DNA of 64,000 nt from Tetradesmus obliquus (Eukaryota; Chlorophyta; Chlorophyceae; Sphaeropleales; Scenedesmaceae). The stretch lies in contig CP126194.1 of assembly GCA_030272155.1 (NCBI GenBank), positions 1,417,501 to 1,481,500 of the forward strand, given 5' to 3'. The notes under the pieces were generated by a model that was given only the letters and a program-made list of their open reading frames with translations, ran no database searches and was not told the DNA's origin. Made by a program: the position numbers and the translations under genes. Below are positions 1 to 64,000 of the stretch, piece by piece. Positions within the stretch are counted from its first letter, which is position 1. Every line of letters starts with the position of its first letter.

Positions 1-739
<739 letters not shown>

Positions 740-2845
740 CCAGCTGGGCCTCATCTGCAGCACACACAATACACTGCATACTCAGACCGTGATCAAACGA
801 CAGCCTAGTTGCTTCTTGTGCTATCAGCCTGCTGCTGTTCCTGCTGCTGCAGCGGCAGCTGTTCACAGAGAGTTTGCTGTGTTGTCAAGCAGCTTCACAT
901 GCAGCGCCTGCCAGTCATACTGCTGTCAAACAGTGGTCTGTCAGACAGTGGTCTGACAGCACAGCGACAACGGCACAGTGCAGTAGTAGGATTGCCTGAA
1001 GCAGCACACAGGGTAACCACAAGCTGTTGCGCACACCACAAGTAACATGACCAGGTAACACATTGATACCTAAACCAACGAAAGCCGCTGAGCAAATGCA
1101 AAGCAAACGCTGCGCGCCGCAGCAGTCGTATGTGCAGAGGACAGCAGCAGTGGGAACAGACATGCAAACCTACATGTTTGTGGGTTGGGTGTAACCACAG
1201 TGCATATGCTGACAACACAGCTGCAATGCAGGCATGCTTAGCGACATAGCAGCACAGTTCCTGTACGTGCAGCATACAAACATTGGACTGTGCGTGCAAG
1301 CATACGTAAGCGCAAGGCCAGAAGCCCATCATGGCTGCTGACCGACAGCCAGGCGTCATGGACACGTGCCTATACTCGATCAAAAGTGTTCCTGTACTTA
1401 AAAGCAACAAACTATAGCAACAAGCTGAAACAAGCTGTGTGCAGCAGGTGCCTGCAGTCTTGCACTGTACTGCTGCATCAAACTGCTGCATTGAACTGCT
1501 GCACTGTACTGCTGCATTGTGCGGCAGCAGCCAACTCTGCCGTATGGGGCAGCATTCATCGCCCTTGTACGCACTGCCTGCTGCTGTAGCTGCATCACAA
1601 CACACAGCTGCAAAATGCAATCTCACTGTCAACAGCTCTGATAACAAGCCAAAGGCGGAGCTTGCCACTGTGCCATGGTGTATCATCACTGCACATGCTG
1701 ACGATCTATTCAGAAGATGAAGACGTTGCCAGAAAAAAACAACAACAGTGCAGGCTACCACAACTGCACTCTAGCCAAGCCCTCAAAGGCCAGCCAGGCC
1801 TCAAGCAATGCACAACCAACCACTCAGCACCAAAGCATGCAACCACGGCCGAACAAGGTGCGTTTACACAAACAATTGCACGTTTGAGCCGTGCAGACAG
1901 TTTGCTGCTGAGTTGCACGGGGTGGCAACCACAATACACGCACCTTACAGCTGTACAGTGCTGGGTGAGGCTGACAGAACACGGTTAACGCATGTTCAAA
2001 GCGCAACAATCAAGCAGCAGCGGCGGCTGACACTAGCTGCTGCTGAAGCTCTGAAATCGCACAGCACCACCATCCAGAGCACGCGTCAGCAAAGATCACC
2101 AGCAGAAGCATGGAGCGCAGTTGAGCTGCTGATCGCTGTCGTTACTGCGCAACACCCTCCACGCATCTTGATGCAAGCAGCGCAACATGAACAGCTGTTC
2201 ATGGACTAAGCACCAAGCATATGCATGGGAAAGTAGTTAACAGTTGCAAGAAAACCCAGGACAACTGCCATATGCCTGCATGCACGCAATCTATCAACAG
2301 CAAAAGCCACACACATACACAGCGGCAGCAGAGAGCAACATGCACCCTTCAGTGTTTGAAGGTGCACCTTTACATTGCAGGGCGCGACAACTGCAACGCA
2401 GCAATTCACGCTTCCATGCTGGGCAGTTCAAACCAGTCTGCTGTTGTACAATGCTGCCCCAAACATGCTACTTCTGCGCGCACTCAGCGGCACAGCTGAC
2501 CCCCCCCCCCCCCCCCCCCCACGTTATCTACAGGTCAGTAATGGAACTCACCAGCAGCAGACACACCTCCTCTGCAAGCAAACTCTGCAGGAAACAGCTG
2601 CAGGCAGGCTCTTTGACAGAGCCTAAGGCTGCTGCGAAGAGCACAATAAGCAACAAAGCCACCCACATACACACACATCTTGCAGATACTGGCTGGCAGT
2701 CACACCTTACGCTCAGCAGCCACCAGCGTCTGGCTCTCCATCGCACTACAAGTGATGGTGATAGCCGCCCCCCACGCCTGCCATGCTGCAAAACACACCC
2801 GGGTGCTGCTGGCATCTGCAGCGCACAGTGCTTGCAGGACAGCCA
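740..2845. other. CA/GCA-rich stretch without a supported gene
   Basis: Several open frames exist on both strands, but they are Cys/His/Gln-rich, overlap each other and show no domain or credible splice structure. The strand composition (CA-rich on plus, TG-rich on minus) matches the introns of minus-strand genes elsewhere in the window, so part of it may be intron or 3' flank of a minus-strand gene. A 21-base poly-C run lies at 2500-2520. Confidence 0.5.
2500..2520. repeat. poly-C homopolymer run
   Basis: Twenty-one consecutive C residues on the plus strand. The exact length is prone to sequencing and assembly error. Confidence 0.95.
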
Positions 2846-3427
2846 TCACCCCAGCAGCTGCAGCACTACAAACGCAGGCGGGGGCAGCTCGGCGTCGCCT
2901 GCCACCTCACTAGCAGGCGAGGCTGCTGCAAGGCGTGCTTCCATGGTATGCAGCCAACGATCAACCGCCACGGGATCCACAGCACCGGGCGTGACGCCGT
3001 GCACTGTGCTGCAGCTGCTACTGCTGCTGCCAGGCTGCAGCGATCGGCTGGGGTTGTGGCCGCCAAACAGGCAGCGCTGCGCAGGGCTGCACAGGCTGGC
3101 GGCGCCTGGGGAAGGCGCTGCTGCTGCTGCTGCTATTGACGCAGCAGCCTGGGTTGCTGCATCAGGCACAAGCTGCAGCAGCGCTGGCGTGGTGAAGCCA
3201 GAGTCGTGGCGCCTGTGGCTGCCAAGCGCAGCAGATGAAGCGCCTCCAAATCCCTTTTCTTGCACCTCTGCTAACTCGCTGAGCAGCAATGGGGGCGGCA
3301 TTTTGAAACCACCACCAGCCCTGCGCAGTGTCAGGCTGTCTTGAGCAGGGCACTCCAGGACTGACGGACTGCCACTGCCGGTGCCAGCGAGCAGCTGCTG
3401 ATCATATCGAGCGCTGCTGAGGGTCAT
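2846..3427 (-). CDS. candidate exon of an unidentified protein
   Basis: A 193-codon open frame on the minus strand reads like real protein, mixing charged, hydrophobic and Ser/Pro/Ala residues (for example LLLSELAEVQEKGFGG and AVDRWLHTMEARLAAA). The overlapping frames are Cys/Trp-rich shadows by comparison. I do not recognise a family. The first Met at 3427 is not necessarily the start, because an intron acceptor could lie just upstream. The next plausible minus-strand coding piece is the 9442-9978 frame, of similar style, so this may be a downstream exon of the same gene across about 6 kb of intron. That link is inference only. No splice sites were fixed. Confidence 0.4.
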   Translation of the reverse strand: MTLSSARYDQQLLAGTGSGSPSVLECPAQDSLTLRRAGGGFKMPPPLLLSELAEVQEKGFGGASSAALGSHRRHDSGFTTPALLQLVPDAATQAAASIAAAAAAPSPGAASLCSPAQRCLFGGHNPSRSLQPGSSSSSCSTVHGVTPGAVDPVAVDRWLHTMEARLAAASPASEVAGDAELPPPAFVVLQLLG

Positions 3428-6400
3428 TACGCTTCAATTCAGTGCTTACACCTGCGGGTTGTGCGGGCATCGGCAGGGAGCTTGCGTTAGAAGCCAGAGC
3501 AGTGGTAACAGGCTGCATGATGGTGTCTAGGCGCTGCCGAAGGTACTGAGTGCCGGACTAGATCCACAATCAGCTATAACTACTGCAGGAGGACAGCTGC
3601 GCCGGGTGCAAAGGTGGGTTCCCGCCCCAGCTACAAGCTCCTTACACCAGCTTCCTTGCAGCTGATCCACACCGGGAGCATTTTGAAAGCAGGATATGAT
3701 AACATCAATGTCGCAAGAAAGGCTGCACCATGCCAGCAGGTGCCTTTAAATATTGTCCTGGCGTTTTGCGTTGTGACGCTGCTGGCCCAGCTACCCACCA
3801 GATCCTGCTATTAAATTGTCCAACTACGTCTTGTTGCACTCATCCAGGCAAGCCCGACATGCTCGCTGCGAGATTGGGGGGCAGGGATTGCTACCCGGAT
3901 TATCCGGTCGTTTGCTACGCGGTGGACTGACAGACTTGTTAAAGAACAGGACACGAGTCGCAGCTGCCGTGGGAACGCCCTTGCAGATGTACATGCACAA
4001 GTGTTACTTTGACACATGGGACCAGTTTGATTTCATGCCATGACCATGATGGTCAAAGCCTGTCAACCGCAGTACTGGACGAAAGGTTAAAATAAGCACA
4101 TGAAACGGGTTGCATTTTATCCCTGCGTCCCTGCTTCAGCTGCCATGGCCCAGAAACTACCGGACGGGATGACCGAACATCCCTGCACAGCTAGCTGCTA
4201 GTTGCCTGCCTCTTCTTCCCTGCTTTGCACCGGCTGAAGCATCTAGTAATCTGTGCGCAAGCAAGACGACGCAAAGCCTCAAATCAGAAACATTTCAAGG
4301 CCTTCTAAATCCGACAGAGAATTAGATCACCAACAAAGGCAACTGGCCCTGCACGTAGATGGGGTGTCAAGAACTGTTACAATGTCCTGCAGCCCCAGTG
4401 AAAGCTGATGCAAGCAGGCTACAGCCACATGCAGTGATGCACATAAGCCATCAGTACACAGGCCGCTTGATTGCAGCTACTAAACACCACCACCCAGTGG
4501 CACTGGTGGTGCCGCCACTGCTGCCAATGCCGATGACGGCGTCATCACCATCATGTCATCGTCCAGCCCTCCAAAGTGCTGATATGACTGAAGCATGACT
4601 CCAGTGCAGAAGATACAGAAGATACAATTCACTCCCGTGTCAGCAAGCGCAAAGACACGGCTCTGCCGGTAAGGCTCTGCAGGTACTACCTGCTTAGTAA
4701 GGCTGTGCAGGCTGTCACGAACACAGCAACTTGAAGTGCTGCTGTCATCTCAAGATCCGACACGACGTAGCAAGTCACGCAAACCGCATCACGGCAAAGA
4801 TGGCATGCAACAGAGCACAGCACCAAATGCATGCATGCAAAACGGAGACGGTGTTATTATGCAAAGCGGAAGACACAATGCGGCATGCAGGGATGCGCCA
4901 AACACAGAGCCGTGGTGACCACTCACTGCAGGTGCGCCACCACAGCTGTGCGACACAGTGCGAGAGGTGGTTGCATGTGGGTCCTGGCACCATTTGAGCC
5001 GGTATGCGCCATAACAAAATGGCCAGATGGTCTGAGATCGAACAGTAAGAAAGCGAACACCCACACAATGCAAAGGCAAGCTGTGCTGCGCATGCAAGTA
5101 CATGGGTCACTCAACAGGAGCAGGATTGCCAGTGAGCTGGCCACCCGACCCCTCGACAGGCCACTCTTCTCTGCAAGGCTGATTGGCGATGCATGTTGGA
5201 AATGTGGCAGCGGCCTTGAGCAAGCCAAGTCTCTGCGCGACGGCCTCGGAGAGCTGCAGCCTGCAATGCCTGCACAATCCCAGGTTGAATTTGCACACCA
5301 CACGCTCGAGCACTACCCCATCGCTGACAACAGCAATTTGCCCAACCATATGCATTGGCTGGGTAATGGATGATCTTGCTGTCTGGGTCACTGGTGCCAG
5401 CAGGCTATGCGCACCACGTGGCCAAACAAATCAAATGCGCCTCTGATTGGCTTCAAACACGTCAGTCATGCATAATAGATGACTCATCAGATGTGTGAGT
5501 CATCCATGCCACGTGTGACAGCTGTAGACAGCATGCGGCAGAGCACGCTCAGACGCGCAAGCCTCCAAAGCTTGCTTGTGGTGCAGCTTTGACAAGCACT
5601 GCAACACAAACACGAGCCAGCCAAGGCGTGCAGCGCTGCGCGAGTCACCCCTGAAAAGAGCCGCAAACAAATCAATGCATAGATGCGACCCAGCTGCATG
5701 CAGTGCATGGCAGCACAACAGCAGGCACAGGGGAGGCGCATGCATCTGCAGCAAGCATGCAGGCCAGGCTCCACGTGTCGTGTCCCTGCAGGTACAGCGC
5801 TGCCATGTGTGGCAGCAGTGCAACCCCCTTTCCAAGCACAAACACACCCAGTGCAAGAGCGCGTCTGGCTACCAAGAGGCCCTTCGCCTTTGGCCTTACC
5901 TTTGCGCATGCAGCTGCCCCACACGTGACTGTGGTATCGACTGTGGTCCTGTCAAAGGCAGATCAAATGCTGGGATCAAAACAGATTCGAAAGGTGAAAC
6001 AAACACCTGACACCCTGGCTGCGCACTGGCTGTGTGCTGGTGGGTACGTGCTCCACTGCAGCATGCACCAGTCACACAACTCCAGCCTGGTATCAACCAC
6101 CAAACATGGTGGTTTTGACTGGTGTTATGAACACAGAAGCATAGCAAAGCAACACATAAGCACAGCAAAGTAACACGAAGTATCAGGCCAGCGGTGGCAT
6201 GCAACAGGTATGCAGCCAGTGAGCAGGACAGATTACCGCTATCCATGCAGTGCAACCAGAAGACGGACAGCTAGGCATCCACTAAGAGCTCACAGCGACC
6301 GCAACACAGGATACGACAACGCTGCCATTTACGCTGCAGCTTCTCAGCAAACACACAACAATCATCATCACAAGGTTGTCGTTTCCATTATGCTGGGTGC

Positions 6401-9400
6401 ATGGCTCGGCTGCAAGAAGCTGCAGTGTAAGCAGAGCACTACAGCAACATGAACACATCCCCGACCACAGCATGCATGCGGCGTGAAGCAACACACCTGC
6501 AGCAATCATTGCTACAACATGCAGTACAGAAGCTGCTGAAGATCTGGCACCTTACACCGCAGGTCAACTCAACCACAACAACGGATGTGATAGCACGCTT
6601 CATACATGCTATTAGACACGTACGCAGCACGAACACTTTGCCACAGCCATCACGCAACAAGCAGTTGCCCAGGAGCTTCCAGCAGACACCCGGTGCTGCT
6701 GATGCAGCACAACCAGAACAGACCATTCCACCACATATGCCTAGGCAGCACACTTTCATGAGTAGCTGTCAATTCACACACGCGCTCCCTGGGACACAAC
6801 CCGGGGGCATATGTAAGGCGCTGAGCACACCAGCTCGTCACGCAGGCTGTGCGGCATACTGCCTAAACATCATGTACAAGGCATTGGGTGCTGCGATGTC
6901 GGCTGGTGCAGCTGGAAACCAGCCGACCATATTGAATCAAAGCCAGCACATCACACATCTGTTCCTGCTGCAGGCTTTGCAGTGCCCTGCAGCATGTCTT
7001 GGCAGCATACTGAACGATCGAATGACTGTGCAAGTGTTGTGGCCTGCTGGCCCAAATGCTTTCTGACCTCTTGGCATGCAATGACAACAGCAGCACGTAA
7101 TCAAACCTGCCAGGAGGTAGGAGAGACCATGCATGGTGTTCAAAGACGTACAACACAAGCCATCAAACACTGCGGCCACACCCAGCAGGCAAACAGCAGT
7201 ATGGCAAAGGTTGGCAGCCAGCATGGCTTGCCAACGAGCACAATGCCACTGCCACAGCCAACTGCTGCTGCTGAGACAGGCGATGCACAGCTACTTCACA
7301 CATGCTATTGAAACTTGGCACATCCCCAAGCACGCAAGTAACAGTGTTAAGTCCATAGCTGTCAAGCAGTGCATAGCAGAGCTGCTGCAACAACAACTCC
7401 ACGGCCACAAAGAATTGCAACACCAACTACAGACCTGCCGCACTTTCTGCATGCAGCAATGAGCAGAGCTCTTCATAAAACACCAGGCTGTGAAGCACAC
7501 GTTTGTGGCAACACACAGGCCACACACTGCTCTCTCAGCCAGCACCAATGGGCGACGCCAGGGTGCTGTGCCGTCAAAAGAGCTCAGCCTAACACACTGT
7601 GCAGTAATATAAACCCTTCACACACAGGAAACCCACCTGCACGGTTTCAAACCTCCTGCCTGCCTGCGCCATTGAAGTGAAACGCGCATCAGTGCATGGG
7701 ACATGTGCAACGTCTGCCACAGACTCTGGCCCACCAACATCCGTCGACTTCCTCAACAACGCCAGCAGCGTAAAACCCGCAAGCAGAGAGTGACATGCGA
7801 TACATGCACGGCCAACCGCTGCGCTCACCCCACAACCCCGACCACCGCAACCGTACAGCCACAGCAGGAACCGATCATGGCCATTAGAGCGTGGCAGAAA
7901 GGTGCGGCGCTTGTGGCAGCAACACCTGAGAGCTGCACTGCAGCTGCCAGCCCCTTCAGCAGTCCTGCAACACCAGTCCTGCAACACCAGTCCTGCAACA
8001 CGAGGCTGGCGAAAAGGCACCTGCCCATAGATAGTACCTGGAGGAGTAGCATCTCGACTTCCATGCCAGCCATGGCAACATGAACACATACGATGTGCCG
8101 CTTCAGACAGGTGCGGACGAATGTGAATAGTTTTGGCTCGATGTGCTGCACAGGCGAAGCTGCTGCAGGCACCACTCAAACTCAAGCAGCGCTAGCAGTA
8201 CAAATTGGCAGCCAACCTGCTGCGTGCAGTGGCAGCACCCAGCAGCTGGAGTATGCGCAAGCCACACACAGTAACAAGGCAGAGAACAACAGCAATGCCA
8301 CCGTCTCTTTGCAGCAGCATGTTGACTGCCACTCTTGTGCACTGGTCAGATCCAACATGTGCCACAACCTGCTGCGTGCAGTGGCTGCCCCATGAGGCTG
8401 GAGTATGCTCAAGCCACAGACAACTTCAGCAGAAAACACCAGCTAGGCCACCGTCTGCTTGCAGCAGCAGGTCGACTCCCTACACTTGCTGCAGTGGTCA
8501 GGCATGGCGTGTGTCATGTACCGACCATATCCAAAGCTACCAATGGCCAGAAGACACCCACTCACTCAACCGCTGCACTTCTCGCACTTCCCAGTTAACA
8601 AAAGCAGCAGATATCCATACGCGCCCATGCCAGCTGCATGAGAGCTGCGCAGTATCTGATGCATACCTCTCTCAACACTCGCACAACCATCAAATGCCTG
8701 GCAGACGTGCTGCTGCTTGCACAGCAGCAGCAGACGCTCACAGCTGATGGATGTGACATTGGTACAACTCAAGCGACTGTCTTGGCCCAAGCAGCAGCCT
8801 AGCGCTCAAGACGCCGATGCCATGGATGCACTTGGGTGACAAAAATAATAACCGCTGTTATAGCTTTGAGGACGGCAAAGAGTAATGGCTCTCATATGCA
8901 CCAAAGCATGTGTGGTTGGACAAGACAAAGGACACAGTGCCCCAGTGCGGTCCAAAAGTAAGGTGGTTGCTGCTGCCAAGGTCTGCATGATGCAACCAAG
9001 ACCGCAGTTGACAATAACCGCGCTGAGCTGCGACAGCAACCCAGCAAGCCTGCAAGCATGTCGTGCAAATGTGTAACACCCTCACTCTGGCTGTGTATCC
9101 AGGCAGATGTTGGGCATGCAGTAAAACCAGATGAGGCGCCTCACTGCGGCGCCATGAGCACCGATGTGGTTGCTCGCTTGCCTCATCTCGCCCCGTCTCG
9201 TCTCGTCCCGTCTCGCGAGAGAAACAACAGCAGTTCCCTGCATTTCAGCAGGTCTGCCTTGTAACTCTGACCAATGTGATGCACAAGTGTGCATGCAACC
9301 AGACCTCCTCCTATGCGTACACTGTGGTGGCCCTGTGCAGCAAGCGCTGCTTGTGCCTGCAGTACGCCACCGTCTCGCCCTCCGTAAAATCCTGCCATAA

Positions 9401-9441
9401 ATCCTGCCTTGAAATACAAGCGTGCGATGCTTTATGCTAAC
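3428..9441. other. 6-kb stretch without a supported gene
   Basis: Both strands carry many short overlapping open frames rich in Cys, His, Gln and Thr, with no recognisable domain and no convincing chain of GT-AG exons. The plus strand is CA/GCA-rich, the complement of intron composition in this window. That would fit one or more long introns of a minus-strand gene starting near 9978, or plain intergenic DNA. A three-unit minisatellite sits at 7961-8002. Confidence 0.45.
7961..8002. repeat. 14-bp minisatellite, three units
   Basis: Three head-to-tail copies of AGTCCTGCAACACC. The last differs only in its final base. Confidence 0.95.
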
Positions 9442-9978
9442 TCAAGGGCTGGCTGGCCACCAAGCTGGAACCTGCTGCTGGCTGCCAACCTGCCAGGCGC
9501 TGGCAGGCTGCAGGTCAAGCAGCGACGGCCCTTGCAGCATGCTGCTTGCGGCTCTTGCTGGGTGGCTGGGGGTGCTGTGCAGGATTGAAATGCGCTGTGG
9601 CCCTGCAGCACTGACACTGAGCATACCAGGGGCGGATGCTGCCTGCAGTGCACCATCCACTACAGCTGCCAGCAGGTCAGGCGTGTTGCGCTGGCTCTGC
9701 TGCTCCTGAGCAACAGCAGGGTGGCAGCCTAGGAAGCTGACGTTGTTGCCTGGCACAGCTGCCCTTCCCCAGGCTGCCGTGATGCTGTTCCTGCCACGCA
9801 TGCTCTGGCCTCCAGTAGATTCGTCAGGCGACAGCAGAGTGTGGCGGACACGGCCGGCCCAGGCATCGCCAGGCCAGGAGCTCTTAGCTGCAATAATTTC
9901 ACCCCACGCGTAGCCCGTATCTTCTGACGCATCGTCAGAGAAGGGGCTCCACGAAGAGTCAGACTTCGCGCCAGACAT
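9442..9978 (-). CDS. candidate first exon of an unidentified protein
   Basis: The 178-codon minus-strand frame starts at an ATG in good context (purine at -3, AAAATGTCTGG). Its N-terminus, MSGAKSDSSWSPFSDDASED, is acidic and Ser-rich, followed by GYAWGEIIAAKSSWPGDAW. This reads as a hydrophilic, probably disordered start of a cytosolic or nuclear protein; no signal or transit peptide is evident. The frame ends at 9442, but a donor-like GCAG/GTTGGC near 9490 suggests the exon may stop there and continue downstream on the minus strand, possibly to the 2846-3427 piece. No family is recognised. Confidence 0.45.
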   Translation of the reverse strand: MSGAKSDSSWSPFSDDASEDTGYAWGEIIAAKSSWPGDAWAGRVRHTLLSPDESTGGQSMRGRNSITAAWGRAAVPGNNVSFLGCHPAVAQEQQSQRNTPDLLAAVVDGALQAASAPGMLSVSAAGPQRISILHSTPSHPARAASSMLQGPSLLDLQPASAWQVGSQQQVPAWWPASP

Positions 9979-11744
9979 TTTGCTGCTGTGTTTGCTGGAC
10001 TATGGTCAATTGCCTGCAGGAACAGAAGAAGCGGAAGGATTTATAAGCGATGATCGCAGGGCTGGCTCAAGCGTGCGAGACAGCGACAGCCTGGCTGAGC
10101 CACTTGAAATCCTTCAGCATCGGCGCTGCACAACCTGACTGGCCCAAGCACCCACCTAGGTTTATCGTCCAAGCGTCTAATGAGTCTATACGTGCCGCTG
10201 TCGTGTTGACCAGGCCGTGCAGAGCAGGGCTGAAAAGGCGCGCCAAGCTGATCTCTAGAAGCACTTGCTAACCAACTGATCTTCAAGAACTGCACATCCA
10301 ATACGAATTCAAAACGCGTGTGGGGCGTCCTAGTAGGAGTTCAGTTGCGGGGCGAACAGAACAGGTCCTAAGGGTCCCTAACAGGTCCCTAAGCAGTCAA
10401 GTATTGTTACCATCACATGTGCCTGCTCCTCAAACCTGCTTAATTGACTGCTTAAAAAGTCAAGAGCTCTGTTGGTTTCAGGATTTCCCCTCCGACGGTA
10501 CACGTACCAGTGGTCCACAAATATCTGCCATACGTCTGCTGAATCACAGATCCACTACAGGGCTATCTCAGTGATACTGTCAGGGACGCCTGTCCCACAC
10601 TTAAACGCTGCACTGCGCATGAATGAAGATAAAGATTGCAGACGTCAACACTGCATCTTTTCCGCCTCGCAAATGCCACGGTCAGTGGTTCCATGTGTCA
10701 TCCTCGCACCCACTATCAGTGTCAGGACAACAGATGTTACAATCAGTTTGCAGGAGCGTACACACTGGCCGTCTGATAACACGCAGTTGCCCACAGAGCG
10801 CTGCTCTTTTGAGGCAGGCGTGGAGAGCGCACAAGATCTGCGATTGTAGTGCACATGAAGTGAAACCCTTGAGCCACAGTGGCACAAGAAGCTGGAGCAA
10901 TTGGCAACTTCAACACCTCCACAGCATAACACAATCGCACAACTTTGCATCACCGTTATCCATTTCAGAACCAGTCTGAGGCGTCTGCTGCCGACCAGAA
11001 CGCGCTCAATGCTGCGAATACCCAGCATTGCAAGCAACAAAACCTTGCGCGACCTTGCCTGCGCAATCGACCGATACTAGCGCAGGCGTACAAAACGCAA
11101 ATGATGCCAACAGGAGCCATGAATAGACAGCACCTGATGGCTGCAAATGCAGGCAAGCCCACCCAGTATCTATGCAACAAAAAGCCAAAGACAGCAGCGA
11201 AAAAGCTGCCTGCTTGACGGTGTTGGCAAGTGAACTTGCAGGAGGAGGATGCAATCCATGATGTACCTCAAGGGCCCCAGATTGCAAAGTAACAAGCCCT
11301 GACCTGCGCTGTGAGGCAGATGCAGATCACCAGCCGCCGCACGCAGCGTGGTGTGGGAAACCTGCAGCCCATCAGGCGATGCAAACGCCCTGCTAATGCT
11401 GACATACCAATTGACATACCCCAAAATCAGCAGGCGCAAGAGCTTCCACTGGAAAGCTACGGCCTTGCTGGCAATTCTCAATGCAGCCTGCTGCAGTTCA
11501 ATGCTGATGCAACACACATAGTGCTCCTGCCAGTGTTGCCCAGGTCCAGGAACACACGTAATAGATCGCATGCAAGTAGACACCTGCACAGCTGCAGCTG
11601 CTTGTGCACTCATTGATCAATGCGGTGCACATGTCATGCAACTGATACAATAACCGTAACTGCATGCAAGCAGCTGCTCCTCACTAACAAACTCACATCA
11701 ACATCAACATCAACAGCAGACACGCACACACTGCGCACGCCACC
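9979..11744. other. intergenic stretch, nothing recognised
   Basis: This lies between the candidate minus-strand start at 9978 and the 3' end of tafazzin at 11745. Only short overlapping frames are present, none with domain-like content. It should contain the upstream region of the 9978 frame and the 3' untranslated region of tafazzin. Confidence 0.5.
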
Positions 11745-12515
11745 TCACACACGCGCCTGCAGCAGCTGGATCATGTGCAACGAGCGCTGCTTGGAATAGT
11801 ACTCAGACGGCTCGCTGCATGGTGAGCCAGTAGAAAGCCAGTCAGTGACAAGCGCCAGCAGCTTCCGTTTTTCAGCCGGCACGGAGCCCTCCACCCCAGC
11901 GCCCTGCGCCGCATCAGCTGCATTGTTGCTGCCGCCAGCAGCAACAGCCTCCATCCAGCTGCCGATACTGCTGCTGCTGCTGCCGTCAGACTTGCCGCCG
12001 CCCGCTGCGGCGGACAGCTTTGCAGCAGCTGCCGCAAACCGCGCCTTGGCAGATGCAACGCCGTGCGCCGCCCACTCGCGGTGCTGCATGCGGAAGCTCA
12101 CTCGCTCCCACAGTGACTGCGCGCGGTACGCATTGTCTGCAGGATCGTACAGATCCAGCCCCTGCTCAAGTGCTGCCTGCTGCGCCTCACGCTGCGCAGA
12201 CAGCTCCTCTGGCGGCAAGCCATCCAGCTGCGCTTTGAGTGCTGCCATGCGGCCGCCGATGCGGTGCGCGATGCGCACATAGAGTGTGTCCTCGGGCCAG
12301 CCCTGCTGCGCGGCTGCGGCCAGCAGGTCTGACACGTCGATTGGCTCACCCACGAGCACCTTGACCTGCACGCATAGAGAAAAGAACGCGACGGGGACAT
12401 GAGTGAGGCTGTGTGTTGCAGGGGTACGGCATGTGTCGCAAAGCATGCACGCTGCCACGCGCAGCAGACAGCAGTCGGAGTACACGCAACCACAACATCC
12501 ACGCAAAGCACCTCC

Positions 12516-12550
<35 letters not shown>

Positions 12551-14156
12551 CCGCACCTCTTGGTTGACCTTTGGCAGCAGCGCCCCCTTTGGCAGCACCT
12601 CCCGCATGCCCGAGTGCACAAACGGCACGATCACCGGGTCCGCCTCAGCACAGGCTGCCACCAGCCGCCCCACGCCCTTGCGCACAGGCTGCATGCGGCC
12701 GTCCCTGCTGCGCGTCCCTTCCGGAAAGATGTGCACCCAGTCTCCGGCCCGCAGCCGCTCCTCTGCTGCTGCCAGGCCTGGCTGGAACATGCCTGCGCCG
12801 CGCTCGACTGGCAGCACTTTTGCTGCGCGGAAGAAGGGCACCAGCAGCTCGCGGTGGAAGCAGCGGTCGCTGGCACATAGCGTCCACCTGTGGCGGGCAA
12901 TCCAACGACAGCAGGCGGGCCGGCATGTGAGAGGGCAGGCTCGTGTAAGGTGATGGTGGATACGGCACACGCGAGTGCAGAGGGCGATTGTCTGTGTGTG
13001 CTGCGTGCTGTACACAATCGCTGGCATGCTGCTGGCGTGATGCAGCTGCTGTCCATCCCGTTCCAAGCCTCTGCTGCCAGCCCCGCACCTCAGCTGCGCT
13101 GGGTCGCTGTACACTGCTGGCGGCAGGATGGTGGACATCACCAGCGGGTCGTCCATGGAGGCCACATGGTTGCAGACAGTGATCAGCGGCCGCCCTGCTT
13201 CACGAGCCAGCGCTGCTGTCATGTGCTCCGCGCCCTCCACGGTTGTGCTGTTGGCGCGCGTCATGAAGGCCCGGCTGCCATGCGCCAGCACATACATGAC
13301 CAGGGACTGCAGGGGAGTGCAGGATTGCAAGTAGGTTGCAGGTGGAGGGCAGTGTTGTTGTAAGGTTGAGGAGGAGGGAGCAGTGAGAGGCACATGCAGG
13401 CCGCGCCGCACAATGTGTTTGTGTTGCGCAGCAGCATGGCAACAATGCACAGCACATGGCAGAGGGAGAGGTACAGTGCTATTGAAGCTAACAGATTTGT
13501 GTACGGCCTGCATAAGACCGACCATGTGCAAGAAGCCAAGGTGTAACAAACATTGCGTCTCTGGCATGCATGCCAGCTGTGCCAGCTGCATGCCTAGCAT
13601 GCAGCCTGGTATCCGGGACACAGTTCATGCCACAAACAGCGCACGGTGTCCATCCTCACACACTCTTGCTGCTGCCATCAACCCTTGCTGCACACAATCC
13701 TAGAACCAGGCCATATGAGTCATGGACAGGGGCGATGAGAAACCATGTATGCGAAATGACTCAGCAACTGCTGGCAGCTGTGCACATGCAGCTCACCCGC
13801 ATGGGCCCATCCACGCCATACAGCGGCTGCAGCTCTGCTGTCGAAGTCCTGCTGCCGGCTGCCTTGACCTGCTTGCTGCCAGCCTGCTGCTGCTCATAGC
13901 CACATGCACTTCGCAGCTGCGCTTTCATGCGCTGCTTGCCGTCCTGCCATAGCTGCCGCAGATCGCCTTCAATCAGCAGGCTGTGCAGCTTGCTGATGGC
14001 CCGCGTGGGGTCAGTGCTGGTTGTTGTGTACAGGCCATACTGCAGCAGGTATCTATCAGCTGTTGTGTTGCTGTTTGGGTCTGTAGCTACGCGCCGGCCG
14101 CCCTCTTTGAGCTTCAGGATAGCCACCTTCAGACTGTGGGGCCCTGTATGAAGCAT
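11745..14156 (-). CDS. TAZ: tafazzin-type phospholipid-lysophospholipid transacylase
   Basis: Four exons on the minus strand join in phase: 14156-13797, 13306-13089, 12887-12557, 12365-11745, giving about 509 residues. The product belongs to the PlsC/LPLAT acyltransferase superfamily. The HX4D motif is visible as NHVASMDDP, followed after splicing by AQLRWTLCASDRCF, the tafazzin signature after the acyltransferase box. The glycerolipid-binding block is IFPEGTRSRDG, and PFVHSGMREVLP lies downstream. In eukaryotes tafazzin remodels acyl chains of cardiolipin and other phospholipids at mitochondrial membranes. Exon 1 adds about 120 residues before the catalytic core (LKVAILKLKEGGRR, DLRQLWQDGKQRM). 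I do not recognise these and the start is the least certain part. The C-terminal exon carries a long algal extension with Ala/Ser tracts. Intron 2 (201 bases) is stop-free and a multiple of three. Confidence 0.92.
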
Positions 14157-14231
14157 GGCTGGCCGAGGGGGCGCTAAGCAGCGCCCCGAGACAGCGTAAT
14201 CGCCTGATCAATCAGACAAACAAAACTTTCA

Positions 14232-15122
14232 GTGCCTCGCAATGGTTATCGCAGCACAGACACGCTGTGTCGAGCAAGTAAGGGTGCACACGTCAACACG
14301 AGTGAGGCACGGCTAGTAAGGTGGACACTTCTACTATTAGCAATAAAGAACCGAATGCGACCATTCAACCCTCTGCAGAGGGGAGCAGAAGCTTCCAATG
14401 ACACACTAACACTCACAAGTCCAACTCTACAGCTGTGTACGCCTGTAGTACGGGGAGGCCCTTCAAAGGAGCGGAGCATGCTTACAGCTATGTTGTTTTG
14501 GGGGCTGCATCCTGCCAATCGTGGCCTGTGGCGCTTGCTGAGTGATCCAGCCTTGCTTGCACATGAGCGCAGAGTGTTCTATAGGTCACTTGAAGAGCTT
14601 TATTCTTGCAACTTATTGGCTCTGATTTCCTCAGCTATGCTGCACATGCTAATGAGGGTGCAAGCATTACTGGTCCAGCAGATAGAGGGGGGTGCATCTG
14701 CTGGTCAGCTAACGGTGCGATTGTCTGGGCTTCAGCGGATGCAACAAGTGTCTGCAGCATGTATGTGTGTTTGCAGCTCTCATGTAGACAATGTGGCGTT
14801 CATATGTGCACTAATCACACATTTGTGGGGGCCTTGGTGCAGCACCATGGGTGCTGTCCAGGCACTTGATCCCTTTGACGGTTGTGCCAGTGCTCCATCA
14901 TTAGTATTTCTTACGTTCGTTAGGTACTCTTGTTTTTCTTCACCCCCCTGCATCTGCTGCGTGAAAAGCGCAGCCTTGCTGAGCAGTTGTTCGGCCAGCC
15001 TGGCAGGCAGCAGTGATGCTGAGCAGGTTCCTGGTTGTGCTCCTGCGTGCATCCGCTCCAATTGCTGCAGCATTTATTTGAAACTATCAGGCCTCATTTG
15101 CGCCTGCGTGTCGTGCTGCTAG
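14232..15122 (+). CDS. unidentified 296-codon open frame, doubtful
   Basis: A single uninterrupted frame lies in the 1.5-kb space between the divergent starts of tafazzin (14156, -) and the Rxt3-like gene (15637, +). Parts look protein-like and helical (SLEELYSCNLLALISSAMLH, RVQALLVQQIEGG); the end is Cys-rich and less convincing. No family, transit peptide or domain is recognised. Base composition is less GC-rich than the recognised exons. It could be a fast-evolving gene, a transposon remnant, or chance. The opposite strand also has open frames here (14780-15073), which weakens the case. Confidence 0.22.
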   Translation: MPRNGYRSTDTLCRASKGAHVNTSEARLVRWTLLLLAIKNRMRPFNPLQRGAEASNDTLTLTSPTLQLCTPVVRGGPSKERSMLTAMLFWGLHPANRGLWRLLSDPALLAHERRVFYRSLEELYSCNLLALISSAMLHMLMRVQALLVQQIEGGASAGQLTVRLSGLQRMQQVSAACMCVCSSHVDNVAFICALITHLWGPWCSTMGAVQALDPFDGCASAPSLVFLTFVRYSCFSSPPCICCVKSAALLSSCSASLAGSSDAEQVPGCAPACIRSNCCSIYLKLSGLICACVSCC

Positions 15123-15636
15123 CGCTGGAAAGTTGATCAGCAAGTTCGTTGCCTCTCACTGGCTAAGTCAACACTGGCAGACCAGTCAAAGTGACTGCAG
15201 GCAAACTCGCACATCAACGTCGCCCCTGCACAACCTAAACTCAATTCCTACAAATGTCTTCGACATAGGAGCACGGGCTCGCGAACCCGGTGCCGCAGTG
15301 CTGACTGTCATGACGCATGCCGGTTCGTGTTCCCAGCTTGCTTCGTGCTGACGGGGTGACAGACGAGCTCCAGCTGAGCGCTGCCGCACATATTTATTTC
15401 ACTGAGGCTTTGTATCACGAAAGCTGCAGATATTCAGTATAGCCAGTGAGCCTCAACGGATCCACTTCCTACTGCTCAACAAAGTACAACTGAGAGCCCG
15501 TCTTTGTGTTCCAAGCAAATTGTGAAGGCTAGATCTTCTGCTACGCTGCTCGTGTGCTTGCTAGACAGCCCGTGATCACATTGGGGGGACAAGGCTGGGC
15601 GCCTTGCTGGCATAGAGCTGTGCAGCAGTCAGCAGC

Positions 15637-18600
15637 ATGAGCAAACGCCCACCTGGAGAGTTGGAAGGGCAGCAGGGCAAGGTGGCAAGGCTGGATGGAG
15701 CCAACGGCTTACCACAGGTGGGTGGTGTGCTTGGCTATCATCCAGTCCAGGGTCCGGTGGTGCTTCGCACGTTGTCTCGGTATCGTCGCATATAGGTTGT
15801 CGTTGATTGATAGATGCGTAATCTTGCAGCGTCTGTAGTTACGGGCAGGCGACTGGACAAGCTGGCTGTCATGTGGCAAACCGAAATGATTCTTGGTCAG
15901 GGAGGGAAACGGGTACCTCATGACGAAGCAGCCCTGCATATCCTCACCGTGTCAGGGACGGGTGCATAACTTGCAGCAGCTCGCTGCTAGGCTTGCACAA
16001 GCTGTACAGCACCAGCTGAGCAGCCTGCTGCAGACAGCAGCCGCTGAGGAAGCGCGCCTCACCCCCTCTGAACTGGTGCTGGCTGTGCTGCAACACTCAT
16101 GCTGTATCGCTTTGCAGGGCCAAGTAACAGATGTGAAGCCACTGCCAAGGGGTGAGCAGCATAGCGTGGCTGTGTCAGCTGTCTGCATGCCATCTGGCTG
16201 ACAGCATGGTACTGCTCGAGTTGTGGTAGATGTTTGCGAGCACACCAGCTAGCTTCTGTGTGATTGTAGCAACCTCTGATTGTCACCAGCCATGTGTGCT
16301 TGCTGCTGGTCTTGCAGAGCTGCCCACCGTGCAGTACAAAGAGGGCCGCCTGGCAAAGGATTTCATCTTTCATTGGAAGAATGACAAGCCGTCACTGCTG
16401 GTGCGCAGCAGCAGCAGCAGCAAGCAGTATGCTGGCCTAGCGGCGGCAACTGAACAGTGCACAGTGCTAGCTTGCCGAGCCAGGGAATGCAGTCTTTTGT
16501 TGAAGTCTTTGGAGATGCAGCATGCGTGGCCCGCAGCATGCATGGCTATAGCACAACAGCAATGCATGTGCATGTGCAGCTGCGTCATCTGCATCTGCTG
16601 TTGCTGTGATCATGCAGGTGCTGATATCTCCAGAGCAGATGGTGGGATCCAACAAGCAGGTGAGCCTGGCAAGCAGCAGCAGGGTAGCAGTAGTTGATGA
16701 GGCGGCAACATGGTGACCACCCACCTACCCGTAGGCCACCTGCAGCATCACCAGCAACATGCAGCACAAGGTTTCCGCTGATACGCGGTCAAGGTAGCAT
16801 GCAGTGTCAGCTGCGCCACATGGCTGCAGTTGTGTAAGGGCAGTACGCAGCCTGTAAATCTCTGCTAGCCGCCTTGCACTGCTACCTTCATAACACTGCA
16901 TCGGACATGACACGCCTTGATGCTGACGCCATGCTTGCTCATGTCACCGCATAACGTGTATCATACTTGCTTTGCTGGCTCATCAGGTCAAGTCTCGCCA
17001 GCTGTGGGGCGAGGACATCTACACTGATGACAGTGACCTGGTGGCAGTGCTGCTGCACCTGGGATACTACGCCAGCAACAACACCGCCAGCAACCCGCTC
17101 GTGGCGCGCTTCTATGCGCAGGTGGGCATAACATGTTATAACATGTCACAGCGGCTGGCGGCCAGCAGAAGCAAGGCTGTGGCAGTGTTTCCTGCAAACG
17201 TATCCAATGCAGGACCTGTCTGCTGCATTGTTGATATTTACGTGGCAGCCAGCAGAAGCGTATCCTGTAAGGACAGTGTTATGCATAAAGACTGCCGCTG
17301 TGTCGGGAGCAGTCTGTACTACTCCCCTTCAGTTTCTGTGACGACGCGAATCTATGCAAAACGATGCAAAACTGATTAACACATGATACTTGAGCTGGGC
17401 ACACGTACGACAGCAGCTGCAGGTGCACACTAAGGCATGTGCCGCACACTGCACATGTCTGGGCGCTGGGCTTGTAACACGTTTGCTTGTGCGGCTGTGC
17501 GTGCGTGCAGGTGACGCTGCTGCCGCCGCAGGAGCAGTACACCTCCTGCTTCCGCAACGCAGTGCGCAGCAGGAGCTGGTTCAGCACAATCGAGGGCTGC
17601 TCGTACAAGGTATGAGCTGCAGCTGGGGCTTACCGGCCTATGCAAGCATCATTAGCTTTTGGTGGGAGACAAGTAGAATACTTGTGTGCAGGCCAGCATG
17701 CTACTGCTCAGCAGCATGTGCATTTAGCCGTACTGGTGTTGTTTGCATGTATGCTTACACCGTCATCTTTCTACATGGCTGGCGCGTTGCCACACCTAGG
17801 CCTCTGCATCATCGCCTCACAGCACTGCCGCCGCGCCTGCCATGCAACTCACCCTGGCGTTGCATTGCACTTTGCAAATGTCGTTGCTTGACACCAAATG
17901 TAACAAGCATTCTTTTGCTTACACCTTCAACTCCCCCCTCGCCCTGCCAGGTGGAGCGCTGCTGGATGGTCACATGCAGCGGCAAGCAGCTGGAGCTGCA
18001 GCCGCTTGTTCTTCTGCTGCTGCCTGGGTATGCTATGTGTATCACCACTGTTGCATGCAACACGATGACCTACGACTGCCACAACTTCGAGTGATTCTTC
18101 GTCCGCTCTGCGCCCGCCGCACTGTGTGCATACAGGTGGAGCGCTGCTGGATGGTCACGCGCAGCGGCAAGCAGCTCGAGCTGCAGACGCTTGCTCTTCT
18201 GCTGCTGCCTGCGTATGCTATTTATTACTAATACACCGTTGCATGCAACACGATGACCTACGACTGCCACAACTTCGAGTGATTCTTCATCTGCTCTGCG
18301 CCGCCCGCACTGTGTGCATACAGGTGGAGCGCTGCTGGATGGTCACGCGCAGCGGCAAGCAGCTGGAGCTGCAGCCGCGTGCCGACGATTGCGCAATCAC
18401 GCACCCCACCTTTGCGCTCAGCAGCAGCGACCGCCAGATGAACACGCGCAGCACCACCGGCAGCAGCCGCAACAAGCCGCTGACAGAGGTGACACTGCTG
18501 TTATACAACATGTTCCTGACATGTATACAACCTGTGCTGCACGTCCTGTGCTGTACATATGTGCTGTACAACCCGTGTGTGACATTGGTGCACAGCCTGT

Positions 18601-19540
18601 GCTGTACAAGCTGTGCTCTACAACCTCTGCTGTGCAACCTGTGCTGTGCTGTCTACCTCTGCATTCACATCCTGTACAACCTGTGTTACCTGTGCTTCAT
18701 CATGTGCTGTGCAACCATTGCCGCAGGTCACGGTGCTGTACAACCTGTGCAACGAGCCGTGGCTCAAGTACAGCATGAGCAGCATTGCCGACAGGGGCCT
18801 CAAGAGCAGCCAGTGGACCAGCAGCAGGCTGCGCGAGGAGTGCCTGTACCTGGAGACCAGCAGGTGCGCAGGACACATGCAGCACGTATGCTGTTTGCTA
18901 GGCTGGTGATTGTGGGGATATACAAGTAGTAGAGCAGCGGTAGGCTGCACGAGCAGTGCCTGTACCTGGAGACCAGCAGGTGGCTTGCGTGCATGGGCGC
19001 TCATGCCGTGTGCTGCTGTTGTGTACAAATGTACTCAATGTGTAAATTTAGTAAAGCAGCAGCAGGCCGGTGAGGATTGCCCGTACTTGGAGACCGCGTG
19101 GGCAGTTGCCCATGCTGAGTGCTGGTGGAGTGTTCATACAGTTATATGTCATATGACTTGGCATGGACTAGTAGATGACTGATTGGCGCAATTGCTGCTG
19201 CTGTTGCTGCCGCAGGCTGCGCTTTGAGTTGAGCTACGCTGGCACGGCTACCACAGAGGAGGGCCAGGCGGTGAGTCAGCACGCAGGCGCCACAACAGCA
19301 GCAGCAGCCATAACAGTTTTAACAATGCATTTGCTGACATGGCAGCAGGTCAATTCGTGCACATGGTGCGAGCTGCTTGACAATGACTTGCAGCCTGCTT
19401 GCTTAAATGACGCTAGTCTTTAAGAACAAGGCCAGCCTCGCCAGCAGCCGCATGTGTATGGGGACCTGCACGGTGGTTGAAGGCCGCACACCACACGGCA
19501 TGCAGCTCCATGTATCCAGGCACACATTGATGGTCCATTG

Positions 19541-19583
<43 letters not shown>

Positions 19584-20063
19584 GCTGCTGCAGGACAATT
19601 ACACGTTTGCGCAGTGCAAGCGCGTGCTGCCTGTGTCAGCGGTGCGGGGGCTGGGCGTGCCGCTGCCGGCTGGGGAGGCGGAGCCTGTTGAGGAGAACCT
19701 GACATGGGACGAGATCCAGGTGGGCCAAACGAAACGAACATTATGTGTGTGCTGCTGTTTACATTGTTGTGACGTCTTTAATGTGAAGGAGAACCAGATA
19801 TGGGATGAGATCCAGGTGGGACACAACAGATCTTTCATTTGTGTTATCTACTCGTTGCTGATGACGTGCTGGCTGTAGCGTTGTCAAGCTGCTGCAAATG
19901 CTATAGATATTTCAAACAAATGTTTGAAGTTTAAATCTGCGCTTTGTCAGGCACGCCCTGTGTGTACCTGCTGCAAAACAGCCTGTTCTTGCGCCATGCT
20001 GTGGTTCAGGTTGTGCTGTTACACGTGTGAGCATGACATCAACTCACCGAATGCATCATGCTG

Positions 20064-20099
<36 letters not shown>

Positions 20100-20203
20100 T
20101 GCTTCTGCAGTGGGCCAACATGTCGATGACGGTGCGCGGCAAGCAGTACAAGATGCTGCGCATGCACTTCATTCCGCGCTGCAAGGGCAGCCAGGCGCAG
20201 TGA
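15637..20203 (+). CDS. RXT3: Rxt3/HDC1-like histone deacetylase complex subunit
   Basis: Eleven exons join in frame to about 403 residues: 15637-15717, 15956-16151, 16318-16400, 16618-16659, 16987-17121, 17511-17609, 18324-18488, 18727-18863, 19216-19270, 19594-19719, 20111-20203. The diagnostic block is SRQLWGEDIYTDDSDLVAVL, which matches the Rxt3 family consensus (yeast Rxt3 of the Rpd3L complex; plant HDC1). Further conserved-looking pieces are WMVTRSGKQLEL, VTVLYNLCNEPWLKYS and CLYLETSRLRFELSYAG. The family acts in the nucleus as a non-catalytic scaffold of Rpd3-class deacetylases. The short N-terminal exon is basic. The exon 3 donor (LL/GTGCGC at 16401) was chosen because it keeps the frame into VLISPEQ. 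Exons 7, 8 and 10 have tandem partial copies next to them. Confidence 0.87.
17951..18488 (+). repeat. tandem triplication of Rxt3-like exon 7 start plus intron
   Basis: Three copies of an acceptor followed by GTGGAGCGCTGCTGGATGGT begin at 17951, 18136 and 18324, with periods of 185 and 188 bases. All three encode VERCWMVT(C/R)SGKQLEL. Only the third continues into the conserved domain; the first two diverge into a shared intron-like sequence with near-identical downstream blocks. Confidence 0.95.
18803..19105 (+). repeat. tandem copies of Rxt3-like exon 8 3' edge
   Basis: The exon 8 end encoding CLYLETSR with its GTGCGC donor (to about 18870) recurs at about 18931-18985 with a GTGGCT donor. 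It recurs again in degraded form at about 19051-19105, where the donor region reads GCGTGGGCAG. Both extra copies lie in the intron before exon 9. Confidence 0.85.
19690..19830 (+). repeat. duplicated Rxt3-like exon 10 3' edge
   Basis: The exon 10 end encoding WDEIQ with its GTGGG donor (about 19690-19725) is repeated at about 19784-19822 (GAGAACCAGATATGGGATGA followed by the same GATCCAGGTGGG junction). Both carry a GT donor. Confidence 0.85.
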
Positions 20204-21634
20204 GGCGGGCATGTGGCACACCTGCTGATGATGATGATGCTGGCGATGAATGCTTATGCGACGGCGCATGCAGCCTGGTATGGCTCAGCAGGCCGATGCA
20301 GCTGGCGCACAGCGACAGGCGCAGCTGGAGCAGCAGGGGGTGCAGCAAGCCATCTGCAGCAAGCCAGCAGCAGCAGGTTTTGGCTGTTAGCTCAGCAGTT
20401 GCGGTGTGCACGCACAGGGTGTTGTATTTATAGGAGCTCTTGCTCCTGTATGCCTGTGAGTCATGTGCACCCAGTGCTTGCATGATGGACGTCAGGAAGC
20501 TCTTCAGCGCCGTGTCGACCTTGCTAAGGAGTGCTGGGTGCTGTTGCTAATGATCCTGTGCGGGTGACTCGCCGGCAACGTCGCCGCCGGACTGCATCAC
20601 CGCATTTTTTAGCTGCTCGTGTGGTGGTCAGTGCGTTTGGATGCGTTTAACTGGTTTTCATGTGCAGCGACTGTATTGTACTAGCGCGCTGTTCAATGTA
20701 CTGTACGTGTGGTCACCACACACGATGTGCTCTGGTATGGCATAGCTGTGGTAACACCTTTGGATTCACACTGACCCAGTTGCAGCAGCCTGTTTGCTTG
20801 CAAGCGGGTAGCACCCTTCAATTCCACCTCAACACGAGGTGGTGAGGCACTGCACGTGGCACGCTGAAGACACTAGTGTACTGCTTGTGGTTCTGAAGAC
20901 ACTAGTGTACTGCTTGTGGTTCTTGCAGTACACATGCGCCTTTGGCAAAGCTGCTGACTGTGCAGTTTGGGGCTGATTGCTGCCATAGCCATGACATCCT
21001 GCCCAGTCACTTGAATGTATTGCACGCTACAGCTACTAGATACTTGAAGCAACATCGTTACTAGATGCTGACTCGCACGCTGGCAGCTTAGCTGATGTGA
21101 ACTTCCAGACGGACACGGCATGTTGATCGCTGTGACAAGTTGCAATGGATCAGTGTAACAAAGCAGCACAGGTGCATTTAAAACTAAGCAAGCTGGGTCC
21201 GACACAATTCCAGCAGCCATGAACAGTTATAGCATGTTACAAAATTGCCATGCTGGTCCGTTCTTATGCACAAAAGAAGGATGTATGTTACACACGCCTG
21301 CCGCCAAAACCGCAGCAGGGCCAAACTCTCAGTGGCACGTAGCTGCTGCTGCTGCTCGCAGGCGCCAGCAGCCGCTGGTCCCTGGTCCCAGAACACGCAC
21401 AGCAAATGCAACAGCCCATTCAACAGCTCATTTCAACAACAGCAGTTCCCAGCGCAGCCTCTCAACTGCAGCACCGGCAATAGCGCCGGCACCTCAGCTG
21501 TCAAGCTGTGCGGCAAGCGGCAATCACGGGCAGTACGCCGGCACTTGCTTCAGCACTGTGCCAGTCAACGCAACTGTGCAGACAGCACAGTGCTCAGAAG
21601 CAGGACACCAGGCGTGTTAACGCGCCGAGCGTGT
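20204..21634. other. convergent intergenic region
   Basis: This separates the 3' ends of the Rxt3-like gene (+) and plastocyanin (-), so it should hold both 3' untranslated regions. No gene is supported. A perfect 30-bp direct duplication lies at 20863-20922. Confidence 0.6.
20863..20922. repeat. 30-bp tandem duplication
   Basis: Two adjacent copies of a 30-base unit beginning CTGAAGACACTAGTGTACTG. Confidence 0.95.
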
Positions 21635-22817
21635 TTACTGCACGATGACCTTGCCGACCATGCCGGCGCCCTGGTGGGGCTCGCAGAAGTAGCCGTACTC
21701 GCCAGCGGTGTCAAACTTGGCGGTGTAGCTCTCCCCGGGAGCGTTCAGGTAGTCGTCGTGGGACAGAGCGTCGGCGTTCACGCCAGCCTGCGGGACAAGC
21801 AGCAGCAGCAGGGGCGGGATGCAGGGAGTTGGTTGTTGGTTGAATACAGCTGTGATGTTGCTGCTTGGCGGGACAGAGCATGCGCAGTGCATCCAGAACC
21901 AGGTGATGATCCTGCAGCTGGTTGCTAGGCTGTGTTTGAGAAAAATGCTGCGATGAATGCTGTGTGTCGTTGACTGCACCGGCTAGCAACTGCCACTCTG
22001 TGACCGCTCACATCAGCTGCGTCCCAGGCTGACAAGAAACAAGGCAAGACTCCTGAACATCCAGTCAGCAGCAGCTGACTGGCTGCTGCAGCAGCAGCTG
22101 TTGCTGAACAGAGCAGCACAAGCCTGTAACTCACGGGCACTGCGTCCTCATCGAACACAATGTTGTGGGGGAAGCCAGCGTTGTTGGTCCAGGTCACAGA
22201 GTCACCAGCCTTGATGGTCACGGTGGCTGGCTCGAAGACCAGGGCACCTGCAAGCATGCATGCACAGACAAAACACAGCAGAAAGTTAGCATTCGCGTTT
22301 GCACCGCAGCTGACAGCAATTGGCCGCTGCTGGTGGGGAGGCCTCTGTGCTACTGGTCATGGCCCTGCTGTGTTGCTGCTGTGCTGGCGGAGGTGGGCTG
22401 CCCCTCAGCCTGCTAGCGCTTCCAATTGCTGGTTATTCACGGCGAGTGGTCAAACACAGCTGCGATGGCTTGCACGATGCCATAAGCGGACCGGGCTGGG
22501 AGGATCCACCATTCGATCGCCGACTGCATGCATATAAAGCGCGCCAGCATTGGCGTGGCTGCGCTCCTATCGGCCTTCTCAATTCACGTTGACCCCAATG
22601 TGCCCATTTCCGCATCGGGCATCCGCGATAAGCCAGCAAACTCACCGCTGTCAGCACCCAGCTTCACGTTGGCAGCATTGGCGCTCAGGGCCAGGGAGAA
22701 GCCGGCAACGGCAACACCAGCAGCCTGGGCAACCCTCTGCAGGCTGGCGGAGGCCTTCACGGTGGTGCGGGTGGCCTTGGCAGGGGCCACGGCAGCCTTG
22801 CGCATCAGAGAGGCCAT
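21635..22817 (-). CDS. PETE: plastocyanin precursor
   Basis: Three exons (22817-22646, 22247-22135, 21787-21635) give 145 residues, the usual size of the algal precursor. Plastocyanin is the soluble blue-copper protein that carries electrons from cytochrome f to photosystem I in the thylakoid lumen. Residues 1 to about 47 form a bipartite presequence: a basic Ala/Arg-rich stromal part ([19 protein letters not shown]) and a hydrophobic lumen signal ending ALSANA before the mature ANVKLG. Copper ligands are all present: His in GFPHNIVF, then Cys, His and Met in [13 protein letters not shown]. The end GKVIVQ is typical. The start Met fits the family length and is the only good candidate. In copper-replete algae this protein replaces cytochrome c6; I saw no clear copper-response element. 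Confidence 0.98.
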
Positions 22818-23577
22818 TGTGCTGGTGTTGTTGAAAGTGTGAAATAAGGGACCTGTGGTTTTGGCTGGTGTGTGTGCTGAGGAGATACAGCGAGCCGGTA
22901 AAATAGGACGGAGAGATCGTCACCATCATGGGTGTGGGGGTTTAGGTCCCAACGTCAAGTGTGCTTTCTGCCACTTTTTACGGTTCTGAAACCTTCAGTT
23001 CACGGTAGGAAACGCCTGCGTTGTGGTCTGGTGGCATTGATGGTCATCGCTGAGAACAACGACAGTGAGGTGAGCGTTTACCGCCCGATTCTGCCGAATT
23101 GTTGGGCAAGTGTATCACCTTTCCCAGATGCTGAAGCTTTAAAACATCCATGATCCAAATTGTACGTGACTAGATACACAAGACGACTCTGAACTGCCCT
23201 TTGCTCCACCGTACTACGTGCTGCTCGTCCGTGCGCTGTTTGAACAGCTATAACTAGCATGAATGTTTGAGACCACTACATCTGTTTTCATCGCAACCCG
23301 CTGGTCGTGCATTGAGCATCAAACAAACCGCCAGTATGACCTTGTGCTCACTGCTGACCGTCACTGGGCCAGTGAGTTTGACCGTTTCGCCATCTGTTTG
23401 GATGTCACGCAGTGTATGAGATCCGTGTTTCGCATCCTTTCGTGTCACAGCCTGAAAAACGAACATGCATGTATGGCAGGAGTCACAGGGGAGCCGGGCC
23501 TTTCTCAGTCAAACACGTGGTCACCAGGACCGTCCTGGTCACCAGGACCATCCTGGTGACCACCAGGACGGTCATGA
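22818..23577. other. plastocyanin upstream region
   Basis: This lies between the plastocyanin start (22817, -) and the stop of the PYROXD1-like gene (23578, -), and must contain the plastocyanin promoter. An AT-rich TATTTTA on the minus strand near 22900 is the only TATA-like element seen, about 80 bases before the ATG. The palindromic repeat at 23507-23594 adjoins the PYROXD1-like stop codon. Confidence 0.5.
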
Positions 23578-23594
23578 TCAGTCAAACACGTGGC
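23507..23594. repeat. palindromic minisatellite across the 3' end of the PYROXD1-like gene
   Basis: The block CAGTCAAACACGTGG occurs at 23507-23521 and again at 23580-23594, where it encodes the last codons of the gene on the minus strand. Between them are alternating CACCAGGAC and GTCCTGGT units that can fold into hairpins. Confidence 0.9.
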
Positions 23595-25369
23595 ATAACT
23601 CAATGTCAGGGTCCAGCAGCTGCGGCCCAAACTGGCTGAGGTCCAGCCCATCCAAAATCAGATTTTCGAATGTCTCCTCAAGGTCAGTCTTGCCTATCAG
23701 CACCACTCCCTGCATCTTGCCGCGCAGCAGCAGCACGCGCACAAACGTTGCATCTGCGGTGCCTTCATCCAGCGCCCGTGTGTACATCACCATGTCCTCT
23801 TGAGGCTGCTGCTGCAGCTTCTGGCCGTTGTACAGCCCCAGAAGCACCACCTTCTTGCCTAGGAAGCGAGTGACATGTGTGAACTGCCAACAACAGCAGG
23901 GCAGCGGGCGGCGCAGCGCAGCGCAGCGCAGGGCACAGGCATGGCACGTCATGACGTGTGACGCATCTGCTGTGGTGAAAAGCAGGCTTACGGCCGCCCG
24001 CATGCTTTCGCACACCTAGCCGCTAGGAGTCTTTGCACCACCCAGTTCGCAAGCGGTTTTGCAATGCGTCAATCTGGCAGCGGCTGCCGGTTGCTTTTGG
24101 CATTTAGGATATCAGGACATGCGGGTCCCAACACCATCATGATGATCATCATGATCTGCTGTGAAAGCACACACATGCAGCAGCCTGCCCAAGCTCACCA
24201 GCTCAAAGCTGAGCGGCTGCAGCTCTTTTTCTAGCGCCCCTGACATGGCAGCAGCCGCGTGGCAACCCATCAGCCGCGCCTGGCTCCACAGTCGCATCTG
24301 GAACCAGTGCAGGGCGGCGCTGCCTGGCGCGACCGTGCAGCAGTCGCCAGCCGCAAACACGCCTGCAGCAGCAGCAGTAGCCGCAGGAGGGCGCGGCAAG
24401 ACACTTAGCAAGGCACTTTGCAAGGCAGTCTGCTTGTATGCTTGCACCTGCATGCCAATGTGCTGACTGTGCTGCTGTCGTAGTTGGGACAAGCTGCCGT
24501 GTTTATATATGGTACTCTGTACCTGAGTTGCACGCAATGCACCCGCAGCGATTTTGCTTCTGCTTGCAGGAAAGCAGAGCAACCAGCGCTAACATTGCTG
24601 CTAGAATGTTGATTGCCTGACCACACCTGGCACTGACACGCTCTGCATGCTGTCATCAACCAAGATGCCTCCATCAGGAGCCCGCGCCAACTCAGCTGCA
24701 GCAGCAGCAACAGCAGCAGCAGCAGCAGCAGCAGCAAAGTTGAACAGCACTTGATGATCGATATGGTAAAGGAATTGCACTCCGTCCCTCACCACATCAC
24801 GCCTGAGGCTGGTTGGAATTGGCAGCCTTTGGCAAGCCACTTCAAGAAACACATTATCACAGCGCAAATGCCATAACCACAGCAGCTTGCCTCGAATATC
24901 ATGGCTGGCCCACCTGGCAGCCAGTGTGTTGCAGGCTCCACAACAAATGTTGCATCTAGCCCAAGCGAAACTGGCTGCAGGCAATCCTCAGGCTTGACCA
25001 AGCCATGTTTCTTACTTTAAGAGTCATACACACAGTGGCTGGCCCACCTGGCAGCCAGTTTGTTGCAGGCTCCACAACAAACACAACTTTTGCATGCAGC
25101 CCAAGCAAAACTGGCTTCAGGCAATCCTCAGCCTTGGCCAAGCAGTGTTTCATACACTAATGTTTCATACACTGCTAGTGTTTCATACACTGCTAGCGTT
25201 TCATACACTGCTAGTGATTCATAAACTAGTGTTTCATACACACAGTGGCTGGCCTACCTGGCAGCCAGTCTGTGGCAGGCTCCACGCCTATCGCCTGCAC
25301 CAGCAGGTCAACCCCCACGCACTCCCTGCTGCTCAGCTGCATGTGCAGCGGCCAGGGGCCATCTGTCAA

Positions 25370-25403
<34 letters not shown>

Positions 25404-28400
25404 CCAGCGGCAGGGGTGCTGCTGGTTTGGCCTGGTGGCGGTTCACTGCCAGCATACACTACCTGCATGCAGCAGCCGTATGGTGATGGCAGCAGAGCAG
25501 CTGCTGTGTGGACGTGCCAGCAGCTCACCTGGAGTGTGTCATATCTGTAACAATATCATCATGCACTGCCCGATTTGCGTCTATTTGTTGGTAAGCCGAT
25601 GGCATGCAGGCATCAATGGCGCGCAGGAAACACACTCGCAGCTGATTGAGATTCCGCAAGCACACTGTCTCATCACACTGTTGATGCCACCGGGAGATGT
25701 ACAGGTGTGTTCATTACTAATAGTACGCCTACCAGTACATTGCGCTCCAGGCGGACATTGGCAGGCAGCTTGCCAGCTGGCAGCTGGTCAACCCACTTTG
25801 GGCCAGCAGCGTGACCCCTCACAGGCTGCTGCTGCTGCTGCTTTGACGACAGCAATGTATGCTGCTCGGTTGCTGTGCCATGGTGCTGCTGCGGCTGTTG
25901 ATCAGCTTGCTGTCGTGGCTGCTGCTGCTGCTGCTGCTGCTCCTGCTGCTGCTGCTGCAGCACTCCCAGCAGGAACTGGGCTGCATCCTCATCAAAGAAG
26001 GCATCGCCAATGTGGCCATGCTTCAGCACCCATACCACTTCAACGTCACGCACAGCTCCGCTGCGGCAGCAGCAGCAGCTCAAGTCAGCACATGCCGGCA
26101 GCGCTCGCATCAACACAAGTCAACACGCGCCAGGTAACAAGCTGTATCCAGCTTCTCATGCCAGTTAGAACGCCAGCGCCGCTCACATTTGCACAAGTCG
26201 GCACACGCCAACAGCAATGGCATCAGCACAAGTCAACACATGTCAGGCAACAAGCTGCAACAAGCTTCTGATGCCAGCTGCAACCATCATGCCAGCTGCA
26301 AGCATCATGCCAGCAGCGCCACTCACATCAGCTCTAGCGCAATGCCGCCGTTGCCCACCACAGCGATGCGCCTGGCGCTGCCCAGCCTGCTGGCGAAGTC
26401 CTGCAGCAGCGTTGACCAGCGTGACCAAGTTTGACAATATATTTGACCGGCACAAACGGCCATGCAGGATTAAAGACCTGCTGCACGCTGCTCCAAATAG
26501 TGTACGCTAAGCGCTAAGCGGTACGCGCTGATACGCCAAGCAAACTTTGCTGCTCATCTGTAGCGATAGCTGAACCTGACTGCGCTGGACGGGATAATGT
26601 GCAGCAAACTCACAACAGCAGTATCAGCCCCAATCCCCAGCCTCCCTCAACAGACACACAGCCTCCGCAGCTCTTGTGTGTGCTTGATAGCTGTGCTGCA
26701 TCGCGTTCCCACACCTCCACAGATTGCGTGTCCCGCAGTGTAATGATGCGCTCGTGATGGAAGCCCAGCACCTGCAGCAAGCGCACACGCAGCGCTGGCC
26801 TGAGCACTCTCAATGCAATGCGCAAGGTGGCAAATTTCACCTCCTTTGAATGTGTCCTTTGGTGCTGATAGCCAAACTTCTCTCAGAGCCCTTGCAACGG
26901 AAAGGTTGCAGGATCACCCAGCCATGCACTGCAGCAGTCACGCACCATATCTGCCACCCGTGGTTATATTGGAAGCTGCGGCTATGCAGCTGGCCTCTTG
27001 TTCTGTGCTGAAGCACACCTTGGGCCTTGCTCCTGCAGCAATGCACAGCCGGTCATATGCCACCTCGGCGCCTGAAGACAGATGCACAACCTGCAGCACA
27101 GCAGCAGCACCCAACAGCAGCAGCAGTTGCGGCGGACAGCATGGCACAGCAGCGCGACTGCAGGACTCAGCAGCACCGTACACCACAGCAACAGCTGTCT
27201 GCTACGTAAGGGGCACTAACCAACGTGCTAGCGCCACCAACACAGGGCACTGCTGGCAGAAGCGTGCTGCACTTGGCTGGCATGCAGCTCTCTGTTTAGC
27301 TATGCGCATCACACGCTCGCTGCATGCACCATGCCATGTGGCACTGGCACAGCAGCTTGGGGCGCTCAAGGTGTGCTGCTGTGCCGATTTCTTATGTGCT
27401 GCAATGGCCTACTAGCACATTGTATGCCAAGATTGCCTCTGCCAGTGCTGCTGTTCTGTGCTGCTGGCTCACCTTAGCGCCAACATCAACTGAGGTGACT
27501 GATGCCTGGATCACTGTCAGGTTGGCATGCTGCAGGGAGGTCAAATCCTTCTCGGCAACTGCAGGAAGTTCAGGGAGTGCAAGGTGCGAAGTTCGCTGTG
27601 TGACAGCGGAAGCGGGCAGCAGCAGCTGCGCCTGATGAGGCACCTTTTGCATGCTTGCAGTGCTCAGGATGTGCTCAGGGTGTGAATGCATAGTGGCTGC
27701 TGCTTGGGCTACCGTCAGGTTGGCGTACTGCAGGGACGCCAAGTTTTTCAGGTAAATCCCCGGAACATTCATAAGTGAAATTGACCTCATGACAGCAATA
27801 CCAAACGGTAGCCGTTTTGCTGGAGCAGCATGTGTGTGCTGCCGCTGTGCAGCAAGTGGCTTTTCTATATGCACCTCCTGCTGTTGGTTCGGTTGAACGC
27901 ACAGCTGTGCCTACAGATAACTGCACTAAGTACACATAAGCCAGCCAATGCATCGATGCTGCACCATTGCATGCAGACACGGTCAAGTGCAGGCCAACAA
28001 ACATCAGCGCGCAAATGCAGTGCAAGCTTGTCCCTCGCAGCAGTGTATGAAGCAGACAATTCACACCTAGAACCTCCTCAATGGTCTTGGTGATCTTGAT
28101 CACTGCATCCACGCCCTGCGAGAAAACAATCAGCAGAACACCTGAGGCTTGCAGGAACTTGCAGCTTGCAGGAACTGCTCTGTGCCACATCACATGCAGC
28201 TAAAGTGCTGTTGGGGCGTGCTCAATCACAACAGCTGCAACTGAAGGCGCCGAGTTAACCCGTACTGGCAAATGCTCGTGCATCGTTACAGGCACCCTGT
28301 ATGTCCAATGCTTGTGCCTACTGTATTATCAAACGTAGGGCATGCTCTGCGCACCTTGAGCACTGCTGAGGAAGATATCAACACCACATTGTCACTGGGG

Positions 28401-28468
28401 GCGAGGCGGCACAGCTCTTCTACACAGCACACGCCAGCTATGCCACCGCCGATAACCACATGGCGCAT
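23578..28468 (-). CDS. PYROXD1: PYROXD1-type FAD/NAD(P)H disulfide oxidoreductase
   Basis: Eleven exons on the minus strand join in phase to about 500 residues, the length of animal PYROXD1: 28468-28355, 28115-28074, 27550-27473, 27090-27019, 26771-26715, 26400-26327, 26060-25739, 25462-25258, 24695-24627, 24362-24199, 23883-23578. The N-terminal FAD motif is VIGGGIAG. LCIAAGARPK and the second nucleotide-binding motif VVGNGGIALEL follow. HIGDAFFDEDAAQF, GILVDDSMQS, VFAAGDCCTV and the C-terminal signature TDLEETFENLIL are strongly PYROXD1-like. The family is a class I pyridine nucleotide-disulfide reductase without the redox-active CXXC. Gln/Ala tracts sit where animal proteins have a variable charged insert. 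Exon 3 was placed by frame and is the weakest. An upstream in-frame Met at 28705 would add a Ser-rich leader. Confidence 0.92.
24899..25258 (-). repeat. three tandem copies of the PYROXD1-like exon 8 3' edge
   Basis: On the minus strand the exon 8 end encoding VEPATDWLPG plus its donor (finishing at 25258) is repeated downstream near 25036-25090 (VEPATNWLPG) and near 24899-24955 (VEPATHWLPG). Each is followed by a G/GT donor. The intervening intron sequence is also duplicated (GGCAATCCTCAG blocks near 24985 and 25120). Confidence 0.92.
25149..25247. repeat. minisatellite of about 17 bp
   Basis: Five to six units of TTTCATACACTGCTAGTG with variants, inside the intron between exons 8 and 9 of the PYROXD1-like gene. 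Confidence 0.9.
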
Positions 28469-28476
28469 GGCAGCGG

Positions 28477-28526
<50 letters not shown>

Positions 28527-29467
28527 ATGCTGCTGTTGCAGGGATGCCTGCTACAGCTTCTTCTTTTGCTGTCAAAATCGAGCCTTTCAAGTGGTTTGTG
28601 GCACTCGCAGCCAGTCGTATCTTTAGCAAGAAACTCAGGAGACTGTACTGCTCTAGGTGGTGAAGCTGTACATTTACAGGCGATCAGGAGCACAATACGA
28701 AACAAGATCTATACGCTGCCGTCTGCTGTTTGCTCTGTACGCTGCGTTGCTTGCTTTGGTTGCGTACTGGCTCCTCTGAAAATGTCATGACGCTGCCCAA
28801 TGTGCCATTAGGGCTTGCAACCAGTGCCAACTGACGTTGAATCCATGAGTTCCAGGCACTGGTATCTCAACAAAGTTGAACAAGCTGTTCCAGCCCTGCT
28901 GAACTGGGCCTTGCTGTCCGCGCTCAGATTGACAGAGCATTTCCCTGACAAGCACTGCACACTATGATACCAGTTGAACAGTTACCAGTAAATGTTACGC
29001 GTTGCAGACGATCTTACCACTCGAGGTCCCCTTCTAGCAAGCCACACACACCAGTGCTGCCACCACCACTGCTGCCACACCACCACCAACCATGCCAGCC
29101 CACGCCAATGCCACTGCGTTGATTCGAGCCTGCAATCAGAATAGAATGGATCTCTCTCAAGCAGCCCCAGTGATGGATGCAGCGCAAGTGCCTGCAGCAG
29201 CTGACTGCACCACACTCTGGCAGCAGCTGCAGCACGCAGTGCAACTGTGGTGAGCAGACCCCTCACACACAAGTAGCCGTAGTGCTGATTGCTTTATATT
29301 CAAACCTGCTGAAGGTTGATGCCAGCAGTCAGATGCATGCTGATTCCAGCAGAGACCTAAGCGCCGCAACGTGTAACCCCAGCAGCTGCTCAGCCAGCAG
29401 CCTCGCCTGCCTCATTCTCCTGCAAGCAGCATCCTGCAACCATGCCTTGCTTTGTCATATGTTGCAG
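28469..29467. other. divergent region between the PYROXD1-like gene and the Gln/Ala-rich gene
   Basis: A long CTG/CAG tract (about 28478-28523) immediately precedes the PYROXD1-like ATG on its coding strand; it would encode polySer if an upstream Met were used. The 5' exon or exons of the gene continuing at 29468 must lie in or near this stretch, but I could not fix them. A short plus-strand frame at 28845 (MSSRHWYLNKVEQ) looks protein-like but has no obvious donor. Confidence 0.45.
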
Positions 29468-30153
29468 GGAAGCTGGCTTGGCCGCGCGTGAGCAGCAGGT
29501 GCAGCAGCAGGCCAGCAAGCATGGTCAACTTGAGCAGCTGCTGTCAGCGCTGTGGCAGCACTTGCAGGAACTGCCTAGAGCCCCTGAGGTGAGTCAGCAG
29601 CAGGCGCTCTCGCACAACAATAGGCGCAAGGATATTCGAATAGCAATAATTTTCGAACTTGAGCATGTGCACGATGACGTCTTTGCTAGCAGCAAAAAGC
29701 CTGGACATGGATTGGTGCGTACATTCAATGTTTGCTGCTGTGGCGGGACGCAGGCCATGCCCGTGCCCTGACTGTCACAGCTGTACTTGCTGCCGGTGTG
29801 CTTGCGTGTGTCAACATGTCACTGCTTCAACTTCGATCATGTCGATCCGTGTATGTTCTGTCATGCTTGCTGTATAGGTGTCTGGCCTGGGCTTGAATAG
29901 CCTGCCCCACCCGGAGCACCCTGCTGCACTGCAGCTGGTGCAGCAGCTGCTGCAGCAGGCCATGCCTGCAGGCCCCCGAAGCAATGCAGCCTCGCTTGCA
30001 GGACAAGCACCTGCAGCAGCAGGCACCCCTCGACCACAGCAGCAGCAGCAGCAGCTGCTGCCAGGGCTGCAGCTGCCAGGGCTGCAGCAGCACCCCCAGC
30101 AGGGGCAGCAGCTTGTGACAAGCTCTGCCGCAAATGCCGTAGCATGCTTGCAG

Positions 30154-30188
<35 letters not shown>

Positions 30189-30898
30189 GGCGATTCGAAA
30201 GCAGTCGAGCCCTCAGGGGGTACTAGGCCACCTGAAGCGGCTAGGTGGTGCGCTGCGGCGTGAGCAGGAGCAGCTGACGCTAATGCAGCAGCAGATGGCT
30301 CAAGACCTGCATGCCGCACAGCAATTTGCTGCTTTCCTGCAAGCAGATCCCGAGGTTGCTGCACGCTTTGAAGCTTGGCAGCTGCAGCAGCCGCAGCAGC
30401 AGCAAGTAGAGCCAGCGTCACAGCTGCAGCGCTGGCAGCAGCTTGACGCAGCAGCAGCAGCAGCAGCAGCGGGTGCCGCACTAGATGCTGGCAAGAAGAA
30501 AAAGAAGCGGAAAAAGCCTGATGCGCAGCACCCAGGCGACACAACAGCGCAGCAGCAGCAGCACGGTGAGGCAGGTCCAGGCCTGCGCGCAACAGCCAGC
30601 GGCGGCAAAACGCAGAAGCAGATGCAGCAGAGCCGCAAGCAGCAGCGGCAGCGAGACAGCCCCAGCCCCAGTCCCTGCAAGAGGCCAAAAGGGCTGCTGC
30701 TGCCACAGCAGGCAGGGCTTGCAGCAGCAGCAGCAGCAGGTGCTGCAGCGGTGCAAGCTGCAGCAGCAGGGGCGCCATCGCCAGGCCCTGAAGCTGCACT
30801 CGATTTGGACATGCTGTATGCTGCTGAGCAGTTGGCAGCTGAGCAGCAGAGGCAAGCGGACTGGGAGCCGCAGCCTGCAGCTGCTGCATCCCCCATGC

Positions 30899-30946
<48 letters not shown>

Positions 30947-31134
30947 AAGGTAGCGGCGCTGGTGGAGTTGCAGCTGGCTGTGCAGAACAGCAGCAGCAGC
31001 AGGTGCGCAGCGTGTCAGCTGCTCGTAGTGAGAGCCCTGTGCGGGAGTCGTCTGCTGACAGGAAAGAGGCGAAGCGGCAGAAGCAGAAGCAGCGCAGGTC
31101 AAAGTCAGCTTCGCCTGCGCCCGTGCCAAAGTGG

Positions 31135-31165
<31 letters not shown>

Positions 31166-31809
31166 GTGACTCAACTGACGAGCAACAGCAGCAGCCGCCG
31201 CAGCAGCAGCAACGTTCTGTCAGCCCACGTGTGAAGCCTGCTGCACGCAGGTCGCCGGCCGGACAGCTGCCTAGCAGCAGGAATGCAGCCACACATGGCA
31301 CATCAGCTGAGGAAGCTGCTGCTGCTGCAGCAGCGGCAGCAGCAAGCGCTGAGCCTAGCAGGCAGCGCAGCAGCAGCGCACCAGTACAGGAAGAAACAGC
31401 TGGGGCTGCTGCTGGTGCAGTACAGCAGGCAGCAGCGGCAGCAGAGGCTGGTGCAGCAGCTGCTGGGCCCAGTGCTGCGCAAGGCAAGCCAGCCAAGCCC
31501 CACTTGTTCAAACCCACCATACCTCGCAGCAGGAAGCTGCACGCTGCTGCTGCTGCTGCAACTGCTGCTGCTGCTGGTGGTCTAGCCCCTGCCCCACAGG
31601 AGGCAGTGCAGCAGCCAGCAGCAGCCGGCGCAGCTGCAGCAGCAGTAGACGCTGCCGAAGCAGCAGCAGCAGCAGCAGCAGCAGCAGGCCCTGGCTCTTT
31701 TGACGAGTGTGATGGCCTTGACTTGCTGCAGGAGGATCTGGATCCCATGGCAGCCGAGGCAGTGCTCGGGGAGCGAGGAGCAAAGCCTGGCAGCTGTGCA
31801 GTTGGCGAG

Positions 31810-31840
<31 letters not shown>

Positions 31841-32664
31841 CTGTCGGCCCTGACGGCGCACCGTTGCGGCGCACGGCGCTGTTCAAAGCTCGGCACCAGG
31901 CTGGATTTAGGCCGTCTGGCATTCAGAAGGCGCTTGAGCGGCAAGCGCAGGAGCGTCGGCAGCAGCAGCAACAGGGGCAGGAGTTGGGTCTGCAGCAGCA
32001 ACAGCAGCAGGAGCTGCCAAGGGCTGCAGATGGGCATGACCAGCCAGGCAATCTGCCACCACTACCAGGGCAGCAGCAGCAGCAGCAAGGGGGTGACCTT
32101 TTCAGGCAGCACTGGCAGCAGCAGCAACAGCAGCTGTGGCAGCAGCACCGCCAGCAGGACAAGGGGCCAGAGGATGGTCTGTTCCAGCAGCACTGGCAGC
32201 AGCAGCACTGGCAGCAGCAGCAGCAGCTGATTGGCGGCGAGGGCAGTTCCATGCCTGGCTCGCAGCAGCAGCAGATGCAGCCCCTTGCTTCATTTGGCAA
32301 TGGGCAGCCGCTGCCATCGCTGCAGCAGCAGCAGCCAGGACATATACAGCACTTGCAGCAGGGAGAGGTGCAGCTGAGGCAGGGCAGCCCCCTCAACCAG
32401 CAGCAGCAGGCTGTGCAGCAGCACTTTTGCCTGCCGGCTAAGCCATGGCAGCGGCGATCGGCAAGCCCTGTAGGCCCAGCACACGGCACTCAGGCCAACC
32501 TGAGTGGGGCTGCTGCTGCTGGTGGTGGTGTGTTTGCAGCTGGGCCCTTGCTTGGGGCCTTCAGCATGCAGCAGCAACAGCCCTTTGGCATGCAGGTGCA
32601 CGTGCCACCATCACAGCAGCAGCAGCAGCAGCGGCATAACTTGCGTGGGAAGCCTGGTGCGGGC

Positions 32665-32696
<32 letters not shown>

Positions 32697-32985
32697 CCAC
32701 GGGCATTGGCAGGAGCCGCACCCTGTGCACCAGCAACGCCCACATCACCCTCACCAACAGCAGCAGCAGCAGGCGCATCAGAAGGGCAGCCAGCATAGCC
32801 GCCACAAGCATGGAGCTGCAGCTGCACATGCACACAAAGGAGCTGCTGCTGCTGCTGCTGGTGGGGCTGGCGGCGTGCTGCGCATGCAGCAGCAGCAGCA
32901 GCAGCGGCGGCAGCAGCAGGAGGAGGATGCTAGTGAGCAGGAGCTGGCAGCAATGGTGGAGGAGCTGCGGCAGGCAGTTGGGTAG
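29468..32985 (+). CDS. Gln/Ala-rich low-complexity protein, probably nuclear (5' incomplete)
   Basis: Two exons are supported: 29468-29588 (entering with one leftover base, so at least one exon is missing upstream) and 29878-32985, which runs open for 1,035 codons from VSGLGLNSL to ELRQAVG. The small exon and the first 150 residues are helical and coiled-coil-like (SKHGQLEQLLSALWQHL, HLKRLGGALRREQEQL). Basic nuclear-localisation-like clusters follow (KKKKRKK, KEAKRQKQKQRR), with SP dipeptides nearby. Two conserved-looking islands are HLFKPTIPRSRKL and RTALFKARHQAGFRPSG. The rest is polyGln, polyAla and His/Gln tracts built from CAG repeats. I do not recognise a family. The composition suggests a transcription or RNA-associated scaffold with large disordered parts; that is inference. 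Confidence 0.7.
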
Positions 32986-33163
32986 CAGCGGTTGTTCTAA
33001 ACGGTAACTTGTGTTATGATCAGCGTAAATGGAGACGGGCCATGTCAGAGACGCTGTGTTTGTAGTGTTGAAGCTGAAGCAATATGTTGCATGCTGTTGC
33101 AGAATGTACTGGCTTCCATGCAATTCTTTATACTGGGGTGCAGGGTTGCTGCCAATTCACGCA

Positions 33164-33255
33164 GCACTCACTGCAGTGTGCTGCTGGGCCTTGCTGCATG
33201 GTCTCAAGTGAGGCAGGATTGATACGTATTATATGAAGTACTATCTGCAGTGTGT
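33164..33255 (+). repeat. dispersed repeat copy A
   Basis: This is similar, over about 90 bases with indels, to the reverse complement of 37937-38030. The best block is a shared stretch around GTGCTGCTGGGCCTTGCTGC followed by ATGGTCTCAAGTGA. It lies between the Gln/Ala-rich gene and the UPF0301 gene. Confidence 0.8.
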
Positions 33256-33615
33256 TGCAAATTGCAGCCCTGCTTTGAAGGGGGTATGGGTGTTCCAGGT
33301 CACCGCACCGCACATGTTCCCAGCCTGATGTCCGTATGTGTAGGTGGTTTCACCGTTGCCAGAGCAGGAGTACGGCTCGTGTTGCGAGGCATTATGATCA
33401 AATGTCTAAAATATTTCAGTGTGTTCTGCTGGCTCACAGACCACCTCTCGGCAGATAGGTGTTATGCCGTTGGTGTATCCTAAAGTCGTCTGTGGGCTCA
33501 CACGACCAATATCAAAACTGTTTGTCAAAGTACTGGCTACCCAAGACGTGTTCTGCTTGATTTGCATAAAGCAAACATATCTACGTACCCATCAGGCACA
33601 TCAAGTTTGCAGAAC

Positions 33616-36020
33616 ATGCAGAGCCGCATTCGTTCTGGGGCTGAGGCCTCAACGTCTTGTAAAGCTCACAATTATAGCAATGGGCTTATCAAGAGGCCTG
33701 TGAGTTGCCTCGTCTGCTGTGCGCTGGTTCCGGTGATGTCCATGTCACCTCCACAGCCCACTGAATGCTGCTCGGTTTCCGCAGGTGCCCAGCAGGATCA
33801 ACAAGCGCTTCGTGCATGCAGTGAGGCAGGCAGTCAGGTGCGCCGTGCTCGCAGCACGCGATCCGCAAGTGCAGCAGCAACAGCAGGGCATCTGGCTCAC
33901 AGGCCTTTGTGTGCGTTATCCTTGCAGTGATGACGACCGTTCTGGCGACCAAACTTATCAGAAGGCCACATCAGTGCCAGACTTTGTGCCTGTGGTGGAG
34001 CCAGGCACTGACTGGCGCGAGTTCAGGTGGGCAGGCATAGTAGCAGTTAGCCCCAATAGAGTGCTTCCGCAGCAGACAGCATGCCTGCAAGCCTGCATGC
34101 ATGCTTGCCTGTTGCAGGAAGTGTGATGTGGAGATGAAACTGCCTGTTATCCTGCAACACAGCACGCGGAGCATGCAGCTCTGCGGCCATCAGTGCCAGC
34201 AGCGGCCAGCACTCGACGTTCCCTTCCTGCATGCTCACTGTTTTGTGCCTTGCAGGGCCCGCCTAGTAGCCAGCAGCAGGGCAGCATCACCAGCAGCAGC
34301 AGCAGAGCCAGCCACAACCAGCAGCAGCAGCGCGCCAGAGGGTGCCTGGGCCACCACCCGCAGCAGCTTCAATCAGCTGGAGTGGGCGCACGAGCTGTCA
34401 AAGCCAGAGGCAGGATGCCTGCTGCTGGCACACCCATACATGTTCAGGGAGAGGCAGGTGGGACTTTTGGTGCTCTGCCTCCTGTAGATTACAATGCGTA
34501 TGTGCTGCGCTGCTTGCTTAGCGCGGCACATGTGGCGGCCGATGTACAGGGTTCTTGCTGGCGCACGGTTTACTTGCACACACCGGGTATTATATGAATT
34601 GCTTGCAACACTGCACGAGGCTGTAGTGATGCAAACAGCAGCTTGCCAGCCACATCTAACATCTATTCCATGTTTGCCGAGGGCCTCATCTGCTGGATCT
34701 CCCACTCTCACCCGCTCCTATGTGTCCCTTTTCTTCGTGCAGACCTACTTCTACCAGGCAGTGATCCTGCTGCTAGACCACGGGCCTGACGGCTCATACG
34801 GCATCATCCTCAACCGCCCCACGCAGTACAAGGTCTCCCAGATCAAGTCCACCGTGCACGAGCTGCTGTCGCTGTTCAGCGACAACAGGCTGTACATGGG
34901 CGGCGACTGCGGGGACACGGCCATGGTGGTGCTCACGCACAGGGATGATATCGAGGGCGTCACACAGGTGCGTGTGGCCAGGTGCCAGGTGCCAGGGGTG
35001 GTTGGGTGGTGGCAGGGGCAGGGGCAAGGGGCTTAGGGGACACTGCCATGGTGGTGCTCACGCACAGGATGATATCGAGGGCGTCACACAGGTGCGTGTG
35101 AGTGGTCAGCGGCACCACGCGGCCTGCTTCTGCTGCTGGTTCCTGGCAGTATCCATGGCATATCAACTGCTGGCTGCACCAAGCAGGTGTGGCAGTTGGG
35201 CACTTGGCTTGAGTTGGTGTGGGGCGTTCGCCAGATTGAGCGAAGGGTTTCTTGCTGGCCGCACAGGCATGGTCCACCTATTGTAACACCTACACGCTGA
35301 CCCGCTGCATAACCTACCCACAACTTATCATATTCAAATCTTGTGTTTCTGGCTGCAGGTCACGGAGGGCGTGTACCACCACAACGTGCACGGTGCCGCA
35401 GCAGCAGTAGCCGCAGGCGCCGCCGAACCCGCGGACTTCCGCTTCTTTGCGCAGTACGCGGGCTGGGCCCCCGGGCAGCTGGAGGAGGAGTGCAAGAGCG
35501 GCGTGTGGTTCTGCACGGCTGCCAGCCCTGCGCTGACGCTGAACGCGGAGCTGAGCAACGGGCGCGCGATGTGGCATGCGGTGCTGCAGGTCATGGGCGG
35601 TGAGTGCTGCTGCTGCTGCTGGTTGTGGCGCTACCGCTGCTGCTGCTGTGGTGGTCAGCCTGTGCACATTTTGTGCATGTTGCAAGCATGGGTTGGTGCA
35701 GCGGGCGATTGACGGGCCTGCAGGAACTTTGACAACCTTGCAGGCGGAAAAAGTGAACTGCATGGAGCTATGGCAGCAGGGAAGCCGCTTCCTGTATGTA
35801 TGCACTATCACATGCTTGCCGTAGCTGACCAGGTGTTGCGCTGCTGCTGCTCCATGTGCCTGTGTGTGGCCATATGCCCGCAGGTGACCATGCACGCGTG
35901 TCAGACATTGTCAGTGAGGTAGAGCGGAGAGACTTGCGGGCAGCCACAGCCAGGCTGCAGCAGCAGCAGCAGGGCATGCCGGAGCAGGAAGTGAGCGAAG
36001 CAGAGCAGGATCAGCAGTGA
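33616..36020 (+). CDS. UPF0301 / YqgE (DUF179, AlgH-like) family protein
   Basis: Seven exons give about 346 residues: 33616-33699, 33785-33837, 33928-34026, 34256-34457, 34743-34967, 35359-35599, 35884-36020. The DUF179 domain begins at GCLLLAHPYMF and includes YFYQAVILLLDHGPDGSYG, IILNRPT, LYMGGDCG and FRFFAQYAGWAPGQLEEE, the typical ordered motifs of bacterial YqgE/AlgH and plant plastid homologues. The first ~130 residues are Ser/Arg/Ala-rich and could be a chloroplast transit peptide plus linker; an in-frame Met at 33562 would lengthen it by 18 residues. The biochemical role of the family is not established. The C-terminal exon is charged and Gln-rich. The 3' edge of exon 5 is duplicated in the following intron. 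Confidence 0.92.
35037..35098 (+). repeat. duplicated 3' edge of UPF0301 exon 5
   Basis: A nearly identical copy of the end of exon 5 plus donor (original about 34912-34975), separated by about 60 bases. It carries one silent change (ACG to ACT) and a one-base deletion (CAGGGATG to CAGGATG) that breaks the frame. The GTGCGTGTG donor is kept. Confidence 0.95.
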
Positions 36021-38508
36021 GACTTGCAGCTGGGCTGCTTAGTCGTCCTCTTGGTGCCGCTTGTTTCTGGGTAGGTGACGCAGATTGTGAGGGTTGTTGG
36101 GGGACAGCCGCAGGCTCCTGCGCAATCATTCTGGCGGGACAGCTGCATGGCTGAAGCTTGCACGTTCAAGGTGCTGTGCTGAATATTTGGCGAGTGAGAA
36201 GAAACAACCCAGCTGGGCATAACCTGGGCTGCTCATATACCCTGTGGGTGCAGCGAAGGAGAGATGCCGAGGGTACTTTGCGGTCTGCTGGTGCGGCCGA
36301 GCTGAGGGTTGCGAGAGGTGTCTCGAGAGCAGTTATCAGGGAGGAAGGAGTTACCACACATGGTGTGCTGCGCGCATGGCACAGGATCAGCAGACGAGGG
36401 TGCCCCTGCTTACCAGCAAGCTTGGGTAGTACTGCTGTGCAGTTGCCAGGGGTTGTATATGTGGTGTGCATGGGCTGCTGCTGGTACACCTGCCGCTTGC
36501 AACGAGAACCAAATGCAGCTGGCGCATGCCATGCCGGTACTGTTGACAGCTGTTGGCAGCTGCAGGGGAGCAAAAGGGTGAATCTGTGCATGCACACGTG
36601 CATGCACAGCATGTGTGCAGGTGTTGTTTGCGTGTGTCGTGGCTGTTGCGCATCAAGGGATGATGCAACAGCCGACTGGTGCGTGTGCTGTTTGCTCCCC
36701 ACAGCATACGCAACTTGAACCTTTGCTTGTGTACTGTTGAGTTGTGCTGTGTAGCGTTGTGTGTTGGCAGTCACATGTTGTTAGTACGCCACACATCTTC
36801 TGTACAGCCTGACTATAGGACCTGTTTCATATGACTGCTTTCAAACCTGTAGGTCAGTACTGTCAACCCGCAACTGCGCATATGTGCATGCCTGCTGCTG
36901 CTGTGCTTGCAACAACGATTACTGCAAGCCTTTGCAGAGACAGTGGATGGTGTTTTGTCTGTTGTGGTGCACGCTAATGCTCAGGCAGGTACATGTATAC
37001 GTAGAGCAGCCCTTAACCTTCTGTCTTCACATCCCATGTTGAGCAGATATTAACGCATCACATGCCGGAGCAGTCAGCTCCCTGCTGCTTTTACTAGTTG
37101 CCAGGCTGCATTGCCTGCCAGACTCTTTTATTGATGAGTAGCTTACTGTGCCTGTGTGTAGTGCGTGTTGCTGCCTGTCTGAAGTTGCGTTGTATTGTAC
37201 AGGCATGGACAAACTCCATACATATGGCATATGTACAGCCTTGTGCCTTTTGTGTTAGGGTCCTGCTGGTTCCTGTGCGGCTTAATGGCTTCCCCGCATG
37301 CCTTTTGCGTGGCGATGGCGCCAACATGGTATGAGCTGCCTGCACTTTGGCCCCAGGCCCCAGGCTGGGTTTCAAGCTTGCTGCTGCTGCTGCTGCTGCT
37401 GCTCTGCGGTAGCAGCATTGTAGAAGCACGTCTGACCCATTTCAAGCCTGCCTGTCCCTGCAGGCATGCATGTCAGCAACTGTGGCTTGTCACTGTCAGT
37501 TCAAACTTCGGACCTTAGCAGTTCCAGCTGAACTACCAGGCTGGTGTGATGGCAGCAGGCCCTCCTTGATTGTCACTTCGTATTCAATGTTGTTTCCTGC
37601 CAGTGGCTGGCTTTGCTGCATATGCATATGCATGTAGGCGGCGGCGTCTGCTGTACTACAGCTGCCGGCCGGCACTGCTGGCAGCATCGTTGTAATCATC
37701 GTCCTGGTACCATACTGTCAAGTCGACATGTGGCCACCTGGCTTTGCCCGTCTTTGCAGCGTGCTTTTTTTTGCAGCGTGCTTGAGAAAGGCTTTAGGCA
37801 CTGAGTGCCACAAACTGTTGCAAAATAAACGCTGCAACTCTCCGCAACTACCCGACCTTGCATCAAGCACCCAGCCGCAACCATGTCCCTGCTGCTTACG
37901 AACCTACTACCTGCTGCAACTTGCATTTGAGGTTGCAACACAATGTAGATAGTACTTGATGTAAAACGTACTAATCCTGCATCACTTGAGACCATGCAGC
38001 AAGGCCCAGCAGCACACCTGCAGTGACTGACCCTGAGGTGCATAGGCTTTGGGGGTTGCTGCAGCCGCTGGGAGGCGGCCTGGCCCACGGCAAGTGTGTC
38101 TTGGGTGGGCGTACCTGCTCACATACCAGTGCAGAAAACCAGGAAGAAGTATAGAACGATGTAGTGGTGGGCGGGTTATTGTGGAAGCATAAAGGGACTG
38201 AACGGCAAATGGCTGGGCCTAGGGTGCAGGTGTTACCCATGTCATGCTGGGATTCTGATGCCGTGACACGTCTGATGTGATGTGTTCCTTTTCCCCGGCA
38301 ACTTTAAGTTCTTACTCATGTTCGCAGGGCCTTGCTGCATGCTGCAGCTGCCTTGCATGGCACTGTTGTTGCCTTCTGCTCCGCACAAGTGTCTGCTGCT
38401 GACTGTGCTACTGCCACAAGAGAAAGAAGGTTCTATACCGCTATTTCGAACTTACTGATGTCCGTCTAGCGTTGGGCAGCACAGCACGCTGAATCAATTC
38501 ATTCATCG
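36021..38508. other. intergenic stretch, 2.5 kb
   Basis: This runs from the UPF0301 stop to the MYST acetyltransferase start. The open frames are short, Cys/His-rich and unsupported. It contains dispersed repeat copy B at 37937-38030. The last few hundred bases should hold the acetyltransferase promoter; no clear TATA element was seen. Confidence 0.5.
37937..38030 (-). repeat. dispersed repeat copy B (inverted)
   Basis: The reverse complement aligns with 33164-33255, so the pair forms an inverted repeat flanking the UPF0301 gene about 4.7 kb apart. The divergence suggests an old interspersed element rather than a recent duplication. Confidence 0.8.
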
Positions 38509-41264
<2,756 letters not shown>

Positions 41265-41374
41265 GCGGCGCAGCTCAGTGTGGTGCTGATTGTTTACGAA
41301 CCTTTCTGCGGCGGTGCTGTGCCTAATGCAGTGCAGCACTGGGCTAGCTGCAGCTGGTGGTACCGCCGCGTGTG

Positions 41375-41932
41375 CAGTGGCAGCTGCTCACCACAGGGCT
41401 GGGTCGGCCCAAGTGAGCGGCGCAGCGCAGCGCAATGTTACATCACAGCTGGCGGTTTCTGGCAGGTCAAGCAGCTGGGCAGTCGGCCACATGCGCGTGG
41501 CGTGCAAGTGACAGCATCACGCTGGGGACCAGCGCACGCAGCGGCGGCTGCAGCTCCGCAGCTGTACAAAGCAGCATGCTTGTTTGAGCTGGCTGGAGGT
41601 GGACCTGAAGTGCCTGCACTGGCAGCCGCTCACCACAGGGCCGGGCCGGCCAAAGTGAGCGGCGCAGCGCAACGCAGTGACGCGACCACTGACAGTTTGT
41701 GCAGTTATGCAGCGCGTGTGTGCGGCACAACGCTGGGCTAGCCGCAGCTGGGCAGCCGGCCGCATGCGCGTCGCGCGCAAGTGACAGCACGACGCCGGGG
41801 ATCAGCGCACGCAGCGGTGCCTGCAGCTGTGCAGCTGTCTGAAACAGCATGCTGTGTGAGCTGGCTGGAGGTGGACCTCAAGTGCCTGCACTGGCAGCTG
41901 CTCACCACAGGGCCGGGCCGGCCCAAGTGAGC
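41375..41932 (+). repeat. three decayed copies of the acetyltransferase terminal exon end
   Basis: Downstream of the stop at 41264, pieces of the last exon recur at about 41375-41425 (WQLLTTGLGRPK-like), 41588-41675 ([19 protein letters not shown]) and 41863-41932 (the same with QLLTT). Each ends in an in-frame TGA followed by GCGGCGCAG-type sequence or a remnant of it. They lie in what would be the 3' untranslated or flanking region. Confidence 0.93.
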
Positions 41933-43757
41933 AGCAGTGCAGTGAGATCACCCCGGCTGCTTCTTCTGCACTGATAGGCGCGTATGGCGGCGCCGCCCAG
42001 CTGCTGCTCCTTGCAGCAGTTGGCCCCCCAAGCCACATGCGCGTCACACGCAAGCAGCATCATGGCTTGTTTGCTGCGGCGCGGCGCAGATGTGCGGCGC
42101 AGCTAGCACGCCAAGGGCTGGTTTGCGGAAGCTAGCAGCAGCTTGGCACCCAGCCACGTGCGCGCCACGCGCAAGTGATAGCTATGTTGCCTTCATCAGC
42201 GTCGGCAGCGGCGGCTGTGGTGTTTAGTTCTGCATCTGGTCGGAGCAGCTGCGCCGGCCGCGCATGCAGTGCGTGCCACGCCACACTGACTGCCTGGCGG
42301 GTTTTTGCAGGGCTGCTGACAGCGCCCTTGTGGTTTGCTGCCCTGCAAAGCACATCACCATTACCATCATCAATTTCGCAGGGCCTCGCGGCTCTCCTCA
42401 CAGCCTGCTACGGCACAGATCCAAGCATGCGTACACTTTTGTGTGTGAATCCTGATGCAGGCACAGCGTTGTGCTAGTTTGCAGCATGCAGAGCCATCCG
42501 CGTCATACGGTGCATATGCGCGGCAGTCATCGTGATGGCATTGCATGTCATGCGTCATCTGCTTGTCATTGTAGCACTGCCCATCACGGGGAGCAGCTCG
42601 CTTTGCGTGTGTATTGCCCACTGCAACATGGCAGTCAGCAACCCTTGTTTGACCTGTACCCTGTGGCTCGGCAGGTGTCAGGTCCCCATAAGGCGGGCTG
42701 GTGCAGCATAATGCCAGCTATGCACACATGGCCGTGCTTGAAGCTTGACATGGCACTGGCCCCTGCTGTGGTGCCATGCATACATGCCACTGGTGGTGGC
42801 TGATCCGCACAGCAGTGGACTCTGCAGTATCATGATGTTCAGGGGTGTTTACCCTGAGGACGCGTGTGCAGCCGTGTTCAGCCGGTGCATGTGTTTCTTT
42901 GGCTGGGTCGGGCCTGGCATTTGGCTGGGTGTGGTCAGGTGAAGGAACCATGCACATGTGCACAAGATGATGTGCATAGCACTTTGTGAACGCCACTGCA
43001 TCATGCATGCAAACTCTGGACTCCTTGTCCTGGGTGTTGGGCCTGCAAGGCCGTGCCATGGCCAGTCTGTGACAGAACTAATGCAGCGGGCGGCAGCAGT
43101 GGATAACTGTCTGAAGTATCACAGCTTTTTTTGTCAACAGCATCACGTACCTGCAAGTGCCGATCTTTGTCTTTGGACATGGCTGTCTACACAGCATGCT
43201 CATGGTCAGTGCAGGTCACGCATGTGGTGCTTGTCCTCAAAAGGTGCAGCTTTCGTGTCATGCAGGCTTCATAGCAGCGGTTTACATATCGCTATTTCTT
43301 GTGGTGTTTTGCAGCGACGTGGCCTGGAGCAGCAGCAGCAGCAGAACTTGCACTGTTGTCACTGCTGTATCCAAGCTTCTCGCTTGGCAGGGCATAGAAC
43401 GCGCTGTAACCTTTTCTCGACATATGATTAGTTTCCAAGAATGCCCTGATGCATGCGAGGAGTGCATGTAAGGCAGACCGTAGCTGGCGCGTTCGAGACG
43501 GTTCTTGGGTGCGCGGCAGACATGTTACGATCGTGTGTATATGCCACACGCAACTCCATTTGGTGAACACTTTGGCCAATAGTGGATTTCAGCGTTGATC
43601 TGAGCACAAGCCAACGTACACGTTGCCCACGACGCTCACGCACCTGCTGGTGCTTCTGCTTCCAGTGCTGTTCAGCATATTACAGCTCGCAGCGGCAGCC
43701 GAAATACGCAAACTGAAGCTTAACCTTGGTTAAAGCTGGGCGTTGGCCTCTATTACC
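41933..43757. other. intergenic stretch upstream of STI1
   Basis: No supported gene. A plus-strand frame at 43157-43471 has a hydrophobic middle but no family resemblance. The final 150 bases should hold the STI1 promoter; I could not identify a convincing TATA or heat-shock element by eye. Confidence 0.5.
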
Positions 43758-45934
43758 ATGGCGGACGCGTTGAAGGTACTAGATGCAGTGCAGGGCAGCA
43801 GCAGCATTTGTTTTCCAACACACCTGGCTGGACAACACCCCTGACTGATGTTCTTGCGTCTTTCAGGCCAAAGGAAATGCTGCCTTTTCTTCTGGGAACT
43901 ATGAGGAGGCGATCAAGTTCTTCTCAGAGGCAATTGAGCTCGATCCCAGCAACCATGTGCTGTACAGCAACCGCAGCGCAGCTGAGGTAGGAGCACAGAG
44001 CAGCTCAATGATGAATGACGCACTGCTGGTTGTGACAAACGACATTTGACAATGAATGATACACACACGATTCCTGCAAGCTGCAACAGGGAGCGCATGT
44101 GTGCACTCAATGCCCACTGCAGCAGTACACATGAAGCCGCTACCGGCAGCCACTGGCACCAATGGTCATTGCAGTTGTTCTGACAATGTCTGCATGCGCA
44201 GCTTGTTGCTCATTCATGGCATCATGCAAATCGGCTCTTGATGCTGCAGATACTGCTTCGTGTCACTGAGCAGAGCTGCAGGCTGCTGCCTGGGGAGAAT
44301 GAGGCCCTGCTCCCCACCCCTGCAAGCCATACACATGCAAGCCATACACATGCATGTGCATTGCAGCAGCAGCAGCAGCAGCAGCAGCAGCCCAGCAGGC
44401 GAAAGCTTTTGTCAATATGCTGCCTGCTGTTTCCAGTGGAGTATTGACAGTACCCTTTGGCTGCTGCTGCACATCGCAGGCGAGCCTGCAGCAGTATTCC
44501 AAGGCCCTGAAAGATGCTAAGAAGGTGGGCAGGGGGCGGCTGGCTGCTGCTTGGCTTTGCGTGCAGCTGCCGTCACTGCCAGCTGAAACAATAACGCAAA
44601 AACAGCAGTTGCTATGACAGCAAGCAAGCGCATAGAAGTGTGTGATGGCAGAGGGATCTGGGAACCATTAAAAGCCGATCTGCTGGAAGCAGCCGCCAGC
44701 AACAGCTGCAGCAGCGTTCTGCAACCCACCTTCCCTTGCAGCAGCACCATGCACTGCAGTTGTGATGCTGGCAGCCCTCTGTTAACATAGCTTTTAACAT
44801 AGCCATTCACTGCTGCTGCTGCTGCTGCTGCCGCAGTGTGTGGTGCTGAAGCCAGACTGGGCCAAGGGCTACAGCCGGCTGGGCGCAGCCTACTACGGCC
44901 TGCAGGAGTGGGAGGAGGCAGTCAAGGCATACGAGGACGGTGAGCAGCAGCAGCAGCAGCAGGGGACAGGCTTGCATGGCTGCATGCACACTTTGTGCAC
45001 AAACGTGTTATGTGCAGCAGTTGAGGCAGCGTCAGCTGGCGGCAAGTTGAAGGGAAGTGCGCAGTGCACCCTGCAGCGCGGCAGGCATCGTCAGGGTCCG
45101 CAGCGTTTTAGGTGGCAGTAATCAGGGCAGGCGGATGTTGTTGACTGCTGCCTGCGAAACATCATTGTGTGCCCAATATGACACTTGGGCTGAAGTCCCC
45201 GCATGTCTGCTGCACCTTTTTTGTCTGCTGCGCCTGCTGCAGGCCTGCACATCGACCCCAACAACCAGCAGATGCAGTCAGCGCTGAACGATGCCATGTC
45301 AGCAAAGAACAGGCCGCCAGCAGGTGAGGCGACTGGCAGCAGCAGCAGCAGGTGGCAGCAGCAGCAGCAGCACCGGCAGCAGGAGCAGGTGGTAACAGCA
45401 GCAGTTAATGTAGTGTCTGTTGAAGCTGAGATTATCGCAGCCCAAGAGAAGCAGCAATGCAGCTGCAATTCAGGCCGTAGCCGGTTGGAAGCAGCAGCCG
45501 TCTGAGTGACAGCATCTTGCAATGCTGCGGTTCAAACAGCAGCTTCTACAGCAGCAGCAGACGCAGCCGCAGCTACCGTGGCAGAGCAGGCAGCCCAAGC
45601 AGTGGCACAGGCACCAGCAGTACGCAGCACACAGCTGTGTAAGTAGCAGCATCTTGAGAAGCTGCGGTTCAAGCAACAGCTTCTGCACCAGCAGCAGCAG
45701 CAGCAGTTGCCGCAGCCGCCACTTTCGCCGTGGCAGCGGCCGTGGCAGCGGAGGCAGCCCAAGCAGCAGTGCAGGCACCAGCAGCACGCAGCATACGCGT
45801 CCACAGCTAGACTCCAGCCCTCTGCATCCAGGCCCTGGACGTTCCCTTCCCTGCCTTGTTCAAAACACCGCTCTTCTGGGTGACCAACTTTTGACATCAT
45901 GTCACAACATGCAAATGTAGTCACTATGTCAACA

Positions 45935-45971
<37 letters not shown>

Positions 45972-48900
45972 AGGCGGCGGCCTGTTTGGCCCTGACGCGC
46001 TGATGCGCCTGGCCATGGACAGCCGCACGCGCCACCTCATGGACGACAGGGAGTTCCAGGGCATGCTGCAGGGGCTGATGGCTAATCCAAGCATGATTGG
46101 CGCACACCTGAACGACCCACGCATGCAGCTGGTGGGTGTGGGGTGTATGGGTACAGGGTGATTAATATGGTTGAATAGGTGCAGCGGTTGGGCAGGTTGG
46201 TGTTATCTTGCTGCTTTTGTGAGTGTTCAGAGGGCGTTTGCTGTGGTGATGGTGTGGTGGTATGTGGGTGGCGCCACCTCATGCATGACAAGGAGTTCCA
46301 GGGCATGCTGCAGGGGCTGATGGCCAACCCCAGCAAGATCGGAGCACACCTCAACGACCCGCGCATGCAGCTGGTGGGTTGATGCATTTTTTTCCGGAAG
46401 GTTTTGGTGTTTGTGGGGCAGGGGTGCTGCAGCAGGGTGCGGCAGACATGTGTGTTATTGATCGGTCTGCTGGTCCCGGAATGTGTTTGGTGTGTGGGTG
46501 GCACCTCATGCATGACAAGGAGTTCCAGGGCATGCTGCAGGGGCTGATGGCCAACCCCAGCATGATCGGAGCACACGTCAACGACCCGCGCATGCAGCTG
46601 GTGGGTTGATGCATTTTTTCCCGGAAGGTTTTGGTGTTTGTGGGGCAGGGGTGCTGCAGCAGGGTGCGGCAGACATGTGTGTTGTTGATCGGTCTGCTGG
46701 TCCCGGAATGTGTTTGGTGTGTGGGTGGCACCTCATGGAGGACAGGGAGTTCCAGGGCATGCTGCAGGGGCTGATGGCCAACCCCAGCATGATCGGAGCA
46801 CACCTGAATGACCCACGCATGCAGCTGGTGGGTTTTTTTATTTGTCGTCTACTGGTTTCAGAAGGTTTTGGTGTGGTTGGGCCAGGGGTGCTGCAGCAGG
46901 GTGCGACCGATGTGAGTGCTGTGGTTGGCCTGTTGGTGTCGGAGTTTGTGTGGTGTGTGGGTGGCACCACCTCATGGACGACAGGGATTTCCAGGGCATG
47001 CTGCAGGGGCTCATGGCTAATCCAAGCATGATCGGGGCACACCTCAACGACCCACGCATGCAGCTGGTGGGTGTGGGGTGTGTGTGATTGGTTGGTGTGG
47101 TTGAGTAGACGTGTGCAGAGGGTAGGCAGGTTGGTGTTATGCTCTTGCTGTTCTGGTGAGTGTCCAGATGGTGTTTTGTGTCTGGTGTGTGGGTGGCGCC
47201 ACCTCATGGACGACAGAATTTCAGGGCATGCTGCAGGGGCTTATGGCCAACCCCAGCATGACCGGAGCACACCTCAACGACCCACGCATGCAGCTGATGG
47301 GTTGATCTGATTCAATCTGGAAGGTTTTGGTGTGGGTGAGGCAGGGGTGCCGCAGCGGCTGGTGGGTTTGGTGCAGTGTTGTAGAGGGTAACAGAGTAGG
47401 AGGGCGTGAAGAAGGCCATGATGGCAGAGGTGCGACAGGTCTCTGCCCCACTGTTTCAGCAAGTCGCAGTCAGCCGGCATAACATACTGACATCTTGGGT
47501 GTGCTTCTGCCCTGCTGCCGTACCGCCGTTGCTGCTGCTGCTGCTGCTGCCAGGCCCTGGAGGTGATGCTAGGGCTCAAAGTGGCAGGCAACAAGGGAGA
47601 CGTGTTTGACGGAGCAGCAGATGCAGCAGCAGCAGCAGCAGAGGAAGGCGAGGCGCAGTCGCGACCACAGCAGCCAGCAGCAGCAGCAGCAGCCAGCAAA
47701 GCAGCAGAGCCGCAGCAAGGCGGCAGCAGCAGCAGCAAGGTGAGCTGGTATGAAGGCATCAGGCTCGTTGTTGGGCCTGCTGCACTGCAGTGCACAGTCT
47801 GCATGTATTGCGACGCATTGCTATGTTGCATGCTGCCTGCTGTTGCTGCCTGCTGTGGCTGCCGGCAGAAGGTGTTTGTGTGTGCAGTTTGCAGCTGCTG
47901 CAGCACTGATTGATGATCCGGTGCTTGTCGTGCATCACCCACTAACACTGTGTTACTGTGGTGTGTTACTCGCTAACACTGTGTTATCCACTAACCCTGT
48001 GTTACTGTGCTGTGGCTGCAGGCGGCGGAGCAGCAGCCAGCGCAGCCGGGACCTGAGGTGGAGATGTCAGAGGAGGACGAAGCAGCAGCAGCAAACAAGA
48101 AAGAGGTGCGCACACAGGCAGCAGCGCCAGCAGCAGCAGAGCCGGCGGCACGAAATGGTTTGCGGGGCAGTCACGAAGGCCTTGCTGGCAGTCCACACTG
48201 TGTGCTATCTTGTGGCTTGCCTTCAGATCGTTTCATCACCGCGCAGAGAGAACATTTTTTGTTCTTGAGTCTGTTCTGGGTGTTTCGGCAATCATTTCAT
48301 TTCTGTTCTCAACTGCACAACATTAAAACATGTGTGTATGTGCCTGCAGGCGCTGGCGCTGAAGGCGCAGGGCAACGAGCTGTACAAGGCGCGCAAGTTT
48401 GATGAGGCCATCGAGGCCTACAACAAGGCGCTAGAGCTGTACGATGGCGACGTGTCATTCCTCACCAACAGGTGCGGTTGGTTTTGACAGCCTATGTTAT
48501 TTATTGGAGCTTTGCAGATTTGAGGGGGCGATTGAGGCCTACAACAAAGCATTGGATCTGTACGATGGCGACGTGTCCTTCCTCACCAACAGGTGCGTGT
48601 TTTGTGCGGTGTTTCGCCACCCTTTTTTTATTTGGGCAGGATTTGAGCACATGGATTGTTGGACGCCATAGATGAGTGGCTTTGGCGAACCCGCAAGGGC
48701 ATCCACCAGCTGCATTGATTGCTGCGAGACCAGCAATTGCTGCGAGTCAACCAGTCAAGGGGTTGGTGCTGGCTGTGCAGCAGCAGACCGAATGCATGTG
48801 CTGGGATTGTTGGAGCTGTGCTGTAATCAGCCATTCAATATATGCAGCAGGGTGCTACTTGTACACTACTAATACCTCTGCACACAGGCCGTGCTGCGCC

Positions 48901-51738
48901 TTCCTGTGCTTGAGCATACGGTGCACAGCGGCCTGGCGTGCCAATCTTCTATGTGCACGGTGCACAGTGCACTTGCTTTTTGCACTGGCAGCCGTGCTGC
49001 AGTGACTGCCAGTGTGGAACGCAGTGCGAGAGCAACGTCTCTCGGCCTTTGGGGGCACATATAACCGCCACCAGCGTCACTCTGGTGCTTGGTCGTCCCG
49101 CTCCCCACATTCTGCTGCTACGCTCGCTGCGTCTGCTGCACCGCAGACATGTGCTTGTCTTCTTACTGCACCCCACGCTTATTACCCTTGAAGCCAGATT
49201 GCTTGATCTCAGGCTGCGCCAACTCTTATCAAGAACTCAAACTTGAACTTGTTATCCTGCATTGTGCCGCGCCAGGGCTGCCGTGCATTTTGAAAAGGGC
49301 GACTATGAAGCAGCAATCAAGGACTGCGACACAGCAGTCGACAAGGGGCGCACCAGGCAAGGGCCCCAGGCTGTGTGCTGACCATGTTTCCTTTCTCACC
49401 CTGCCTTGCCGCTGCAGGGCTGCGGTGCATTTTGAGAAGGGCAACTACGAAGCAGCAATCAAGGACTGCGACACCGCAGTGGAGAAGGGCCGCGAGCTGC
49501 GTGCTGACTATGCGCTGATCGCGCGCGCTCTGGCTCGCAAGGGCACTGCGCTGGTCAAGCTGGGGAGGCTGGAGGAGGCTGTGGGTGTGTTCAATAAGAG
49601 CCTGACGGAGCACCGCACCGCTGACACACTCAAGAAGCTCAACGAGGCAGAGAAGACGCTGAAGGTGGGGTTCATAGTTTGGGTCGTGACAATCGCAGTG
49701 TTGGGACGCAGCGGCGTTTGTCCAGCAGCTGCTGGCTTTCACTGCTTGTTCTCTTTCCTCAGCGTTGTTGAGGCTCCCAGCAATATGTAGCTCTTGCTTT
49801 TGCAACCTCAGAGCATGCTGTTGCACTCCATGTGTAGCTTGGGGGTACAGAGGCTTTACACTGAAGTTGCACTCGCTTGGACACCTCATTTCAACCCTGC
49901 AGGAGCAAAAGGAGGCCGCGTATGTGGACATGGAGGCCAGCACGAAGGAGAAGGACCTGGGCAACGCCGCTTTCAAGGAGGCACGCTACCCTGAGGCGGT
50001 GGCACACTACAACGAGGCACTCAAGCGCGGCCCGCCCAAGGTGAGATGAATTTTTGAGTGAAGCTTGCACGGCTGCATGGCATGTCATGCTTTCTTCATC
50101 GTGCCTTTTGAGGGTGGTTGTTCCTGATTGTCAGCTGTCGCTGTGCCAAGTTCTCTGCAGTGATCCAGGATTCTGAGCCTCTGCTGCAATGTGTTTGCCC
50201 ATACGGCTGTCCCTACCTGGCTAACACCTGTCTTCTTCTCACTCAGGTGAACCCTGAGGCGCACAAGCTGTACAGCAACCTGGCAGCCTGCTACACCAAG
50301 CTTGGGGCATACCCAGAGGGGCTCAAGGCGGCTGACAGGTGAGTGTGCTTTTCTTTTGTGATGAGTGTTGAAGAAAGGAGTATGATGCTTGCATGTGTGG
50401 CAGCAGGCAGGCGTTTGGTGTTGCTGGGACGCAGCAGGAACAGCGTTCTCTGCGTGTGCCGTGTGGAAGCGGGTTATCTTTGGATCTGGGCGCTTGCATT
50501 GCATAGTATCAGAGCTGCATCATACCTGTGGCTGGATTGCAACAGGTGCGTCCGTGCAGCGGCATATGTACTGCGGCTGCTGCGCTGCACTCTCCTGGCT
50601 GCTGCACAGCTCAATCAGCATATGCGGCAGCATATGCCGCAGCTTGGTGAACCTCAACAAGGCACAATGCACCCTCTTGCTGCAGGTGTGTTGAGCTGGC
50701 ACCGAACTTATTCAAGTGCTACAGCCGCAAGCCAGCGTTGTGTATTTGGCTTCCTTCTCTGCCGAGTCAGATATTGCTACATCACTCAACATGTTTTCAC
50801 CACCCCAACCTTGCCTGCAGGTGTGTGGAGCTGGCGCCCGTCTTTGTCAAGGGCTACAGCTGCAAGCCAGTGTTGTTTTTTTGCATTCCTTCTTGCCAGT
50901 CAGATATTGCTACATCACTCAGCATGGTCGTGTCAATCCAACCTTGCCTGCAGGTGTGTGGAGCTGGCGCCGGACTTTGTCAAGGGCTACAGCCGCAAGG
51001 GCGCACAGTCCAACAAACACGCTTCAAACATGTGGCATGTCTTGACTCACTGCCTGCAGGTGTGTGGAGCTGGCGCCGGACTTTGTCAAGGGCTACAGCC
51101 GGAAGCCAGTATGCTGTGTCTGACCTCCTCCCCGCCTGGCCAAACATGGCCGTATCACCCCACCCATGGTGTTGTCACCGCACTATCTGCTGCAGGTGTG
51201 TGGAGCTGGCGCCGGACTTTGTCAAGGGCTACAGCCGCAAGGGCGCGCTGCAGTTCTTCATGAAGGAGTATGAGAAGGCCATGGCCACGTACGAGGCGGG
51301 CCTGCTGCACGAGCCGGACAACGCGGAGCTGAAGGAGGGCATCATGCGCTGCCTGCAGGCCATCGACCGCATCGCTCACGGTGAGCATATGCCCGGTGTA
51401 AAACGTGTTGCAGCGCTGCATGCAGCTGCAGGCCATGGAAGTTCAGCAGCGCGCACAATGAGCACTTAGATGTATGATGCATGCGGATGAGTTTCAGCTT
51501 GTGGGCAGTGCAGGCCATCAACCGCATCGCGCACGGTGAGGCGTGAGGCATGCTTGGGAGCTGCTTCAGATGTTTGTACAGCGTAGCACGTGCTCAGCGC
51601 TCGTGCCGTCCTGCTGCTGCTGCTGCTGCTGCCACAGGCGATGCCAGCGAGGAAGAAATCAAAGATCGCCAGGCGCGCGCCATGGCAGACCCCGATGTTC
51701 AGAACATCCTCATGGACCCCATCATGCAACATCCTGGC

Positions 51739-51791
<53 letters not shown>

Positions 51792-52257
51792 AGGTGACGC
51801 CTCCGAAGAAGAAATCAAGGACCGCCAGGCGCGCGCCATGGCAGACCCCGATGTTCAGAACATCCTCATGGACCCCATCATGCAACGTTCTGACTTTGCT
51901 GCTGCTGCTGCCGCCGCAGGCGACGCCAGCGAGGAAGAAAACAAAGACCGCCAGGCGCGTGCTATGGCAGATCCCGATGTCCAGAACATCCTCATGGACC
52001 CCATCATGCAACGTTCTAACTTTGCTGCTGCTGCTGCTGCCGCCACAGGTGACGCCAGCGAAGAAGAAATCAAAGACCGTCAGGCTCGTGCAATGGCCGA
52101 TCCCGATGTCCAGAACATCCTCATGGACCCCATCATGCGCCAGGTGCTGGATGACTTCCAGACTGACCCCCGTGCAGCACGCCACCACCTGCAGAACCCG
52201 GAGATCCACCGCAAGATCAGCAAGCTGGTGTCAGCAGGCATCATCCAGCTGCGGTAG
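43758..52257 (+). CDS. STI1: STI1/HOP Hsp70-Hsp90 organizing co-chaperone
   Basis: Fourteen exons join in phase: 43758-43775, 43867-43986, 44480-44524, 44837-44939, 45243-45323, 45974-46131, 47554-47739, 48022-48105, 48350-48471, 49418-49664, 49903-50040, 50247-50338, 51196-51380, 52049-52257. The minimal product is about 595 residues. TPR1 (residues 1-115) has the carboxylate-clamp pattern ([18 protein letters not shown]). DP1 follows ([20 protein letters not shown]), then an acidic Ala/Gln linker, TPR2A ([20 protein letters not shown]), TPR2B ([20 protein letters not shown]) and DP2 ([19 protein letters not shown], ending AGIIQLR). HOP bridges the C-terminal EEVD tails of cytosolic Hsp70 and Hsp90 for client transfer. 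Exons 6, 9, 10, 13 and 14 have tandem copies. If the last exon starts at 51638 rather than 52049 the protein gains 137 residues in frame. Confidence 0.96.
46030..47296 (+). repeat. six tandem copies of the DP1-encoding STI1 exon 6 end plus intron
   Basis: The exon 6 segment from CACCTCATGGACGAC to the CTG/GTGGGT donor ends at 46131. Copies end at 46373, 46600, 46827, 47066 and 47296 (spacing 242, 227, 227, 239, 230). Copies 2-5 retain an intact frame encoding HLMxD(K/R)(E/D)FQGMLQG and a GTGGG donor. Copy 6 has a deletion in its frame and its donor changed from GT to AT. The intron between copies 2, 3 and 4 is nearly identical. Confidence 0.97.
48518..48592 (+). repeat. in-frame copy of STI1 exon 9 3' half (possible cassette exon)
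   Basis: Seventy-five bases bounded by a TTTGCAG acceptor and a GTGCGT donor resemble the end of exon 9 (to 48471). They encode [20 protein letters not shown] where exon 9 has [20 protein letters not shown]. Length and phase (2 to 2) allow inclusion between exons 9 and 10 without a frameshift. Confidence 0.9.
49276..49350 (+). repeat. partial copy of STI1 exon 10 start
   Basis: After a GCGCCAG acceptor, this repeats the exon 10 start ([20 protein letters not shown] versus [20 protein letters not shown]). It lacks a donor, runs into a stop and is out of phase with the real exon at 49418. Confidence 0.9.
50686..51245 (+). repeat. five tandem copies of STI1 exon 13 start with acceptors
   Basis: CAG acceptors followed by a GTGTGTGGAGCTGGCGCC-type exon start occur before 50686 (most diverged), 50821, 50954, 51060 and 51196. 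All encode versions of [15 protein letters not shown]. Only the last continues into [18 protein letters not shown]. Confidence 0.95.
51638..52140 (+). repeat. four in-frame copies of the STI1 DP2 exon start separated by polyAla codons
   Basis: Acceptor-preceded copies of a ~92-base unit start at 51638, 51794, 51920 and 52049. Each encodes GDASEEE(I/N)[10 protein letters not shown] and [12 protein letters not shown]. The spacers are GCT/CTG repeats. The frame from 51638 to the stop at 52257 is open throughout. The first three copies end without a GT donor, so they can act only as alternative starts of the last exon or as part of one longer exon. Confidence 0.97.
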
Positions 52258-52428
52258 AGCGCTGCAGTGCAGTGCTGTGCAGTGCTGTTCAGTGCGGTGG
52301 ACTGCAGGGAGACAGAACAGTCCCAGCATTGTTGCTGGGTGATGAGCTGATGCGATGGTTTTGGTTCGGCAGCTGTGTTTGGCGAGGTGTTGGGCTTGGA
52401 GTGTGCGCAGCCAGCCTGCACTGCATGC

Positions 52429-52612
52429 GCCACCACCTGCAGAACCCTGAGATCCACCGCAAGATCAGCAAGCTGGTCTCAGCAGGCATCATCCAGCTGC
52501 TATGAGCTGTGTGGTTGTTAGGCTGCAGTGCAGAGCAGTGCGGTGTGGTGCAGAGTGGTTGTGTGGTGCACCGCAGCACAAGATCAGCAAGCATTATCCA
52601 GCTGCGACGAGC
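52429..52612 (+). repeat. copies of the STI1 3' terminal coding end
   Basis: About 77 bases at 52429-52505 repeat the last coding segment ([20 protein letters not shown]) and end in TGA instead of TAG. A shorter, decayed copy (AAGATCAGCAAGC then ATCCAGCTGCGACGAGCTG) lies at about 52567-52612. Confidence 0.93.
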
Positions 52613-53424
52613 TGTGGCAGCATGCTGCAGCACAGATCAGTGCAGTGGAGTGCAGTACAGCGCAGTGCGACAGAACGCTTGCAAGTTGCTCCTGTGTGCG
52701 GATGCGGTTGGTTTTTTATCTGATTGTTTTCAGCGGGTTGTCAGGCGGCGATCGTGTCGATGAAGGGTGTGCCTTGGATGGTTGGTTGTGGTATCGAAGG
52801 TGGCTGCTGGCAGGACAGTCGGGTGGTGCCGTCACTGGGCAGTCTGTGCTGCAGTGGCAGTCGTAATGTCAGAGCGCTGCTGTGTCACCTGGTCTGTGCG
52901 GTGGGCATGTTGTACTTTGCCTTGTGTACGCTGCAAAAAGTGTTTGAAACGTGTGGTGTGTGCACACCCGTGGTATATATGCGTGCCATATTTGTGTTGT
53001 GTGGTTTGATGTTTGGCCTGGCTGGCCCTTGCTGGCCTGGGCTGCCTCTCCCAGGCGATTCTGCTAGGCTGCCAGTCAGTTGGTTTGGCCTGGCGGTGAG
53101 CATTGGCTGTCGGGTGGCGTGTTTTCCGCTTTTCATTGTGGTAAATTCGGATCTCCGGCACGCCTCTTGGAAGCCCCTGTGCGATGTGCGGTGTGAGAAC
53201 AGCAGCAGTGCCTCCTGCTGTCACTGATTATCTACCAACAGGGCTGCTGATGCGCAGGATGCTACGGCTAAGATAGCGCCACGTTGGTGCGTCACGCGGT
53301 TTGTTGAGCTTTTTCCTTTTCAGGCGCACGTGCTCCTACACGGCCGTAGACGTGCCAGGTCAACACTGCCAACTATTGTGCGGCACCAGCAGGGCACAGC
53401 TACTGCCACCTCCTCTGAAACTAA
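52613..53424. other. intergenic region between STI1 and the cyclophilin-like gene
   Basis: No gene is supported. It should include the STI1 3' untranslated region and the upstream part of the cyclophilin-like promoter. Confidence 0.55.
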
Positions 53425-53433
53425 TATATAAAA
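53425..53433 (+). promoter_or_regulatory. TATA box of the cyclophilin-like gene
   Basis: TATATAAAA lies about 140 bases upstream of the proposed ATG at 53574, in otherwise GC-rich DNA. Confidence 0.6.
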
Positions 53434-53573
53434 GGGCTGGGTTTCAGCTCGGGAGTCCAGTTGCTGCCACGAAACAGATCACCGAGGGCAATCTCCGAAA
53501 GTTTTTGACACTCCAGCCGTTGCAGCACTCTTCACGAGCATCCAAACAATTCAAACCCTGTACATCTCCAGGC

Positions 53574-54760
53574 ATGAAGCTGCGATCACGGTACCTTGCA
53601 GCATGGGCAGCGGCAGTGCTGTGCCTCTGCTGGGTGACAGCAGCAACAGCAGCAGAGGCAGAAGGTGACGTGCAACCAGCAAATCAAGCTGGCGTTCCCG
53701 CACACTGGAAGCACAACTGCGGCCTGCTGGAAGTGTGCAACAACCCGGCTGCCTGCCCTATCATGCGCGAGACACCTCCTGAACAGTTCACTGTGCGCTT
53801 CAAGACCAACGTGGGCGCATTCAGGGTGAGGCCACGCTGCAGCTGCCCAGACCTCTCCTCAATACTACATGCTCAAAATGTCGTGCTGGGACAGTTTAAC
53901 ATACTGATTACTGCACCAGCAGGCACACCAACAGCTTGTGTATGCAGTGTATAGCATATTGTCGTGCATCCTGCAGGAAGACCTCCTGACACTGCAGCTT
54001 GGCCTGTACTGTTGCACTGCACGCAATCGGCCTACGCACAGCAACCCTCGCACAGCTGCATGACAAGCTGTGACCTACTATGCGGTGGCAGCCGCCTGAA
54101 TGTATCACCGCCTGTCTTATGTTTGCTGTGCACAGATGCGGGTGACCACCGCCTGGGCGCCTCCCTTTGCCACGCGCATGTGGCAGCTGGCACGCCTGCG
54201 CTACATGGATGGAGCCCGCTTCTACCGCGTGGTGCGTGACAACTTCAACCCTGCCGTGCCACATAAGCCACCTTTTGTCATCCAGTGAGTGGCGGCCTGG
54301 CTGATCGGCTTGGGGCATACATTGCTTGCAGGTGCACAGCTGTGCATTTACCATGCTAAATCTGTCGCTTCGCATGCTGTGGCTACCCTGCGATGCCACA
54401 AAAGCCAACCTTTGTCATTCAATGAGTGGCAGCCTGGCTGGTTTCAATGACGCCAAACCCCAGCTTGTTGAACATGGAGTTGCAACTAGAGCTTCAAAAC
54501 ACAACGCAGCGCGCGTCACATTGCTGGCAGTGCAGCATTTGGTTGCCATTGGCGCTGATAGTCATGCCAGCGTGCATTGATGTGCTGACGCTGCTCTCAT
54601 GCTGCAGAACTAACAGCGTGCTAGCAGTACCACAATTTTGCTCAGTGCATGAACTGTTCAAGAGCCAGCATGCCTTGCCACCGCAAATGCACATGCACTG
54701 AAGTGGCAGATTGTGCGCACACGGCGCTGCATTTGCTGATTGCTAGTGCGCCCACAACAA

Positions 54761-54792
<32 letters not shown>

Positions 54793-55461
54793 GTGGACCA
54801 GGTTTGGCTACAACGGCGTGCCTGAGATCGACAACTGCTGGGATAACAAGATGACGTCAAATGACACCGCGCCTGTCGTCCCTCCAGGGAACCTTCGGGG
54901 CTACGTTTCCTTTTCCATGGGTGCTGTTGAAACCAAAACCGACCAGACACCCTACTGCACATATCCAATAGCCAGCTACTGCGCCTTTGGATTCAGTCAG
55001 AACATCTTCATCAATTTGGCCAACAACACTCGCCTGGATGGCCCTGGTTTTGCTATCTTTGGGGTTGTGCCAGCAGAGGATATGTCCGTTGTCGACAGGA
55101 TCTACGGAGGCTATGGCGAGGTCACTGAGCTGTGTCCTGCCGGCAGCAACAGCACATACTGCAATGGATATGGTGAGTGCTGCTACCCTGTCTGTTTTGC
55201 TGCAGCTTTGAGTGCTCAACAACACAGCAGTGCTGCGTCGTGTTACAACATCACATGGTGTGGGAACTGCATGACAATGGGGATAACAACAGTTATGTCC
55301 AACAATTGCTTGCAGGTGACTCCAATCAGGGTGTCAGCATGGACCGTCTTGTCAATCCTACAGATGGCGGCAACCGCTACCTCATCACCCGCAAGCCGCT
55401 GCTGAGCTACATCCGCAGCATGGAGCTGCTGTCCTGCAAGGGCAAGAGCAGGCGCTGCTGA
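53574..55461 (+). CDS. secretory-pathway cyclophilin-like peptidyl-prolyl isomerase
   Basis: Four exons (53574-53825, 54136-54284, 54802-55172, 55316-55461) join in phase to 305 residues. Residues 1-27 form a signal peptide: MKLRSRYLAA, a hydrophobic Ala/Leu/Cys core, then an ATAAEAE-like cleavage area. From FTVRFKTNVGAF the cyclophilin fold follows: TRMWQLARLRYMDGARFYRV (with the catalytic-loop Arg), VIQFGYNGVP, then SQNIFINLANNTRLDGPGFA and IFGVV. The last matches the SQFFINL...FGRV core of cyclophilins. The gene probably encodes a lumenal or extracellular prolyl isomerase. The domain is atypical: an insert with paired Cys residues (YCTYPIASYC) interrupts the core, and a basic tail (CKGKSRRC) ends it, so activity is uncertain. 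This start was preferred over upstream in-frame ones because it begins the signal peptide. The exon 2 edge is duplicated in intron 2. Confidence 0.86.
54394..54442 (+). repeat. duplicated 3' edge of cyclophilin-like exon 2
   Basis: About 45 bases repeat the end of exon 2 with its GTGAGTGGC donor context (original about 54258-54302). Changes include CCAGTGAGT to CAATGAGT, which removes the GT donor in the copy. Confidence 0.9.
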
Positions 55462-56554
55462 TTCAATCCATCACAGTTTTCATGCGCCACCCTTTCCTTT
55501 GCCTCATGATCTGGCCCACGGTGCTCGTGTCTTGATCATGCAATTTAGGGTAGTTAGCTACAAGGACTTTCTCAGGTTTGTCTGATGTGTGTCTGCCCTG
55601 CGGGGTGGCAACGTGTCCCTGCACAGTCTGCACGCACCATGCTTTACTTCATTACATAAGTCACAGTGTGGCCCATTCTGCTCCACTAGTATCATGCCAT
55701 GGAGACACTCGGTCACAAGTCCCATGCGTCTCTTGCAGGTTGTGCCTGGCGTTTGGTATAGCGGCTTGTTCCTGTACAGTCTGTCTGCACACTCCAACCT
55801 GTACTTTGCCACATCAACGTGTCACGTTGTGGCCCTGATTGTAACACGCCTTTTGGGACAAAAAGCGTACATAGCAGCAGCTGTGCGTGCTCAGCTTGCC
55901 AAGCTGAGCCATCAGTGATGGCACAGCCGCAGTGCTGTGGTGATTGGTGTGCTGATGGCATGTGGCTATTTCTTGCTGTGCCGGTTGCGTGCTGTAATCA
56001 AAGCAGGACCTTCGGGTTCAGGTACTCTGAACGGCTGTTACACTGCAAATGGTAGGGAGGTAGCAGCAGCCGTCAGCACTCAAGCAACCTGGGTTCAACC
56101 CTGTTGCCAAGTTGGCAGGCCTGCGCAGGCAGCCTCCTGTCACAATAGTAGTGCCAACTGTGACAGCCACACCACAGCAGTCACGGTACGGTACCGTTGC
56201 CAGCCTAGGTGTGTGACAGTACCCCGGGGTACAAGGGGCCCCTTACATGTAGCATACACAACAGACTTCAACCGCTTCTTGCATGTACGCACGCATGATG
56301 CTGCCATGCCTCCCAGCTCATTAATTCTCAAAGATTTTGCACATGCACAGCTGACTCTTCCGATCAGCTGTGTTGGGGTTCAAACCATCCGCAGCCACAC
56401 CCTCCTTCATACATTTACCTCCCCATGCACATGGCACACCAGATCGTTCCCCTTTCCCTCCTCGTCCCCCGTGCATATGCATGCTTGAAGTGTTCGACAT
56501 GTAATGCTCCACCAGCCTCAAACCATGATGATGGTGTCCGGCGGGACGTTAAAC
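55462..56554. other. intergenic region, nothing recognised
   Basis: The 3' flank of the cyclophilin-like gene. The short overlapping frames have no recognisable domain. Confidence 0.55.
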
Positions 56555-56927
56555 ACGTGGCGCAGTGGTGATGATGGTCGACTTGTGACCGAAAGGTTGC
56601 AGGTTCTGAGCCAAAGCAGTATTTCCCTGGATTCAGGGAAACGGTCGGTGAAAACCGAAGGAAGGATACTGCTGTGTCCTCGCGGCTCTCCGCAGGATTC
56701 CGTCGATTGCTGGCTACATACATACCAGCCCTGCCAGGCACGCAGCCAACCGTATGGGTAACCCCCACCTGCTGCCTGGTGAAGGTGGTGAGGGGGTCTG
56801 GGTGGTCTACCCCTCACCAATAGAGAGGCAATAATAGTCGTAGTTTCCGCTCCATATGGGGCGCGGTTGCCGATGCCGATGACAAGGTATGGCTTACAAG
56901 AAGACTATTATTATTATGATGATGATG
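56555..56927 (+). mobile_element. probable tRNA-derived SINE
   Basis: A 5' tRNA-like head contains a pol III A box (GTGGCGCAGTGG at 56557) and, 45 bases on, a B box (GGTTCTGAGCC at 56602). The spacing is that of a tRNA gene, but the anticodon arm and acceptor stem are not intact. A body of about 300 bases with stem-rich segments (CCCTGGATTCAGGG) follows, and the element ends in a short ATT/ATG tandem tail (56904-56927). No second copy was seen in the window and target-site duplications were not identified. Confidence 0.55.
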
Positions 56928-57600
56928 CCATGCCATGATGCAACACAATTTGGCCATCAAGCAGTCGTAGGGGAAGGGCGGGAGTCCCGTGACACTGTTA
57001 CACGGTGTTAAGGCAGCTAAGTCACATGATAAGGGCTACCAACATGGGGTAGGAACTCCTAACCAAAGCTGGTATGACCTACCAGCCTACCATGGAAGCG
57101 CTTGCCAAAGATTATTTACATATACAAAGCAGCATCCTTTGTTTGAAAAGCTCCGCTGCAGGTGGTGCTTACCTGGGGCCCTATGGCCAGCCATGGCACC
57201 AGTGCCAGCCAGCTGTGGCAGCTGCAGTGCCAAAAACTATGTGCGGGGTGGCACAGCATCACTGTGGCATTATGCAACAAGTTAAAAACGTGTGTTTATG
57301 CATAGACATCAGCGTCATATGGGTTATCTCGGATACATTCTGTCAGCTCACGTTAGTGACACCCTTGTAGCTGTTGTAACAACCAGTGCTCACTGGTGCT
57401 ACTGCATCTGCAGTTAATGCCTGGTGCTGGCAGTAACTTGACATGAACAAGAGGTTTGCCGATAAGTCTTGAACGAGTGGCTTGTTCGCAGCAGTGCTTG
57501 GTGCCTGAGCTTGCATCCTCATCCATCCTCTCGCAGCACGTTCTCCTGTCGATTGATGTACCTATGATGCAAAAACATGTCTTCGTTCGTGACTGCGTCG
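56928..57600. other. flank of the KDZ element
   Basis: No gene is recognised. If the KDZ transposon has terminal inverted repeats, one end should lie here, but none was recognised by eye. Confidence 0.5.
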
Positions 57601-60600
57601 CAGCAGAGGCTCAACTTTGTCGAAGCAAACCTAAAGCAGCACAGGGACAGCAGTAAGAGGACCAACCAACTGCCACCAAACGCTTTCAGAGGCAGGCCTA
57701 GGCAGCGGGTACATACAAGTGACGATGGTGTGGAGTAAAACGAAGACACCTGGGCAGAACTGGACGTGTGTCATGGCGACAGTGAGCACCAGCGGCGTGT
57801 GCAGCAGCAGCGGCTCAATTGGGATGCACGCAGGCCTGCCAACATCAACAGCCTGCAGCAGTACGAGGCATGCCAGCAGTCTGAGGACCAGCTGAAGCAG
57901 CGGGAGAGTCTTGTGCAGCTGATGAACGAGCGCATGGTGGTAGCGCTCTCACGTCACTGGTGCTGCGGCAGCGGTGTGATCAGAGTGCACGGCGGTGACA
58001 CCTGCATAACAGCTGGCAGCAGCAGGTCAGTTGCCTGCCACATGCTGGGCGCCAGCTTCTGGCTGTCAGTGCCAACTGTCACGTGCGACGCATGTGGCAC
58101 CACATGGGAGCTCAGCCCTGCCGCAGCTGGCTGCTGGGGGAGCAGTCCTGTTGTGCCCAACACCTGGTTTGACAAGCAGCTCCTGGAGTTCTACAGGCAC
58201 CTGGTGCTTCCGGGTGGCCTCAGCACGGCACATTTGCAGGTGACTGCAATGCTGTTGCTGTGGTCATAGATGGTGCCACCGCAGCAGCAGCAGCGTCAGC
58301 AGCATGCCCAACTGGCCGAGGCGCAGTTTCAACCATTGACCAACGGTGAGCATCGCTAATGCAGCGCTTGCACGCTAGCGATGCTGTGCGCTGTGTGGGC
58401 TGCCGCCTTGACAGGATGGTGCTTGCTTGCAGAGATATACAGGCGGCGTGGCTGGAGTACAGCCGTGCAGCAGAGTATGCTCATGACCCCCACGCGCTGG
58501 TCGGCGCCGAGCTGAGCTTCTTTGGCCCTGCGGGGCTATGCCCAGCATGCGCTGGCACGCCTGAGTCGGCAGGTATGATGTGTTCCACTAGCGCTTCAGC
58601 CTCACTGCAGCGCTGTGACCGGCAGGCAGCGTGTGACGCGATCTTGCTCATGTGCAGGTGCCGCAGAGGCAGCAGCAGCGGTGGCGCCACCTCGCCACTC
58701 TGCAGAGCATCTGTTTGACCCAGGTGAGAGCGGCTAAGCGAATCTGCCTATTGGGTTGGCATGTATCACCTCTTAGCCAGCAGCGCATGCCACACAGCTG
58801 CAGCCATTGCAGGTCAGCTGCGCTTCTGCTGCCATGTCGCTTGTGCTGCAGTCCATGTATGTATGCTGTTGTGTGGTGCAGGTGCTGCTGCTGCGGGTAC
58901 GCTACAGCGCAGCGCACTGGAGAGGGGCCTGCTAGCAGGTGAGCTGGCAGCCGGGCTCAAGCATGCTGTGGCTGCCTGGCCCTGTGTTTATGTTGCAGCT
59001 GTTGGTGTAGCACTTGCGACATTGCCGCAAGATGCATTGTGTACATGCTGGCATGGGCGCTCTGCACGCTGCATGTTGTGTACTTGGCTTAGCGCATGCA
59101 ACACGTCCCACTTTGTGACCAGATTGCTTACATGCACCATGCAAACTCCCTGGCAACATCCTTGGAGCAGGCCTCAGTGACTAACACCCAGCCGTGTTGC
59201 TCGCCTTCTGCTGTTCACACTGCTAGCTGATGCGCGCGACATCCTGTCCATCTTCAGCATCAGTAGCAAGCCGGCCATCATAGCTGTGGATTTTGATGCC
59301 AATGTCAAGTCCAATCGGTACGCCTCCGCCAGCAGGAGTGGCGGCTACAGCGAGGCTTTTGCAGTGCTAGGCCGCTTCTTAGGCAGGGCACACACCAGGC
59401 TGTGGGACATGAAGGGCAACAGCCAGCTGCACGTGAAGCAGACCAAGCTTGCCGAGCTTGGCGCTGATGAGGTCAGCATCGAGGTGGCGGGCAAGTGCCA
59501 TCCGCAGCTGAGCTGTGCAAGGGAGACGTCGCTGCACAGTGGCATCAGCGACGAGTGCGGCCTGGCTGGCGGCGTGTGCAGCCATGGTTTCCCGCTGCTG
59601 GGCATGTTCCTGGCAATGCCGGCACCGGAGCGCTTCCTTACTATGACTTGGCGCTGGAGGAGCTGCTGGTGGACGCGCACGTGCACATAATGTACCTGGA
59701 CACCGGCTGCAGCTACTACCGCCACCGTCAGCTGCTGAAGCCACAACCAGCGGCTGAGCCAGCTCACGTCCGCTTGCCGTGGTGGCATGCCAAGGGGCAC
59801 GGAGCGACGTGCTGTCTGCGCAACTCCGGCTTGTACCTACCAGGTATGTTGTGTTTGCGCAGGGTTCTTGCGTGCACATCTTGGTGCAGTTACAGCAGGT
59901 GGCTAGCGTACAGTTTGGCATTGACAAAAACAACACACGCACAGTCTGCATGGCTGCACGGTGCGCAGCACTGCTGTGCAATTTGCAGATGACAGCGCTT
60001 GTTGGCCGTGTATTCAAACCTCGAGTGTAAGCGTAGCTTGAGGCATCATGACTGACGATGGCTCTGCGCGCCAACTTGCTGCTTGCGCAGGTGCTGGCCG
60101 CAGGGTTGGCGAGACCTGCGAGCAGCTGTGGGCTCAGCTGAAGCCTCTCACCTCCGTCACGAGGTACATGGCTAAGCCCAACTACTTGGACTGCATCGAC
60201 GACTTCTTGCGCTTCGTTGCAGCTGCACGGCTTGCAGAGTTTGTGCCGTTCATGGTGGAGCAGCACAGGAGCCTTGTGCGCAAGCTGGGTAAGTGGCAGC
60301 AAGGCTTCCAAATAACATCGCCAAGATGCGGGTGTTGTGTTGCAGCTGGGGCCTGAGCTGTTTGTCCGACATGTGTGCGTCCAGCACCACCTGCGATTGC
60401 TGAATGCAGACAGTAGATGTCCAAGTAGTTGCTATCTGTGCCTATGTCTGTGTGCACTGCAGCGCAACTTTATGTTGTTTGCCGCCGTGCAGAGGAATGC
60501 CGCAGCCGCTACACAGACCTGGTGGCCGCAGCGGGGCGGCAGGGCCTGACTGAGATGATGTCTGCTGCAGTGGATGCATGCGGACCTGCTGATGTTGCAG

Positions 60601-62008
60601 CTCCTGTCGCCCTTGATGCTGCAGCCGCTCGGCTGAAGCTGCTGGTGAGCTTAGTGGTGCAGCGCAGTGTCCAGCACAGTCCTGCCACTGCAGCCTGTGT
60701 TCATGCATCTGAGAACGCTGTGACAGCGGCTGCCGCACTGTTTGTGGGGGGTTGCAGCAGCATCGGCTGTTACTGGTCGGTGTTTGTGGTTGCGCAATCC
60801 ATACAAGGCTTTTTGGGGTTGCAATTACTTGAAGCTCACACCATCTGCTTGTTTCCGTGCTTTGCGCCTGGTCGTGTGCTGTGTTCTGCAGGTCGACTAT
60901 GTGCGTGTGGACCAGCAGCGCAGGGGGCTGCTGCAGATGCAGCAGCACGCCACAATTCTGGCTGTGGCCCTGCCTGGCAGGGAGGGGCGCTGGCTGCACG
61001 CGCGCGGGCAGGACGCCCCACGCCTACAGAAGCTTGCGGAGAAGCTGGGTGCACTGATGACCAAGCTGGACATCAGCACGCCACTGCAGCCTGGCAGCGC
61101 TGAGTACAAGCAGGGCCTGGCTGCTCTGCGGGATGAGCAGCTGAAGAGCTTGCAGGCACACGTGGAGAAGAATGTGTCCGCGCTTGCTGTGTTGGCATAC
61201 GAGCGACAGCAGCAGGGCGCAGCAAGCAGCATAACCCGCTCGCAGCGCAAACAGGCGCAGAGCAGGCGCAAGCGTGTGCGGCAGCTGGTGGCGATGCTGC
61301 ACACTTGGCAGGTGGTGGACGCGCCCGGCAGTGATGCAGTGCAGCTGCTGCCTGCAGTTTGGACAGAGGCTGAAGTGACCAAGCTGTTCAAGGGCGAGTA
61401 CCCGTGGCGGGGGGGAGCAGGTCTGGCGCAGTTGCATCAGTTCTGGCAGAGCGCTTCAGCGACGTTTGCGCAGAGGCAAGAGCAGAAGGCATGCAAATGG
61501 CAGGAGCGTAGCCGATTTGCTGCTTAGCCAGGTGCCTAGTGTCAAGCGCCAAAGTCGCTGCGTGCCAGAAGCGCAAGCATGCATCAGATTATTTTGCGAT
61601 AGCTTTTGTGCACTCTTGTGCTGGTTTACAAGCGCTCATGTGCTGCCACATTTCTGCTTGTATGGTTTGATTCTGCCATTGCAGATGGCCCGCACCATCG
61701 AGGAGCTGGTGCTGCAGCGCTTTGAGCGAGAGCGCACGCAGCAGTACTTCCTGTACGTGAAGAACGTCTGCCTGGAAGCAAGCCGCTCGCGGCAAGAGGC
61801 AGCGGATGAGCTGCATGCGAGCATGGCAGGGTGCATGCCAGATGGCCCATGGTGTAATGCCATCGCTGGCTGCACTGCTGCAGTGAAACACGTGCTGGAG
61901 GAGGCAGCTGTGCACGTTGCTGTGGCAGTGCTGCTGCAGCGCAGCGCCGCAAAGCACCATGATTGGTATGAAGCAACAGTGACTAGGTTTGAGGGGCTGA
62001 GCGGGTGA
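57601..62008 (+). pseudogene. decayed KDZ (Kyakuja-Dileera-Zisupton) transposase
   Basis: Exons can be chained from about 57601 to 62008 with GT-AG introns. A cysteine cluster typical of KDZ-associated CxC domains comes first (TCDACGTTWELS, then PNTWFDKQLLEFYRHLV), followed by FFGPAGLCPACAG. The transposase core shows IIAVDFDANVKSNRYAS, CSHGFPLLGMF, ALEELLVDAHVHIMYLDTGC and ETCEQLWAQLKPLTSVTRYM; these contain the acidic residues expected of the KDZ catalytic D-D-E set. Downstream comes a helical tail (KLAEKLGALMTKLDIS, YPWRGG, TIEELVLQRFERERTQQYF). Two lesions argue against function: an in-frame TAA at 57736-57738 in an otherwise continuous N-terminal frame, and a one-base loss near 59635 between APERF and YYDLALEELL. 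Some exon joins, especially before 61684, are uncertain. The 5' start and element ends were not found. Confidence 0.78.
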
Positions 62009-64000
62009 AGCTCTGCCCTGCGGCCCATGGCGGGGTGACATGGCCCCAGTGCAGTACAACAGGTATCACGCGGCTAGATGTATTTCGTGTGTATGTCACT
62101 CTACTGTTGTATAGTGCCATGGCCATACTGGAAGCGCTCCGTTGTAGCACTTGTGATAGTGCAGCGTACAGTTGACGTGGCGCACTGCATCTCCCAGTGG
62201 CCATCTGCTACTGCATGCGTTGACATGATCGTACGTCAACTGAGGGTGTAACAGTACAGTTGTGTGTGCACTCCTCACCGTGACCTAGGCTAGCTGTCTA
62301 GGTTGCTCAAGTTGGGCAGCAGTCACCTTTATAGTTGGCATGCTGGCCAGGAGGGGCACGCCTTCAGAGCATGATGAACAATAGAAAGGCCCTTGCAAGG
62401 GCTCAATAGAGTCAACTATGCAATGGGTAACATGATGAAGGATGAGGTTGATGAAAGATTCAGTTATGCAATGAGCTGCAGTGCAGCGGCCTGGCCTGCG
62501 CAGCGCCTCAGCTGACTGCAGCCAAGCGCTTGGCCTACTGGCTAATATGCACTGTCATAGGAGCTGAACCCACAGCCGGCCAGGCCACACTGCATTGAGC
62601 AGTGTTGGCATGATGGGTCACTGGCTGAGGCACACTGACACCCTGAGGCATATTTCTTCGGCACTGACAGCATTGCTGCACTAGCGCAGTGATGGCGAGC
62701 CAGCTGACTATTGTCAGGCATGTACAGCTAAGGCACTGCAGAAAGGCGGCCGCTTTCTGTTGCTGCTGTGTCCTGAGAGGTACTGCATTCTGATGCAAGC
62801 ATGCAACTGTCCTTGAACGACACACCTGCACCTAGGATTGTGTATGTAGATGGCAGCAGCATAGCTCAAGCCGGACAGTTCAACTATAACGTGCAAGAAC
62901 TATCTGACAAAGACATGAAGCTGACCTTGTTATGCGCCGCTGCTGTGCGCACAACACCATGCAGTGCGTAACATCGCACATTAGCAGCAGTGTGACTGCA
63001 TTTCAATCAATTTTGCGCGGAACTATTTAGTACCGGGATAGAGGCCAGCAGCAACGTGGTGCGGCACTGCAAAGCACACACATACCATCCAGCACACATA
63101 TACCATCCAGCGCAAACGTGGCAGGCCTACTCAGGCTCAGGCCAACAACGATGATGCCGCATGACGATTGCAGGCGCACTCGCTTGGCGTTGTTGCTGTC
63201 GGTATGAGTTGCGCCATTGCCATTCTCCATTTCTCAGTAAAACGCAGACATGTGTGGAATAAACCTGGTTCTGCAGTCGTGGCTAGTGCTGGTCAGCATC
63301 AGCAGGTGGTCACTTGGTGTTTGGTACAACACTTGTACCCCACTGGGGGCTTCTGTTGCACATGCATTGCGCCTCTATAAGCATCAAGCCCACAGGCGCA
63401 TGGAGTGGGTTACAGACAGCGCAGCCATGCTGCCGCCAACAATTGAAATCAGCATCAAGACAGGGCACATGCGTATACTGTCGAATGTCAGACATAGTGC
63501 TTCGAGTGCGCCAGCAACGTCCATTGCTGACCTCACTGAGATCCAAATGAGCCACCTGCACACACCTGCTTTGAAAGCTCTTCATTGGTTGCGCACGACA
63601 ACATCTTGTATAAAAATGAGTGTAAACACCCACCGAGGCCCGAGGGCAACAGTGGATGCATGACTGCGCTTTCAAGTTACCAGCGCTATTCTTTGATTTG
63701 CCATGTAGGTTGTACACCGCGATGCTGTGTGACGAGGGCGGCCATCACACCCCGGCCCCGCTAACGCGCTCTGTGTACTACACAGATTGCTGGTGTGTAC
63801 AGGTTGCCGTTGCACGTACACGTGTGCGGCAACCCGCACACACCAGCAATGATGGTGCAACCTTTGGTGTCCGTGTGCAGCACACGAGCGACGACAAGGC
63901 GAGGATGAGGGCGCCAGAGGCTGAGTAGCACCGGCCTGCAGCAGAGGCTGTATGTTGAGGTGTGCTGGCACCTCCACTCATTGTGTAAGGGCAGCACGTG
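62009..64000. other. terminal 2 kb without a supported gene
   Basis: Short frames on both strands lack domain content. A perfect 14-bp palindrome, GCCCTTGCAAGGGC, lies near 62390. A plus-strand piece near 63709 (RLYTAMLCDEGGHHTPAP after a TGTAG acceptor) might be an exon of a gene continuing past the window, but the support is too thin to call. Confidence 0.5.

What the first reader, a model, noticed from the sequence alone, without database searches (positions are those of the whole stretch)
51638..52257. STI1 last exon has four acceptors spaced by multiples of three, allowing 1-4 DP2 helix units
Copies start at 51638, 51794, 51920 and 52049 (spacing 156, 126, 129). The frame is open from the first acceptor through GCT-coded polyAla spacers to the stop. 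Against the last copy I count about 11 synonymous and 1 non-synonymous codon differences for copy 1, 9 and 1 for copy 2, and 6 and about 2 for copy 3. That is the pattern of translated sequence, not intron. HOP isoforms with a variable number of DP2 N-terminal helices on alanine linkers would be new to me.
Basis: partly seen in the sequence, partly recalled or inferred. Interest (0 to 1): 0.85.

Follow-up and report, generated by a model that had tools for sequence, protein, structure and literature searches.

The report
Tandem splice-edge copies in algal HOP
In a green-alga co-chaperone gene (HOP/STI1) the start of the last exon, with its splice site, is repeated four times in frame, so cells could make the protein with one to four copies of a small helical unit; similar copies of exon edges occur in several other genes of this genome, and whether the extra units are really made remains open.

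Summary
Four copies of the STI1 last-exon start, each behind an AG, begin at 51638, 51794, 51920 and 52049, all in frame; a 14-exon model gives HOP proteins of 732, 680, 638 or 595 aa. Over 30 shared codons the copies differ almost only synonymously (11/0, 9/0, 6/1 against the last).

'Therefore translated' is weaker than it looks. STI1 has six other exon-edge arrays, and gamma-COP, chaperonin-family, Snu114-like and other genes have more. Their copies, few of which could be translated in frame, also show excess synonymous change (125:110 pooled; about 1:3 in a neutral simulation). The STI1 array (13:1) is the most extreme (p = 0.0025, uncorrected) but not a class apart. Offsets of local duplicates show no frame preference (36/33/35).

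Best reading: one array of a widespread class of short tandem duplications straddling splice junctions; the last acceptor is probably the default, and the upstream ones are optional and tolerated because GCT tracts keep the frame open. Selected 1-4-unit HOP isoforms remain possible (about 0.3). Transcript data would decide and were not available.

The parts
43758..52257 (+). STI1/HOP gene, 14 coding exons (43758-43775, 43867-43986, 44480-44524, 44837-44939, 45243-45323, 45974-46131, 47554-47739, 48022-48105, 48350-48471, 49418-49664, 49903-50040, 50247-50338, 51196-51380, last exon to 52257)
   Evidence: Open joined frame, GT-AG introns; DP2 matches human STIP1 7kw7 and yeast Sti1 2llw; Pfam TPR_1 and STI1-HOP_DP on the C-terminal part
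51381..51637 (+). Intron before the first of the four acceptors (donor CACG|GTGAGC, phase 1)
51638..51793 (+). Copy 1: acceptor CCACAG|, unit [30 protein letters not shown], then a spacer with 17 Ala codons (mostly GCT); no CTNAY branch-point-like word in the 70 nt upstream
51794..51919 (+). Copy 2: acceptor GCTGCAG|; the stretch upstream reads CTGGC where copies 3 and 4 have CTGAC/CTAAC
51920..52048 (+). Copy 3: acceptor GCCGCAG| with CTGAC 30 nt upstream; carries the one amino-acid change (Ile to Asn)
52049..52257 (+). Copy 4 = complete last exon (DP2) with CTAAC 33 nt upstream of the acceptor; stop TAG 52255-52257
46033..47302 (+). Control array in the same gene: DP1 exon 3' end + donor, six copies (46033 functional; 46275, 46502, 46729, 46968, 47200 intronic); no AG directly at the left edge of the intronic copies, last copy frameshifted and with ATGGGT in place of the donor
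48398..48597 (+). Control array: TPR2A exon 3' end + donor, 2 copies
49265..49493 (+). Control array: acceptor + exon 5' end, 2 copies 142 nt apart (out of frame)
50677..51272 (+). Control array: acceptor + exon 5' end, 5 copies (135, 133, 106, 136); the sum, 510 nt, is in frame and open, but copies show 4 S:6 N
51354..51540 (+). Control array: exon 3' end + donor, 2 copies
52180..52500 (+). Control array: last-exon 3' end copied beyond the stop codon

Best explanation
The four copies are a tandem array made by repeated short DNA duplication of a unit that spans the 3' splice site: branch-point-like word/GCT tract/AG plus about 90 nt of exon. This is one case of a process widespread in this genome. 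Inferred: the complete exon behind the last acceptor (52049) gives the ordinary 595-aa HOP and is the default, as the copy next to the complete exon has to be in the other acceptor-side arrays, where most upstream decoys would break the protein. The upstream acceptors are in frame, so they can be used without loss of frame; each use adds 1-3 two-helix units on alanine-rich linkers between TPR2B and DP2. Inferred: the synonymous bias comes partly from exchange of sequence between functional and upstream copies, partly perhaps from translation.
For: Same kind of array at six other places in STI1; at 10 of 14 exon edges in my seven-exon model of gamma-COP in L010; and in a Snu114-like gene, two further genes and 8 of 12 chaperonin-family loci. 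Local duplicate pairs: 41 in 180 kb sampled by place, 19 in the 64-kb window, 44 in 32.5 kb of 10 chaperonin-family loci, 0 in one shuffle each of the window and L010. In STI1 and gamma-COP 17 of 23 pairs cross an exon edge (16 a splice junction, one the coding end); random placement gives 10.3. Of 24 upstream acceptor decoys outside this array 7 lie at a multiple of three and only 4 are also open, so passing over upstream decoys is probably routine. Silent sites conflict within the array: codons 0 and 4 group copies 1+3 against 2+4, codons 13, 17 and 20 group 1+2 against 3+4. The last nine codons are identical in all four copies even at silent sites (P = 0.005, region chosen after the fact). 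Both fit exchange between copies, or parallel change. Acceptors 3 and 4 keep a CTRAC word about 30 nt upstream; 1 and 2 do not.
Against: The array's 13:1 S:N exceeds every other array measured with at least 8 states (Fisher 0.0025 against 125:110), which exchange alone need not give. A test for the gradient that exchange predicts (amino-acid changes further from the splice edge) was negative over the controls (p = 0.73). Six of the 12 acceptors of the upstream STI1 exons also lack a CTNAY word in the 70 nt before them, so branch-point words are a weak guide here. The detailed control genes in L010, L015, L016 and L018 were picked because they showed duplicates; 8 of 18 readable place samples showed none. 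No transcript was seen.
Confidence: 0.55

Rival explanations
1. One reading: all four acceptors are used, upstream units are translated and kept by selection, giving HOP isoforms with 1-4 DP2 N-terminal helix units on polyalanine linkers.
For: 13 S:1 N unique codon states, the highest synonymous share of 11 arrays/loci with at least 8 states; 0 of 24000 neutral star simulations gave at least 13 S with at most 1 N; all three spacings are in frame and open; four Pfam STI1-HOP_DP stretches in the long form; single-sequence AlphaFold gives each unit a helix pair, confident for unit 1 and DP2, middling for units 2 and 3, with low-confidence linkers.
Against: Controls not expected to be translated are also synonymous-biased. 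Frame is inherited once the first duplication is in frame, and remainders of local duplicates are uniform. The yeast Sti1 literature calls TPR2A-TPR2B-DP2 one rigid module with DP2 in fixed contact with TPR2B (PMC4403447, passages seen), so an insertion there may harm function.
Confidence: 0.3
2. Constitutive four-unit HOP: the true exon starts at 51638, and the inner AGs are relics inside coding sequence.
For: Copy 1 can be translated only if acceptor 1 is used, and copy 1 shows no amino-acid change against copy 4 over codons 0-29.
Against: No CTNAY word near acceptor 1, while acceptors 3 and 4 have one. In the other acceptor-side arrays seen, the copy next to the complete exon is by gene structure the functional one.
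Confidence: 0.1
3. Copies carry the synonymous divergence of old functional alleles: duplication by unequal exchange between diverged haplotypes, followed by too little time for decay.
For: Excess synonymous change in arrays not expected to be coding (125:110 overall); the order of the DP1 array, copies 1 and 5 alike and 2, 3, 4, 6 alike, points to exchange of blocks.
Against: Needs very high allelic divergence, which was not measured; copies also differ by indels and lost splice sites.
Confidence: 0.05

Closest known systems
Intron gain by tandem duplication across an intron-exon boundary (potato RdRp, PMC4974935; abstract seen)
   Same: A short tandem duplication crossing a 3' splice site, with branch site, pyrimidine tract and AG carried along in the copy.
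   Different: There a new intron formed between the copies, from a donor within the exonic segment. Here no new intron is evident; there are four copies in one exon, and such arrays occur in several genes examined, 8 of 12 chaperonin-family loci among them.
Tandem exon duplication and alternative 3' splice-site choice (recalled, not from a call)
   Same: Duplicated coding segment with a choice of acceptors giving isoforms that differ in repeat number.
   Different: Only the 5' part of the exon is duplicated; the intron's acceptor tract (GCT)n doubles as a polyalanine linker; use is unproven.
Yeast Sti1 / human HOP DP2 (2llw, 7kw7)
   Same: The last exon encodes a DP2 domain with clear sequence match (E 5.6e-14 and 3.6e-17).
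   Different: Known HOPs, as recalled, have one DP2 with no repeated N-terminal helix pair.

Membership tests
HOP/STI1 co-chaperone | TPR1-DP1-TPR2A-TPR2B-DP2 domain order | tested here: met
   Joined 14-exon frame reads TPR1, DP1, TPR2A, TPR2B and DP2 in order (TPR1, DP1 and TPR2A by reading only); Pfam and PDB matches on the C-terminal part
HOP/STI1 co-chaperone | Binding of Hsp70 and Hsp90 tails | not testable with these tools
   -
Alternative 3' splice-site isoforms | Several AG acceptors with usable context | tested here: met
   four AGs with GCT tracts; branch-point-like word only before acceptors 3 and 4
Alternative 3' splice-site isoforms | Products stay in frame | tested here: met
   595, 638, 680, 732 aa
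Alternative 3' splice-site isoforms | Transcripts using more than one acceptor | not testable with these tools
   no RNA data held
Alternative 3' splice-site isoforms | Purifying selection on the optional segments beyond that of presumed dead copies | tested here: inconclusive
   13:1 against 125:110, p = 0.0025 uncorrected for choosing this array; against STI1's own other arrays p = 0.027
Splice-edge tandem duplication array (class described here) | Tandem copies straddling a splice junction, one copy attached to the complete exon | tested here: met

The most novel reading that the evidence does not exclude
An alga makes HOP with one to four DP2-leading helix pairs by choosing among four duplicated acceptors, the acceptor's own GCT tract serving as polyalanine linker, so that splicing sets how far DP2 stands from TPR2B; and this is the visible, in-frame end of a genome-wide process that keeps adding splice-site-bearing copies to exon edges.
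Probability: 0.28. Interest if true: 0.78.

Novelty: new variant of a known kind. Interest (0 to 1): 0.5.

Why it matters
If the upstream acceptors are used, splicing would set the geometry between the Hsp70-binding TPR2B and DP2, which in yeast Sti1 form a rigid module. If they are not, the case still matters: introns of several conserved genes in this genome carry exon-edge copies, often with the splice site still present, so the spliceosome must pick the right acceptor among near-identical decoys. That makes it a natural test of how 3' splice sites are chosen, a trap for gene annotation, and a possible supply of new exon ends and introns.

Tried and rejected
Relatives: a scan of viral contigs with the DP2 protein gave none, and the tools hold no relatives of this genome, so orthologues could not be compared. 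Other copies of the last exon in the genome: the search (best candidates only) gave this locus, its own post-stop copy, and short matches whose query positions fall on the GCT/CTG stretches. Exchange gradient: negative (p = 0.73). Neutral simulation as sole null: rejected as too generous, because the controls also depart from it; the empirical controls were used instead. Read-through of the 50686 array as coding: open (28 of 2000 shuffles), but its copies are read in different frames and show 4 S:6 N, so rejected. A structural RNA: no Rfam match at gathering score in 43000-53500. Fold search: not done, since the model was built from one sequence and is weak (mean pLDDT 62.8). Donor-side control copies were not each tested for read-through, so 'not expected to be translated' is for them an inference from gene structure. 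Errors of mine: the 49407 copy was scored in the wrong frame (corrected); its start was set at 49272 instead of 49276 (true distance 142); one search used two exon ends one base short (corrected); one search counts the coding end at 52257 as an edge; the count of L029 includes a piece read out of frame. Of the 12 loci of the Cpn60/TCP1 family fetched, 8 gave copies of the matched exon and 4 gave none. Literature: six searches for tandem, partial or exon-edge duplication at splice sites, or for introns and splicing in this algal group (held no paper, 27 and 46 listed only part) showed no listed paper describing these arrays; one search gave the potato case. Only listings were seen, apart from passages of PMC12899622, PMC8226300 and PMC4403447 and the abstract of PMC4974935.

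Full report
WHAT IS THERE. The window lies in a 104.7-Mb, 17-contig genome. By GC content, intron style and size I take it for a green alga near Scenedesmaceae; this is recalled, not tested. The gene is a complete HOP/STI1: 14 exons from 43758 to 52257, GT-AG introns, one open frame. Its DP2 matches human STIP1 and yeast Sti1 DP2. The last-exon start occurs four times, at 51638, 51794, 51920 and 52049, each after an AG. The upstream exon ends in phase 1 (CACG|GTGAGC), and all four acceptors give an open protein: 732, 680, 638 and 595 aa.

ANATOMY OF A UNIT. Each copy is a 3' splice site plus about 90 nt of exon ([30 protein letters not shown]). Before acceptors 3 and 4 the spacer reads CTGAC or CTAAC, then TTT, then GCT repeats, then CGCAG or CACAG: a branch-point-like word (the consensus is recalled), a pyrimidine-bearing tract and AG. 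Read as protein the same letters give QRSDF/QRSNF and an Ala run. At copy 2 the word is CTGGC, and before copy 1 there is none. The polyalanine linker is thus the acceptor tract read through. A (CTG)n tract before an acceptor is ordinary in this gene; the introns ending at 44836, 45973 and 47553 have it too.

SUBSTITUTION PATTERN. Against copy 4, copies 1, 2 and 3 have 11/0, 9/0 and 6/1 synonymous/non-synonymous codons over codons 0-29; among themselves 6/0, 6/1 and 8/1. As unique codon states against the functional exon over 29 codons this is 13:1. Under a neutral star model (one lineage constrained, three free; means about 1 S to 3 N) no run of 24000 (8 settings of 3000) reached at least 13 S with at most 1 N.

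CONTROLS CHANGE THE PICTURE. The same gene holds six other exon-edge arrays: DP1 3' end + donor (5 intronic copies), TPR2A 3' end, 49276 5' end, 50686 5' end (4 copies), 51354 3' end, and a copy of the last-exon end beyond the stop. Their 13 copies give 32 S:19 N. In gamma-COP (L010; name by reading) 10 arrays, 24 copies, give 20:31. Four arrays in a Snu114-like gene, an ABC1/ADCK-like gene and an L018 gene (names by reading), 7 copies, give 5:7. In the Cpn60/TCP1 family, chosen for the family and not for repeats, 8 of 12 loci have copies of the matched exon, 30 copies, 68:53. The sum is 125:110. Few of these could be coding in place: 20 of 24 acceptor-side decoys are not both in frame and open, and donor-side copies lie beyond the exon's donor (not each tested for read-through). 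The in-frame exceptions (50686 array 4:6, Snu114-like 2:2) do not drive the excess. So excess silent change is general in such copies here, and 13:1 is the extreme of a distribution (p = 0.0025 against all, 0.0003 against gamma-COP, 0.027 against the other STI1 arrays; not corrected for having been picked). It ranks first of 11 arrays/loci with at least 8 states; next are 6/8, 23/32, 6/9 and 13/20.

FRAME. Offsets of 104 local duplicates split 36/33/35 by remainder 0/1/2 modulo three, so there is no sign of general selection on frame. Of 24 upstream acceptor decoys outside this array, 7 are at a multiple of three and 4 of these are also open: two in the 50686 array of STI1 and two in the Snu114-like gene, the latter with GCT spacers and S:N 2:2. 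Once the first duplication is in frame, later ones can inherit it, and trinucleotide slippage keeps it. All-in-frame is therefore weak evidence.

A WIDESPREAD CLASS. Local duplicate pairs (at least 40 nt, same thresholds) run at 0.23 per kb in 180 kb sampled by place, 0.30 per kb in the window and 1.35 per kb in 10 Cpn60/TCP1 loci, with none in one shuffle each of the window and L010; the median offset is 139 nt. They are patchy: 10 of 18 readable place samples have any. In STI1 6 of 7 pairs (five a splice junction, one the coding end) and in gamma-COP 11 of 16 cross an exon edge, against 4.1 and 6.2 by random placement. A duplication across a junction is tolerated because one copy stays attached to the whole exon; those inside exons are lost. 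That, and slower decay of exon-derived pairs, may explain the enrichment without any special machinery (inference).

HOW IT MOST LIKELY WORKS. Shown: duplication units carry AG acceptors, two of them with a branch-point-like word, and the frame is open. Suggested: sequence has been exchanged between copies. Codons 0 and 4 group copies 1+3 against 2+4 while codons 13, 17 and 20 group 1+2 against 3+4, and the last nine codons are identical in all four even at silent sites (P = 0.005, region chosen after the fact); parallel change is not excluded, and the gradient test over controls was negative. Inferred: in the other acceptor-side arrays the complete exon, last in order, is the functional one, so 52049 is the likely default. 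Upstream acceptors may be used at some level because the frame does not punish it. If used, they put helix-pair units between TPR2B and DP2. Single-sequence AlphaFold gives a helix pair per unit, with 10-residue blocks at pLDDT 82-87 for the body of DP2, 84-87 for the start of unit 1, about 48-68 for units 2 and 3, and linkers mostly below 50. In yeast TPR2B and DP2 are in fixed contact (PMC4403447, passages), so such isoforms would loosen the module.

KNOWN OR NEW. The nearest published case found is intron gain in a potato gene by a tandem duplication across an intron-exon boundary (PMC4974935, abstract). The searches listed under Tried and rejected showed no listed paper on arrays of this kind in green algae. 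Alternative splicing by intron retention and exon skipping is reported for Scenedesmus acutus phytochelatin synthase (PMC12899622, passages), without mention of duplicated acceptors in the passages seen.

VERDICT. Observation confirmed; interpretation partly supported. The in-frame array is real and the most synonymous-biased of its kind seen here. The claim of translation needs transcripts. The wider pattern of splice-edge duplication is the more surprising result.

Noticed in passing
L010:3281-9060 (gamma-COP by reading): 10 of 14 exon edges in a seven-exon model are copied into the adjacent intron, with up to six intronic copies, donors and acceptors included.
   Followed up: yes
L016:3676-3884, minus strand (Snu114-like by reading): Three P-loop exon starts, each behind an acceptor, in frame and open with GCT spacers; a second candidate of the same form, without synonymous bias (2:2).
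   Followed up: partly
46033-47302: DP1 donor-side array of six copies in order A B B B A B. From codon 10 of each copy a CAG|GGC acceptor and the GTGGGT donor (lost in the last copy) would make a phase-0 cassette of about 24 codons; 4 of 7 amino-acid-changing states and the one frameshift fall in the 9 codons before it.
   Followed up: partly
50686-51195: Five-copy acceptor array whose whole 510-nt read-through is open and in frame although single steps are mostly not multiples of three.
   Followed up: partly
controls: Intronic exon-edge copies not expected to be translated still show excess synonymous change (125:110 pooled); not explained.
   Followed up: partly
L019, L020: Two of 20 sampled 10-kb stretches read entirely N.
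   Followed up: no
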